Shown: positions 1 to 64,000 of the stretch, piece by piece
Layout: every line of letters begins with the position of its first letter
Position numbering within the stretch: the first letter of the stretch is position 1
NCBI RefSeq assembly: GCF_014202435.1
Contig: NZ_JACHGU010000002.1
Location: forward strand, 496,001-560,000
DNA from: Pseudoxanthomonas broegbernensis
Lineage (GTDB): Bacteria; Pseudomonadota; Gammaproteobacteria; Xanthomonadales; Xanthomonadaceae
Reading direction: 5' to 3'
DNA length: 64,000 nt
The notes under the pieces: generated by a model
The model's input: the letters and a program-made list of their open reading frames with translations, nothing else
Told to the model about the DNA's origin: nothing
Databases searched by the model: none
Translations under genes and position numbers: made by a program

Positions 1-107
1 GCCAGCCATGGGCGGCACCACTTCAAGCCGCCGATTGGACTTGGCTCCCGCGCATCGGCAAAACGCCCCGGCCGGCCCGCTGCGCCGGTGGCCACCCGGC
101 GCCGCCG

Positions 108-923
108 TCAGGCCGCGTTGAGCGCTTCCAGCCCGGCGAAGTCGAGGATGTCCACCCGGTAGGTTTCCGGCAGCGCGATCAGCCCGCGCGTGCGCAGCGC
201 GGTCAGGCAGCGGCTGACCGTCTCCACGGTCAGGCCGAGGTGGTCGGCGATGTCGCCGCGCGGCATCGGCAGCGCAACCGAGGCCGCCGGATCGCCGCCG
301 CGCGCCTGCTGCGCGGCCAGCTTCAGCAGGAAGTCGGCGATGCGCTCGGTCGGGTTCATCCGCGCCAGCGCCATCATCTGGTCGCGCGCCGAGTCCAGCT
401 CGGTGCAGGCCCGCTCCAGCAACTTGCCCTGCAGGTGCGGGAACTGCGTGCCCAGGTGGCGCATGGCCTCCATGCTGAAGCGGCACAGCTCGGTCTCGCC
501 CAATGCCTCGATGTCGTGCTGGTGCACGGCCGCGCCGCTGAGGCCCACGAAATCGCCGGGCAGGGCGAACCCGGCCACCTGGCGCCGGCCGTCGGCCGAC
601 AGCCGCACCAGCCGCAGCGCGCCGCGGGTGACGGTGTATACGTACCGGCGCGGCTCGCCCTGGTGGGCCAGCACCGCGCCCGGCGTCAGCACCTGCGCGC
701 CGGCCACCGCGTCCAGCGCATGCACTTCCGCGGGCGAGAGCACCGAGCAGATTGCCAGATGGCGCACCTGGCAATGCATGCATGGCCCCAGCGGGCCGGC
801 TTCGGCCGGCGCGGGAACCAGGCAGGGGCTGTCGAACGGGGGCCAGGGCATGCGTGGGGGCAGGGGCGGCGAGAGGGCCATGATACCGGCAAGCGCCCCG
901 CCCACGCCGCCGCCCGGGTGCAT
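108..923 (-). CDS. FNR/Crp-family transcriptional regulator, iron-sulfur type
   Basis: Predicted oxygen-responsive activator. The 271-residue protein has an N-terminal cysteine cluster (C48-x2-C51-x7-C59) and an internal C147 placed like the fourth cluster ligand of FNR. A cyclic-nucleotide-like beta barrel (about 70-165) and a C-terminal helix-turn-helix with recognition sequence VETVSR follow; that recognition helix matches FNR (VETISR), which binds TTGAT half-sites. The x7 spacing resembles alphaproteobacterial FnrN/FnrL rather than E. coli FNR (x5). The start is uncertain: ATG at 923 or at 881, neither with a clear ribosome site; the first 30 residues are low-complexity Pro/Gly. It is divergent from hisS. 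FNR function is inferred from motifs. Confidence 0.85.
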
Positions 924-944
924 CGGCGAGCGCGCCGGGCACGG

Positions 945-950
945 TAGAAT
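945..950 (+). promoter_or_regulatory. Candidate -10 box of hisS
   Basis: TAGAAT lies 38 bases before the hisS start codon in GC-rich DNA. No convincing -35 is visible. The same TAGAAT or TACAAT box recurs before several other genes in the window. Confidence 0.45.
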
Positions 951-988
951 CGGCGCTCCAGATCGCGTGTCGTCCAGGAGTTTTCCGC

Positions 989-2413
989 TTGATCAAGCCC
1001 CGCACCCCGCCCGGCATCATGGAGCTGCTGCCGCGCGAGCAGATCGCCTTCCAGCGCATGCTCGACGTCATCCGCCGCAACTACGAGCGCTTCGGCTTCC
1101 TGCCGGTGGAAACACCGGTATTCGAGCTGTCGGAAGTGCTGCTGACCAAGTCCGGCGGCGAGACCGAGCGGCAGGTGTACTTCGTCCAGTCCACCGGCGC
1201 GCTGGCCAACGCCGCGGCGGATGCCGAGGCCGGCAAGGGCGACGGCGGGCCGCCCGAGCTGGCCCTGCGCTTCGACCTGACCGTGCCGCTGGCGCGCTAC
1301 GTGGCCGAGCACGAGCACGAGCTGAGCTTCCCGTTCCGCCGCTACCAGATGCAGCGCGTGTACCGCGGCGAGCGCGCCCAGCGCGGCCGCTTCCGCGAGT
1401 TCTACCAGTGCGACATCGACGTGATCGGCAAGGACACGCTGAACATCCGCTACGACGCCGAGGTGCTGGCGGTGATCCACGCGGTGTTCTCCGAGTTGGG
1501 CATCGGCGCCTTCCGGGTGCACCTGAACAACCGCAAGCTGATGCGCGGCTTCTTCCAGGCCCAGGGCGTGACCGACCCGCAGCAGCAGGCGCTGGTCCTG
1601 CGCGAGGTGGACAAGCTCGACAAGCGCGGCGCCGACTACGTGCGCGACACGCTCGCCGGCCCGGATTTCGGCCTGCCGGCGGCGGCGGTGGAACGCATCC
1701 TGGCCTTCGTCGCGGTGCGCTCGCAGTCGCACGACGATGCGCTGGCGAGGATCGACGCCGCGCTCGCCCAGGCGGGGGCGGACGCGGGCGAGGCGCTGCG
1801 CGCGGGTGCGGCCGAACTGCGCGAGGTGCTGGGCCTGGTCAAGGCGCTGGGCGTGCCCGAGTCGGCCTACTGCCTGAACTTCTCCATCGCCCGCGGCCTG
1901 GACTACTACACCGGCACGGTCTACGAGACCCAGTTGGTCGAGCACCCGGAGATCGGCTCGATCTGCTCCGGTGGCCGCTACGAGGACCTGGCCAGCCACT
2001 ACACCAAGTCCAGGCTGCCGGGCGTGGGCATCTCCATCGGCCTGACCCGGCTGTTCTGGCAGTTGCGCGAGGCGGGCCTGATCGCCGGCATCGCCGAGAG
2101 CAGCGTGCAGGCGATGGTGGCGCTGATGGACGAGGCGCGGCTGGACCAGGCGCTGGACATCGCCCGCCACCTGCGCGCCGGCGGCATCAACACCGAGGTG
2201 CAGATGGAGGCGCGCAAGGTCGGCAAGCAGTTCCAGTACGCCGCGCGCGCCGGCATCCGCTTCGTGGTGCTGGCCGGCGAGGACGAACTGGCGCGCGGCG
2301 TGGTCGCGGTCAAGGACCTGGCGCGGGAGCAGCAGTTCGAGGTCTCGCGCGAGGAACTGGCCGGCACCCTGCGGGTCGAGCTGGAGCAGGCGCGGGCGTT
2401 GGCCGGCCGCTGA
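989..2413 (+). CDS. hisS: Histidyl-tRNA synthetase
   Basis: Charges tRNA-His with histidine in the cytoplasm. 474 residues, a little longer than the E. coli enzyme (about 424). Class II motifs are visible: the PPG-MELLP start, [12 protein letters not shown] (motif 2 region), the [17 protein letters not shown] stretch, and [13 protein letters not shown] plus SGGRYEDL around residues 305-330 (histidine-binding and motif 3 area), followed by a C-terminal anticodon-binding domain. The start codon is TTG at 989, supported by the ribosome site AGGAG at 976-980; no better in-frame start precedes it. It sits directly upstream of the histidine biosynthesis operon but is separated from it by an operator. 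Confidence 0.95.
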
Positions 2414-2538
2414 GCGGGCGGGCCCGGGCGATGGCCATTTCCCCGTGCGGTATCCAGGTGCCGGCCGTCCGGTGCCAGGGCCGCTGCCGCATGCGTTCCG
2501 GCCGCGCCACCGCTTGACCGGAGCGCCCCGGCTCTGTT

Positions 2539-2566
2539 CCAATGTGATAGCACGTTATTACATTGG
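2539..2566. promoter_or_regulatory. Palindromic operator of the histidine operon
   Basis: A 28-bp near-perfect inverted repeat: half-sites CCAATGTGATA and TATTACATTGG around a GCACGT centre, with only a few asymmetric bases. It begins 45 bases before the start of the TrpR-like regulator gene. The position and symmetry fit a dimeric repressor site; the obvious candidate protein is the TrpR-like product of the next gene. This is inferred, not demonstrated. Confidence 0.8.
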
Positions 2567-2583
2567 ATGGGCGCGGGACCGGA

Positions 2584-2907
2584 ATGAAGCGGCGCGGGGA
2601 CGACAACGAGGACGAGGAACAGAAGCTGGACGTCCTCGCCCAGGCGCTGGCCTCGTTGCGCGAGGCCGGCGACGTGCGCGCGTTCCTGGAAGACCTGTGC
2701 ACCCCCGCCGAGCTGGAAGCGATGAGCGACCGCTGGCGGGTGGTGCCGCTGCTGCGGCAGGGCGTGCCCTACCGCGAGATCCACGAGCTGACCCAGGTCA
2801 GCGTCACCACCATCGGCCGGGTCGCGCGCACGCTGGAGCGCGGCACCGGCGGTTACGCGCTGGCCCTGCGCCGCCGTTGCCGTTCCACCAGCGCGAGAAA
2901 CGCATGA
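2584..2907 (+). CDS. TrpR/YerC-YecD-like repressor, likely regulator of histidine genes
   Basis: 107-residue all-helical DNA-binding protein of the Trp-repressor-like YerC/YecD family. The core runs from [16 protein letters not shown] through [16 protein letters not shown] and a helix-turn-helix [22 protein letters not shown]; the tail is basic. It is the first cistron of the his operon and overlaps hisG by four bases. I chose the ATG at 2584; the TTG at 2563 would place the coding start inside the operator. Its placement right behind the palindrome suggests autoregulated repression of the whole operon, probably with histidine as corepressor (inference). Confidence 0.88.
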
Positions 2908-3824
2908 TGAACCCCACCCTGGGCACCGCCACCCGCGACCGCCTGCGCATCGCCATCCAGAAGAGCGGCCGCCTGGCCGAGCCGGCACGCAAGCTGCTGG
3001 CGGCCTGCGGCCTGAGCTGGCGCGAGAGCCGCGACAAGCTGTTCTGCTACGGCGAAACGCTGCCGGTGGACCTGCTGCTGGTCCGCGACGACGACATCCC
3101 CGGGTTGATCGCCGATGGCGTCTGCGACCTGGGCGTGGTCGGCCGCAACGAGCTCGACGAGCAGGCCGGCGCGCGTGCCCGCAACGGCCTGCCGCAGGCC
3201 TACCGCGAGCTGCGTGGCCTGGGCTTCGGCCAGTGCCGGCTGATGCTGGCGGTGCCGGAGGACTGGGAGTGGAGCGGGCCGGAGCAGTTGAAGGGCAGGG
3301 GCCTGCGCATCGCCACCAGCTATCCGGCCATCCTCGCCCAGTGGCTGCAGCGCCAGGGCATCGACGCGCAGGTGGTGGAACTGTCCGGTTCGGTGGAGAT
3401 CGCCCCGCGCCTGGGCACGGCCGAACTGATCTGCGACCTGGTTTCCAGCGGCGCCACGCTGCTGGCCAACCAGCTCAAGCCGGTGGAGAACCTGCTCGAC
3501 AGCGAGGCGGTGCTGGCCGGTCCGGCGCACGGCTTCGACGACGCCCGCGCCGGCCTGGCGCAGATGCTGCTGCGCCGGGTGGACGGCGTGCTCCAGCTCA
3601 AGGACCGCAAGCTCCTGATGTTCAGCGCCCGGCGCGAGTCGCTGCCGGAACTGGAGCGCCTCCTGCAGGATGCCGGGCCGCTGGTGCAGTTGCCTGGCGC
3701 CAACGGCAGCCTGTCGCTGCAGACGATGTGCGAGGGCGCGGTGAGCTGGCAGCAGTTGGAGGACCTGGAGCGCGCCGGCGCGCGCGAGTTGATGGTGCTG
3801 ACGGTGGAGAGGTCGCTGGCATGA
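2904..3824 (+). CDS. hisG: ATP phosphoribosyltransferase (long form)
   Basis: First step of histidine synthesis: joins ATP and PRPP. 306 residues, the long homohexameric form that carries its own C-terminal regulatory (ACT-like) domain and needs no HisZ. Visible features: [11 protein letters not shown] at the N-terminus, [10 protein letters not shown], the PRPP-binding region [23 protein letters not shown] (split here around residues 160-182), and a C-terminal domain from about 225. The ATG at 2904 overlaps the regulator stop codon (ATGA); a second ATG follows at 2907. Feedback inhibition by histidine is usual for this form. Confidence 0.95.
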
Positions 3825-5161
3825 ACACCACTTCCATCGATGCCGCCACGGGTGCGCGCGCCTGGAACCGCCTGGAGTGGACGGGGCTGGACGCCGCCGC
3901 GCGCGACCGCGCGCTGGCGCGGCCGGTGCAGGCCGTGGCCCAGGCCACGCGCGAATCGGTGGCGGCCGTGATCGAGGCGGTACGCGCGCGCGGCGATGCG
4001 GCGCTGCGCGAACTGACCGCGCGCTTCGACCGCGTGGAACTGGAGCGCTTCGAGGTCGACGCGGCCGAGTTCGCCGCCGCCGAGGCCGCCGTGGCGCCCG
4101 ACCTGCGCCAGGCCATGACGCAGGCCCTGCAGCGCATCGAGGCGTTCCACCGTGCGGGCATGAGCCAGGGCTACGTGGTCCAGACCGCGCCGGGCGTGCA
4201 GTGCGAGCGCATGATCCGGCCGGTGCCGCGGGTGGGCCTGTACGTGCCCGCCGGCAGTGCGCCGCTGCCGTCCACCGCGCTGATGCTGTGCGTGCCCGCG
4301 CGCCTGGCCGGCTGCCGCGAGGTGGTGGTGTGCACGCCGCCGCGCGCCGACGGGACGGCCGACCCGGCGGTGCTGGTCGCCGCCCGGCTGGCCGGCGTGG
4401 ACCGGGTGTTCAAGCTGGGGGGCGCCCAGGCCGTGGCGGCCCTGGCCTTCGGCACCGCGAGCGTACCCAAGGTCGACAAGATCTTCGGGCCCGGCAACGG
4501 CTACGTGGACGAGGCCAAGCGCCAGGTCGTGCAGAGCGGGGCGGCGGCCATCGACATGCCGGCCGGCCCGTCGGAGGTGCTGGTGATCGCCGACGAGGGC
4601 GCCAACGCCGCCTTCGTCGCCGCCGACTTGCTCTCGCAGGCCGAGCACGGTCCCGATTCTCAGGTGCTGCTGCTGACTGACAGCGCGGCGCTGATCGACC
4701 GGGTGGAGGCCGAACTGGCGGTGCAACTGGAGGCGCTGCCGCGCGCGGCGATCGCGCGCAAGGCGCTGTCGGCATCGCGCCTGATCCGGGTGGACACGCT
4801 GGAGCAGGCGTTCGCCATCAGCAACACCTATGCGCCCGAGCACCTGATCCTGGCCCTGCGCCAGCCGCGCGACTGGCTGCGGCAGGTGGAGGTGGCCGGC
4901 TCGGTGTTCCTCGGCGACTGGACCCCGGAGGCGCTGGGCGACTACTGCAGCGGCACCAACCACGTGCTGCCGACCAACGGCGCGGCCCGCGCGTGGAGCG
5001 GGGTCAGCGTGGCCAGCTTCCAGAACTTCGTGAGCGTGCAGGCGGCAAGCCGCGAAGGCATCCTCGCCATCGGCGCCTGCGCGGTGACGATGGCGCGGGC
5101 CGAGCGGCTGGACGCCCACGCCCACGCGGTGGTCCTGCGCATGCAGGAGGCATCGGCATGA
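3821..5161 (+). CDS. hisD: Histidinol dehydrogenase
   Basis: Last two steps of histidine synthesis, oxidising histidinol to histidine with NAD and zinc. 446 residues, normal length. Visible signatures: [60 protein letters not shown] and [10 protein letters not shown], which carry the zinc and substrate ligands of the family. The ATG at 3821 overlaps the hisG stop by four bases. The open frame continues far upstream in a hisG shadow frame, so only the overlapping ATG gives a product of family length. Confidence 0.96.
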
Positions 5162-6264
5162 ATGCCGCGGACACACGCCAGGCCGACGACCTGCTGCGAC
5201 TGGTGCGCGAGGACCTGCGCGGTTTCGGCGGCTACGCCTCGGCGCGCACCTGCGACCTGCGCGGCGAGGTCTGGCTCAACGCCAACGAAAGCCCATGGGC
5301 GAACCCGGCCGACGCCGCCGGTGGCAGCCGGCGCTATCCCGAGCCGCAGCCGCCGGCGCTGCGCCAGGCACTGGCCCGGCTCTACGGCTGCGCGCCGGAA
5401 CAGGTGCTGGTGGGCCGTGGCAGCGACGAGGCCATCGACCTGCTGGTGCGTGCGCTGTGCGTGCCCGCCCGCGACGCCATCGTCACCACGCCGCCGGTGT
5501 TCGGCATGTACGCGGTCAGCGCGCGTCTGCAGGATGCGCGCCTGATCGAGGTGCCGCTGGTCGACGGTCAGGCCGGTTTCGGCGTGGATCTGGAGGCGGT
5601 GGCCGTGGCGGCCGAGCGGGGCGGGGCGAAGCTGGTGTTCCTGTGCTCGCCTTCCAACCCCACCGGCGGCAGCGTGCCGCTGGAAGGCATCGCCGCCCTG
5701 GCCGCGCGCCTGGCCGGGCGCGCACTGGTGGTGGTGGACGAGGCCTACGGCGAATTTTCCGAATCGCCATCGGCCATCGCGCTGATGCCGGCGCACCGCA
5801 ACGTGGCGGTGCTGCGCACGCTGTCCAAGGCGCACGCGCTGGCGGCGGCCCGGATCGGGACGCTGCTCGCCGACCCGGCGCTGGTGCGCGTGCTGCGCGC
5901 CTGCCAGGCGCCGTATCCCATCCCCACGCCCTGCGCCGACCTGGCCGTGGCCGGGCTGTCGCAGGAGGCGCTGGCGCGCACCGCCGCGCGGGTGGAGCAG
6001 ATACGCGGCGAGCGCGAGCGCCTGGCCCGGGCGCTGGCCGCGCTGCGCGGCGTGGTCCGCGTGTACCCCTCCGACGGCAATTACCTGCTGGTCCGCTTCG
6101 CCGACGCCGGTGGCGCCTTCGCCCGGCTGCTGGCCGCCGGCGTGGTGGTCCGCGACCAGCGCGCCGCGCCGCAACTGGGCGATGCGCTGCGCATCAGCCT
6201 GGGCACCCCCGAAGAGAACGACCGCGTCCTGGACGCGCTGGACGCGAAGGAAACCGCCGCATGA
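5158..6264 (+). CDS. hisC: Histidinol-phosphate aminotransferase
   Basis: PLP-dependent transaminase converting imidazole acetol phosphate to histidinol phosphate with glutamate. 368 residues. Fold-type I aminotransferase motifs: LNANESPW near the N-terminus, [36 protein letters not shown] and TLSKAHAL with the PLP lysine at K224. The start ATG at 5158 overlaps the hisD stop (ATGA). Confidence 0.96.
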
Positions 6265-7337
6265 GCACCCCCATCCTGTTCGTCGACCGCGACGGCACCC
6301 TGATCGAGGAACCGGAAGGCTTCCAGATCGACGCCTACGAGAAGCTGCGCTTCGTGCGGGGCGTGATTCCGGCGCTGCTGAAGCTGCGCGATGCCGGCTG
6401 GCAGTTCGTGATGGTCTCCAACCAGGACGGCCTGGGCAGCGAGGGCTATCCCCAGGCCAGCTTCGATGGCCCGCACAACCTGATGATGCAGGTGTTCCAG
6501 AGCCAAGGCATCGCCTTCCGCGACGTGCTGATCGACCCGAGCTGGCCGCACGAGAACAAGCCCACGCGCAAGCCGGGTATCGGCCTGGTGCTGCCCTACA
6601 TCCAGGACCGCGGCATCGACTGGAAGCGCTCGGCCATGGTCGGCGACCGCCCCACCGACAACGAGTTCGCCGCCAACCTGGGCATCCGCGCATTCCAGTT
6701 GAAGACCGAACAGTTCGGCGGCGACTGGGACTGGGCCGGCATCGCCCACGAGCTGGCCGACGCGCCGCGCCGGGCGGTGGTCGAGCGCGATACCAAGGAA
6801 ACCAGGATCCGGGTGGAGGTGGACCTGGACCGCGTGGCCGAGCCGCAGGTCCACACCGGCCTGCCGTTCTACGACCACATGCTCGAGCAGATTGGCAAGC
6901 ACGGCGGCTTCGCGCTGAACATCCGCACCGACGGCGACCTGCACATCGACGAGCACCACACCATCGAGGACACCGCCCTGGCCCTGGGCCAGGCGTTGCG
7001 CCAGGCGCTGGGCGACAAGCGCGGCATCGGCCGCTACGGCTTCACCCTGCCCATGGACGAGACCTGCGCCAGCGCGGCGCTGGACTTCAGCGGCCGGCCG
7101 TACCTGGTGTTCGAGGGGAAGTTCAGCCGCGAGCGGGTGGGGGACATGCCCACCGAGCTGGTCGAGCACTTCTACCGCTCGCTGTGCGACGCCGCGGGGC
7201 TCAACCTGCACATGACCGTCACCGGCGACAACGACCACCACAAGATCGAGGCCAGCTTCAAGGCGCTGGCGCGGGTGCTGCGCCAGGCGATCCGCCGCGA
7301 GGGCGATGCGCTGCCTTCGACCAAGGGCGTGCTGTGA
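6261..7337 (+). CDS. hisB: Bifunctional histidinol-phosphatase / imidazoleglycerol-phosphate dehydratase
   Basis: 358 residues. The N-terminal HAD phosphatase (1-165; FVDRDGTL with D9 and D11, [21 protein letters not shown]) dephosphorylates histidinol phosphate. The C-terminal dehydratase (about 170-358; [43 protein letters not shown]) acts one step before hisC. The phosphatase loop that in E. coli holds zinc through three cysteines and a histidine reads [15 protein letters not shown] here, so the zinc cysteines are missing while the RKP that follows is kept. ATG overlaps hisC by four bases. Confidence 0.96.
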
Positions 7338-7933
7338 GCGATGTCGCCGTCGTCGACGCCGGCGGGTCCAATCTCGGCTCGGTCTGCTACGCGCTGGAGC
7401 GCCTGGGCGTGCGGCCGCGCGTGGTCGCCGACGCGGCCGGGCTGCGCGGCGCGCGGCGGGTGATCCTGCCGGGCGTGGGCGCCGCGCCGGAAGCGATGCG
7501 CCGCCTGCACGAACAGGACCTGGTGGCGCCCTTGCGCGCGCTGCAGGTGCCGCTGCTGGGCATCTGCCTGGGCATGCAGTTGCTGTACGAGCGCTCGCAG
7601 GAGGGCGAGGTCGAATGCCTGGGCCTGGTGCCCGGCGTGGTCCGCAAGCTGCCGCAGGCGCCGGGCATCCGGGTGCCGCACATGGGCTGGAACGCGCTGC
7701 GTGCGATGCGTCCCTCGCCGCTGCTGGATGGCGTGGCCGATGGCGACAGCGCCTACTTCGTGCACAGCTACGCCGCGCCGGTGACCGCCGATACCGTGGC
7801 CGCCAGCGACCACGGCGGCCTGTTCACCGCCGTGGTCCGGCATGGCCGCTGGTGCGGCGCCCAGTTCCACCCCGAGCGCTCGGCCGCCACCGGCGCGCGC
7901 ATCCTCCGCAACTTCCTGGAGATGGACCACTGA
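7334..7933 (+). CDS. hisH: Imidazole glycerol phosphate synthase, glutaminase subunit
   Basis: Class I glutamine amidotransferase that passes ammonia to HisF. 199 residues. The nucleophile is C78 in [11 protein letters not shown]; the His-Glu pair is in FHPERS near residue 178. The start is GTG at 7334, overlapping the hisB stop (GTGA). It is co-translated with hisA and hisF, so subunit stoichiometry is likely kept by coupling. Confidence 0.96.
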
Positions 7934-8679
7934 TGGGCTTCATCGTTTACCCCGCGCTGGACATCCGCGGCGGCCGCGTCGTGCGCCTGGCGCAGGGCGA
8001 TTACGCGCGCGAGACGCAATACGGCGACGATCCGCTGCCGCGCGCCTCGGCCTTCGCCGCCACCGGCGCGCACTGGATGCACCTGGTCGACCTGGACGCG
8101 GCCAAGGCCGGCGGCTACACCCTGCTCTCCTTGCTGGGCGACATCGCCCGGACCACCGGCCTGCAGGTGCAGACCGGCGGCGGCGTGCGCTCTCGCGAGG
8201 ACGTGGCGCGGATGCTCGATGCCGGGGCCGCGCGCGTGGTGGTCGGTTCGCTGGCGGTGCGCGAGCCGGAAACCGTGATCGAGTGGCTGTCCGAGTTCGG
8301 CGGCGGGCGCATCACCGTGGCCCTGGACACGCGCCAGGACGCCGAAGGGGCATGGCAGTTGCCGGTCCACGGCTGGACCGAGGACGCGGGCGTCACTCTG
8401 GACGCGCTGCTGCCGCGCTACGTGGCCGCCGGGCTGCGCCACCTGCTGTGCACCGACATCGCCCGCGACGGCATGCTGTCCGGGCCGAATTTGGAGCTGT
8501 ACGCGCACCTGCGCGCGCTGGCGCCGGCCGTGGACGTGCAGGCGTCCGGCGGCGTGCGCGACGCGGCCGACGTGCGCGCCGCCCGCCAGGCCGGTTGCGC
8601 CGGTGCGGTGCTCGGCCGCGCCCTGCTGGAAGGCCGGCTCAGCCTGCACGACGCGCTGGCCGAGGCGCAGCCGTGCTGA
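7933..8679 (+). CDS. hisA: ProFAR isomerase
   Basis: Isomerises the phosphoribosyl-formimino intermediate (ProFAR to PRFAR). 248 residues forming a TIM barrel made of two half-barrels. Signatures: [20 protein letters not shown] with the catalytic Asp near the N-terminus, [19 protein letters not shown], and [17 protein letters not shown] with the second catalytic Asp. The ATG shares one base with the hisH stop (TGATG). Confidence 0.96.
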
Positions 8680-9446
8680 GCCGCCGCCTCATTCCCTGCC
8701 TGGACGTGCGCGGCGGCCGCGTGGTCAAGGGCGTGCGCTTCCGCGACCACGTCGACATGGGCGACATCGTCGAGCTGGCGCTGCGCTATCGCGACCAGGG
8801 CGCCGACGAGCTGGTGTTCTACGACATCGGCGCCAGCCCCGAAGGGCGCTCGGTGGACTACGCCTGGGTCGAGCGGGTGGCGCGGCTGATCGACATCCCG
8901 TTCTGCGTGGCCGGCGGCATCCGCGACGTGGAGACCGCGCGCCGGATGCTGCACGCCGGCGCCGACAAGATCTCGGTCAACTCGCCGGCGCTGGAGCGCC
9001 CGGCGCTGGTGTCCGAGCTGGCCGACGCCTTCGGCGTGCAATGCGTGGTGGTGGGCATCGATTCGATCCGCGAGGCCGACGGCCAGTGGCGGGTGCGCAC
9101 CAACACCGGCGACCCGGACAAGACCCGCGCGCTGGCGGTGCGCACCCTGGACTGGATCGCCGAGGCGCAACGCCTGGGCGCCGGCGAGATCGTGCTCAAC
9201 TGCATGGACAGCGACGGCGTGCGCCGCGGCTACGACATCGCCCAACTGCGCCAGGCGCGGGCGCTGTGCAAGGTGCCGCTGGTGGCTTCCGGCGGCGCCG
9301 GCGAGATGCAGCACTTCGCCGCGGTGTTCGAGCAGGCCGACGTGGACGGGGCGCTGGCCGCCAGCGTGTTCCACAGCGGCACCATTCCCATTCCGGAACT
9401 CAAGCGCTTCCTGCGGGAGCGCCAGATCGAGGTGCGCGATGTCTAG
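8673..9446 (+). CDS. hisF: Imidazole glycerol phosphate synthase, cyclase subunit
   Basis: Cyclises PRFAR with ammonia from HisH, giving imidazole glycerol phosphate and AICAR. 257-residue TIM barrel homologous to HisA. Signatures: [17 protein letters not shown] with catalytic Asp11 equivalent, [27 protein letters not shown], and [14 protein letters not shown] with the second Asp. GTG start at 8673 overlaps hisA by seven bases. Confidence 0.96.
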
Positions 9447-10101
9447 CCCTTCCCCCATCGCAGGCCCCCTGTCCACCGAGTCTCTGGATTGGGACAAGGG
9501 CGAGGGCCTGCTGCCGGCCATCGTCCAGGACGCCGACAGCCTGCGCGTGCTGATGGTCGGCTACATGGACCGCGATGCGTTGCGCGCGACCCAGAACACC
9601 GGGCTGGTCACCTTCTACAGCCGCAGCAAGCAGCGGCTCTGGACCAAGGGCGAGACCTCCGGGCACGTGCTGGAACTGGCCGGCGTGCAGGCCGACTGCG
9701 ATTCGGACGCGCTGCTGGTGCTGGCGCGGCCGCGCGGCCCCACCTGCCACCTGCAGCGCGCCAGTTGCTTCCCCGCCGCGCCGGCGATCGCGGGCGAAGC
9801 CGCACCGCCCGCGGGCGACATCGGTTTCCTGAGCGAACTGGACGCGTTGATCGCCCGGCGCGCCCGCGAGCGCCCGGAAGGCAGCTACACCACCGGCCTG
9901 TTCGAGGCCGGCGTGCGCCGCATCGCGCAGAAGGTGGGCGAGGAGGGCGTGGAGACCGCACTGGCCGGCGTGGCCCAGAACGACGCCCAGTTGCTGGGGG
10001 AATCGGCCGACCTGATCTACCACCTGGTCGTGCTGCTGCATTCGCGCGGCCTGTCGCTGGCCGACGCGGTGCAGGTGCTGGCCCAGCGCCACCGGCGCTG
10101 A
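9439..10101 (+). CDS. hisI: Bifunctional phosphoribosyl-AMP cyclohydrolase / phosphoribosyl-ATP pyrophosphatase
   Basis: Steps two and three of the pathway in one 220-residue chain (HisIE). The N-terminal cyclohydrolase (about 20-125) shows [31 protein letters not shown] and the metal cysteines in [11 protein letters not shown] and PTCHL. The C-terminal pyrophosphatase (about 130-220) shows [27 protein letters not shown] and [16 protein letters not shown]. It overlaps hisF by eight bases and is the last gene of the operon. Confidence 0.96.
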
Positions 10102-10107
10102 ACGCCG

Positions 10108-10135
10108 GGCCATGCCGGCCCCGGCCGGCATGGCC
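10108..10135. terminator. Hairpin between the convergent his operon and smpB
   Basis: A 13-base arm GGCCATGCCGGCC is followed after two bases by its exact complement. It starts seven bases after the hisI stop and lies before the smpB stop. There is no T-run, so it is only a candidate bidirectional terminator. Confidence 0.5.
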
Positions 10136-10162
10136 GAAGCCGCCGCGCGCGGCGGGCGCGTA

Positions 10163-10678
10163 TCAGGCGTTCTTGTTGTGCCGGCGCATGACGCGCTGCT
10201 TCTCGCGCTGCCAGTCGCGTTCCTTCTCGGTGTCGCGCTTGTCGTGTTCCTTCTTGCCCTTGGCCAGGGCGATCTCCAGCTTGACCTTGTTCCCGCTCCA
10301 GTACATCGCGGTCGGCACCAGGGTGTGGCCTTCGCGCTCGACCTTGCCGATCAGCTTGTCGATCTCGTGCCGGTGCAGCAGCAGCTTGCGGGTGCGGCGG
10401 TCGTTGGCGACCACGTGGGTGGAGGCCTGGATCAGCGGGGTGATCTGCGCGCCGATGAGGTAGATCTCCCCGTCCTGGACGTAGGCGTAGCCGTCGGTCA
10501 GGTTGGCGCGGCCGGCGCGGATGGCCTTGACCTCCCAGCCCTGCAGCGCGATCCCGGCCTCGACGCGCTCGATGAGGTGGTACTCGTAGCGCGCGCGCTT
10601 GTTCAGGGCGATGGTGCGGTTGGCCGGCTCGGCCTTCGATTTCGCCTTTGCCTTATCATGGGCCGGTTTCTTGCTCAT
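10163..10678 (-). CDS. smpB: SsrA (tmRNA)-binding protein
   Basis: Binds tmRNA and delivers it to stalled ribosomes for trans-translation. 171 residues. Core motifs: [66 protein letters not shown], and a basic C-terminal tail [21 protein letters not shown] chose the ATG at 10678 (MSKKPAHDK); an in-frame TTG at 10696 is not needed. The order smpB, ratA, rnfH, bamE and recN is also found in E. coli. No ssrA gene is present in this window. Confidence 0.95.
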
Positions 10679-10684
10679 CCGGCC

Positions 10685-10690
10685 ATTGTC
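10685..10690 (-). promoter_or_regulatory. Candidate -10 box of smpB, leaderless geometry
   Basis: On the minus strand GACAAT is followed by six bases and then the smpB ATG. It matches TATAAT at four of six positions, and no ribosome site is seen between the box and the ATG. Confidence 0.35.
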
Positions 10691-10722
10691 GCCCAATTCG
10701 GGCGCCCGCAGACGTCCAACGC

Positions 10723-11151
10723 ATGCCCAGCATTCAGCGCAGCGCCCTGGTCGCGCACCCGGCCTCCCGCATGTTCGACCTGGTCAACGACGTGGCCGCC
10801 TATCCGCGCCGCTTCGCCTGGTGCGAGCAGGCCCAGGTGCTGGAGCAGGACGAAGGCCGGATGCTGGCCCGGCTGGACCTGGGGCTGGGCTCGCTGAGCA
10901 CCTGGTTCACTACCGAGAACCGACTGGAGCGGCCCTGGCGGATCGACATGCGGCTGCGCGACGGCCCGTTCAAGAAGCTGCACGGCCTCTGGAACTTCCA
11001 GTCGCTGGACGAGACCGCATGCAAGGTGACGCTGACGCTTGATTTCGAGCCAGCCTCGCGGCTGCTGGCCCCGGTCCTCGCGCTGGGTTTCCAGGGGCTG
11101 GCCGATCGCATGGTCGACGATTTCGTGCGCGTGGCCGACCGGGGCGGATGA
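10723..11151 (+). CDS. ratA: RatA/COQ10-type START-domain protein
   Basis: 142-residue helix-grip protein of the polyketide cyclase/COQ10 family. Visible: [29 protein letters not shown] at the start, then the antiparallel sheet, and a C-terminal helix ending in [15 protein letters not shown]. coli RatA was described as blocking 70S assembly, while mitochondrial COQ10 binds ubiquinone; either role is possible. It is divergent from smpB and overlaps rnfH by four bases, as in E. coli. Confidence 0.88.
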
Positions 11152-11426
11152 GCATGCTGCGGGTGCAGGTGGTGCTCGCCTGGCCGCACCGCCAGCAGGT
11201 GCGGGAGCTGTCGCTGGAGGACGGGGCCACGGTGGGCGACGCGGTGCGCCTGGCCGGGCTGCCGGCGCGGGACGTCGCGGGCTATGCCGTGTACGGCGTG
11301 GCCGCGCAAGCCGGACAACGGCTGCGGGATGGCGACCGGGTGGAACTGCTCAGGCCGCTGCAGGCCGACCCGAAAGAGGCGCGGCGCCGGCGCGCCGCCG
11401 GCGGTGCGGGAGCGCGCGGGCGCTGA
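11148..11426 (+). CDS. rnfH: RnfH family protein (UPF0125)
   Basis: 92 residues with a ubiquitin-like beta-grasp fold: RVQVVLAWPHRQQVRELSLEDGATVGDAVRLAG, then GYAVYGVAAQAGQRLRDGDRVELLRPLQADPKEARRRR. The DRVELLRPL.DPKEARR end is the family signature. The biochemical role is unknown; the name comes from linkage to rnf genes in other bacteria. ATG overlaps the ratA stop; the gene converges with bamE. Confidence 0.9.
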   Translation: MSMLRVQVVLAWPHRQQVRELSLEDGATVGDAVRLAGLPARDVAGYAVYGVAAQAGQRLRDGDRVELLRPLQADPKEARRRRAAGGAGARGR

Positions 11427-11429
11427 GGA

Positions 11430-11831
11430 TCAGCGGCGGCGCTTGTCCTTTTCCTTGGCCAGGTTGGGGCCGAACTGGCGCAGCGAGTTGCGGGCCAGGT
11501 CCGCGTCCTGCTCGGGGAAGTAGTCGCCTTCCCAGCGCGCCAGCGCGTCGTTCTCGAAATGCAGGGTGAGGGTCTTGATCTCGACGGTGCCGCGGCGGTT
11601 GGTGCGCTGGCTGGAGGCGTAGTCCCAGCGCTGGGCGTGGAACGGGTCGGCCAGCGAGGGCGTGCCGAGCAGGCTGACGACCTGCTGCTTGCTCAGGCCC
11701 GGGCGCAACTGGTCCACGGCTTCCTTTTCCATCAGGTTGCCCTGGTAGATCGGCTGCTTGTAGAGGATGCCGCAGCCGGCGACGGCGAGCGAGAGAGGGG
11801 CGATCAGCAGCAGGCGGCGGAAACGGAGCAT
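11430..11831 (-). CDS. bamE: Outer-membrane assembly lipoprotein BamE (SmpA/OmlA)
   Basis: Small lipoprotein of the BAM complex that inserts beta-barrel proteins into the outer membrane. 133 residues. A lipoprotein signal ends in the lipobox VAGC with C20 as the acylated cysteine. The BamE core follows: YKQPIYQGN, LRPGLSKQQVVSLLGTPSLADPFHAQRWDY and a basic tail. Start ATG at 11831, the only one giving a signal peptide of normal length. It is divergent from fur, the omlA-fur arrangement also known in Pseudomonas and Xanthomonas. Confidence 0.93.
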   Translation of the reverse strand: MLRFRRLLLIAPLSLAVAGCGILYKQPIYQGNLMEKEAVDQLRPGLSKQQVVSLLGTPSLADPFHAQRWDYASSQRTNRRGTVEIKTLTLHFENDALARWEGDYFPEQDADLARNSLRQFGPNLAKEKDKRRR

Positions 11832-11936
11832 GCGGGCACACGGGGCGGGAAGTGGCCCGATGATACACTCCCGGCGCATCGCACGGCCGCCTCCCGCGCG
11901 CCCGGCGGTAAACCGGCAGTGAATGGAGGAGTGTCC

Positions 11937-12344
11937 ATGGAATCGAACGAGCTGCGCCGCGTCGGCCTGAAGGTTACGCACCCACGAATGCGCATCCTCC
12001 AGTTGCTCGAGCAGAAGCAGCCCGAGCACCACCTCACCGCCGAGGACATCTACCGCCAGTTGCTGGACCGCGGCGACGAGATCGGCCTGGCCACGGTCTA
12101 CCGGGTGCTGACCCAGTTCGAGGCGGCGGGCCTGGTGCTCAAGCACAACTTCGAGGGCGGCCAGGCGATGTACGAACTGGACCGCGGCGGCCACCACGAC
12201 CACATGGTCGACGTGGATACAGGCCAGATCATCGAGTTCGAGAGCAGCGAGATCGAGGAACTGCAGCGCGAGATCGCCGCCAAGCACGGCTACGAGCTGG
12301 AGGAGCATTCGCTGGTGCTGTACGTGCGCAAGAAGCGCCGCTAG
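11937..12344 (+). CDS. fur: Ferric uptake regulator
   Basis: Iron-responsive repressor. 135 residues. N-terminal winged helix (LRRVGLKVTHPRMRILQLLEQ, TAEDIYRQLLDRGDEIGLATVYRVLTQFEAAGLV) and C-terminal metal-binding half with HHDHMVDVDTGQIIEFES. The CxxC of E. coli Fur is absent here; the protein has no cysteine, as in Pseudomonas-type Fur proteins that lack the structural zinc site. ATG at 11937 follows GGAGGA at 11925-11930. No clear Fur box is visible upstream. Confidence 0.95.
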   Translation: MESNELRRVGLKVTHPRMRILQLLEQKQPEHHLTAEDIYRQLLDRGDEIGLATVYRVLTQFEAAGLVLKHNFEGGQAMYELDRGGHHDHMVDVDTGQIIEFESSEIEELQREIAAKHGYELEEHSLVLYVRKKRR

Positions 12345-12415
12345 AAGCCGCTTCCGGGACATCCTTCGCGGGGCGCTCGCGCCCACCGGCCGCCGCCCCG
12401 CAACCGGGCCTCTAC

Positions 12416-14152
12416 TCAGCGCGCAGCGCCGCCCGCGCGCCGCCGCGGCGGGCGCTGCGCCGGCTTGGCCTGCGCATCGGCCGCCACCGCCCCGTCGAGC
12501 AGGCGCCGGGCCGCGGCGTGGGCCTCCGGGCCGATTGCCACGCCGCCGAGCATGCGTGCCAGCTCCGCCTCGCGCCCGGCCGCGTCCAGCCGCTCGACCG
12601 CGCTGCGGGTGATGCCCTCGACCGGCGCCTTGCTGACCCGGTAATGGACGTGGCCCTGCGCGGCGACTTGCGGCAGATGGGTCACGCACAGCACCTGGCG
12701 GGCGCGGCCCAGCTCGCGCAGCTTGCGCCCGACGATCTCGGCCACCGCGCCGCCGATGCCCGAGTCGACCTCGTCGAAGACCATCGTTGGCACCGCGTCC
12801 GACCCCAGCGCGGCGACCTCGATGGCCAGCGAGATGCGCGACAGCTCGCCGCCGGAGGCCACCTTGCGCAGCGGTCTCGGCGGCTGGCCGGCGTTGGCCG
12901 CGACCAGGAATTCGACCCGTTCGGCGCCGTTCGGGTCGGGGCGGCCGTTGCCGGGCATCGGCTCCAATTCGACCTGGAAGCGGCCGCCGCCCATGCCCAG
13001 CTCGTCGATCAGCAAGGTGGTGGCCTGAGCCAGCTCCCGGGCGGTCGCCGTGCGGGTGGCGGTCAGCGCGGCGGCGGCCTGCCGCCAGGCGCCGGCGGCG
13101 GCGTCGATCTCGGCGTCCAGCCCGTCCAGGCGCTGGCCGGCGTCGTGCAGTGCAGTCAGCTCGGCGGCGATGCTGTCGCGGTGCGCGGCCAGTTCGGCCG
13201 GGGCCAGGCGATGCTTGCGGGCCAGGTCGTGGAGCCGGCCCAGGCGCCGCTCCAGTTCCTCGAAGCGGGCCGGGTCCAGTTCGAGGTCGTCGCGGATGCG
13301 GCCGACCAGGGCCAGCGCCTCCTCCATCTGCACGCCGGCGCCTTCCAGCAGCACGTCCGCCTCGGCCAGCCGCGGCTCGTGTTCGGCGGCGCGCGCCAGG
13401 TGGCCGCGGACCTGCTGCAACTGCCGGGTCAGCGAGGGCGAATCGTCGCCGCCCAGGCGGACCAGGGCATCGTCGCAGGCGGCGATCAGGCCGGCGGCGT
13501 TGGCGTGGCGGCGGTGGGCGGCATCCAGGGCGGCCAATGCCGCCGGGTCCAGGTCCTCGCGCTCCAGCTCGGCCAGTTGATGCTCCAGCCAGCCGATGCG
13601 GTCGCCGACGTCGCCCTGGGCCAGCAGGCGCTCGCGTTCGGCCAGGAGCGCCTGCCAGGCGGCGGCGGCGCTGCGCACGGCACTGCGCTCGGCATCGTTG
13701 CCGGCATGGGCGTCGAGCAGGGCCAACTGGCTGGCGCGGGAAAGCAGGGACTGGTGCTGGTGCTGGCCGTGGATCTCCACCAGCAGGCCGGCCAGCTCGG
13801 TCAACTGGGCCAGGGTGGCCGGGCGGCCGTTGATCCATGCGCGCGAGCCGCCGTCGGCACGGATCACCCGCCGCAACTGGCACTGGCCGTCCTCGTCCAG
13901 CTCGTTCTCGCCCAGCCAGTGGCGGGCGGCGGCGTTGCCGGCGAGGTCGAAGTCGGCCGACAGCTCGGCGCGCTCGCTGCCGTGCCGGACCACGCCGCTG
14001 TCGGCGCGCAGGCCGGACAGGAAGCCCAGCGCATCGACCAGCAGCGACTTGCCCGCGCCGGTCTCGCCGGAGATCACGGTCATGCCCGGGCCGAACTCCA
14101 GTTCGGTGGCGCGGACGACGGCGAAGTCCTTGAGGGCGAGGTGGGTGAGCAT
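12416..14152 (-). CDS. recN: DNA repair protein RecN
   Basis: SMC-like ATPase that holds broken DNA for recombinational repair. 578 residues, slightly longer than usual (about 553) owing to a basic Pro/Arg-rich tail. Walker A ISGETGAGKSLLVDAL near residue 30, a long coiled-coil middle, ABC signature KVASGGELSRISLAIEV and Walker B TMVFDEVDSGIGG in the C-terminal third. Start ATG at 14152 gives the family N-terminus MLTHLALKDFAVV. A TACAAT box stands seven bases before it. No LexA-type box is recognisable. Confidence 0.95.
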   Translation of the reverse strand: MLTHLALKDFAVVRATELEFGPGMTVISGETGAGKSLLVDALGFLSGLRADSGVVRHGSERAELSADFDLAGNAAARHWLGENELDEDGQCQLRRVIRADGGSRAWINGRPATLAQLTELAGLLVEIHGQHQHQSLLSRASQLALLDAHAGNDAERSAVRSAAAAWQALLAERERLLAQGDVGDRIGWLEHQLAELEREDLDPAALAALDAAHRRHANAAGLIAACDDALVRLGGDDSPSLTRQLQQVRGHLARAAEHEPRLAEADVLLEGAGVQMEEALALVGRIRDDLELDPARFEELERRLGRLHDLARKHRLAPAELAAHRDSIAAELTALHDAGQRLDGLDAEIDAAAGAWRQAAAALTATRTATARELAQATTLLIDELGMGGGRFQVELEPMPGNGRPDPNGAERVEFLVAANAGQPPRPLRKVASGGELSRISLAIEVAALGSDAVPTMVFDEVDSGIGGAVAEIVGRKLRELGRARQVLCVTHLPQVAAQGHVHYRVSKAPVEGITRSAVERLDAAGREAELARMLGGVAIGPEAHAAARRLLDGAVAADAQAKPAQRPPRRRAGGAAR

Positions 14153-14159
14153 GGGGCGT

Positions 14160-14165
14160 ATTGTA
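14160..14165 (-). promoter_or_regulatory. Candidate -10 box of recN, leaderless geometry
   Basis: TACAAT on the minus strand ends seven bases before the recN ATG and no ribosome site lies between, so transcription would start at about the start codon. Confidence 0.5.
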
Positions 14166-14363
14166 GGGGCGGCGCGTGGCGTCCGATGCTGGTGCCGCAT
14201 CGTCGCAGGCCGCGCGACCGGCCGCTGCAGGGGCGGGCGATACCGTGCCGGCGTTCCTCCGGCCGGGGCGATGCCGGACGGCGCGGCGGGCCGCCCTCCC
14301 AGGCACGCGGCCGGCGTACCGGCCCGGGCCCCCGGCTTGCGGCCATCGCCGCATGCGGCTATC

Positions 14364-14369
14364 TATACT
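14364..14369 (+). promoter_or_regulatory. Candidate -10 box of hrcA, leaderless geometry
   Basis: TATACT ends five bases before the hrcA ATG at 14375. There is no ribosome site. A TTGCGG lies 21 bases upstream, which is too far for a standard -35. Confidence 0.5.
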
Positions 14370-14374
14370 CCGGC

Positions 14375-15433
14375 ATGAACGCCGCCTCGCCGCCCCTGGA
14401 CCCTCGTGCGCGGCAATTGCTGCGCACCCTGATCGGGCGCTACATCCGCGACGGCGAGCCGGTCGGGTCGCAGACCCTGGCCCGGCATGCGGGGCTGGAC
14501 GTCAGCCCGGCCACCATCCGCAACATCCTGGCCGACCTGGAGGACAGCGGGCTGCTGAGTTCGCCGCACGCCTCGGCAGGCCGGGTGCCGACGGTGCAGG
14601 GCTACCGGATGTTCGTCGACAGCCTGTTGCAGGTGCGTTCGCTGGGCGAGCGCGAGGTCGCGCGCCTGCGCGCCGAGCTGACCGCCGGCGCCGGCACCCA
14701 GGCGCTGCTGGGCAACGCCTCCGAGTTGCTGTCGGCGATGACCCGCTTCGTCGGCGTGGTCAGCGCCCCGCGGCGCGGGCAGTTCGCGTTCCGCCAGATC
14801 GACTTCGTGCCCCTGGACGGGCGCCGGGTGCTGGCGATCGTGGTGTTCGCCGACGGCGAGGTGCAGAACCGGGTGGTCGAGCCGCAGCGGGCGTTCGAGC
14901 CGGCCGAGCTGGAGCGGGTGGCCAACTACCTCAACGCCCATTGCGCCGGCCGGCCGCTGGCGCAGATCCGCGCGACCCTGCTGCACGAGCTGCGCCAGGC
15001 CCGCGACGAGATGGAGCAGTTGCTGGCGCAATCGGTGGAGCTGGCCGAGCAGGCACTGGAGCCGCCGGGCGACGACATGGTCCTGGCCGGGCAGACCCGG
15101 CTGATGGGCCTGCAGGACCTGTCGGACGTGGACCGGCTGCGCGAGCTGTTCGAGGCCTTCGCCCGCAAGCGCGAGATCCTGCAACTGCTCGAGCGCACCC
15201 AGCGCGCGCCGGGCGTGCGCATCTTCATCGGCGAGGAGACCGGGCTGGCGCCGCTGGACGGGGTCTCGCTGGTCACCGCGCCCTACGGCGCCGGCGGCCA
15301 GGTGCTGGGCGTGCTGGGCGTGATCGGCCCCACCCGAATGGCCTACGACCGGGTGATCCCGGTGGTCCAGGCGGCCGCCGACGTCCTCGGCGCGGTGCTG
15401 CAGCCGCCGGGCGGCGACCGGCCGGCGACTTGA
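14375..15433 (+). CDS. hrcA: Heat-inducible transcription repressor HrcA
   Basis: Repressor of chaperonin genes through the CIRCE operator. 352 residues: N-terminal winged helix ([54 protein letters not shown]), then a GAF-like regulatory domain including [23 protein letters not shown]. It is the first gene of hrcA-grpE-dnaK-dnaJ. No CIRCE sequence (TTAGCACTC inverted repeat) is visible here, so its target, probably groESL, lies elsewhere. The open frame extends far upstream in the recN antisense; the ATG at 14375 fits the family start. Confidence 0.95.
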
Positions 15434-15457
15434 ATCGCCCCGCCCCGGTCCCCATAG
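15429..15457 (+). promoter_or_regulatory. Sigma-32-type heat-shock promoter before grpE
   Basis: CTTGAAT at 15429-15435 and CCCCATAG at 15450-15457 with 14 bases between, very close to the sigma-32 consensus (CTTGAA, then CCCCAT). The -35 overlaps the hrcA stop codon. It would let grpE-dnaK-dnaJ be induced separately from hrcA. Confidence 0.75.
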
Positions 15458-15503
15458 CGGGCGGGATGGGCGGCCGGGAGCGCCGCCACGGAGCCGATTC
15501 GCA

Positions 15504-16016
15504 ATGACCCAGAACGAAACCCCCTCACCCGGCCACGAAGGTGAGGCCACGCTCGAGTCCCAGCTTCGCGACGAGATCGAGGCCCTGCGCGCGGAAATCG
15601 AGCAGTTGCGCATGGACTCCCTGCGCGAGCGCGCCGACCTGGAGAACCAGCGCAAGCGCGTGGCCCGCGACATCGACATCGCCCGCAAGTTCGCCAACGA
15701 GCGCCTGCTGGGCGAGCTGCTGCCGGTGTTCGACAGCCTGGACGCCGGCCTGGTCGCCGCCGACGGGCACGAAGGGCCGCTTCGGGACGGGCTGGAACTG
15801 ACCTATCGCCAGTTGCTGAAGGTGGCCGGCGAGCATGGCCTGGCCATCGTCGATCCGGTGGGCGAGCCGTTCGATCCCGAGCACCACCAGGCCATCAGCC
15901 AGGCCGACCCCGGCCAGGCCGAGCCGGGCAGCGTGCTGCAGGTGTTCCAGAAGGGCTACCGCCTCAACGAGCGCCTGCTGCGGCCGGCGCTGGTGGTGGT
16001 GGCCCGCCACGACTGA
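15504..16016 (+). CDS. grpE: Nucleotide exchange factor GrpE
   Basis: Releases ADP from DnaK. 170 residues: an acidic N-terminus, a long helix with [19 protein letters not shown] and [15 protein letters not shown], and the beta domain containing [14 protein letters not shown] and the family signature [21 protein letters not shown] near the end. It follows a sigma-32-type promoter and precedes dnaK. Confidence 0.96.
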
Positions 16017-16036
16017 ACCGGCCCGCCGCCGCGCCA

Positions 16037-16066
16037 CTTGAACGGCGCCGGCGCGGCCTCCATCTA
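16037..16066 (+). promoter_or_regulatory. Sigma-32-type heat-shock promoter before dnaK
   Basis: CTTGAAC at 16037-16043 and CTCCATCTA at 16058-16066, with 14 bases between, the same spacing as the grpE promoter. One base departs from the CCCCAT core. It lies in the 105-base grpE-dnaK gap and would give extra dnaK transcript during heat shock. Confidence 0.65.
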
Positions 16067-16121
16067 GCGCTCAAGGCCGGTGCGTGAAGCGGCCAATCCA
16101 TTCCCGAGGGAGCATCCACAC

Positions 16122-18047
16122 ATGAGCAAGATCATCGGCATCGACCTGGGCACGACCAACTCGTGCGTCGCGATCATGGACGGCGGCAAGGCCCGCGTGA
16201 TCGAGAACGCCGAAGGCGACCGCACCACGCCCTCGATCGTGGCCTACACCAAGGACGGCGAGGTCCTGGTCGGCGCGCCGGCCAAGCGCCAGGCGGTCAC
16301 CAACCCCAAGAACACCTTCTATGCGGTCAAGCGCCTGATCGGCCGCAAGTTCACCGACGCCGAGGTCCAGAAGGACCTGGACCTGGTGCCGTACGCGATC
16401 CTCCAGCACGACAACGGCGACGCCTGGGTGGCCGCCGCCGACGGCCGCAAGATGGCCCCGCAGGAGATCTCGGCCAAGACCCTGGAGAAGATGAAGAAGA
16501 CCGCCGAGGCCTACCTGGGCGAGACCGTCACCGAGGCGGTCATCACCGTGCCGGCGTACTTCAACGACAGCCAGCGCCAGGCGACCAAGGACGCCGGCCG
16601 CATCGCCGGCCTGGACGTCAAGCGCATCATCAACGAGCCCACCGCCGCGGCCCTGGCCTACGGCCTGGACAAGAACGGCGGCGACCGCAAGATCGTGGTC
16701 TACGACCTGGGCGGCGGCACCTTCGACGTGTCGATCATCGAGATCGCCGAGGTCGACGGCGAGAAGCAGTTCGAGGTGCTGGCCACCAACGGCGACACCT
16801 TCCTGGGCGGCGAGGACTTCGACGCGCGCGTGATCGACTACCTGGTCGAGGAGTTCCAGAAGGATCAGGGCATCGACCTGCGCAAGGACCCGCTGGCCCT
16901 GCAGCGCCTGAAGGACGCGGCCGAGCGCGCCAAGATCGAGCTGTCGTCCGCGCAGCAGACCGAGGTCAACCTGCCGTACGTCACCGCCGACGCGTCCGGT
17001 CCCAAGCACCTGACCATCAAGCTGACCCGGGCCAAGCTGGAGGCGCTGGTCGAGGACCTGGTGAAGAAGTCGATCGAGCCGTGCCGCACCGCGCTGAAGG
17101 ACGCCGGCCTGCGCGCCTCCGACATCGGCGAGGTGATCCTGGTCGGCGGCCAGACCCGCATGCCCAAGGTGCAGGCGGCGGTGGCCGAGTTCTTCGGCAA
17201 GGAGCCGCGCAAGGACGTCAACCCGGACGAGGCCGTGGCCGTGGGCGCGGCGATCCAGGGCGGCGTGCTGGCCGGCGACGTCAAGGACGTGCTGCTGCTG
17301 GACGTGACCCCGCTGAGCCTGGGCATCGAGACCCTGGGCGGCGTCATGACCAAGATCATCGAGAAGAACACCACCATCCCGACCAAGGCCTCGCAGGTGT
17401 TCTCCACCGCTGAGGACAACCAGTCGGCGGTGACCGTGCACGTGCTGCAGGGCGAGCGCGAGCAGGCCCGCTTCAACAAGTCGCTGGCCAAGTTCGACCT
17501 CACCGGCATCGATTCCGCGCCGCGCGGCATGCCGCAGGTGGAGGTGTCCTTCGACATCGACGCCAACGGCATCCTGCACGTGTCGGCCAAGGACAAGAAG
17601 ACCGGCAAGGAGCAGAAGGTCGAGATCAAGGCCGGCTCGGGCCTGTCCGAGGACGAGATCGCGCGGATGGTGGCCGACGCCGAGGCCAACCGCGAGGAAG
17701 ACAAGAAGTTCCACGAACTGGTGCAGGCGCGCAACCAGGCCGACGGCCTGGTCCACGCCACCCGCAGCGCCATCGCCGAGCACGGCGAGAAGGTGCCGGG
17801 CGACGTCATCGGCCGGGTCGAGTCGGCCGTCGCCGACCTGGAGACCGCGCTCAAGGGCGACGACAAGGCGCAGATCGAGGCCCGGGCCAAGGCGCTGGAG
17901 GAGGCCGGGCAGTCGCTGTACGCGGCCGCCGCCGCCGCCCAGCAGCCCGGCGGCGCCGAGGCCGACGCGTCCGGCGGCGGTGCCGCCGGTGCGCAGGACG
18001 ACGTGGTCGATGCCGAGTTCACCGAGGTCAAGGACGACAAGAAGTAA
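16122..18047 (+). CDS. dnaK: Chaperone protein DnaK (Hsp70)
   Basis: ATP-driven chaperone. 641 residues. Nucleotide-binding domain with [51 protein letters not shown] and [15 protein letters not shown]; substrate-binding domain from about residue 390 with [20 protein letters not shown] and [16 protein letters not shown]; a Gly/Ala-rich linker and the acidic EFTEVKD-type tail. ATG at 16122 follows GAGGGA at 16106-16111. The product is highly conserved. Confidence 0.98.
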
Positions 18048-18199
18048 GCCGCTATCCCGTACGGGCGTCGGTGGGCGCCCGCGGCCGGCCAGCCTGCGTC
18101 GTCGATCCGGCCGCGCGGGCTGTTCCATGACACGGCCCAAGCGGGACGGCCCAGGGGGTGGTCCATGAAGCGGTCAAGGCAAGAAGCCCGGAATTACCG

Positions 18200-19321
18200 A
18201 TGAGCAAACGCGATTACTACGAGGTGCTGGGCGTTGCCCGCGGCGCCAGCGACGAAGAGCTGAAGAAGGCCTACCGCCGCTGCGCGATGAAGCACCACCC
18301 CGACCGCAATCCGGGCGACGCGGCGGCCGAGGCGTCCTTCAAGGAGTGCAAGGAAGCCTACGAGGTGCTGACGGACGCGGCCAAGCGCCGCGCCTACGAC
18401 ACCCACGGCCATGCCGCCTTCGAGCAGGGCATGGGCGGCGGCGGCCCCGGGCCGGACATGAACGACATCTTCGGCGACATCTTCGGCACCATCTTCGGCG
18501 GCGCCGGCGGCGGGCGCGCCGCGCGCCGCGGCGCCGACATCGGCTACGTGATGGAGCTGGACCTGGAAGAGGCCGTCGCCGGCGTCGAGAAGCGCATCGA
18601 GATTCCCACCCTGGCCGAGTGCCGGGGCTGCAACGGCAGCGGCTCGGAGGACGGCAAGGTCGAGACCTGCGGTACCTGCCACGGCCGCGGCCAGGTGCGC
18701 TTCCAGCGCGGTATCTTCACCATGCAGCAAGCCTGCCCGGAGTGCGGCGGCCGCGGCCAGGCGATCCGAAACCCATGCAAGGCCTGCCACGGCGCCGGCC
18801 GGATCGAGGACGAGAAGACCCTGTCGGTGAAGATCCCGGCCGGCGTGGACAGCGGCGACCGCATCCGCCTGGGCGGCGAGGGCGAGGCCGGCCCCCCGGG
18901 CACGCCGCCGGGCGACCTGTACGTGGAGGTGCGCGTGCGCGAGCACGCGATCTTCCGCCGCGACGGCGACGACCTGCACTGCGACGTGCCGATCCGCATC
19001 TCGCAGGCGGCGCTGGGCGATGCGGTGAACGTGCCCACCCTGGACGGCGAGGCGGAGATCCGCGTGCCCGCCGAGACCCAGGGCGGCAAGGTGTTCCGCC
19101 TGCGCGGCAAGGGCGTGCGCTCGGTGCGCAGCCGCAACCCCGGCGACCTGTATTGCCGCGTGGTGGTCGAGACCCCGGTCAACCTCACCGCCGAGCAGCG
19201 CGAGTTGCTGGAGAAGTTCGAGGCCACCTTCATCGGCGAGGAGGGCCGCCGGCATTCGCCGCGCTCGGCCACGTTCCTGGATGGGGTGAAGTCGTTCTGG
19301 GACCGCATGACCTCGTCCTGA
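18200..19321 (+). CDS. dnaJ: Chaperone protein DnaJ (Hsp40)
   Basis: Co-chaperone that stimulates the DnaK ATPase. 373 residues. J-domain 1-70 with [11 protein letters not shown] (HPD motif), a Gly/Phe-rich stretch (GQ-type repeats [18 protein letters not shown]), a zinc domain with four CxxCxGxG-type repeats ([32 protein letters not shown]), and C-terminal peptide-binding and dimer domains. ATG at 18200; the 152-base gap from dnaK shows no obvious promoter or terminator. Confidence 0.97.
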
Positions 19322-19430
19322 TCGCGCGGATGCCGGCTCCGGTCTCGCGGGCATGGCGGCTTTCGCGGGCGGCGCGCCTGCGCACGAGGCGGCTGCTGCG
19401 CCGCAGCACCCCTGTACGCGCGCGTCTGCC

Positions 19431-19436
19431 TAGAAT
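19431..19436 (+). promoter_or_regulatory. Candidate -10 box of the GH16 gene
   Basis: TAGAAT lies 38 bases before the ATG of the downstream glucanase gene. No clear -35. Confidence 0.4.
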
Positions 19437-19474
19437 CGGACTACCGCGCATGGGCGGTATCCGTGGAGCAGGGG

Positions 19475-20320
19475 ATGGATCGGTGCGGCAGGCGTGGTCC
19501 CGCGTGGGCGGGGAGGATGCTGTGGGTGCTGGCCGCCGTCGTGGCGGCGAACGTCGGCGCCGATCCAGGCGCGGCCGGGGTGGAGTGGAACTTCGGGCCC
19601 ACCCCAGTGTGGCAGGACGAGTTCGACTATGACGGCGCGCCCGATCCGGCCAGGTGGGGCTACGACACCGGCGGCAGCGGCTGGGGCAACGACGAGCTGC
19701 AGCACTACACCGACCAACTGGCCAATGCCTTCGTCGGCGACGGCCTGCTGACCATCGTCGCGCGCAAGCAGAGGGCGGGGAAGAACCGCTTCACCTCGGC
19801 GCGGCTGGTCTCGCGCGGCAAGGGCGATTTCCTCTATGGCCGCGTCGAGATACGCGCGCGCCTGCCGGTCGGCCGTGGCGCCTGGGCGGCGCTGTGGATG
19901 CTGCCCACGGACAACCGCTACGGCCACTGGCCGCGCTCGGGCGAGATCGACATCATGGAACACGTCGGCCACGAACCCGGACAGGTCCACGTCACCGTCC
20001 ATACCCAGGCCTACAACCACAAGATCGGCACCCAGCGCGGCCAGGCGACGACGGTGGCCGACGCCAGCGGCGCCTTCCACCGCTACCGCGTGGACTGGAC
20101 GCCCGATGCGATCCGCGGCTACATCGACGATGCGCCCGCCTTCGAGTTCGCCAACGAGGGCACCGGTGCGGACGCATGGCCGTTCGACCAGCGCTTCCAT
20201 CTGCTGATGAACCTGGCCGTGGGCGGTAGCTGGGGTGGCGCCCAGGGCGTGGACGAGGCCGCCTTCCCGGCGTGGATGGAGGTGGACTACGTGCGCGTGT
20301 ACCCGCTGCTCGAACCGTAG
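19475..20320 (+). CDS. Secreted glycoside hydrolase family 16 (beta-glucanase/laminarinase-like)
   Basis: 281 residues. An N-terminal signal peptide (about 1-32, hydrophobic MLWVLAAVVAANVGA) is followed by a single GH16 jelly-roll domain. The catalytic motif is EIDIME at residues 157-162, with E157 as nucleophile and E162 as acid/base. Other family marks: VWQDEFDYDG, WGNDELQHYTD, and PFDQRFHLLMNLAVGGSWGG. The EIDIME form without the beta-bulge spacing of lichenases suggests a beta-1,3-glucan target. ATG at 19475 follows GGAG; an in-frame GTG at 19463 is less likely. Xanthomonadaceae commonly secrete such enzymes against fungal or plant walls. Confidence 0.9.
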   Translation: MDRCGRRGPAWAGRMLWVLAAVVAANVGADPGAAGVEWNFGPTPVWQDEFDYDGAPDPARWGYDTGGSGWGNDELQHYTDQLANAFVGDGLLTIVARKQRAGKNRFTSARLVSRGKGDFLYGRVEIRARLPVGRGAWAALWMLPTDNRYGHWPRSGEIDIMEHVGHEPGQVHVTVHTQAYNHKIGTQRGQATTVADASGAFHRYRVDWTPDAIRGYIDDAPAFEFANEGTGADAWPFDQRFHLLMNLAVGGSWGGAQGVDEAAFPAWMEVDYVRVYPLLEP

Positions 20321-20363
20321 CCGCGCATCCTCGCGGATGGCGCGGGCAGCGGCCGCTATGCCC

Positions 20364-21362
20364 TCAGCGCAGGCGGACCACGGTGCGGCCCAGCGAGCCG
20401 CCGGCGAGCATCGTGTCGAACACGCCCGGCAGTTCCTCCAGGGTCGCCTCGCGGGTGCAGATCGCTTCCAGTTGCGCCGGCTTCCAGTCGTCGGCCAGCA
20501 GCGCCCAGATGTCGTCGCGGATGTCGCGCGCGGTGCCGGCCGAGCCGATGCCCAGCAGCGATACCCCGCGCAGGATGAACGGCATCACCGTCAGCGCATC
20601 CAGCGACGCGGTGGCGGCCAGGCCGGCCGAGGCGACGTTGCCGTAGGGGGCGGTCCGGGCCAGCAGGCCGACCAGCATCGGCCCGCCGACGTTGTCCAGG
20701 CCGCCGCCGAAGCGCACCGATTCCAGCGGTCGGCGGGCGTCCAGCGCGTCGCGGCCGAGTACCTCGGCCGCGCCCAGCGACCTCAGGTAGCCTGCCTGGT
20801 CGGCCTTGCCGCTGATCGCATGCACTTCGTAGCCGGCCCGGCTGAAGATCGCCACCGCCAGCGAGCCCACGCCGCCGGTGGCGCCGGTGACCGCCAGCGG
20901 CCCCATCGCCGGCGCCTGCCGGTTCTCGCGCATCCGGTACAGGGCCAGCGCGGCGGTGAAGCCGGCGGTGCCCAGGACCATGGCCTGGCGCAGGTTCAGG
21001 CCCCGGGGCAGGGTCACCACCCATTCGGCGGGCAGGCGTGCGTACGCCGCGTAGCCGCCGTCGCGGGTCTCGCTCAGGCCGCACCCGGTGACCAGCACCG
21101 CATCGCCTTCGCGGAACCGGGGAGCGCTGGAGGCGACCACGTGGCCGGCGACGTCGATGCCACCGACCAGCGGGAAGCGGCGCAGGATCTTGCCCCTGCC
21201 GGTACCGGCCAGCGCATCCTTGTAGTTGACCGACGACCATGCGGCCTCGACCACCACCTCGCCCGGCGAGAGGTCGTCCAGCGACAGCGGCTCGATGCCG
21301 CTGCGGTAGCCGGCGTCGTCGTTGCGGATGCGGAAGGCGGGGAAGGCGGCGGGGATGTTCAT
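20364..21362 (-). CDS. YhdH-family quinone oxidoreductase (acrylyl-CoA reductase type)
   Basis: Zinc-free medium-chain dehydrogenase using NADPH. 332 residues. N-terminal GroES-like fold (SSVNYKDALAGTGRGKI, PLVGGIDVAGHV) and a Rossmann domain with VTGATGGVGSLAVAI. SVNYKDAL and GIDVAGHV are typical of the YhdH/AcuI group, which reduces acrylyl-CoA and detoxifies electrophilic enones. No structural or catalytic zinc ligands are visible. Single gene, transcribed toward the GH16 gene. Confidence 0.87.
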   Translation of the reverse strand: MNIPAAFPAFRIRNDDAGYRSGIEPLSLDDLSPGEVVVEAAWSSVNYKDALAGTGRGKILRRFPLVGGIDVAGHVVASSAPRFREGDAVLVTGCGLSETRDGGYAAYARLPAEWVVTLPRGLNLRQAMVLGTAGFTAALALYRMRENRQAPAMGPLAVTGATGGVGSLAVAIFSRAGYEVHAISGKADQAGYLRSLGAAEVLGRDALDARRPLESVRFGGGLDNVGGPMLVGLLARTAPYGNVASAGLAATASLDALTVMPFILRGVSLLGIGSAGTARDIRDDIWALLADDWKPAQLEAICTREATLEELPGVFDTMLAGGSLGRTVVRLR

Positions 21363-21431
21363 GCGGCGTCCTCGGACTCGGGAAGCCGGATTCTGGCACG
21401 CGCCGCGGCAACGGTTGCGGAAGCCCGATCC

Positions 21432-21531
21432 CGCAGGAGCCGGCCTTAGCCGGCGACAGGGCTTCCGGAGCCGGCGGGGCGCCCGAGGGGCTGCCGGGGC
21501 GGTGCGTCGCCGTCCGAAGCCGGCTCCTGCG
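21432..21531. repeat. 100-bp imperfect palindrome, REP-like
   Basis: Arms CGCAGGAGCCGGC (21432-21444) and its exact complement (21519-21531) continue inward as an imperfect stem containing GGCGACAGGGC. It sits between the reductase and the LOG gene. Xanthomonadaceae genomes hold many such GC-rich extragenic palindromes. A partial likeness, CCGGCGACAGGGC, occurs before carA near 43872. Confidence 0.65.
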
Positions 21532-21588
21532 TCCGGGCGGTGAACCCTGCAGGCCATCGACCTGCCGCGCCGCCGCCGCGCGGTGGCC

Positions 21589-22182
21589 TCAGCGCATGAC
21601 GTCGCGTCGTTTCTCGTCGATCCACTTTGAGGCCTGCGCCGGCTCGTACGCGCGCATCCATTCCAGCATCCGCTCCATGTCGCTGCCGTGCCACAGGTCC
21701 GTGCGCTGGTCCGGGTGCAGGAAGCGCTCGGCGACCATGCGGTCGATCATGCCGATCAGCGGCGCGTAGAAGCCTTCGACGTCGAGGAAGGCGCAGGGCT
21801 TGTTGCCGATGCCGAGCTGGCGCCAGGTCAGCATCTCGAAGATCTCCTCCATCGTACCGAAGCCGCCGGGCAGGGCGACGAAGGCGTCGGACCGTTCGAA
21901 CATGCGCATCTTGCGCTCGTGCATCGAGCCGACGATCTCCAGTTCGGTCAGGCCGCGGTGGGCCACCTCCCAGTCGGCCAGTTGCTTGGGGATCACCCCC
22001 GTGACCTGGCCGCCGGCGGCCAGCACCGCGTTGGCCACCGTGCCCATCAGGCCGACGTTGCCGCCCCCGTAGACCAGGCGCAGGCCTTCCTTGGCGATGC
22101 GGTCGCCCAGGGCGATCGCGCGTTCCGTATAGGCCGGCTTGCTGCCGGCATTGGAGCCGCAATAGACGCAGATGGATTTCAT
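21589..22182 (-). CDS. LOG-family protein (cytokinin riboside phosphoribohydrolase-like)
   Basis: 197-residue Rossmann-fold protein of the TIGR00730/LOG family. Signatures: VYCGSNAG at the start, LVYGGGNVGLMG, and LPGGFGTMEEIFEMLTWRQLG, the PGGxGTxxE catalytic motif that cleaves nucleoside 5-prime-monophosphates at the ribose. Plant and bacterial members release free cytokinin or the base from AMP; the substrate here is unknown. ATG at 22182, overlapping the stop of the small gene upstream by four bases, so the two are probably co-translated. Confidence 0.9.
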   Translation of the reverse strand: MKSICVYCGSNAGSKPAYTERAIALGDRIAKEGLRLVYGGGNVGLMGTVANAVLAAGGQVTGVIPKQLADWEVAHRGLTELEIVGSMHERKMRMFERSDAFVALPGGFGTMEEIFEMLTWRQLGIGNKPCAFLDVEGFYAPLIGMIDRMVAERFLHPDQRTDLWHGSDMERMLEWMRAYEPAQASKWIDEKRRDVMR

Positions 22183-22376
22183 CGCCCGGTTCCGGAAAAG
22201 GGTCGGTCCTTGGGTTTGCGTTGTCGCACCAGCATGGCCGCGCCCAGCGCGATGAAGGCCACGCCGACGCCGCTGAAGGCGATCTGCCGGCTGGCTAGCG
22301 CCCCGAGCAAGAAGAACACGCCGGCGGCGATGTAGAGCCCAGCAGTGACACGAGGCGGGAGTCCCTTGGAAGACAT
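22179..22376 (-). CDS. Small two-helix membrane protein
   Basis: 65 residues with two hydrophobic segments (about 10-27 VTAGLYIAAGVFFLLGAL and 33-50 AFSGVGVAFIALGAAMLV) and a basic C-terminus RQRKPKDRP. The family is not recognised with certainty. It overlaps the downstream LOG gene by an ATGA junction, which supports it as a real gene. Start ATG at 22376; a longer frame upstream would run through the hairpin region. Confidence 0.7.
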   Translation of the reverse strand: MSSKGLPPRVTAGLYIAAGVFFLLGALASRQIAFSGVGVAFIALGAAMLVRQRKPKDRPFSGTGR

Positions 22377-22420
22377 GGCGGGTTCCTGTCGGAGTAACGG
22401 CAGCACGGTATCCGAAGAAG

Positions 22421-25450
<3,030 letters not shown>

Positions 25451-28282
25451 TTACTCGGCGACGATCTGGTTGCCGGGCGGGTTGACCAGCGCGTCGGCGA
25501 CCAGTTGCAACTGCTCCTCGACGTGGTCGGCGAAATGGCCGACGGCCGGGGAGGGCGAGCGGCTGCGGCCGGCGTAGCTCAGGGCCTGGCCCTTGGCCAG
25601 GCAGGCCTGCAGGTGGTGCTTGATCTGGTACCACGCGCCCTGGTTCTGCGGCTCTTCCTGGCACCAGACCACCTCGGCGGCCTTGGCGTAGGTCTGCAGC
25701 ACGGTGGCCAGCGCCTCGCGCGGGAACGGATAGAGCTGCTCGATGCGGACGAGGGCCACGTTGTCCTGGCCGCGCTTGCGCGCGTCCTCCAGCAGGTCGT
25801 AGTAGACCTTGCCCGAGCACAGCACCACGCGCTCGACCTTCTTCGGGTCGGCGGCGGTGTCCGGGATCAGGTGCTGGAACTCGCCGTCGGCCAGCTCGTC
25901 CAGAGTCGACACGGCCAGCTTGTGGCGCAGCAGCGACTTCGGGCTCATCACCACCAGCGGCTTGCGGGTGCCCATCTTCATCTGCCGGCGCAGCATGTGG
26001 AAGCACTGCGCCGGGGTGGTGGGCACGCAGACCAGCATGTTCTCCAGCGCGCACAACTGCAGGAAGCGCTCCAGGCGCGCGGAGCTGTGCTCGGGCCCCT
26101 GGCCCTCGTAGCCGTGCGGCAGCAGCAGGGTCAGCCCGGAGATGCGGCCCCACTTGGCCTCGCCGGAGGCGATGAACTGGTCGATCACCACCTGGGCGCC
26201 GTTGGCGAAGTCGCCGAACTGGCCTTCCCAGATGTCCAGGGTGTTGGGGTCGGTGGTGGAGAAGCCGTACTCGAACGCCATCACCGCCTCCTCGCTGAGC
26301 AGCGAGTCGATCACGGTGGCCTGCTCGGGGCTTTCGACCAGTTGGCGCAGCGGCAGGTAGTAGCTGTCGGTCTTCTGGTCGTGGAGGATGGCGTGGCGAT
26401 GGAAGAAGGTGCCGCGGCCGGCGTCCTGGCCCACCAGGCGCAGGCCGTGGCCCTCGGACAGCAGGGTGGCGTACGCCAGGTTCTCGGCGAAGCCCCAGTC
26501 GCCGGGGATGTCGCCGGCGGTCATCTTCATCCGGTCTTCGTAGATCTTGGCCACGCGCGGATGCAGCGTCACGCCCTGCGGGACGGTGTTGATGATCTTG
26601 GCCAACTGGGCGAGCGTGGCCTTCTTGACCCGGGTGTCGACCGCGTCCGAAAGCGTGCCCGACAGGTACCTGGACCAGTCGATCGACAGCTCGTAGTCCT
26701 CCGGCTTGGAGCCGGCCAGCTCGGTGGTGACCTCGCCGGCGTCGAGCTTGTCGCGATAGGCGTCGACCAGGGCCTTGCCCTCGTCGGCGGCGATCACGCC
26801 GGCCTTTTCCAGGCGCGCGGCGTACATCTCGCGCGTGGTCGGATGCTTGCGGATGGTCTGGTACATGATCGGCTGGGTCGCCGCCGGCTCGTCGGCCTCG
26901 TTGTGGCCGTGGCGGCGGTAGCAGACCAGGTCGATGACCACGTCCTTCTTGAATTCCTGGCGGAACTCGTAGGCCAGCCTGGCCACGAACGCGACCGCTT
27001 CCGGGTCGTCGCCGTTCACGTGGAACACCGGTGCGCCGACCATCTTGGCCACGTCGGTGCAGTACAGGGTGGAGCGGGCGTCGTCGCGGGCGCTGATGGT
27101 GAAGCCGATCTGGTTGTTGACCACCACGTGCACGGTGCCGCCGACGGCGAAGCCGCGCGCCTGCGACATCTGGAACAGCTCCATCACCACGCCCTGGCCG
27201 GCGAAGGCGGCGTCGCCGTGGATCAGGATCGGCAGGACCTGCTTGCGCTCGACGTCGCCGCGGCGCTCCTGGCGCGAACGCACCGAGCCGGCGACCACCG
27301 GGTCGACGATCTCCAGGTGCGAGGGGTTGAAGGCCAGGGCCAGGTGCACCGGCGCGCCGGGGGTGGCGATGTCGGCGGAGAAGCCCATGTGGTACTTCAC
27401 GTCGCCGGCATGGGCCAGGGCGTCGTGCTCGAACTTGCCCTCGAACTCGTCGAACAGCTTGCGCGGGTTCTTGCCCAGGGTGTTGACCAGCACGTTGAGG
27501 CGGCCGCGATGGGCCATGCCGATCACGATGTCCTTGACCCGGTCCATGCCGGACTGGCGGATCACCGTGTCCAGCAGCGGGATCAGCGAGTCGCCGCCTT
27601 CCAGCGAGAAGCGCTTCTGGCCGACGTACTTGGTGTGCAGGTAGCGCTCCAGGCCCTCGGCGGCGGTCAGCCGCTCGAGCACGCGCTTGCGGGTCTCGGC
27701 GCTCAGGCCGTAGTCGCCGCCGGCCGCTTCCAGGCGCTGGTACAGCCATTGGCGCTGCTCGACCTCGGAGATGTGCATGAACTCGGCGCCGATGGGGCCG
27801 GTGTAGGTCGCCTTGAGCCGGGCGAGCAGGTCGCGCAGCTTCATCCGCGGCTGGCCGGCCAGGCCGCCGGTGCTGAACTCGCTGTCCAGGTCGCGCTCGG
27901 ACAGGTCGTGATAGGACAGGCCCAGGTCCGGCGGGTTCATCGGCGGGGTCAGGGCGAGCGGGTCGACCTGGGCGCCGAGGTGGCCGCGGGAGCGGTAGGC
28001 GGTGATCAGGCGGCCGACGTTGCGTTCGCGCTCGTCGCCGGCGCCGGTAGCGACGGCATGGCCGTTGTTGGCGGCTTCCCGCGCGGCCTGGGCCACGTGG
28101 GCGATGACCGCCGAATGCGGGACATCGCCCGCTTCGCGGCCCTGGAACCCGTCGAAGTAGGACTTCCACTTCGGATCGACGCTGTCGGGGGAGACCAGGT
28201 ACTGCTCGTACAGGTCCTCGATGTAGGCGGCATTGCTGCCGAGTTGCGAAGACTGCGCAAACTGCTTGATTGAGTTGTCCAC
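25451..28282 (-). CDS. sucA: 2-oxoglutarate dehydrogenase E1 component
   Basis: Thiamine-diphosphate enzyme that decarboxylates 2-oxoglutarate. 943 residues. An N-terminal helix binding E2 ([24 protein letters not shown]), then [12 protein letters not shown]-like [30 protein letters not shown], the TPP site [14 protein letters not shown] and the second half with [22 protein letters not shown] chose GTG at 28282 because homologues begin [15 protein letters not shown]; the ATG at 28318 would add 12 Pro-rich residues. It starts an operon with sucB and lpdA. Confidence 0.95.
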
Positions 28283-28756
28283 AATGAGGTCGGGTCTGGG
28301 TGGAGGGTGGGCCTGCATGGCCCGGCCCCGCGGAGCGGGCTCGACAGCTCCAAAAAGTATAACCCTCAATACCGGGTGGAAGGGCTTGGCCGAAGGGTGA
28401 AAAAGCCCAAACCGGGCCCTGCGTCATGGCTTGGTTCACACTCGCGCGCAGAAGCCTCCGGGCGCGCAAGCATTCGTCGAGGATTCGTCGGGAAAAGGTC
28501 GGCGATGACAGCTCCATGACATGTACGGCGTGTATGCGCATCCGCCATCGGCGCGGTCCACGCGATCGGCCTTGCATGCTGCGCCACAGGAGGCGTCGGT
28601 CCATGCGCGGCCCGGAAAGCATCCCGGCTCCTGCGCGCGCAGGTTCGTGCGAGGAGCGGGCGGCGGCGCTGCGCACGGAACGCCGCGGGCGGCTTCGCGC
28701 GGGCATGGCGAGGCCGGAAATGGGACGGACCGTGCCGCCTGCCGCATCGGCTTCGC
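28283..28756. other. Intergenic stretch upstream of sucA
   Basis: 474 bases between the sucA start and the end of the GNAT gene. It holds the sucA promoter region. An open frame of 112 codons at 28426-28764 on the plus strand is Arg-rich and looks spurious. No RNA gene or mobile sequence is recognisable. Confidence 0.5.
28356..28361 (-). promoter_or_regulatory. Candidate -10 box of sucA
   Basis: TATACT on the minus strand, 73 bases before the GTG start of sucA, within an AT-rich island (GGGTTATACTTTTTGG). The -35 is weak. Confidence 0.5.
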
Positions 28757-29656
28757 TCAGGTGAGGGCGCGGTATTCGATGCAGGGGCGCGAGCGTTCCC
28801 AGGCGCGGCCGAATTCCCGCTGCAAGCGCCGCGCCTGCACCGGAACCCGGAGGCCGCCCTCGCCGCCGAAGCGGTCGCCCAGCGGGCGGAAGCACATGCC
28901 GCCGGTATCGTTGAAGGCATGTGCGGACGGATAGCCGGCATCGACCGGGTCCTGGACCTGGCGGAAGGCGAACACGCTGGGCAGGCGCTGGGCCAGGGCC
29001 AGCAGCGGCGCGTCGTCGCGCTGGGGCGTGGCGGCGTCCTGCAGCAGGAGGCGCACGCGCCGCTCGCCGGAGCGGATGGCGAAGCGGCGCAGCGCGTCGA
29101 TCACGTCCGTGCGGTCGAGCAGGCCCGGGTCCAGGCGCCGGCTGTAGATCCCCAGTTCGCGCCGGGCGCTGGCGGCCAGCGCCAGCAGCAGCGCGGCCGC
29201 GCCGTCGGCATCGGCGAAGGGAGTGGGGCCGTCCAGGCGGCAGCGCATCTGGCGATGGCCGATGCCGGCCTCCTCGAAGCCCGGGCCGAAGGGCACGAAT
29301 CCCGCACGGGCATAGAAGGGCAATGCATGGCACTGCGCGTGCAGCGACACCTCCGGCCAGCCGCGGCGGCGGGCCTCTTCCACCAATGCATCCAGCAGCG
29401 CGCGGCCGATGCCGCGGCCACGGGCGGAGGCGAGCACGGCCATGCGCCCGATCCGGCGCTCGGGCGTCAGCCGGGCGGTTCCCAGCACCCGGCCGTCCGG
29501 GGCCAGGGCGAGCACGTGGTGGCTCGACGGGTCCAGCGCATCGCGTTCCAGCTCCGGCGGGACCCGTTGCTCGCGCACGAAGACGTCCTCGCGCAGCGCG
29601 TGCAGCCGCGCATGGTCTCGGGCGTAGTCGGCCGCCGCGACGGCGATGCCGGTCAC
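28757..29656 (-). CDS. GNAT acetyltransferase fused to a C-terminal DUF7931-like domain
   Basis: 299 residues in two halves. Residues 1-140 are a GNAT domain: REDVFVREQRVPPELERDALDPSSHHV, acetyl-CoA loop VLASARGRGIGRALLDAL, and HAQCHALPFYARAGFVP, all typical of the ElaA/YjcF-like branch. Residues 150-299 form a second domain with ELGIYSRRLDPGLLDRTDVIDALRRFAIRS, seen fused to GNATs in this family (known as an uncharacterised domain). GTG start at 29656 overlaps the stop of the upstream oxygenase gene. Its acetyl acceptor is unknown. Confidence 0.82.
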   Translation of the reverse strand: MTGIAVAAADYARDHARLHALREDVFVREQRVPPELERDALDPSSHHVLALAPDGRVLGTARLTPERRIGRMAVLASARGRGIGRALLDALVEEARRRGWPEVSLHAQCHALPFYARAGFVPFGPGFEEAGIGHRQMRCRLDGPTPFADADGAAALLLALAASARRELGIYSRRLDPGLLDRTDVIDALRRFAIRSGERRVRLLLQDAATPQRDDAPLLALAQRLPSVFAFRQVQDPVDAGYPSAHAFNDTGGMCFRPLGDRFGGEGGLRVPVQARRLQREFGRAWERSRPCIEYRALT

Positions 29657-30888
29657 ACCGGTGCGTCCGCGTCCGGGTCGTGGCCCTGCAGGGCGTAGTG
29701 CCCGGACTGGTGCAGGGCGAGCACGGCGTCGCGTCCCTTCGGCGACAGGGCCGACCAGGCCGCCGCATCAATGCGCGATGCGGCGGCGATGCGGCGCGCA
29801 TCGGCCACCGCCAGGCCCAGCGTGCGGCCGCTGCAGAACAGGCTGGCGCCGCGGCGATTGCGCCGCCAGGCCATCCGCGACCACGGATGGCGCTGCAGCG
29901 CCGCGCCATGGGCCAGCAGTTCCTCCACGCCCTCGCGTGGCAGCTCCGCGCCGGAAGGCATGACCTCGCCGGCGGCGCGGTAGGTGGTGATGAAGCGGCC
30001 GAACCAGTCGCCCAGGCGGTCCGGGTCGTCCATGCGGATCGCGTTGAGCGCCTCGACCACGCGGCCCATGGCCGCCGCGTCGATTTCCCCCGGGTCGGCC
30101 GGCAGGGCCAGGTCCTCGTCGTGGTAGCGGACGGACTCGTCGGCGTCGATCAACACCTCGTCCAGCCAGTCGCCGATGAGTTCGGCCGAGGACGGCGCGC
30201 GCGTGCCCACCGAGAAGGTCAGGCACGGTTCCTCGGCCACGCCGTGGTGCGGGACCAGCGGCGGCAGGTAGAGCATGTCGCCCGGGCCCAGCACCCAGTC
30301 GTGGGTGGGCCGGAAGCGGCGCAGCAGCTTGATCGCCACGTCCTCGCGGAAGGACAGGTCCGGCGCCTTGCGGCCCATCGCCGCGCTGGCGTCGATCTGC
30401 CAGCGGCGGTGGCCCAGGGCCTGCAGCAGGAACACGTCGTAGTGGTCCACGTGCGCGCCGACCGAGCCGCCGGTGGCGGCGAAGCTGACCATCACGTCGT
30501 CGATGCGCCAGCGCGGAAGGAAGCGGAAGTGATCCAGCACCGCGGCCACGTCCGGGTCCCACTTGTCCACGTCCTGCACCAGCAGGGTCCAGTCGCGGTC
30601 GGGCAGGCCGGGGAAATCCTCTTCCTGGAAGGGGCCGGTGCGCACGTCCCAGCTTCCTTCGGCGCGATCGTGGGCGACCAGCCGCGCCAGGGCGCCTTCC
30701 TCGCAGGCCAGGCCGGCCAGGTCTTCGGGCATGACCGGGGTCTGGAAGCCGGGGAAGGCGTTGCGGATCAGCAACGGCCGTTTGTGCCAGTAGTGGCGCA
30801 GGAACCGCTGCGGCGGCATGCCCAGCGGCTGCCCGCCGGTGGCCTGGATCTCGAATGGCAGGGCAGCGGCTCTCGGCGTCTTCTTCAT
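29653..30888 (-). CDS. RoxA/YcfD-type ribosomal protein arginine hydroxylase
   Basis: JmjC/cupin 2-oxoglutarate and Fe(II) oxygenase. 411 residues. Visible: FLRHYWHKRPLLIRNAFPGF at the N-terminus, metal ligands H146 and D148 in VGAHVDHYDVF and H214 in LVPHHGVAEE, then a C-terminal winged-helix and dimerisation region. E. coli YcfD hydroxylates Arg81 of ribosomal protein L16 and its gene also lies near purB, which supports the call. ATG at 30888. The last codon overlaps the GNAT gene start. Confidence 0.88.
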   Translation of the reverse strand: MKKTPRAAALPFEIQATGGQPLGMPPQRFLRHYWHKRPLLIRNAFPGFQTPVMPEDLAGLACEEGALARLVAHDRAEGSWDVRTGPFQEEDFPGLPDRDWTLLVQDVDKWDPDVAAVLDHFRFLPRWRIDDVMVSFAATGGSVGAHVDHYDVFLLQALGHRRWQIDASAAMGRKAPDLSFREDVAIKLLRRFRPTHDWVLGPGDMLYLPPLVPHHGVAEEPCLTFSVGTRAPSSAELIGDWLDEVLIDADESVRYHDEDLALPADPGEIDAAAMGRVVEALNAIRMDDPDRLGDWFGRFITTYRAAGEVMPSGAELPREGVEELLAHGAALQRHPWSRMAWRRNRRGASLFCSGRTLGLAVADARRIAAASRIDAAAWSALSPKGRDAVLALHQSGHYALQGHDPDADAPV

Positions 30889-31028
30889 CGATGCGGGGGC
30901 GGGGCGGCAAGGCGGCCATTGTCGCGCATGCACGGGTCCCCGGTTGATCGGCAGAACGCCCGCCGGTGCCATCGGTCGCGGAGCGGGCACGGCGGCCGGG
31001 CGGGCGGCCCTCGGCCCGGCCCGCCGCG

Positions 31029-31937
31029 CTAGCGCGGCGGCGCGGCGGCTTCTTCCTCGGCCAAGCGCCGGTCCAGGCGGGCGCGGGCCTTGTCCGCGTA
31101 CGCCCGGCAGGCGCCCGGTGCGGCCAGCGGCTGGTCCGCGTCCGTGCCGATACGCGACAGCAGGCCGCTGGCGGACGGGTGCGGGGTGATCAGGATGTCG
31201 CAAGGCAGGGCGGCGACCGTGTCCAGGCTGCGGCGAAACGCGGCCAGGTAGCCCGGGTGCGCTTCTTCGTCGCCGAAGCGCCAGTCGTCGTCGGAGATCG
31301 CGGTCAGGCTGTCGGCGTAGGCGATGTCCAGGCATTCCCGCCCCTCGCAGGAGCGCCAGGTCCAACTGGTGCTGCCGAGGGTATGCCCGGGCGTGGCGTG
31401 GGCGGTCAGGCGCAGCGGTCCCAGTTCCAGCACCTGGCCGTCGGCGATCGGACGGACCTCGCCGGGCAGCGGCGCGAACGCCTCCAGCACGCCGTACTGT
31501 GGATCGTCGCGGCCGCTGCGGCCGCGGCGCAGCACCTCGGCCGCCGGGGCGCGGGCCACCACGGTGGCGCCGCTGGCCTGCTGCAGCGCGGCGATGCCGC
31601 CGGCGTGGTCGAAATGCTCGTGGGAGCCGGCGATGTAGCGCACGTCGCGCAGGTCGAAGCCCAGGGCGCGGATGTTGGCCTCGATCAGCGCCGCGCCCTG
31701 GGCGGTGCCGCCGTCGAGCAGGACGTGGCCTTCGGGCGAGGCCAGCAGCAGCGCGGTGATGCCGCAGGTGCCCACGTACCAGGTGTCGCCGTGGATGTGG
31801 TGCGGAGCCGAGGGCGTGTCCCAGCCGGCGTCGGCCGGGCAGCGCGCCGGCAGCGGCGCGGCGGGGGCCGCATGCGCGCCGCCGGCCGTGGCGGCCAGGA
31901 GCAGCAGGCCGAGGGGCGGGGCACGGAAGGCGGGCAT
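31029..31937 (-). CDS. Putative subclass B3 metallo-beta-lactamase, exported
   Basis: 302 residues with a signal peptide (1-23, cut near AHA). The zinc site is complete and of B3 type: H106-x-H108-x-D110-H111 in [12 protein letters not shown]185 in [13 protein letters not shown], and H253 in [13 protein letters not shown]210 in YADSL stands where B1 enzymes have a cysteine. [32 protein letters not shown] is typical of the N-terminal half of B3 enzymes. It should hydrolyse beta-lactams in the periplasm, but chromosomal B3-like proteins can have weak activity. AGGA precedes the ATG at 31937. It lies between purB and roxA without co-regulated ampR. Confidence 0.87.
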
Positions 31938-31969
31938 GCGGGAATCCTGGAAAGCGGGCGTGGGCCGGA

Positions 31970-31975
31970 ACTCTA
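31970..31975 (-). promoter_or_regulatory. Candidate -10 box of the metallo-beta-lactamase gene
   Basis: TAGAGT on the minus strand, 32 bases before the ATG. No good -35 is seen. The 293-base gap to purB holds nothing else recognisable. Confidence 0.35.
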
Positions 31976-32230
31976 GCAGGCGCCCGTGGCGGCGTGCCTG
32001 CCATCGCGGTGCGCCGGAGAGGCACGGCTGGGGGGCGTCCCGGCACGATGCCTGCCGCCACTCATGTCCCCGGCCACGGCCGGCGGCCGGAGCCTCCTCC
32101 TTCTGCTTTCCGTCGGCAGGCATCCGGGACGCTTCGGGTGGGCCGGCCCGCAAAGAGCTGGGTCCCCGCGAGATCGGCCATCCGGCTGCGAGGCGTTTCG
32201 CAGGGACGACGGCCGAGGCGCCTCAGCGCC

Positions 32231-33913
<1,683 letters not shown>

Positions 33914-35440
33914 ATGAGCAAGACCCCCCCCCGTTCCCGCGCCCAGGCGCCGGCGGCCCGCAGGCCCCGCAATCCCCGCGCGACCGCCGCGGCCGCCGCG
34001 GCCGACGCCTCCACCGTGCGCACCCGTACCGAACGCGACAGCATGGGCGAGCTGCAGGTCCCGGCCGATGCCCTGTGGGGCGCGCAGACCCAGCGCGCGG
34101 TGCAGAACTTCCCCGTCTCGGGGCGGCCGATGCCGCGCGGCTTCATCCGTGCGCTGGGCCTGGTCAAGGCCGCCGCGGCCGAGGTCAACGCCGGCCTGGG
34201 CCTGCTGCCCAAGGGCGTGGCCGCCGCGGTGCGCGCCGCGGCGCTGGACGTGGCCGCGGGCCGGTACGACGCCCACTTCCCGGTCGACATCTACCAGACC
34301 GGCTCGGGCACTTCGTCGAACATGAACGCCAACGAGGTGATCGCCGCGCTGGCGACGCGCCGGCGGGAGGGGGCCTCCGGCAGGGCGGACAAGGGCAAGG
34401 TGCACCCGAACGACCACGTCAACCTGGGCCAGAGTTCCAACGACGTGGTGCCCACCGCGATCCGGGTCTCGGCGCAACTGGCGGTGGTCGAGGACCTGCT
34501 GCCGGCGCTCAAGCACCTGCGCCGTACCATCCGCCGCCGCGGCCGCGAGCTGCGCCGGGTGGTCAAGACCGGCCGTACCCACCTGATGGACGCGATGCCG
34601 CTGACCTTCGAGCAGGAGTTCGGTGCCTGGGCCTCGCAGTTGGAATCGGCCGAGGCGCGCATCGAGGATGCGCTCAAGCGCCTGCGCCGCCTGCCACTGG
34701 GCGGTACGGCCATCGGCAGCGGGATCAATGCCGACCCACGCTTCGGCCCGAAGGCGGCCAAGGCGATCTCGGCGCTGGCCGGCACCCGGTTCGAGAGCGC
34801 CGACGACAAGTTCGAGGGCCTGGCCGCGCAGGACGACGCGGTCGAATTGTCCGGCCAGCTCAACGCGCTGGCGGTGGCCCTGATCAAGATCGCCAATGAC
34901 CTGCGCTGGATGAACGCCGGGCCGTTGGCCGGGCTGGGCGAGATCGAGCTGCCGGCATTGCAGCCGGGCAGTTCGATCATGCCCGGCAAGGTCAACCCGG
35001 TGATCCCGGAGGCGACGGTCATGGCCGCCGCGCAGGTGATCGGCCATCACACCGCCATTACCGTGGCCGGGCAGACCGGCAACTTCCAGCTCAACGTGAC
35101 CCTGCCGCTGATCGCGGCCAACCTGCTGGAGTCGATCCAACTGCTGTCGAACGTCTCGCGGCTGCTGGCCGATTCGAGCATCGCCGGGCTGAAGGTGCGC
35201 GGCGAGCGGGTGAAGGAGGCGCTGGAACGCAACCCGATCCTGGTCACCGCGCTGAACCCGGTGATCGGCTACGAGAAGGGCGCGGCCATCGCCAAGCGCG
35301 CCTACAAGGAAGGGCGGCCGGTGCTGGAGGTGGCGATGGAAGTCACCGGCCTGCCGGAGAAGACGCTCGGGCCGCTGCTGGACCCGGCGCTGCTGGCGCG
35401 GGGCGGCATCCACGGCAAGCCCGGCGGCGGAGGCGGCTGA
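33914..35440 (+). CDS. fumC: Class II fumarate hydratase
   Basis: Oxygen-stable, iron-free fumarase of the TCA cycle. 508 residues, about 40 more than E. coli FumC because of an Ala/Pro/Arg-rich N-terminal extension (1-42). Motifs: DSMGELQVPADALWGAQTQRA, TGSGTSSNMNANEV, HPNDHVNLGQSSNDVVPTA, TGRTHLMDAMPLTFEQE and the signature GSSIMPGKVNPVIPE. ATG at 33914 after GGAG. Codons 4-6 contain a run of nine C (33924-33932). A GTG at 34016 would remove most of the extension but lacks a ribosome site. Confidence 0.94.
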   Translation: MSKTPPRSRAQAPAARRPRNPRATAAAAAADASTVRTRTERDSMGELQVPADALWGAQTQRAVQNFPVSGRPMPRGFIRALGLVKAAAAEVNAGLGLLPKGVAAAVRAAALDVAAGRYDAHFPVDIYQTGSGTSSNMNANEVIAALATRRREGASGRADKGKVHPNDHVNLGQSSNDVVPTAIRVSAQLAVVEDLLPALKHLRRTIRRRGRELRRVVKTGRTHLMDAMPLTFEQEFGAWASQLESAEARIEDALKRLRRLPLGGTAIGSGINADPRFGPKAAKAISALAGTRFESADDKFEGLAAQDDAVELSGQLNALAVALIKIANDLRWMNAGPLAGLGEIELPALQPGSSIMPGKVNPVIPEATVMAAAQVIGHHTAITVAGQTGNFQLNVTLPLIAANLLESIQLLSNVSRLLADSSIAGLKVRGERVKEALERNPILVTALNPVIGYEKGAAIAKRAYKEGRPVLEVAMEVTGLPEKTLGPLLDPALLARGGIHGKPGGGGG

Positions 35441-35480
35441 GCGCCGTCGCCGCCGGCCCGGCCGCGGTCCCGCGCCTGCT

Positions 35481-36158
35481 TCAGGATGCCGCGGCCTCGG
35501 CGGCCTCGGCGGCCTCGCGGTCTTCGCGGCAGTCCTCGATGTCCGATGCGTCCATCGTCGCGTAGGGGACGAAGGCGGGCAGCACGGCGGCCAGGGCCTG
35601 TTGCGACTGCAGCAGGGCGGGCATGCGGTCGCAGATCTTCAGCGCTTCGGCCTCGATCCGCCTGCCCTCGGCCTCCATCTGCTTTTCGAACGCGTCCGAG
35701 TCGCCGCTGAGCACGCTCTTCAGCGCGCCCACCGCCGCCTTGGCGCCGAGGTCCGCGCCCTGCGCGCCCACCTCGATGCCGGCTTCGGCGATGGCGACGA
35801 TGCGTGCGCGGTGGACCAGCAGCAGCCGGCGCTGCTCCTCGTTCACCGGTACCGCCTTGCCGTCGATCAGCAGGTCGCCCTGCGGGCTGATCTCGGCCCG
35901 CGGCAGGTCGCCGGCATCGCGGTTGCGGCCGCCGAGGTTGATGCCCTTGCCGGCGTCGCCGCCGATGGGGATGTTCTTCGTGGCCAGCTCCTGGCGGGCC
36001 TTTTCCAGCCCCTGGCGAACGGCCTGGCCGAGCAGGGTGTCGCTCTTGCCGGCGGTGGCCGGGTCGGCGGGAGCCGGTTCACGGCTGCAGGCGGCCAGCG
36101 GCAGCAGGCACGCCAACAGTACGGGCAGGACATGTGGGCGCGGGCGGAAAGCGTTCAT
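35481..36158 (-). CDS. DUF2884 (YggN-like) lipoprotein
   Basis: 225 residues. Lipoprotein signal with lipobox LAAC and acylated C24. The body has LLIDGKAVPVNEEQRRLLLVHRARIVAIAEAGIEVGAQGADLGAKAAV, the conserved block of the YggN/DUF2884 family, and ends in an acidic Ala/Glu-rich tail. The function of the family is unknown; an envelope location is expected. It is transcribed convergently to fumC, and 123 bases separate it from the ABC permease gene. Confidence 0.8.
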   Translation of the reverse strand: MNAFRPRPHVLPVLLACLLPLAACSREPAPADPATAGKSDTLLGQAVRQGLEKARQELATKNIPIGGDAGKGINLGGRNRDAGDLPRAEISPQGDLLIDGKAVPVNEEQRRLLLVHRARIVAIAEAGIEVGAQGADLGAKAAVGALKSVLSGDSDAFEKQMEAEGRRIEAEALKICDRMPALLQSQQALAAVLPAFVPYATMDASDIEDCREDREAAEAAEAAAS

Positions 36159-36281
36159 GGGTAAGTCTCCGTTGGAGAGGAAGGCGCGCCGATTCGCGCT
36201 CTGGTCGGGCACGTGCATCCCGGTGGTCGGGTGGCGCGGCGGCATGCCGGCGGTGGTCGCCCGGCCGGCCGCCGCGGCCGG

Positions 36282-37280
36282 TCAGGCTTCGTCGCGCCAG
36301 CGGCGCAGGTACACCGCCATCGCGATGAAGGCCACACCCACCGCCGCGCCGATCCAGATGTCGGCGGCGGCGAAGGCGTGCCAGCTACGGGTCAGGTCGA
36401 TCGCATTGGCCAGGTCGTCGGGCGTCGCGGCCCGGACCGCGGGGTCAGCGATGCCGCCGCTGATGGTCGGGTACCAGGTGCCGGGCAGCACGCTCAGCAG
36501 CATGCGGTAGAAGCCGGCGTACCAGACCGTGCCGTGCGCGATCTGCACGCCGGGCAGGATCGAGACCATGCTGATGACCACGCAGGCCAGCACCGGCACC
36601 AGTACCGCCCACAGGAACGGCTTGGAACGGGCGGCGGCCGAGCAGAACATCAGCCAGCCCACCGTCGGCAGGGCCCAGACCATGTACACCGGCAGCGAGG
36701 CCAGCACGCCGCCGATGATCCGCAGCGGATGGGACTGGGTGAACACCGCCGTGGCCGCGGGCAGGCCGTTGATGGTGATGGTGAGGGCGCAGGCCACCCA
36801 CAGCGCCACGCCGATCAGCAGGCCCACCCCGATCGCGTACAGCGGCGCCAGCACCAGGGCCCAGGTCGCCTTGGACAGCACCATCTGCAGGTCCGACACC
36901 GGCAGCGACTTCCAGAACAGCACGCTGCGGTCGCGGCGGTCGTCGTACAGCGAGCCCAGCGCGTAGAAGAACACCACGAACGCCAGCACCACGCAGGCCA
37001 GCATCACGCCGGACAGCAGCATGCCGTCGCCCATCGCGCCCAGCGCCTGGTGCATCTGGCCGGCCTCGCCGCCGAACACGAAGCCGCTGTCGCCCATGCT
37101 GCGGCGGGCGGCGATGCTGCCGATGACCGCCAGGATCAGGTTCAGCACTACGATAATGGCGCCGGCGATGGCCGGGGCCCAGACGAATCCTCCGCGGTTC
37201 TCCCAGAACTCGCGCTTCAGCAGCCAGGCGAACTTGGCCATGGCCGGCGCGCGGGCCGGCGTGGCGGGCAGTGCGTTCAT
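36282..37280 (-). CDS. ABC transporter permease (ABC-2 like)
   Basis: 332-residue inner-membrane protein with about six hydrophobic segments (for example 33-55 FVWAPAIAGAIIVVLNLILAV, 92-112, 144-166, 191-215, 225-245, 305-322). LLKREFWENRGGFVWAP at the start and ALGSLYDDRRDRSVLFWKSLPVSD resemble permeases of YtrA-regulated ABC operons. It overlaps the ATPase gene by four bases. The exported substrate is unknown; related operons respond to cell-wall-active antibiotics in other bacteria. Confidence 0.87.
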   Translation of the reverse strand: MNALPATPARAPAMAKFAWLLKREFWENRGGFVWAPAIAGAIIVVLNLILAVIGSIAARRSMGDSGFVFGGEAGQMHQALGAMGDGMLLSGVMLACVVLAFVVFFYALGSLYDDRRDRSVLFWKSLPVSDLQMVLSKATWALVLAPLYAIGVGLLIGVALWVACALTITINGLPAATAVFTQSHPLRIIGGVLASLPVYMVWALPTVGWLMFCSAAARSKPFLWAVLVPVLACVVISMVSILPGVQIAHGTVWYAGFYRMLLSVLPGTWYPTISGGIADPAVRAATPDDLANAIDLTRSWHAFAAADIWIGAAVGVAFIAMAVYLRRWRDEA

Positions 37281-38170
37281 GCGTAGGTTCCCTTCATGAT
37301 GGCCACGAACAGGTCGGCCAGGCCGGGCTTGCGGGTCTCGCCCAGGCCCGATAGCTGCGCCTGCCGCACCCCGTCGTACAGCAGCACGGTCTTGCCGAAG
37401 GGCAGGGCGCGCTCGTCGATGGGCCGCAGTGCGCGCGCCGGCTCCAGCGCGTCGGCGCCGACCAGCAGCTCGGTGTAGCGGTCGGCCACTTCGTCCATCT
37501 CGGCCGAGAGCACGATCCGGCCGTCGCGGATGAACAGCACGTCGGTGAGGATGTGCTCGATCTCCTCGACCTGGTGGGTGGTGACCAGGATGGTCTTGTG
37601 CTCGTCGAAGTAGTCCTCCAGCAGGCGCTGGTAGAACTGCTTGCGGTAGAGGATATCCAGGCCCAGGGTCGGCTCGTCCAGCACCAGCAGGCGCGCGTCG
37701 ATGGCCATCACCAGGGCCAGGTGCAACTGCACGATCATGCCCTTGGACATCTCGCGCACGCGCAGCTTCGGGTCGAGCTGGGTGTTGGCCAGGAAGCGCT
37801 CGCACTTAGCGCGGTCGAAGCGCGGATGCACGCCGGCGACGAAGTCGATCGCCTCGCGCACCCGCAGCCAGCGCGGCAGCACCGCCACGTCGGCGATGAA
37901 GCAGACCTGGTTCATCAGCTCCTCGCGCCGGGTGCGCGGGTCGAGGCCCAGCACGCTCAGCCGGCCCTCGAACGGGATCAGGCCGAGGATGGCCTTCAGC
38001 GCGGTGGTCTTGCCGGCGCCGTTGGGGCCGATCAGGCCGACGATGCGCCCGGCGCCGATCCGGAAGTCGGCGCCGGCCACCGCCAGCTTGTGCTTGTAGG
38101 CCTTGCGCAGGCCATGGGCGGAGACCACCGCCGCGTCGGGGTGGTCGGTCTCGGGGGCGAGGGCGCTCAT
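37277..38170 (-). CDS. ABC transporter ATP-binding protein
   Basis: 297 residues. Walker A GLIGPNGAGKTTALKAI (about 46-62), a signature of the relaxed form VREMSKGMIVQLHLALVMA, Walker B ARLLVLDEPTLGLD and switch histidine in LVTTHQVEEIEH. The signature MSKGM replaces the usual LSGGQ, as is common in YtrB-type ATPases. It overlaps the GntR gene upstream and the permease downstream by four bases each. Confidence 0.92.
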   Translation of the reverse strand: MSALAPETDHPDAAVVSAHGLRKAYKHKLAVAGADFRIGAGRIVGLIGPNGAGKTTALKAILGLIPFEGRLSVLGLDPRTRREELMNQVCFIADVAVLPRWLRVREAIDFVAGVHPRFDRAKCERFLANTQLDPKLRVREMSKGMIVQLHLALVMAIDARLLVLDEPTLGLDILYRKQFYQRLLEDYFDEHKTILVTTHQVEEIEHILTDVLFIRDGRIVLSAEMDEVADRYTELLVGADALEPARALRPIDERALPFGKTVLLYDGVRQAQLSGLGETRKPGLADLFVAIMKGTYA

Positions 38171-38532
38171 CGGCGGTTCTCCAGGGAATCGAGCAGGTCC
38201 TGCATGGACAGGCCCAGGCGTTGGATGCGTTCGGCCACGGCGGGCCATTCTTCGGTGAGGAAGCGCTCGCGCTCGCTGCTGCGCAGCTTCTTGGAGGCTT
38301 CCTCGGTGACGAACATGCCCAGCCCGCGCCGCTTCTCCACCAGGCCCTCGTCGGCCAGTTCCTGGTAGGCGCGGGAGACGGTGATCGGGTTGAGCCGGTA
38401 TTCGGCCGCGACCTGGCGGACCGAGGGCAGGGCCTCGCCCGGCGTGAGCAGCCCGTCCAGCATCATGGCGATCACCCGCTCCTTGAGTTGCCGGTAGATC
38501 GGAGCGCCGTCGCTCCATTGGATGTCGCTCAT
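38167..38532 (-). CDS. GntR-family regulator, YtrA subfamily
   Basis: 121 residues. N-terminal winged helix: GAPIYRQLKERVIAMMLDGLLTPGEALPSVRQVAAEYRLNPITVSRAYQELADEGLVEKRRGLGMFV, complete GntR signature. The effector domain is only about 45 residues, the mark of YtrA-type regulators, which control adjacent ABC transporter operons. The palindrome at 38802-38825, over the promoter of its operon, is the likely operator. It follows the small membrane-protein gene by three bases. Confidence 0.93.
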   Translation of the reverse strand: MSDIQWSDGAPIYRQLKERVIAMMLDGLLTPGEALPSVRQVAAEYRLNPITVSRAYQELADEGLVEKRRGLGMFVTEEASKKLRSSERERFLTEEWPAVAERIQRLGLSMQDLLDSLENRR

Positions 38533-38535
38533 GGG

Positions 38536-38781
38536 TCAGCCCCGGGGGCGCAAGGCGCGTGCGAAGGAGAAGTAGGGCATGGACGAGGACGCCCGGACCC
38601 GCCGCATCGGACGCTTAACGGCGTCCCCCGGTTCGCCCTGCGCATGCTCCACGGCCGACCCGGCCGGTCCATAATCGGCCGGCCGCGGATCCTGTTCGGG
38701 CAGCCAACGCATGGCGGACAGGGCCATCGTCACGCCCATCGCCGCCCATCCCAGCCGGCCCGCGTAAGAGATGCGCTTCAT
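38536..38781 (-). CDS. Small predicted membrane-anchored protein, first gene of the GntR/ABC operon
   Basis: 81 residues. A basic start MKRISYAGR, one hydrophobic segment (about 10-25, LGWAAMGVTMALSAM), then a polar, Arg-rich tail. I do not recognise the family. It ends three bases before the GntR start and begins 34 bases after the promoter -10 box, so it is the promoter-proximal cistron. The sequence GGGTGA precedes the ATG at 38781. It may be a real accessory protein or a leader reading frame that couples translation of the regulator. Confidence 0.55.
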   Translation of the reverse strand: MKRISYAGRLGWAAMGVTMALSAMRWLPEQDPRPADYGPAGSAVEHAQGEPGDAVKRPMRRVRASSSMPYFSFARALRPRG

Positions 38782-38801
38782 GGTCTTCACCCTGCTTGTC
38801 T

Positions 38802-38825
38802 GGTGTTGTATTCAACTATAACACC
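38802..38825. promoter_or_regulatory. Operator palindrome of the GntR/ABC operon
   Basis: GGTGTT at 38802-38807 and AACACC at 38820-38825 with TA/TA inside form a 24-bp inverted repeat. It overlaps the -10 box of the minus-strand promoter, so binding would block transcription. The spacing fits a GntR dimer. The glutathione peroxidase gene begins 76 bases away on the other side. Confidence 0.8.
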
Positions 38826-38842
38826 TAAACACGTGGAGTCAA
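38815..38842 (-). promoter_or_regulatory. Sigma-70 promoter of the GntR/ABC operon
   Basis: On the minus strand TTGACT (38837-38842) and TATAGT (38815-38820) are separated by 16 bases. This is the best -35/-10 pair in the window. The start of transcription would fall near 38808. Confidence 0.75.
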
Positions 38843-38900
38843 CACTCCCCCTTCCAATCGATGGCCCTCATCCGGCCGTCCTGCATCAGGAGGCACTTCG

Positions 38901-39464
38901 ATGTCCCTCAAGTACCTGATTTCCATTGCGATTTCCCTGGGCCTAGCCGCCTCTGCCAGTGCCGCCGGTCCGTCCCTTCTGGACGTGGAATACCGTCCGC
39001 TGGCCGGAAAGACACCGGTCAACCTGGCCCAGCAGCACGCCGGGAAGGTGCTGCTGGTGGTCAATACCGCCAGCAAGTGCGGCTTCACCCCGCAGTACGA
39101 AGGCCTGGAGGCGCTGCAGCAGCACTACGCGGCGCGCGGCTTCGCGGTGCTCGGCTTCCCGTCCAACGACTTCCGCAACCAGGAGTCCGGCGACGAGGCG
39201 CAGATCCAGGAGTTCTGCACGCTCACCTACGGGGTCAAGTTCCCCATGTACGAGAAGGTGCACGTGCTCGGCGCGCAGGCCACGCCGCTGTACCAGCGCC
39301 TGGCCCGGGCCACCGGCACCGAGCCGGGCTGGAACTTCCACAAGTATCTGGTCTCGCGCGATGGTCGCGTGGTCGGCAACTGGGTCAGCACGGTGGAGCC
39401 GCAGGACCCCGCGCTGGTGGCGGCGATCGAGCGCGAACTCAAGGCGGCGGTGCCGGCGCACTGA
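38901..39464 (+). CDS. Glutathione peroxidase-family protein, exported
   Basis: Thiol peroxidase. 187 residues with a signal peptide (1-22, cut after ASA-A). Peroxidatic C60 in VNTASKCGFTPQY, followed by FPSNDFRNQE with the conserved Gln-equivalent region, and WNFHKYLV with the catalytic Trp/Asn. A second Cys in EFCTLTYGVKFP is a likely resolving cysteine, which would make it thioredoxin-type rather than strictly glutathione-dependent. AGGAGG precedes ATG 38901. It is divergent from the YtrA-type operon; in some xanthomonads a BtuE-like peroxidase is linked to that operon (from memory). Confidence 0.9.
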   Translation: MSLKYLISIAISLGLAASASAAGPSLLDVEYRPLAGKTPVNLAQQHAGKVLLVVNTASKCGFTPQYEGLEALQQHYAARGFAVLGFPSNDFRNQESGDEAQIQEFCTLTYGVKFPMYEKVHVLGAQATPLYQRLARATGTEPGWNFHKYLVSRDGRVVGNWVSTVEPQDPALVAAIERELKAAVPAH

Positions 39465-39547
39465 TCCGGCATGGCGCGTGCGTGCGACAATGCGCCCGCG
39501 CCGGCCCCGGCCGGCGGATCGATCCAACCCTTACGGAACTCTGACGA

Positions 39548-40480
39548 ATGAACAACCGCATGCGCGGCGCGCTGGCGTCGCTGGTGATGGGAGCGAGCAT
39601 GATGACGGGAGCGGCGATGGCACAGGACAAGGCCGCGCTGGCCACCGAGAAGGACAAGGTCAGCTACGCGATCGGCCTGGACGTGGCCCGCTCGTTCGAG
39701 TCGGTCGCCCAGGACATCGACCTGGCCGCGCTGCGCCGTGCGGTGGAGAACGCCTTCGCCGGCGCCGAGCCGCTGCAGCCGGAGGAGCAGGCCCAGGCGA
39801 TCCACATGGCGCTGCAGACCGTGGTGGCGGCGCGCTCCGGGCAGCGCGTGCCGGGCATGGCGCCCGGCAGCGAGCCGCAGGCGCCGCCCAGGGAGCAGGT
39901 CGGCCTGCTGGTGGGCGACCGCATGGTCGGCCCCTCGCTGGAACCGCTGAAGGACGACCTGGACCTGGACGTGCTGTTCCAGGCGCTGCGCACCTCCTTC
40001 GCCAAGGGCACCCCGCTGCTGAACGAGCAGGAGGCCATGGCCACCCTGCAGGCCTACATGGGCCGCAAGCAGCAGGTCGCCGCGCAGCAGAACCGCGCCG
40101 ACGGCGCCGCGTTCCTGGCCAAGAACCGCGAGCAGAAGGGCGTGATCGCCAGGCCGTCGGGCCTGCAGTACCTGGTCCTGCGCGAGGGCAGCGGCCCGCG
40201 TCCGATGCCGAGCGACCGGGTGCGCGTGAACTACGAGGGCAAGTTGCTGGACGGCACCGTGTTCGACAGTTCCTACGAGCGCGGCCAGCCGGCCGAGTTC
40301 GGCCTGGACCAGGTGATTGCCGGCTGGACCGAGGGCGTGGCGCTGATGCCGGTGGGCGCCAAGTACCGCTTCTGGATCCCGTCGGACCTGGCCTACGGCG
40401 CCAACGGCGCGCCGGGCGGCAAGATCGGCCCGGACGCGACCCTGACCTTCGACGTGGAACTGCTGGGCATCGCCCCGTAA
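39548..40480 (+). CDS. FKBP-type peptidyl-prolyl isomerase, exported, with two FKBP_N-like units
   Basis: 310 residues. Signal peptide 1-25 (MTGAAMA cut). Two copies of the Mip/FkpA dimerisation unit follow: residues 38-75 ([28 protein letters not shown]) and about 118-155 ([30 protein letters not shown]). A long helix and one FKBP domain close the chain (205-310; [49 protein letters not shown]). It should assist folding of periplasmic or outer-membrane proteins. Most Mip proteins have one N-terminal unit. Confidence 0.9.
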
Positions 40481-40505
40481 GTCCGGCGTCACGACGGAAG
40501 CCACG

Positions 40506-41858
40506 ATGCGCGTCGCGATCTTCGGAACCGGTTACGTGGGCCTGGTCACCGGGACCTGCCTGGCCGAGGTCGGCCACGAGGTGGTCTGCGTCGACGTCGA
40601 CGCGGCCAAGATCGAGGGCCTGAAGAACGGGGTCGTCCCGATCTACGAGCCCGGGCTGGAGCCGATGGTCCGGGCCAACCACGCCGCCGGCCGGCTGCAC
40701 TTCACCACCGATGCGGCCGTCGCCGTGGCCCATGGCGACCTGGTGTTCATCGCCGTGGGCACGCCGGCCGAAGAGGACGGCAGCGCCGACCTGCAGCACG
40801 TGCTGGCCGTGGCCCGGACCATCGGCCGGCACATCGACGGCCCGGTGGTGGTGGTGGGCAAGTCCACCGTGCCGGTGGGCACCGCCGACCGGGTGCGCGC
40901 GGCCATCGCCGCCGAACTGGAGGCGCGCGGGGCCGACGTCCCGTTCGACGTGGTCTCCAATCCCGAGTTCCTCAAGGAAGGCGACGCGGTGGCCGACTGC
41001 ATGCGCCCGGACCGCATCGTCATCGGCGCCGACAGCCATGCCGCGGTGGCACGCATGCGCCGCCTGTACGCGCCGTTCAACCGCAACCACGACCGCTTCG
41101 TGGTGATGGACGTGCGCTCGGCCGAACTGACCAAGTACGCGGCCAACGCCATGCTGGCGACCAAGATCAGCTTCATGAACGAGATCGCCAACATCGCCGA
41201 GCGCGTGGGCGCGGACGTGGAGGCGGTGCGCAAGGGCATCGGCTCGGACCCGCGCATCGGCTGGCACTTCATCTATCCCGGCGCTGGCTACGGCGGGTCG
41301 TGCTTCCCCAAGGACGTGCAGGCGCTGGCCCGCACCGCCCACGCGCATGGCTACGATGCGCGCCTGCTGCAGGCGGTGGAGGACGTGAACGAGCGCCAGA
41401 AGGGCCACCTGTTCGAGCTGGTCCAGCGCCATTACGACCGTGGCGAGGACGAGGGCGTGCGCGGCAAGGCGTTCGCGGTGTGGGGGCTGGCGTTCAAGCC
41501 CAACACCGACGACATGCGCGAGGCCTCCAGCCGGCGCCTGCTGGAACAGTTGTGGGAGGCCGGCGCCACGGTGCGGGCCTACGACCCCGAGGCGATGGAC
41601 GAGGCCCGCCGTCTCTACGGGCAGCGCGATGACCTGGTGCTGTGCGAATCGGCGCCCGCCGCCCTGGAAGGCGCCGACGCATTGGTGGTGGTCACCGAAT
41701 GGAAGGAGTTCCGCATCCCCGACTTCGGCCGCCTGCAGGCGGCGCTGGCCGACGCGGTGGTGTTCGACGGCCGCAACCTGTACGAGCCGGAGGAGGCCGA
41801 GGCCGCGGGCTTGGCCTACTACGGCATCGGGCGCGGCCGTTCGGTGCGGGTGCCGTGA
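40506..41858 (+). CDS. ugd: UDP-glucose 6-dehydrogenase
   Basis: Oxidises UDP-glucose to UDP-glucuronate for polysaccharide or lipid A sugars, using NAD. 450 residues. N-terminal Rossmann [68 protein letters not shown], and catalytic C266 in [14 protein letters not shown]-terminal Rossmann [20 protein letters not shown]. It overlaps slyX by four bases. Confidence 0.96.
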
Positions 41859-42106
41859 GTCCGGTGCAGGCGACGATGCCGGGCATGGACGGCGGCGATG
41901 GACTGGAGCGCCGGCTGGTCGAGCTGGAGACCCGGCTCGCGTTCCAGGAGCATGCCCTGTCCGAACTGAGCGAGGCCCTGGCCGAGGCGCGCCTGGAGCG
42001 CGCGCGCAGCGACGAGCTGCTGCAACTGGTGCTGGCCGACCTGCGCGGCCTGCGCGGGGCCCTGTACGCCGACCCGGCCAGCGAGCCGCCGCCGCCGCAT
42101 TATTGA
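41855..42106 (+). CDS. slyX: SlyX-like protein
   Basis: 83 residues from GTG 41855, or 73 from ATG 41885 ([15 protein letters not shown]). The body [51 protein letters not shown] is a coiled coil with the SlyX pattern ExRLAFQExxLxxLN, and the tail ends in PPPPHY as in SlyX. Function unknown. The GTGA overlap with ugd favours the longer start. Confidence 0.82.
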
Positions 42107-42182
42107 GCCCGCGGGCGCCCGCCGCGCTCGCCGCCTCCCACCCCCACGCCGCCCTGCAGCGGCCGCCGCCATTCCGACGACG

Positions 42183-42896
42183 ATGACCGACAGCTTTCGC
42201 GAACAGTTGCTCAACCTCGGCTTCAAGGCCGCGCCCAGGCCCGAGCGCAAGCCCGGCGGCAAGGGCGGCCACGGCGGACCGCGCAAGGAAGGAGCGCCCG
42301 GTGGCGGGCCGGCGAAGGATGGTTCGCCACGCGGCGCGCACCGCGGCGGACCCGCGCACGATGGCGCGCGCGGCGGCCGGCATCCGGGCGAAGGCAAGTC
42401 CGGCGCGTCCGGCAAGCAAGGCCGGGCCGCGCCACGGGCCGCGCATGCGCAAGACGGCGCCCGCCGCAAGGCGGAGATGGACCTGGGCAAGGCCTGGGCG
42501 CTGCGCGCGCAACAGGAGAAGCACGAGCGCATCGAGGCCGAGCGCATCAAGCAGGAGGAAGCGCGCCAGCGTCGCGAAGCGCGGGCGAAGCTGGAGGAAC
42601 TGCTGCAGGGCAGGGCGTTCAACGACGCGGCCGCCGAGATCGCCCGCCATTTCGAGTACGGCGGCAAGATCAAGCGCATCTATGTCACCGAGGCCCAGCT
42701 CAAGGCGCTCAACGCCGGTGCGCTGGGCGTGGTCCAGCTCAACGGCCGCTACCTGCTGGTCGATGCGGCGGTGCTGGCGCAGGCCGCGGCGGTGTTCCCG
42801 CCGGCGGTGGCGCTGAAGGTCGATCCGGACGCGCCCGCGCAGGACGATCCCTACGCCGACCCGCGCTACCAGGTGCCCGACGACCTGGTCTGGTGA
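42183..42896 (+). CDS. DUF2058 family protein with a long Gly/basic linker
   Basis: 237 residues. N-terminal MTDSFREQLLNLGFK and the C-terminal FEYGGKIKRIYVTEAQLKALNAGALGVVQLNGRYLLV are the conserved DUF2058 (YaiL-like) ends. Between them lies a low-complexity stretch (about 18-95) rich in Gly, Lys, Arg and His (GGKGGHGGPRKEG and similar), then a charged helix (100-140). Homologues are described as nucleoprotein or polynucleotide-associated; the biochemical role is unknown. The linker could bind nucleic acid. Single gene, 76 bases after slyX. Confidence 0.82.
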   Translation: MTDSFREQLLNLGFKAAPRPERKPGGKGGHGGPRKEGAPGGGPAKDGSPRGAHRGGPAHDGARGGRHPGEGKSGASGKQGRAAPRAAHAQDGARRKAEMDLGKAWALRAQQEKHERIEAERIKQEEARQRREARAKLEELLQGRAFNDAAAEIARHFEYGGKIKRIYVTEAQLKALNAGALGVVQLNGRYLLVDAAVLAQAAAVFPPAVALKVDPDAPAQDDPYADPRYQVPDDLVW

Positions 42897-42999
42897 GGGC
42901 GCGGCGCGGCGGGCGTCCTTTCCCCCGGCTGCGCGCCCGTCCTCTTCACGCGACAAGGCTTGCCCGGCGACCGCATCGCCGGCTAGCCTGCGTCCACTT

Positions 43000-43725
43000 A
43001 TGGACACCCCCCTTCGACTCCTGATTCACGGCGCATCCGGGCGCATGGGCCAGGCGCTGCTGCGCCTGGCGGCCGAAGCGCCCGATGCCTGGCAGGTGGT
43101 GGCCGCCGTCACCCGGCGCGCGCCCGCGCAGCGCGTGGCCGACGGCGTGCCGTTCTTCGCCGCCGCCGAACTGGCCGCGGTGCCCGAATTCGACGCGGCC
43201 ATCGACTTCAGCCTGCCGGAAGGCTTCGACCCGGTGCTGGCGCTGTGCGTGGAGCGCGGCCGCGCGCTGGTGTCGGGCACGACCGGACTGGCGCCGGCGC
43301 AACGCGACGCGCTGGAGGCCGCCGCGCAGTCCATCGCGCTGCTGTGGGCCTCCAACTTCAGCGTCGGGGTGGCGGTGCTGAACGAACTGGTCGAACGCGC
43401 CGCGCGGGCGCTGCCGGGCTGGGACTGCGACATCGTCGAGTCGCACCACGCGCACAAGAAGGACGCGCCCTCGGGTACCGCCCTGACCCTGGGCGAAGCG
43501 GCCGCCGCCGGCGGGGCGCAGCCGCGCTACGCCAGCCTGCGCGCCGGCGACATCGTCGGCGAGCACCTGGTCCAGTTCGCCGGGCAGGGCGAGCGCGTGG
43601 AGCTGGTGCACCGCGCCACCAACCGCGACATCTTCGCGCGCGGGGCGCTGCAGGCCGCAACGCGCCTGAACGGGCGCGGGCCGGGCCTGTACAGCATGCG
43701 CGGGCTGCTGTTCGGCACGGCCTGA
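43000..43725 (+). CDS. dapB: 4-hydroxy-tetrahydrodipicolinate reductase
   Basis: Reduces the dihydrodipicolinate precursor with NAD(P)H on the way to diaminopimelate and lysine. 241 residues, slightly short (E. coli 273). NAD motif [43 protein letters not shown] and the catalytic [16 protein letters not shown]. The ATG at 43000 lacks an obvious ribosome site (TCCACTT precedes). Confidence 0.95.
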
Positions 43726-43783
43726 GCCGCCGCCGGCGGGCCGGCCCGCCGCCCGGCCAGCGTTCCCTTTTGGGGGCTTCGCC

Positions 43784-43789
43784 GGTACA
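43784..43789 (+). promoter_or_regulatory. Candidate -10 box of carAB
   Basis: TACAAT, with a weak TTCCCT -35 at 43761-43766 and 17 bases between. The predicted leader to the carA GTG is about 115 bases and contains CCGGCGACAGGGC, also found in the palindrome at 21432-21531. Confidence 0.5.
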
Positions 43790-43910
43790 ATTCCCGCTCG
43801 CCTGTTACCCCATGCCCCGGACCGGAGAGACACCGAGTCCGCGGCTTTCTGCAGCCCGGCTTCCGCCGTGGCCGGCGACAGGGCTCCTCACTATCCTCAA
43901 GGCGAACCAC

Positions 43911-45035
43911 GTGACTCAATCCGCAATCCTCGTCCTCGAAGACGGCACCGTGTTCGAGGGCGACTCCGTAGGCGCCAGCGGCCTGTCGGTCGGCGAAGTG
44001 GTGTTCAACACCTCCATGACCGGATACCAGGAGATCCTCACCGATCCCTCCTATGCCCGCCAGTTGGTCACGCTGACCTACCCCCACATCGGCAACACCG
44101 GCTGCACCGCCCAGGACGACGAGGCCGCGCAGGTGTGGTCGGCCGGCCTGATCGTGCGCGACGTTCCGCGCCGTCCCAGCAGTTGGCGCAGCCAGGCGCC
44201 GTTGCAGGAATGGCTGGCCGCGCGCGGCGTGGTCGCCATCGCCGGCATCGACACCCGCAAGCTGACCCGCCTGCTGCGCGAGCGCGGCGCCCAGAACGGC
44301 GCGCTGATGGCCGGCGCGGGCCTGGACGTGGAGCAGGCGCTGGAGGCGGCGCGCAAGTTCCCCGGCCTCAAGGGCATGGACCTGGCCAAGGTGGTGAGCA
44401 CCACCGAGCCCTATCCGTGGAGCGAGGGCCAGTTGGACCTGGACCGCAACGCGTTCGCCCGCAGCGAGCCGAGGTTCAAGGTCGTGGCCTACGATTTCGG
44501 GGTGAAGCTCAACATCCTGCGCATGCTCGCCGGCCGCGGCTGCGAGGTGACGGTGGTGCCGGCGCAGACCCCGGCCGCCGAGGTGCTGGCGCTGAAGCCC
44601 GACGGCGTGTTCCTGTCCAACGGACCGGGCGACCCGGCGCCCTGCGACTACGCGGTGGCCGCCATCGGCGAGTTCGTGGCCAGGAAGATCCCGCTGTTCG
44701 GGATCTGCCTGGGCCATCAGTTGCTGGCCCTGGCCAGCGGCGCGAAGACCATGAAGATGGCCCACGGCCACCATGGCGCCAACCATCCGGTCATCGACCT
44801 GGACAGCGGCAAGGTGATGATCACCTCGCAGAACCACGGCTTCGCGGTGGACGAGTCCAGCCTGCCGGCCGCGGTCCGCGTCACCCACCGGTCCCTGTTC
44901 GACGGGACCAACCAGGGCATCGAGCTGGCCGATGCGCCTGCGTTCTCGTTCCAGGGCCACCCGGAAGCGTCGTCCGGCCCGCACGACGTCGCGCCGCTGT
45001 TCGACAGGTTCGTCGCGCTCATGGAGAAGAACTGA
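43911..45035 (+). CDS. carA: Carbamoyl-phosphate synthase small subunit
   Basis: Glutaminase subunit that feeds ammonia to CarB for arginine and pyrimidine synthesis. 374 residues. N-terminal domain [45 protein letters not shown]-terminal amidotransferase with C266 in [13 protein letters not shown] and the His/Glu pair in [14 protein letters not shown] start at 43911 with AAGGCG six bases upstream; it matches the usual M-T-Q-S-A-I-L start. An in-frame ATG at 43812 would add 33 Pro-rich residues and is not used. Confidence 0.95.
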
Positions 45036-45036
45036 C

Positions 45037-48275
<3,239 letters not shown>

Positions 48276-48279
<4 letters not shown>

Positions 48280-48752
48280 GAGCCCCGATGACGATCAAGG
48301 GCGCCCAGCGCCTGCGCGAGGAGCTGGAACACCTCAAGTCGGTCAAGCGGCCCGAGGTGATCGCCGCCATCGCCGAGGCGCGCGGGCACGGCGACCTCAA
48401 GGAGAACGCCGAGTACCACGCCGCCCGCGAGCAGCAGGGCTTCATCGAGGGCCGCATCAAGCAGTTGGAGAGCGAGCTCTCGCACGCCGACCTGATCGAC
48501 GTGGCCAAGCTCAACGCCGGCAGCAAGGTGGTGTTCGGCGCCACCGTGACCCTGGCCGACGTGGAGACCGACGAGGAAACCCGCTACCAGATCGTGGGCG
48601 ACCTGGAGGCCGATATCAAGCAGGGCCTGATCGCCATCTCCTCGCCGGTGGCGCGCGCGCTGATCGGCAAGGAGGAGGGCGATGCGGTGGTGATCGACGC
48701 TCCCGGCGGCAAGCGCGAGTACGAGATCGCCGGCGTCGAGTACCTGGGCTGA
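48276..48752 (+). CDS. greA: Transcription elongation factor GreA
   Basis: Rescues backtracked RNA polymerase by stimulating transcript cleavage. 158 residues. N-terminal coiled coil with [53 protein letters not shown], where the D/E pair at the tip (GDLKENAEY) carries the catalytic acidic residues, and an FKBP-like C-terminal domain with [17 protein letters not shown] start at 48276 overlaps the carB stop by four bases; ATG at 48288 is an alternative. Confidence 0.96.
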
Positions 48753-48777
48753 CGGTCGCGCCGGCGGGTTCCGCGCC

Positions 48778-49719
48778 ATGACCTCCATCGCCTTGCTGCT
48801 GCCCGAGCGCGCGCGCCTGGGCGGGACGCTGCCGGCGGTGGCCGGTGCCGCGCTCGGCCGCGCCGATCGGGAACAGGCCGACGCCGGCGGGCGGGCGCAG
48901 TTGCGCCGGCATTTCCGGCTGCTGCCGGACCATTGGCCGGCGGCGGCGCTGACCCGGCAGGCCGATGCCCCGGGCGATGCCACAGGCGCGGTATGGCTGC
49001 GGGCCGACCCGGCGCACGTGGCGCCCGACCTCAACGGCGCACGCCTGCTCGGCTGGGGCGAGGGCCTGGGCCTGGGCGCCGAGGATGCGCAGGCCCTGTT
49101 GCCCGCGCTGCGGCCGCTGTTCGGCGATGCCGGCTTCCTGCTCGATGCGCCGCATCCGGCGCGCTGGTACCTGCGCCTGCCCGAAGGCACGCGCCTGCCC
49201 GATTTCGCGGCTCCGGAAGAGGCGGTCGGCGAAGACCTGTTCCTGGCCCTGCCGCAGGGCGACGACGCGCTGGCGCGGCGCTGGCGTGCGCTGATCACCG
49301 AAGTGCAGGTGGTCCTGCACCAGCATCCCTGGAACGGCGAGCGCGCCGCGCAGGGCAAAGTGGCGATCAACTCGCTGTGGTTCTGGGGCGGCGGTGTCGC
49401 GCCGGACGCGGTGCAATCGCGCTACATGAACGTGCGCAGCCCCGATGCCCTGCTGCAGGCGCTGGCGCGCGCCGCCGGTGCGGCGATGACCGCGCCGCAG
49501 ACGACGGCCATGGCCACCGGCGACAGCCTGGTCGACCTGCGCCACCTGCGCTCGCTGGAGGTCTTCGTCCGCCATGTGTTGCCGCCGCTGCTGGAGTCGA
49601 TGGCGCAGGGCGAGTACGACACCCTGACGCTCGATTTCGAGGACGGCGCGCGCTTCCACCTGCGGCGCGGGCAGCGGTGGCGATTGTGGCGGCGGCCGCT
49701 GGCGGCGCTGGCGGGATGA
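48778..49719 (+). CDS. Conserved protein of unknown function (phosphoglycerate-mutase-annotated family)
   Basis: 313 residues. Homologues in xanthomonads are labelled cofactor-independent phosphoglycerate mutase, but I see none of that enzyme's metal-binding motifs (no DGWG, no DHGN). Features that can be seen: RWYLRLPEGTRLPDF, a conserved QVVLHQHPWNGERAAQGKVAINSLWFWGGG block (about 178-206), and a C-terminal EYDTLTLDFEDGARFHL. The sequence is soluble-looking with many Trp and Arg. It sits between greA and recJ with short gaps, so it is probably in the same transcript as recJ. The name should not be taken as function. Confidence 0.7.
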   Translation: MTSIALLLPERARLGGTLPAVAGAALGRADREQADAGGRAQLRRHFRLLPDHWPAAALTRQADAPGDATGAVWLRADPAHVAPDLNGARLLGWGEGLGLGAEDAQALLPALRPLFGDAGFLLDAPHPARWYLRLPEGTRLPDFAAPEEAVGEDLFLALPQGDDALARRWRALITEVQVVLHQHPWNGERAAQGKVAINSLWFWGGGVAPDAVQSRYMNVRSPDALLQALARAAGAAMTAPQTTAMATGDSLVDLRHLRSLEVFVRHVLPPLLESMAQGEYDTLTLDFEDGARFHLRRGQRWRLWRRPLAALAG

Positions 49720-49744
49720 GCCGGCCGCGCCGGATGGGCCGGGC

Positions 49745-51526
49745 ATGACCCCGGCCGCCTTGCGGATCCGCCGGCGGCCCGATGCCGCCGTGGACGGGCA
49801 CTGGCCCGACGCGGTGCCGCCGCTGCTGCGCCGGGTCTACGCCGCGCGCGGCGCCGCCGGCATCGAGGCCGCGCGGCCCCGGCTGGCGTCGCTGATGCCG
49901 CCCGACGGCCTGGGCGGCTTGGACGCGGCCACCGGGCTGCTCGAAAGGGCCATCCGCGAACAGCGCCACATCGTGGTCGTCGGCGATTTCGACTGCGATG
50001 GCGCCACCGCCTGCGCGGTCGGCGTGCGCGGCCTGCGGATGCTGGGCGCGGCGCGGGTTTCGCACGCGGTACCCAACCGCATGGTCCATGGCTATGGCCT
50101 GTCGCCGGCGCTGGTCGACGAGCTGGCGGCGCTGCGGCCCGATGTGCTGGTCACCGTGGACCACGGCATCGCCTGCCATGCCGGGGTGGCCGCCGCGCGC
50201 GCGCGCGGCTGGCAAGTGCTGGTCACCGACCACCACCTGCCGGGCGAGCGCCTGCCGCCGGCCGATGCCATCGTCAACCCGAACCTGCCCGGCGACGGCT
50301 TCCCCAGCAAGATGCTGGCCGGCGTCGGCGTGATCTTCTATGTGTTGCTGGCGCTGCGGCGAAGGATGCATTCGGACGATCGCCCCGATCGCGAGGATCG
50401 GGAAACGGCCATCCATGGCAGTGCTTCCCGGGAAAAGCGGTCCGAAAGGCGGCCCGACCTGACGTCCCTGCTGGACCTGGTCGCGGTGGGCACCATCGCC
50501 GACCTGGTGCCGCTGGACGCCAACAACCGCGCCCTGGCCGCCGCCGGCCTGCGTCGCCTGCGCGCCGGGTACGGCTGCGCCGGCCTGCGCGCCCTGATCG
50601 AGGTCTGCGGGCGCGACCCGGCGCGGCTGACCGCGGCCGACATCGGCTACGCCATCGGGCCGCGGCTCAACGCGGCCGGGCGGCTGGAGGACATGGCGCT
50701 GGGCATCGAGTGCCTGTTGACCGACGACATCGCGCGCGCGCGGGAACTGGCCGCCACGCTCGACGGCATCAATGCCCAGCGCCGCGCCGTCCAGCGCAGC
50801 ATGACCGACGACGCCGAGGCGGCCCTGTCGCGCGCGCGCCTGCCGGAGGATGCGACGGCCCTGGCGCCGTGCCTGTTCGACCCGCAATGGCATCCGGGCG
50901 TGGTCGGCCTGGTCGCCTCGAAGATCAAGGAGCGCCTGCACCGGCCGGTGGTCGCGTTCGCGCCGGCCGAGCCGGGGGCCTCGCTGCTGCGCGGCTCGGC
51001 GCGCTCGATCCCCGGGTTCCACGTCCGCGATGCGCTGGCCGCGGTGGCGGCCAGGCATCCGGGACTGGTGGAGCGCTTCGGCGGGCACGCGATGGCGGCC
51101 GGGCTGAGCCTGGAACTGTCCAACCTGCCGGTATTCGAGCAGGCGTGGCAGGCGCATGCGGCGCGCATGCTGGACGACGGCCTGCTGCAATCCGAACTGC
51201 TCAGCGACGGCGAACTGCGCCCGCAGGAATTCGACCGCTTCCACGCCGAGGCGCTGCGCGACGGCGGACCGTGGGGGCAGGGATTTCCCGAGCCGTTGTT
51301 CGACGGCCGCTTCGACGTGCTGGACTGGCGCACGGTCGGCGAGCGCCACCTGCGCCTGACCTTGCGCCGTCCCGAAGGGCGCGAGCCGCTGGCGGCGATC
51401 CATTTCGGCGGGTGGAGTGGCGATGCGCCCTCGCCGAGCGTGCACCTGGCCTATCGGCTGGCGCCCGACGACTACCGCGGCGGGCAGGCGATCCAGCTCG
51501 TCATCGAGCATCTCGCACCGGCCTGA
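49745..51526 (+). CDS. recJ: Single-stranded-DNA exonuclease RecJ
   Basis: 5-prime to 3-prime exonuclease of RecF recombination and mismatch repair. 593 residues. DHH domain motifs VVGDFDCDGATACAV, TVDHGIACH and VTDHHLPG; then LLDLVAVGTIADLVPLD, the DHHA1 region with GSARSIPGFHVRDAL and FGGHAMAAGLSL, and an OB fold. Residues about 206-236 (RRRMHSDDRPDREDRETAIHG.. to SERRP, split) are an unusual charged segment where homologues have a shorter, differently composed loop. Its last 26 bases overlap the convergent acyltransferase gene. Confidence 0.93.
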   Translation: MTPAALRIRRRPDAAVDGHWPDAVPPLLRRVYAARGAAGIEAARPRLASLMPPDGLGGLDAATGLLERAIREQRHIVVVGDFDCDGATACAVGVRGLRMLGAARVSHAVPNRMVHGYGLSPALVDELAALRPDVLVTVDHGIACHAGVAAARARGWQVLVTDHHLPGERLPPADAIVNPNLPGDGFPSKMLAGVGVIFYVLLALRRRMHSDDRPDREDRETAIHGSASREKRSERRPDLTSLLDLVAVGTIADLVPLDANNRALAAAGLRRLRAGYGCAGLRALIEVCGRDPARLTAADIGYAIGPRLNAAGRLEDMALGIECLLTDDIARARELAATLDGINAQRRAVQRSMTDDAEAALSRARLPEDATALAPCLFDPQWHPGVVGLVASKIKERLHRPVVAFAPAEPGASLLRGSARSIPGFHVRDALAAVAARHPGLVERFGGHAMAAGLSLELSNLPVFEQAWQAHAARMLDDGLLQSELLSDGELRPQEFDRFHAEALRDGGPWGQGFPEPLFDGRFDVLDWRTVGERHLRLTLRRPEGREPLAAIHFGGWSGDAPSPSVHLAYRLAPDDYRGGQAIQLVIEHLAPA

Positions 51527-52772
51527 TGGCCTCCTCGCCGGCGGGCGCCTCGTCGTTCGCCCGTGCGCGAGAGCCATCGGCTGTCCTCTTCGCCGTCTTC
51601 GCAGGGGACGGCAGGCGCTTGAGCCCGAACAGCGGGCGCAGCCAGCCGAACCGGCGGATGACGGTGTAGGCGGCCAGGCACAGGGCGAACGTCGCCAGCA
51701 CCAGCAGCGGGCCTTCGAGCGCAGGCGGGAGGTCCAGCGGCTTGAGATGGTGCGCCAACACCACGATCACGGTCTGGTGCAGGATGTAGACCGGGAACAC
51801 CGCCGCGCTCAGGTAGCGCAGGGCCGGGCTGTCGCCGGGTGCGAGGCGGCGGGCGAAGCCCAGCACGGCCACGATCGCACACCACTGGTCCAGGCCCCAG
51901 GCCGCGCGCATCGCCAGGCGCACCCAGGGAAGCGGGGCCAGGTCCGCGTAGGCGGCGAAATAGCCCACCAGCGCGGCCCAGGCCGCCAGCCACAGCGCCA
52001 GCGCCGTCCAGCGGACCCGGACGAGGGCGTCCCAGGCCGCCGGCGCGCGCGCGATCAGGAAGCCGAGCAGGAACACGCCGAAGTACTGGACGTGGTTGTA
52101 CCAGTCGCCGACCAGGGCGTGGGTGGACCCGAAGCGCTCGACCAGCAGCATCCGCGCCAGGCCCAGCGCCAGCGCCGGCCACAGCAGCACACCCCAGCCG
52201 CGCAAGGCCGGGACCAGCAGCGATCGCGTGCGTTCCAGCAACGGCCGGGCCCACTGCCACAGCAGCCACAGGGCCACGGTGTAGACCCACAGGTAGGCCA
52301 CGAACCACAGATGGTTCCAGGTGGGCAGGATGAGGCAGCCGTCCGCATCGCAGAAGCCGTCGTAGGCGGACAGGTAGCGGGCGTAGAAGACGGCGTAGCC
52401 CGCCTGCCAGCCGCCGGGCAACTGCTCGACCACCTCGTAATAGGACTGCGGGGGAACGACCACCAGCATGCCGAAGGCCAGCGGCACCAGCAGCCGCCAC
52501 GAGCGGGCGCCGAGGAACCGGACGCGCCCGCTGCCGGCATGCGCGGCCTGCTCGGCCCGGTCCAGGAGGTAGGCGGTCGCCACCCCCGATACCAGGAACA
52601 GCAGCGACAGCCGCCAGGGCGAGCTGAGCAGCATCAGCGGTTCCAGCGCGGGACCGGCATGCGGGCTTTTGACGTGCCAGTCCCAGCTCACGTAGTACAT
52701 GCCCACGTGGTAGAGGACCAGCAGCCCGAAGGCGCAGACCCGGATCCAGTCGAGGTCGTGGCGGCGTTGCAT
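51501..52772 (-). CDS. Acyltransferase family 3 membrane protein
   Basis: 423 residues with about ten transmembrane segments. The start RRHDLDWIRVCAFGLLVLYHVGMYY and PWRLSLLFLVSGVATAYLLDR are the typical Acyl_transf_3 (OafA/OpgC type) opening with the R-x10-H pair. The C-terminus (RLPSPAKTAKRTADGSRARAND) is basic and cytosolic. Such proteins acylate surface sugars or glycans. The acceptor here is not known. It is divergent from a LytTR regulator gene, which may control it. Confidence 0.88.
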   Translation of the reverse strand: MQRRHDLDWIRVCAFGLLVLYHVGMYYVSWDWHVKSPHAGPALEPLMLLSSPWRLSLLFLVSGVATAYLLDRAEQAAHAGSGRVRFLGARSWRLLVPLAFGMLVVVPPQSYYEVVEQLPGGWQAGYAVFYARYLSAYDGFCDADGCLILPTWNHLWFVAYLWVYTVALWLLWQWARPLLERTRSLLVPALRGWGVLLWPALALGLARMLLVERFGSTHALVGDWYNHVQYFGVFLLGFLIARAPAAWDALVRVRWTALALWLAAWAALVGYFAAYADLAPLPWVRLAMRAAWGLDQWCAIVAVLGFARRLAPGDSPALRYLSAAVFPVYILHQTVIVVLAHHLKPLDLPPALEGPLLVLATFALCLAAYTVIRRFGWLRPLFGLKRLPSPAKTAKRTADGSRARANDEAPAGEEAIRPVRDAR

Positions 52773-52981
52773 CGCGTCGGCTCCTGCGGAAGGGAATGCG
52801 GGGCAGGCTCGCGCAGACGGCAGGCCCCGGCCATCGCCAGGGGACGTGCCGCGGTGCCGGCGGGACGAGTCGCGGGACCCGGTGACGAATCGCCGCCGGC
52901 GGGCGCGGGGAGATGCGGCGGGTCGGCCCACCCGCGGCGCCTGCGCCGCCGGTACGGCGCGGGACGATGCATCGCGCCCGC

Positions 52982-52987
52982 TAGAAT
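52982..52987 (+). promoter_or_regulatory. Candidate -10 box of the LytTR gene, leaderless geometry
   Basis: TAGAAT is followed by six bases and the ATG at 52994. No ribosome site is present, so the transcript would begin at or next to the start codon. Confidence 0.55.
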
Positions 52988-52993
52988 GCACCG

Positions 52994-53881
52994 ATGACGC
53001 GGCCCGCCACGATGTCCTACGAACGCTACCTGCCCTGGAAGCGCTGGGTCGAAGCCGGGCTGTGGACAGTGCTGATCGCCGCCAACTGCGTGGGCAACAG
53101 CATGACCACCCTGATCGACCTGCGGCGGCAGGCCTCGGGCGTGCTGTCGTGGGAGCCGGCGGTGTGGGAGGCCAGCAGCGGCCTGGTGTGGCTGCTGGTG
53201 CTGATCCCGGGCATCGCCTGGTACACGCGCCGCTTCCCGCTGCACTGGGACAACTGGCGCCGGCGGCTGGCCGGGCATGCCGCGGCCAGCGCGGTGGTCT
53301 GCGCGGTGCACGTGGCCGGCATGGCGGTGCTGCGGATCCTGGCCTATCGCAGCCAGGGCATGGACTACGACTTCGGGCCATGGCCGCGCGAGCTGTGGTA
53401 CGAATACCTGAAGGACGTGCGCAGCTTCGCCCTGATCGTGATCCTGATGGAGGGCTACCGCTCCCTGCTGCGCCGCTGGCAGGGCGAGGCGAGCCTGCTG
53501 GCCGAGCCGGACGAAGGGCCGCCGGTGGAGCCGGTCGAGCGCCCCGAGCGTTTCCTGGTACGCAAGCTCGGCCGCGAGTTCCTGATCGCCGCCAGCGACA
53601 TCGAGTGGCTGCAGGCGGCCGGCAACTACGTCAACCTGCGCGTGCGCGGGCACGACTACCCGTTGCGCAGCACCATCGCCGGCATCCACGGGCGCCTGGA
53701 CCCGCGCCGCTTCGTCCGGATCCACCGCAGCTTCATCGTGGCCCTGGACCAGGTCGCCTCGATCGAGCCGCTGGAGACCGGCGATGCCCGCGTGCACCTG
53801 AAGGACGGCGGCGCGCTGCCGTGCAGCCGGCGCTATCGCCAGGCGCTGCGCGGGCGCATCGACGGCGGCGAGGGCGATTGA
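52994..53881 (+). CDS. Membrane-bound LytTR-domain regulator
   Basis: 295 residues. Residues about 20-155 carry four hydrophobic segments (GLWTVLIAANCVGN, SGLVWLLVLIPGIAW, AAASAVVCAVHVAGMAVL, VRSFALIVILMEGY). Residues 190-290 are a LytTR DNA-binding domain: FLIAASDIEWLQAAGNYVNLRV, YPLRSTIAGIHGRLDPRRFVRIHRSFIV, LPCSRRYRQAL. There is no receiver domain, so it senses through the membrane part, like the LytTR-inhibitor type regulators. The divergent acyltransferase gene is the nearest candidate target. Confidence 0.87.
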   Translation: MTRPATMSYERYLPWKRWVEAGLWTVLIAANCVGNSMTTLIDLRRQASGVLSWEPAVWEASSGLVWLLVLIPGIAWYTRRFPLHWDNWRRRLAGHAAASAVVCAVHVAGMAVLRILAYRSQGMDYDFGPWPRELWYEYLKDVRSFALIVILMEGYRSLLRRWQGEASLLAEPDEGPPVEPVERPERFLVRKLGREFLIAASDIEWLQAAGNYVNLRVRGHDYPLRSTIAGIHGRLDPRRFVRIHRSFIVALDQVASIEPLETGDARVHLKDGGALPCSRRYRQALRGRIDGGEGD

Positions 53882-53917
53882 TCCGCCCTCGCCGCGGCCG
53901 GGTGGGGAGCGCCGGAC

Positions 53918-54358
53918 TCAGGGCAGCACCGGCCGCAGGCCCACGCCCAGCCGGTTCCAGGCGTTGATGAGGGCCACGGCCATGGTCAGTTCGGCGATGC
54001 CGCGCGCATCGAAGTGCGCGGCCAGCGCCTCGTAGGCGGCATCGGCCGGCGCACCGGCGGGCAGGGCGGTCAACCGCTCGGCCCAGTCCAGCGCCGCGCC
54101 CTCGCGCGCGTCGAAGAAGCGGCTGTCGCGCCAGCCGGCGACGGTGTCGAGCTTGCGCGCCTGGACGCCGGCCTTGCGCAGCGCGCCGGCGTGCATGTCC
54201 ATGCAGTAGGCGCAGCCGTTGATCTGGGACACCCGCAGGAACACGAGTTCGAGCAGCTCCTGTCCCAGGTGGCCGCCGTGCAGGGCGGTGCTGGCGGCGT
54301 ACAGGCCCTGGAAGGCCTCGGGGACGTGCTTGGGATACTCGACGCGGTGGAACTTCAT
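53918..54358 (-). CDS. Carboxymuconolactone decarboxylase-family (AhpD-like) protein
   Basis: 146 residues, all helical. The reactive motif is C49-x2-C52-x3-H56 in INGCAYCMDMHAGALRKAG, as in AhpD alkylhydroperoxidases, so a thiol peroxidase or reductase role is likely. It follows the ECF41 sigma gene by 37 bases on the same strand. Genes of this family are the standard partners and targets of ECF41 sigma factors. Confidence 0.9.
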   Translation of the reverse strand: MKFHRVEYPKHVPEAFQGLYAASTALHGGHLGQELLELVFLRVSQINGCAYCMDMHAGALRKAGVQARKLDTVAGWRDSRFFDAREGAALDWAERLTALPAGAPADAAYEALAAHFDARGIAELTMAVALINAWNRLGVGLRPVLP

Positions 54359-54395
54359 GGCAGGGCTTCTCATGGCGGCCGACGTGGCGCCTTCG

Positions 54396-55322
54396 CTACC
54401 AGGACGCGGCGGCGGCCGGCGGCGTGACACCCAGCTTGTCCGGATTGGCCACGTTGAGCAGCTCGGCGATCCGCTCGCCATCGCTGACCGCGACCATCGC
54501 CGCGACAAGCACGTCGTCGCGGTAGCGCAGGATCGCCGGCTCGCCGTTGACCCTGCCCATGCGCCAGGCGACGGCCGGGTCGCGGCGGCGGTAGGCCGCC
54601 CAGAACAGGCGGGCGATGCGCTCGGCGCCCAGCAGCGGGCGGATCGCCGCCAGCGCCTTGCCGCCGCCGTCGGAGACCAGCCGCGCGTCCTCGCGCAGCA
54701 GGGCGGCGACCGCCTCGCGGTCGCCCTGGCGCGCGGCCTGCATGAAGCGCTCCAGCAGGCGGCGATGCCGCTGCGGCGACACCTCGAAGCGCGGCCTGCC
54801 CGCCTGTATGCGCTCGCGCGCACGGTGGACCATCTGCCGGCAACTGGCCTCGCTGCGGCCCAGCAGGGCGGCGATCTGCGCATGGTCGTAGTCGAACGCC
54901 TCCCTGAGCAGGTACGCGGCGCGCTCTTCCGGGCCGAGCCGTTCCAGGACGGCGAGGAAGGCCAGCGAGACCTGCTGCGCGGTCTCGGCCCGGCGCGCGG
55001 GACCGGGCGCGTCGTCGGCCCGGCCTTCGAGGCCCGCGCCGGCGGCGGCGTCCGATGCCTCGATCCGCAGCGGCTCCGGCAGCCACGGGCCGGCATAGCG
55101 CTCGCGCCGCGCCCGCGCCGCGCGCAGGCGGTCGATGCCCAGCCGGGTCGCGGCGGCGACCAGCCAGGCTTCCGGGTCGCGGACCGTGGCCGGCCCGGCC
55201 CGGTGCCAGCGCAGCCAGGTGTCCTGGACCACGTCCTCGGCCTCGGCGCGGCTGCCGAGCATGCGGTAGGCCAGCGCGAACAGGCGCGGGCGATGGGATT
55301 CGAAGGGATCGTCGGTATCCAT
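54396..55322 (-). CDS. ECF41-type sigma factor with SnoaL-like C-terminal domain
   Basis: 308 residues. Sigma region 2 (PRLFALAYRMLGSRAEAEDVVQDTWLRW, 12-39) and region 4 (LERLGPEERAAYLLREAFDYDHAQIAALLGRSEASCRQMVHRARERI, 126-172) are followed by a SnoaL-like extension (185-300). All three ECF41 hallmarks are present: WLPEP at 80-84 between regions 2 and 4, DGGGK at 218-222 and NPDK at 293-296. In studied ECF41 proteins the extension both activates and restrains the sigma factor, with no separate anti-sigma. None is seen here either. Next gene encodes the CMD partner. Confidence 0.93.
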   Translation of the reverse strand: MDTDDPFESHRPRLFALAYRMLGSRAEAEDVVQDTWLRWHRAGPATVRDPEAWLVAAATRLGIDRLRAARARRERYAGPWLPEPLRIEASDAAAGAGLEGRADDAPGPARRAETAQQVSLAFLAVLERLGPEERAAYLLREAFDYDHAQIAALLGRSEASCRQMVHRARERIQAGRPRFEVSPQRHRRLLERFMQAARQGDREAVAALLREDARLVSDGGGKALAAIRPLLGAERIARLFWAAYRRRDPAVAWRMGRVNGEPAILRYRDDVLVAAMVAVSDGERIAELLNVANPDKLGVTPPAAAASW

Positions 55323-55331
55323 GGAAGCCAG

Positions 55332-55358
55332 GACGGAACGGCGTGTGCCGGCGTGACC
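55332..55358 (-). promoter_or_regulatory. Candidate ECF41-dependent promoter of the sigma/CMD operon
   Basis: On the minus strand GGTCACG (55352-55358), 16 bases, then CGTC (55332-55335), nine bases before the ECF ATG. The reported ECF41 consensus as I remember it is TGTCACA, 16 bases, CGTC. Two bases of the -35 differ. It would make the sigma operon self-activated and nearly leaderless. Confidence 0.5.
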
Positions 55359-55382
55359 GGCGGCCGGGGAGCCGCTTTGGCC

Positions 55383-55388
55383 TAAAAT
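55383..55388 (+). promoter_or_regulatory. Candidate -10 box of the class I fumarase gene
   Basis: TAAAAT in an AT-rich island, 30 bases before the GTG at 55419. No clear -35. It is back to back with the ECF41 promoter. Confidence 0.4.
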
Positions 55389-55418
55389 AAACCGGTTTTC
55401 GCCCGCCATGAGCCAGCC

Positions 55419-56972
55419 GTGAACGTTGCCCGCATTCCCAGCCCGTCGTCCGCCCCCGTGTCCATCCGCCAGGAGGACCTGATCCAGTCCGTCGCCGACG
55501 CCCTGCAGTACATCAGCTACTACCACCCGGTCGACTACATCCGCAGCCTGGCCGCCGCGTACGAGCGCGAGCAGTCGCCGGCGGCCAAGGACGCCATGGC
55601 GCAGATCCTGATCAATTCGCGCATGTGCGCGGAGGGCCACCGCCCGATCTGCCAGGACACCGGCATCGTCACCGTGTTTCTGCGGATCGGCATGCAGGTG
55701 CGCTGGGACGACGCCACCATGGGCGTGGAGGACATGGCCAACGAGGGCGTGCGCCGCGCCTACGGCCACCCGGACAACACGCTGCGCGCCAGCGTGCTGG
55801 CCGACCCGGCGGGCACGCGCCGCAACACCCGGGACAACACCCCGGCGGTGGTCAACGTGAAGGTGGTGCCGGGCAACACCGTGGAGGTGATCGTCGCGGC
55901 CAAGGGCGGCGGCTCGGAGGCCAAGTCCAAGTTCGCCATGCTCAACCCGTCCGATTCCATCGTCGACTGGGTGCTGAAGACCGTGCCGGCGATGGGTGCG
56001 GGCTGGTGCCCGCCGGGCATGCTCGGCATCGGCATCGGCGGTACCGCCGAGAAGGCGATGCTGCTGGCCAAGGAATCGCTGATGGAGCATATCGACATCC
56101 AGGAGCTGATCGCCCGCGGTCCGTCCAGCCGGGTCGAGGAGCTGCGCATCGAGCTGTACGAGAAGGTCAATGCGCTGGGCATCGGCGCCCAGGGCCTGGG
56201 CGGGCTGACCACCGTGCTGGACGTCAAGATCAAGGACTACCCGACCCACGCGGCCAACCTGCCGGTGGCGATGATCCCCAACTGCGCGGCCACCCGCCAT
56301 GCGCACTTCACCCTGGACGGCCGCGGCCCGGTGGCGCTGGAGCCGCCCTCGCTGGAGGACTGGCCGAAGCTGACCTACGCCCCGAAGAACGCGCGCCGGG
56401 TGGACCTGGACGCCATCACCCGGGGCGAGGTGGCCACGTTCCGGCCGGGCGAGGTGCTGTTGCTCAATGGCCGGCTGCTGACCGGCCGCGATGCCGCGCA
56501 CAAGCGCATGGTCGACATGCTCGACCGCGGCGAGAAGCTGCCGGTGGACTTCACCGGCCGCTTCATCTACTACGTCGGCCCGGTCGACCCGATGGCCGGG
56601 GAAGTGGTCGGCCCGGCCGGCCCGACCACGGCCACGCGCATGGACAAGTTCACCCGGCAGATGCTGGAGCAGACCGGCCTGCTGGGCATGGTCGGCAAGG
56701 CCGAGCGCGGCGACGCGGCCATCGAGGCGATCCGCGACAGCAAGGCGGTGTACCTGATGGCGGTCGGCGGCTCGGCGTACCTGGTCTCCAAGGCGATCAA
56801 GGCCAGCCGGGTGGTGGCCTTCGAGGACCTGGGCATGGAGGCGATCTACGAGTTCGAGGTCAAGGACATGCCGGTGACGGTGGCGGTGGATTCGACCGGC
56901 GAGTCGGTGCACAAGACCGGGCCGAAGGAATGGCAGGCGCGCATCGGCCGGATTCCGGTGGTGGTGGCCTGA
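55419..56972 (+). CDS. Class I (iron-sulfur) fumarate hydratase
   Basis: 517 residues, FumA/FumB type, with an oxygen-sensitive 4Fe-4S cluster. It is unrelated to FumC. Cluster cysteines are expected in GHRPICQDTGIVTVF (about residue 87), MIPNCAATRHAHFTL and GWCPPGMLGIGIGG. C-terminal domain: NGRLLTGRDAAHKRMVDML, YVGPVDPMAGEVVGPAGPTTATRMD. The GTG at 55419 overlaps the stop of a four-codon ATG frame (55408); a downstream GTG at 55458 (VSIRQEDLIQ) matches where many homologues begin, so the start is uncertain. Confidence 0.93.
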   Translation: MNVARIPSPSSAPVSIRQEDLIQSVADALQYISYYHPVDYIRSLAAAYEREQSPAAKDAMAQILINSRMCAEGHRPICQDTGIVTVFLRIGMQVRWDDATMGVEDMANEGVRRAYGHPDNTLRASVLADPAGTRRNTRDNTPAVVNVKVVPGNTVEVIVAAKGGGSEAKSKFAMLNPSDSIVDWVLKTVPAMGAGWCPPGMLGIGIGGTAEKAMLLAKESLMEHIDIQELIARGPSSRVEELRIELYEKVNALGIGAQGLGGLTTVLDVKIKDYPTHAANLPVAMIPNCAATRHAHFTLDGRGPVALEPPSLEDWPKLTYAPKNARRVDLDAITRGEVATFRPGEVLLLNGRLLTGRDAAHKRMVDMLDRGEKLPVDFTGRFIYYVGPVDPMAGEVVGPAGPTTATRMDKFTRQMLEQTGLLGMVGKAERGDAAIEAIRDSKAVYLMAVGGSAYLVSKAIKASRVVAFEDLGMEAIYEFEVKDMPVTVAVDSTGESVHKTGPKEWQARIGRIPVVVA

Positions 56973-56997
56973 GGCTGCGCCCGGGGACCGAGGCGGA

Positions 56998-57030
56998 AGG
57001 GCCGGCGCGACGCCGGCCCTTTTTCGTTTT
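56998..57030 (+). terminator. Rho-independent terminator after the fumarase gene
   Basis: A 10-bp GC stem (AGGGCCGGCG with its complement), loop CGA, then TTTTTCGTTTT. It stands 26 bases after the stop codon and is the clearest intrinsic terminator in the window. Confidence 0.92.
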
Positions 57031-57209
57031 GGGATTCTTCCCCGACGCCGGGGCGGTATCCCTGACCCGTGGCAATCACGCCTCCCCCTGGCTCACCCCT
57101 TGCAGGAGCACCCTTGGGCGCGAGCGCCATGCCTGCGCGCCGGCATGTACATCCACGCCGACCATCGAACGGCAACAGCAACGTCGTTGGGTTCGACGGC
57201 CCCGTCCGA

Positions 57210-58280
57210 CTACAGCGGCCGCTTGCCGGTATCGCCCTGGATTTCGCGGACCAGCTTCGGCACCAGGTAGCCCGACAGGCGGGCGGCCAGCGCGGTGTGC
57301 AGGGCGCGGGCGCGCTGGTCGTCCACCTCGAAGTGGGCCGTGCCCTGCACCCGGTCGAGCTGGTGCAGGTAGTAGGGCAGCACGCCGGCGGCGAAACCGC
57401 GTTCGGACAGCGCCGCCAGCGCGTGGACGCTGTCGTTCACCCCGCGCAGCAGCACGGCCTGGTTGAGCAACTGCGCGCCGGCGCCGCGCAGGCGCGCCAT
57501 CGCCGCGTCCACCTCGGGGTCGAACTCGTTGGCATGGTTGGCATGGACCACCAGGGCCACCGGCCACGGCAAGGCGGACAGCCATTGCAGCAGGGCCGGG
57601 TCCACCCGTTCGGGCAGCACCACCGGCAACCGGCTGTGGATGCGCAGGCGCTTGACGTGGGGGATGGCCGCCAACTGCGCGGTCAGTTCGGCCAGCTTGG
57701 AGGTGGCCAGCGACAGCGGATCGCCGCCGGAGAGGATGACCTCGTCGATCGTCGGGTCGTGGGCGACGGCGGCCACCGCCTCGCGCCAGCCCTCGCGGGC
57801 GGCGGTTTCCTCGGCATAGGGGAAGTGGCGGCGGAAGCAGTAGCGGCAGTGCACCGCGCAGCTCCCGGTGGTCACCAGCAGGGCGCGCCCGCGGTATTTC
57901 TGGATCACGCCCTCGGCCTTCCTGGCCGCGCCGTCGCCCACCGCGTCCAGGCCGAAGCCCGGCACGATGCGCTCCTCGGCATCCACCGGCAGTACCTGCC
58001 GCAGCAGCGGGTCGTGCAGGTCGCCGTGGCGCATGCGGGCGACGAACCCGCGCGGCACCCGCAGCGGGAACTGCGCGGCGGCCGCGTCCGAGATGCCGGC
58101 CGCCACCGCGTCCAGGCCCAGCATGGCCAGCAGCTCGCGCGGGTCGCGCACGGCCTCGCGCCACGCACGCTGCCAGCGCGGCGCGGCCGGGGCCGGGGCC
58201 GGGGCCGGCGCGGCCGCCGGGGCGGGGCGGGGCGCCGGCATGGCGTCCGGCTGCATGGGCAGGGGGGCTGCAGGTATCAT
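57210..58280 (-). CDS. epmB: EF-P lysine 2,3-aminomutase-type modification protein EpmB
   Basis: Radical SAM enzyme that converts alpha-lysine to beta-lysine for attachment to elongation factor P. 356 residues from ATG 58280 ([12 protein letters not shown]); ATG 58298 would add six. An Ala/Pro-repeat linker (about 15-34) precedes the core. The 4Fe-4S motif C-x3-C-x2-C is in [20 protein letters not shown], with [17 protein letters not shown]-type [17 protein letters not shown] and [15 protein letters not shown] with the PLP lysine expected late in the chain. It is divergent from efp, its substrate gene. Confidence 0.93.
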
Positions 58281-58385
58281 GTGGGGCCTGGAAGACATGC
58301 CCGCCGGGCTTCGGCGGGCTTTCCCATTCTAAACCGCCCGGCCGTCGTCTTCCGTGGCGGCACCGCCATACCCCAAGGAGTTCCC

Positions 58386-58952
58386 ATGGCCTCTTACGGC
58401 ATGAACGACGTCAAGAACGGGATGAAGATCCTGGTCAACAACGAGCCTGCGATCATCACCGACACCGAGTACGTCAAGCCGGGCAAGGGCCAGGCCTTCA
58501 CCCGGGTGAAGTACCGCCAGATCCGCACCGGCCGGGTGCAGGAAGTGACCATGAAGTCCACCGACTCGGTCGAGGCCGCCGACGTGGTCGACACCGACAT
58601 GCAGTACCTGTACTCGGACGGCGAGTACTGGCATTTCATGCAGCAGGAGACCTTCGAGCAGGTCCAGGCCGACAAGGCCGGCATGGGTGGGGCCGAGAAG
58701 TGGCTCAAGGGCGAGGAGGAGTGCGTGGTGACGCTGTTCAACGGCAGCCCGATCCAGGTCACGCCGCCCAACTTCGTCGAGCTGAAGATCGTGGAGACCG
58801 ACCCGGGCGTGCGCGGCGACACCTCCGGCGGCGGCGGCAAGCCGGCCACCCTGGAGACCGGCGCGGTGGTGCGCGTGCCGCTGTTCGTCGGCCAGGACGA
58901 GATCATCAAGGTCGACACGCGTTCCGGCGAATACGTCTCGCGCGTGAAGTGA
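58386..58952 (+). CDS. efp: Elongation factor P
   Basis: Relieves ribosome stalling at polyproline. 188 residues: three beta domains; domain I carries the tip lysine K34 in [10 protein letters not shown], the residue that EpmA/EpmB beta-lysylate in E. coli. The signature [23 protein letters not shown] is present as [27 protein letters not shown] at 58374-58379 supports ATG 58386. The lysine and the adjacent epmB agree with the EpmABC route. No epmA is in the window. Confidence 0.96.
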
Positions 58953-58969
58953 CGCATCGGCGCCCACGC

Positions 58970-60307
58970 ATGACCGATACCGCGCCCCAGCCCTGCGACC
59001 TGTTGATCGAAGCCGGCTGGGTGGTCCCGGTCGAACCGCACGGCGTGGTCCTGGAGGATCACGCCGTCGTCGTTTCCGCCGGCCGGATCGTGGCGGTGCT
59101 GCCCACGGCGCAGGCACGCGCGCGCTTCGCCGCCGCCGAGACGGTCGCCCGCCCCGATGGCGCGCTGATCCCCGGCCTGGTCAACGCCCACACCCACAAC
59201 CCGATGACCCTGCTGCGCGGGATCGCCGACGACCTGCCGCTGATGACCTGGCTGCAGCAGCACATCTGGCCGGTGGAGGCGGCGGTGATCGGGCCGGAAT
59301 TCGTCGCCGACGGCGTCGCCCTGGCCGTCGCCGAGATGCTGCGCGGCGGCACCACCTGCGCCAACGAGAACTACTTCTTCCCGGATGTTCAGGCCGCGGT
59401 CTACAAGCGCCATGGCTTCCGTGCGCTGGTCGGCCTGCCGGTGATCGATTTCCCCACTGCCTGGGCCGGCAGCGACGACGAGTACTTCGACCGCGCCGGC
59501 GAGGTCCACGACCAGTGGCGCGACGACCCGCTGGTCGGCACTGCCTTCGCCCCGCACGCGCCCTACACGGTCGGCGATGCCAGCTTCGAGCGCATCCGCA
59601 TGCTCTCCGACCAGCTCGACGTGCCGGTGCACCTGCACACCCACGAGACCGCGCAGGAGATCGCCGACTCGCTCAAGCAGCACGGCCAGCGCCCGCTGGC
59701 GCGGCTGGACCGGCTGGGCCTGGTCAACGACCGCCTGATCGCGGTGCACATGACCCAGCTCACCGAGGCGGAGATCCACCTGTGCGCCGAGCGCGGCGTG
59801 TCGGTGGCGCACTGCGCCGAGTCCAACCTCAAGCTGGCCTCGGGTTTCTGCCCGGCCTGCGCATTGCAGCGGGCCGGGGTGAACCTGGCCATCGGCACCG
59901 ACGGCTGCGCCAGCAACAACGACCTGGACATGTTCGGCGAGCTGCGCACCGCCGCGCTGCTGGCCAAGGCGGTGGCCGGCGACGCCACCGCGCTGGACGC
60001 GGCCACCACCCTGCGCGCCGCCACCCTGGGCGGCGCGCGCGCGCTGGGCTTCGGCGAGCGCATCGGCTCGATCGAGCCGGGCAAGGAGGCCGACTTGGCC
60101 TGCGTGGACCTGTCGGCGCTGGAGACCCAGCCGCTGCATCACGTCCTGTCGCAACTGGTCTACGCCAGTGGCCGCCAGCAGGTGACCGACGTGTGGATCG
60201 CCGGCCGCCGCAAGCTCGATTCGCGCGTGCTGGTGGACATCGACACCGGCGCCCTGGTCGCCAACGCGCGCCAGTGGCGCGACCGCATCGCCGCGCTGGG
60301 CCGTTGA
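58970..60307 (+). CDS. mtaD: TRZ/ATZ-family deaminase, MTA/SAH deaminase-like
   Basis: Amidohydrolase expected to deaminate 5-prime-methylthioadenosine and S-adenosylhomocysteine. 445 residues. Metal ligands H74 and H76 in [42 protein letters not shown] and the aspartate in [15 protein letters not shown]. The order of this gene, ubiG and a HAD phosphatase is the same as in Pseudomonas aeruginosa (PA3170-PA3172), where the first is an MTA deaminase. It follows efp by 17 bases. Confidence 0.88.
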
Positions 60308-60359
60308 GGCATCGGAAGCCGTCGCGTACCGCCCGCCGTTCCTGGTTTTGCGCGTGGCC

Positions 60360-60365
60360 TACAAT
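60360..60365 (+). promoter_or_regulatory. Candidate -10 box of ubiG
   Basis: TACAAT 22 bases before the ATG, followed by a good ribosome site GGAGGA at 60376-60381. No clear -35. Confidence 0.45.
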
Positions 60366-60387
60366 GGCCGCCTCCGGAGGAATCACG

Positions 60388-61125
60388 ATGACGACCCACG
60401 CCGAGGCATCCGCCGGTTCCAACTACCACCAGGCCGAACTGGACAAGTTCGCCGCCCTGGCCAACCGCTGGTGGGATCCGGACGGCCCGCAGCGCGCGCT
60501 GCACGTGCTCAATCCCGTGCGCCTGGACTATCTGCGCCAGCGCCTGGGGCCGGCGAACCTGGACGGGTGCCGGGTGCTGGACGTGGGGTGTGGCGGCGGC
60601 CTGTTCAGCGAGGCGCTGGCCAGGGCCGGCGCCCAGGTGACGGCGATCGACCTGGCCGGGGAACTGGTCAAGGTCGCGCGCCTGCATACGCTCGAATCGG
60701 GCGTGCAGGTCGACTACCAGATCAAGGCGGTCGAGGCGCTGGCCGCCGAGCGGCCCGGCAGCTTCGATGCGGTGGCCTGCATGGAGATGCTCGAGCACGT
60801 GCCGGACCCGGCCGCCATCGTGTCCGCCTGCGCCGCGCTGCTGCGCCCGGGCGGGCGGCTGTTCCTGTCCACGCTCAACCGTACCCCGGCCGCGTTCGCG
60901 CTGGCCATCGTGGGCGCCGAATACGTGGCCGGCCTGCTGCCCAAGGGCACCCACCGCTACGCCGACTTCATCCGCCCTTCCGAGCTGGCCGCATGGGTGC
61001 GCGACGCCGGCCTGCGACTGGAGGACGTCAGCGGCCTGTTCTACGACCCGCTGCGCCAGCGTGCGCGCCTGTCGCGGCGCACCGAGGTCAACTACCTGGC
61101 CTGCGCGGCCAAGCCGGAGGCCTGA
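60388..61125 (+). CDS. ubiG: Ubiquinone biosynthesis O-methyltransferase
   Basis: SAM-dependent methylation of both hydroxyls during ubiquinone synthesis. 245 residues. [22 protein letters not shown] is the UbiG N-terminal mark; SAM motif [66 protein letters not shown] contains the membrane-associated segment typical of UbiG. Confidence 0.96.
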
Positions 61126-61127
61126 GC

Positions 61128-61823
61128 ATGGACCGCCGCGCCAGCGCGCCGCGCTTCCCGCGCGTGGCCCTGTTCGACCTGGACGGCACCTTGCTGGACA
61201 GCGCCCCGGACATGGTGGTCACCGCCAACCGCATGCTCGCCGCGCGCGACCGCCCGCCGGTGGGCCTGGCCCTGCTGCGCCAGCACGTGTCCAAGGGCGC
61301 GCGGGCGATGGTGGCGGCGGCGTTCCCGGAACTGGACGAGGCGGGGCGCGACGCGCTGGTGCCGGAGTTCCTGGCGACGTACCGGCAGGAGCTGGGACGC
61401 CACAGCGCGTTGTTCGACGATGTCGCCGCGATGCTGCAGGCGCTGGAGGACGACGGCGCGCGCTGGGGCATCATCACCAACAAGGCCGAGTACCTGGCCC
61501 GCGACGTGGTCGCCGGGCTGGAGTGGCAGCGCCGCTGCGCGGTGCTGGTCGGCGGCGACACCTATGCCGAGAAGAAGCCGCACCCGCTGCCGCTGCTGGA
61601 GGCGGCCAGGAGCCTGGGCGTCGACCCGGGCGAGTGCGTCTACGTGGGCGACGACGAGCGCGACGTGGTGGCCGCCCGCGCCGCCGGCATGCCTTCGATC
61701 GCGGTGACCTGGGGCTACCGCCTGGACGGCGACGATCCGCAGGCCTGGCGGGCCGACGCCATGGCCTACCGGCCGGGCGAGCTGCTCGATCCGGCGGCCT
61801 GGCCGCGCCGCCCCGGGGGCTGA
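61128..61823 (+). CDS. HAD-family phosphatase (Gph/MupP type)
   Basis: 231 residues. Nucleophile D17 and acid D19 in VALFDLDGTLLDSAPDM, the helical cap, IITNKAEY, the lysine in KKPHPLPLLEA and acidic VYVGDDERDVVAARAAG. It is either phosphoglycolate phosphatase or MupP, the N-acetylmuramate 6-phosphate phosphatase of cell-wall recycling. The position directly behind ubiG favours MupP, because in Pseudomonas the mupP gene follows ubiG; the sequence alone cannot decide. ATG 61128, two bases after the ubiG stop. Confidence 0.88.
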   Translation: MDRRASAPRFPRVALFDLDGTLLDSAPDMVVTANRMLAARDRPPVGLALLRQHVSKGARAMVAAAFPELDEAGRDALVPEFLATYRQELGRHSALFDDVAAMLQALEDDGARWGIITNKAEYLARDVVAGLEWQRRCAVLVGGDTYAEKKPHPLPLLEAARSLGVDPGECVYVGDDERDVVAARAAGMPSIAVTWGYRLDGDDPQAWRADAMAYRPGELLDPAAWPRRPGG

Positions 61824-61908
61824 CCCGCACCGGTCTGGCAGTCCAGGGCGGCGGCCTGCGTATGCGGGGGTGGCGGCAAGCCGTCGCCATCGCGCCAGGA
61901 GTGTCCCG

Positions 61909-62484
61909 ATGCGCCTCTGCCTGCCGGCCGCCTGCCTGCTGGTCGCCTCGTTCGTCCTGCCCGGCATGCCGGCGCAGGCCGCCGACCCGCCGCCCACCGC
62001 CTATCGCCTGGAACCGAAGAAGGTCCCCGACCTGCCCGAGGGGCGGGCGGTGATGGTCCGCGGCAAGACCGCCGGCGGCCCGCACCGGTTCTACCTGGAG
62101 CACATGCACATGATGGTGCCGGTGGTGGTCACCCTGCGCCCGCTGCAGCCGGATGCGCGGCTGGACCTGGCCATCGGCAAGTACCCGTGGCAGCAGCCGG
62201 TGCGCCAGGGGCAGGCGCGGAACGGCGAGCAGGTCAGCTTCCGCTTCCGCACCGAGGGCGAGTTCCAGGTGGCGGTGAGCAGCCCCGATCCGGGCACCGC
62301 GTACAAGCTCCTGGTCTGGGTGGGCGACGAGGTCAAGCCGGTGCTCACGCCGGTGGTGGTGCCGCGATCCCAGTACCGGGCGCCGGCCGGTTCCGGCATG
62401 CGGGGGTGGCATGTGGCCGCCGCGGCCGCGGTACTGGCGCTGCTGGCGCTGGGATATCGAGTCCTGAGGAGGAAACGGCCATGA
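61909..62484 (+). CDS. Exported, membrane-anchored protein of unknown function
   Basis: 191 residues. Signal peptide 1-24 (LLVASFVLPGMPAQAA), a beta-rich extracytoplasmic domain (about 30-155) and a C-terminal transmembrane helix (165-185 WHVAAAAAVLALLALGYRVL) with a basic RRKRP end. LDLAIGKYPW, SFRFRTEGEFQVAVSS and AYKLLVWVG recall pre-peptidase C-terminal beta sandwiches, a resemblance only. It overlaps the next gene by four bases. Weak ribosome signal CCAGGA before the ATG. Confidence 0.72.
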   Translation: MRLCLPAACLLVASFVLPGMPAQAADPPPTAYRLEPKKVPDLPEGRAVMVRGKTAGGPHRFYLEHMHMMVPVVVTLRPLQPDARLDLAIGKYPWQQPVRQGQARNGEQVSFRFRTEGEFQVAVSSPDPGTAYKLLVWVGDEVKPVLTPVVVPRSQYRAPAGSGMRGWHVAAAAAVLALLALGYRVLRRKRP

Positions 62485-63170
62485 ACGATGTACGGAGATG
62501 GTGCACGGCCGCGGTGCTGGCCGCCTGCGCCGTGCACGCGAGCGCCCTGGCGCAAAGCCAATTCATCGGCGACCTGGAGGATTTCACCGGCATCGACGTG
62601 CAGGGCGTGATGGACGTCGTGGCCGGCAACACCGGCGAACTGGGCAAGGCGGCGGGCTGGGGCGTGGCGACGCTGCGCTCGTCCGACGAGCTGGCCGGCC
62701 TCTACGAAGCGCTGGACGGCGACGACGGGCAGTACGATCCGCTCGGCCTGGACGACGGCTTCCAGGCGCCTTCGGCCTGCGGCGACGACGAGGATTGCCA
62801 GCAGTGCTACCACCAGGCGATGGAGAAGATCGACTTCAACCGTTATTACCTGCATCGCGCCTGGTCGATCACCACCCAGTACGCCCACTTCGCCGAGGGC
62901 GCGATGGCTTTCGGCGATTCCGCCTCCGGCGTCCATGGCGTGGCCGGGCTGAGCTGGCAACTGCAGGGCCGGCCGCCGATCACCCAGTCGCTCAAGGGCT
63001 TGCGCAGCACCTATCGCGGCAAGTACGAGGCCTATGTCGAAGGGCTGGACGCGGCACTGAAGAAGCTGGGCCAGTGCGAGGCCGACCATGCCGGCGACGA
63101 CCGCTGGTTCGGCCGCTATGCCGCGGTATACCTGAGCCTGGTCAAGACCAAGTACCGGATCGAAGACTAG
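62481..63170 (+). CDS. Secreted protein of unknown function
   Basis: 229 residues with a signal peptide (1-25, cut after ALA or LAQ). The mature part is mostly helical, acidic at first (DLEDFTGIDVQGVMD, YEALDGDDGQYDPLG), with a cysteine group C-x6-C-x2-C in SACGDDEDCQQCYHQ (about 98-109) and a further Cys near 201. The central block DFNRYYLHRAWSITTQYAHFAEGAMAFGDSASG is well ordered. I do not recognise the family. ATGA overlap with the membrane-protein gene implies joint function; ribosome site AGGAGGAAA precedes. Confidence 0.75.
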   Translation: MNDVRRWCTAAVLAACAVHASALAQSQFIGDLEDFTGIDVQGVMDVVAGNTGELGKAAGWGVATLRSSDELAGLYEALDGDDGQYDPLGLDDGFQAPSACGDDEDCQQCYHQAMEKIDFNRYYLHRAWSITTQYAHFAEGAMAFGDSASGVHGVAGLSWQLQGRPPITQSLKGLRSTYRGKYEAYVEGLDAALKKLGQCEADHAGDDRWFGRYAAVYLSLVKTKYRIED

Positions 63171-63199
63171 CTGGGCGAGGCGACGGCGCGCGCGCCGCC

Positions 63200-63205
63200 T
63201 ACAAT
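63200..63205 (+). promoter_or_regulatory. Candidate -10 box of the last gene, leaderless geometry
   Basis: TACAAT then six bases (GGGCGC) and ATG at 63212, with no ribosome site. Transcription would start at the ATG. Confidence 0.5.
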
Positions 63206-63211
63206 GGGCGC

Positions 63212-63940
63212 ATGAGCGGATCGCAGGCCCTGGACAGCTTCCTGGACAAGTGGCGCGCACGGTGGCCGGAATGGGCCGTGGCCGAGGTGTTCGTGCCGCC
63301 GGGGCAGCGCGCGCGCGCGGTGGCGTGGTTCGCGCTGCTGCAGGAGCTGGACGACATCCTCAACGTGCAGGGCGATCCGCTGCCGGCCGACGCCAAGCTC
63401 GGCTGGTGGGCCACCGAGCTGTGCGACTGGCAGGCGCATCGTTCGCGCCATCCGCTGGGGCGGCTGCTGGAACCGGCCGATGCGCCCTGGCAGCGGCTGG
63501 CCGACGCGTTGCCGGCGCTGGTGGACGCGCGCGCGCGCGCCAGCGACGGCGATGCGGCCCTGGCCGCCCTGGCAGGCTTTGCCGGCGCGGCGGCGGCGGT
63601 GGAGGCCGCGCTGCTGGAGGCGCCACCGGCCGTGGCGCCGGCACTGGCCGCGCAGGTACTCGCCTCGCGCCTGGCCGAGGCCGGGCTGGACGCGGTGCCG
63701 CAATCGCTGCAGCCCGCCACCGACGGTGCGGATGCGCGCGAGCAGGCCCGCCGCGCCTGGGCCGGATGGCTGCTCGACGCCTGGCCGGCGCGGGCCGGGG
63801 GGGCGTTGCCGCGGCGGGTATGGTCGGCGCTGGCCCGCGAGCGCCTGCGGTCGTTCGCGGCCGCCCGCCCGCCGGGGCGGGGAGGGCGGCCAATGCGCAC
63901 CCTCTGGCAGGCCTGGCGCGCGGCACGCCGCCGTTCCTGA
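63212..63940 (+). CDS. Phytoene/squalene synthase-like protein
   Basis: 242 residues. FALLQELDDILNVQGDPLPADAKLGWWATELCDWQAHRSRHPLGRLL (about 29-75) resembles the first aspartate-rich helix and following helix of phytoene/squalene synthases, including a DD pair and WWATEL. The second half is Ala-rich and ends in an Arg-rich tail; a clear second DxxxD motif is not seen. The protein is shorter than active synthases (about 280-350). It may therefore be a divergent or inactive member. Confidence in the fold is moderate, in enzyme activity low. Confidence 0.65.
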   Translation: MSGSQALDSFLDKWRARWPEWAVAEVFVPPGQRARAVAWFALLQELDDILNVQGDPLPADAKLGWWATELCDWQAHRSRHPLGRLLEPADAPWQRLADALPALVDARARASDGDAALAALAGFAGAAAAVEAALLEAPPAVAPALAAQVLASRLAEAGLDAVPQSLQPATDGADAREQARRAWAGWLLDAWPARAGGALPRRVWSALARERLRSFAAARPPGRGGRPMRTLWQAWRAARRRS

Positions 63941-64000
63941 GGTGTTGGCCGCGGCCTGGCGCCGCCGTGGCCACTCTTCGCCGGTTCATGGCGGCCTGCA

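Follow-up and report, generated by a model that had tools for sequence, protein, structure and literature searches.

AIM-1 (Adelaide imipenemase, from Pseudomonas aeruginosa; PDB 4awy) is a highly efficient carbapenemase with a di-zinc site, in which three histidines hold Zn1, D120, H121 and H263 hold Zn2, and the bridging hydroxide acts as nucleophile (PMC10318434). Its gene is carried by ISCR15, and Pseudoxanthomonas mexicana, where the gene lies without surrounding mobile elements, has been proposed as the origin of blaAIM-1 (Amsalu et al. 2021; PMC8767344). The same genus is the source of PJM-1, the Pseudoxanthomonas japonensis metallo-beta-lactamase (MBL), as attributed to Yamada 2022 where that work is cited in PMC10740994. 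More distant members of subclass B3 include L1 of Stenotrophomonas maltophilia, which belongs to the same bacterial family and has the same active site, and SMB-1, LMB-1, MIM-1 and Rm3, which are canonical HHH/DHH enzymes.

Here we describe an unnamed AIM-type B3 enzyme, from a genus in which such enzymes have been described before, encoded within a 64-kb stretch of Pseudoxanthomonas DNA (the window). We put at about 95% the probability that this gene, bla, encodes a chromosomal, exported, di-zinc B3 metallo-beta-lactamase homologous to the P. mexicana source of AIM-1. The general picture of B3 enzymes is unchanged, and the Pseudoxanthomonas origin of AIM-1 has already been published; to that origin in P. 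mexicana we add synteny across the family, and to the environmental carbapenemase pool one more AIM-type enzyme. The gene and its expression signals are as follows.

31029..31937, minus strand: bla, subclass B3 metallo-beta-lactamase of AIM/PJM type, 302 aa (profile, PDB, alignment and fold matches)
31938..31952, minus strand: ribosome-binding region, with AGGA 8 nt before the ATG (read directly from the sequence)
31869..31937, minus strand: predicted signal peptide, residues 1-23, cleaved near AHA-AP (hydropathy and low pLDDT over residues 1-30; exact site presumptive)

The bla ORF runs from ATG to stop on the minus strand, a strand that the sequence-only reading had not given. GC content by codon position is 77/58/93%. 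Homologues from named genomes assign the window to Pseudoxanthomonas. The nearest of them, from P. jiangsuensis, is 86% identical over the full length and 89% over the best segment; NG86 estimates for this pair are dN 0.080 and dS 0.296, and the nucleotide differences fall 21/24/65 by codon position. The GC bias by codon position, together with third-position-biased differences and a dN/dS well below 1, thus establishes that bla is translated and constrained and is not a chance ORF; with the AGGA site, these results uphold the gene observed at 31029-31937. A signal peptide had also been proposed. The N-terminus is indeed hydrophobic, peaking at residues 9-21 and followed by a likely AHA cleavage motif, so that a Sec signal peptide is plausible as judged by hydropathy. 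A scan for a sigma-70 consensus promoter of bla found none, and no adjacent AmpR/LysR-type regulator was seen among its neighbours.

The sequence-only reading had proposed the protein as a subclass B3 candidate, and had named comparison with curated beta-lactamase collections as the check and closest relatives among lactonases or other MBL-fold hydrolases as the contrary outcome. The protein scores 312.8 bits against the NCBIfam equivalog model bla_subclass_B3 (NF033105), above its cut-off of 240. Among characterised enzymes it is closest to two carbapenemases, AIM-1 and PJM-1, and not to lactonases. The best subfamily models are those of the PJM (NF040874, 355 bits) and AIM (NF000439, 351.7 bits) allele families. 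Since these scores lie below the respective cut-offs of 630 and 675 bits, bla is neither an AIM nor a PJM allele. AIM-1 crystal chains head a sequence search of the PDB (E 1.5e-101), and the AIM-1 sequence taken from the PDB chain is 58.7% identical to the bla protein. Identity to the protein of P. japonensis DSM 17109 (L024), assumed to be of PJM-1 type, is about 57%; PJM-1 comes from the same genus and the same locus and gives the best subfamily score. SMB-1, LMB-1, MIM-1 and Rm3 are farther away than AIM-1, at about 47-51%. For L1, the structural alignment (Z 34, 2.2 Å) gives about 42% identity, and the L1 model scores 207 bits compared with 355 for PJM.

All six zinc ligands named in the sequence-only reading (H106, H108, D110, H111, H185 and H253) occupy those positions and align with the ligands of AIM-1, as listed here with standard beta-lactamase (BBL) numbers.

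31605..31622, minus strand: codons of HEHFDH, residues 106-111, comprising H106 and H108 (Zn1) and D110 and H111 (Zn2); BBL 116/118/120/121 (AIM-1 alignment)
31383..31385, minus strand: codon of H185, Zn1 ligand; BBL 196 (AIM-1 alignment)
31308..31310, minus strand: codon of S210; BBL 221 (AIM-1 alignment)
31179..31181, minus strand: codon of H253, Zn2 ligand; BBL 263 (AIM-1 alignment)

Subclass B3 is defined by the ligands H116 (or Q/E), H118 and H196 for one site and D120, H121 and H263 for the other, and the bla protein has the canonical HHH/DHH set. The serine at 221 that replaces the B1/B2 ligand Cys221 was likewise correctly placed at S210; it aligns with Ser221 of AIM-1 and is invariant in 41 homologues. 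Both sequence contexts that had been picked out, HEHFDHAGG and DILITPHP, are found in the protein, and Q147 is the equivalent of AIM-1 Gln157. Ligands, Ser221 and the Gln157 equivalent are kept by all homologues in the first alignment; among the 41, each is either invariant or conserved to at least 90%. An AlphaFold model built from these 41 homologues (mean pLDDT 92.4) has the alpha-beta/beta-alpha MBL fold of B3 type and superposes on the AIM-1 crystal structure over 267 residues with Z 42.8 and an rmsd of 1.0 Å. In a fold search, B3 and B3-like chains occupied ranks 1-42, with a sharp fall from Z 31 to 20 between these and other MBL folds.

By homology to AIM-1, a mechanism can be outlined. 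Sec export would yield a mature enzyme of about 279 aa, in which the six cysteines (33, 58, 197, 202, 246 and 277) likely form disulphides as in AIM-1. H106, H108 and H185 would bind Zn1, and D110, H111 and H253 would bind Zn2; the bridging hydroxide would then attack the beta-lactam carbonyl. Penicillins, cephalosporins and carbapenems would be the expected substrates of such periplasmic hydrolysis, which may protect the cell from beta-lactams encountered in soil or water. The bla enzyme may be a reservoir carbapenemase, as the sequence-only reading had suggested.

The gene was also proposed to be chromosomal, and its housekeeping neighbourhood, conserved in the order fumC(divergent)-purB-bla-roxA-GNAT/DUF7931-sucA, supports this.

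33914..35440, plus strand: fumC, class II fumarase, divergent edge of the block (domain match and synteny)
32231..33598, minus strand: purB, adenylosuccinate lyase, upstream neighbour (Pfam Lyase_1 and ASL_C)
29653..30888, minus strand: roxA-type ribosomal oxygenase, downstream neighbour (JmjC_2 and ROXA-like wH)
28757..29656, minus strand: GNAT acetyltransferase with DUF7931, part of the block (domain match and synteny)
25451..28369, minus strand: sucA, 2-oxoglutarate dehydrogenase E1, part of the block (domain match and synteny)

In the genus, all nine carriers have bla in the purB-roxA interval, with purB beside bla or one gene off. The interval also holds bla in P. mexicana, P. japonensis, P. 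sacheonensis and P. wuyuanensis, and in Luteimonas, Thermomonas and several lysobacterial MAGs, whereas homologues in Stenotrophomonas, Novosphingobium and Nitrospirillum had none of these neighbours in the flanking DNA examined. At this locus P. mexicana encodes a protein (L027) that matches AIM-1 at 97.6% identity across the region compared, so the present data agree with a P. mexicana origin of blaAIM-1, and the likely progenitor sits in the same interval as the window's bla. From this comparison, the progenitor of blaAIM-1 and its relatives are seen to share a single conserved place in the chromosome across several genera, and surveillance by synteny therefore becomes possible. No tRNA was found in the window.

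A VOC/glyoxalase-like gene of 132 aa, its family judged by eye, also occurs in the purB-roxA interval (L151:2180-2575), with equivalents in L147, L148, L150, L155-L157, L027 and others; it was not found in the window. In P. mexicana it separates purB from bla, whereas in the window bla lies directly beside purB. The mexicana/Luteimonas group and G010 have this VOC gene upstream of bla, with purB on its other side, whereas three members of the window's enzyme clade (P. kaohsiungensis, P. daejeonensis and G011) have it downstream, flanked by bla and roxA. That clade, which further contains P. jiangsuensis, P. koreensis and one MAG (support 0.99), is separate from P. mexicana/AIM-1 in the bla tree. 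Tentatively, the purB-roxA interval may be a long-lived home of AIM-type B3 genes across the Lysobacteraceae, with the window representing a deep second branch, across the VOC gene from AIM/PJM, that arose by local rearrangement or separate entry and might have its own substrate profile.

A survey of 17 genomes of the genus found bla intact in 9/17, as a remnant in 1/17 and absent from 6/17; G001 was left out of this verdict, purB not having been found there. The six genomes without bla (G003, G005, G008, G009, G012 and G015) have purB and roxA, and bla is thus dispensable. The remnant, in G014 (L153; G014:C1:1455351-1455536), preserves about 65 codons from the C-terminal end of bla, with purB on one side and the VOC gene on the other; it comes from an assembly of poor completeness (57%) and is evidence of in-place loss. 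In the six non-carriers only short, weak remnant matches were seen, and the G014 remnant alone was accepted; several of the weak matches cluster at a TGCGATATCCTG block that can equally be read as a promoter.

The patchy distribution of bla, together with its tree departing in places from that of purB+roxA, could be taken to mean that bla is a recently acquired mobile resistance gene and not a resident chromosomal one. The two trees have 5/24 splits in common and a distance correlation of 0.50; because they rest on one or two genes, strict vertical descent is not claimed. Recent acquisition is nevertheless very improbable, given that one interval houses the gene in all carriers of the genus and also in other genera, that GC3 of bla (0.93) is in the range of its neighbours (0.90-0.95), and that for at least one relative lacking the gene, in-place loss accounts for its absence. 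ISCR15, the carrier of the AIM-1 gene, is absent here, and no signs of mobility were seen at the window's copy; repeats near bla gave only weak, GC-rich matches. A protein search of a plasmid collection returned no record covering 80% of the bla protein, the best being LMB-1 at 49%, and a distant DNA search of plasmids with the locus returned no record with most of it, the named matches being to purB.

As to what a resident gene would encode, marine enzymes with bifunctional activity have been reported (Selleck et al. 2020). A B3-like hydrolase of the MBL fold might have a main substrate other than beta-lactams, acting for instance as a lactonase on acyl-homoserine lactones, and hydrolyse beta-lactams only secondarily. 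The bifunctional marine enzymes are presumably the MIM enzymes, and here the protein reaches 280 bits against the MIM family model, with a fold match to MIM-1 at Z 40.0. The AIM and PJM models score far higher (352-355 bits), however, true lactonases and hydrolases of PqsE type match only marginally in the PDB (E about 1e-4), and Gln157, a substrate residue of AIM-1, is kept, so that we hold a non-lactam main substrate to be unlikely in the extreme. We give practically no credence to a HARLDQ/B3-RQK-like relative that is inactive or not a lactamase, or to a gene in decay: a match to the HARLDQ (not-B3) model exists and gene loss occurs within the genus, but that match reaches 156 bits against a cut-off of 350, the motif is a canonical HHH/DHH one (HEHFDH), and the ORF is intact and under purifying selection. 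Beta-lactam hydrolysis is the probable activity of the bla enzyme.

Three further observations concern the loci compared. The six genomes without bla (intervals L147-L152) share, just after purB, a block like CTTGACCNTGCNCAAGG followed by TGCG(A/C)TATCCTG or a near variant; it is possibly a promoter with a dyad operator, and no such block occurs in the window. The bla of G016 (L161) lies at the same locus, yet its place in the tree is among Stenotrophomonas and lysobacterial sequences, which suggests either allele replacement or an assembly problem. Finally, G010 encodes a second B3-like protein elsewhere in its genome (L134; G010:C10:320927-321757), 43% identical to that of the window.
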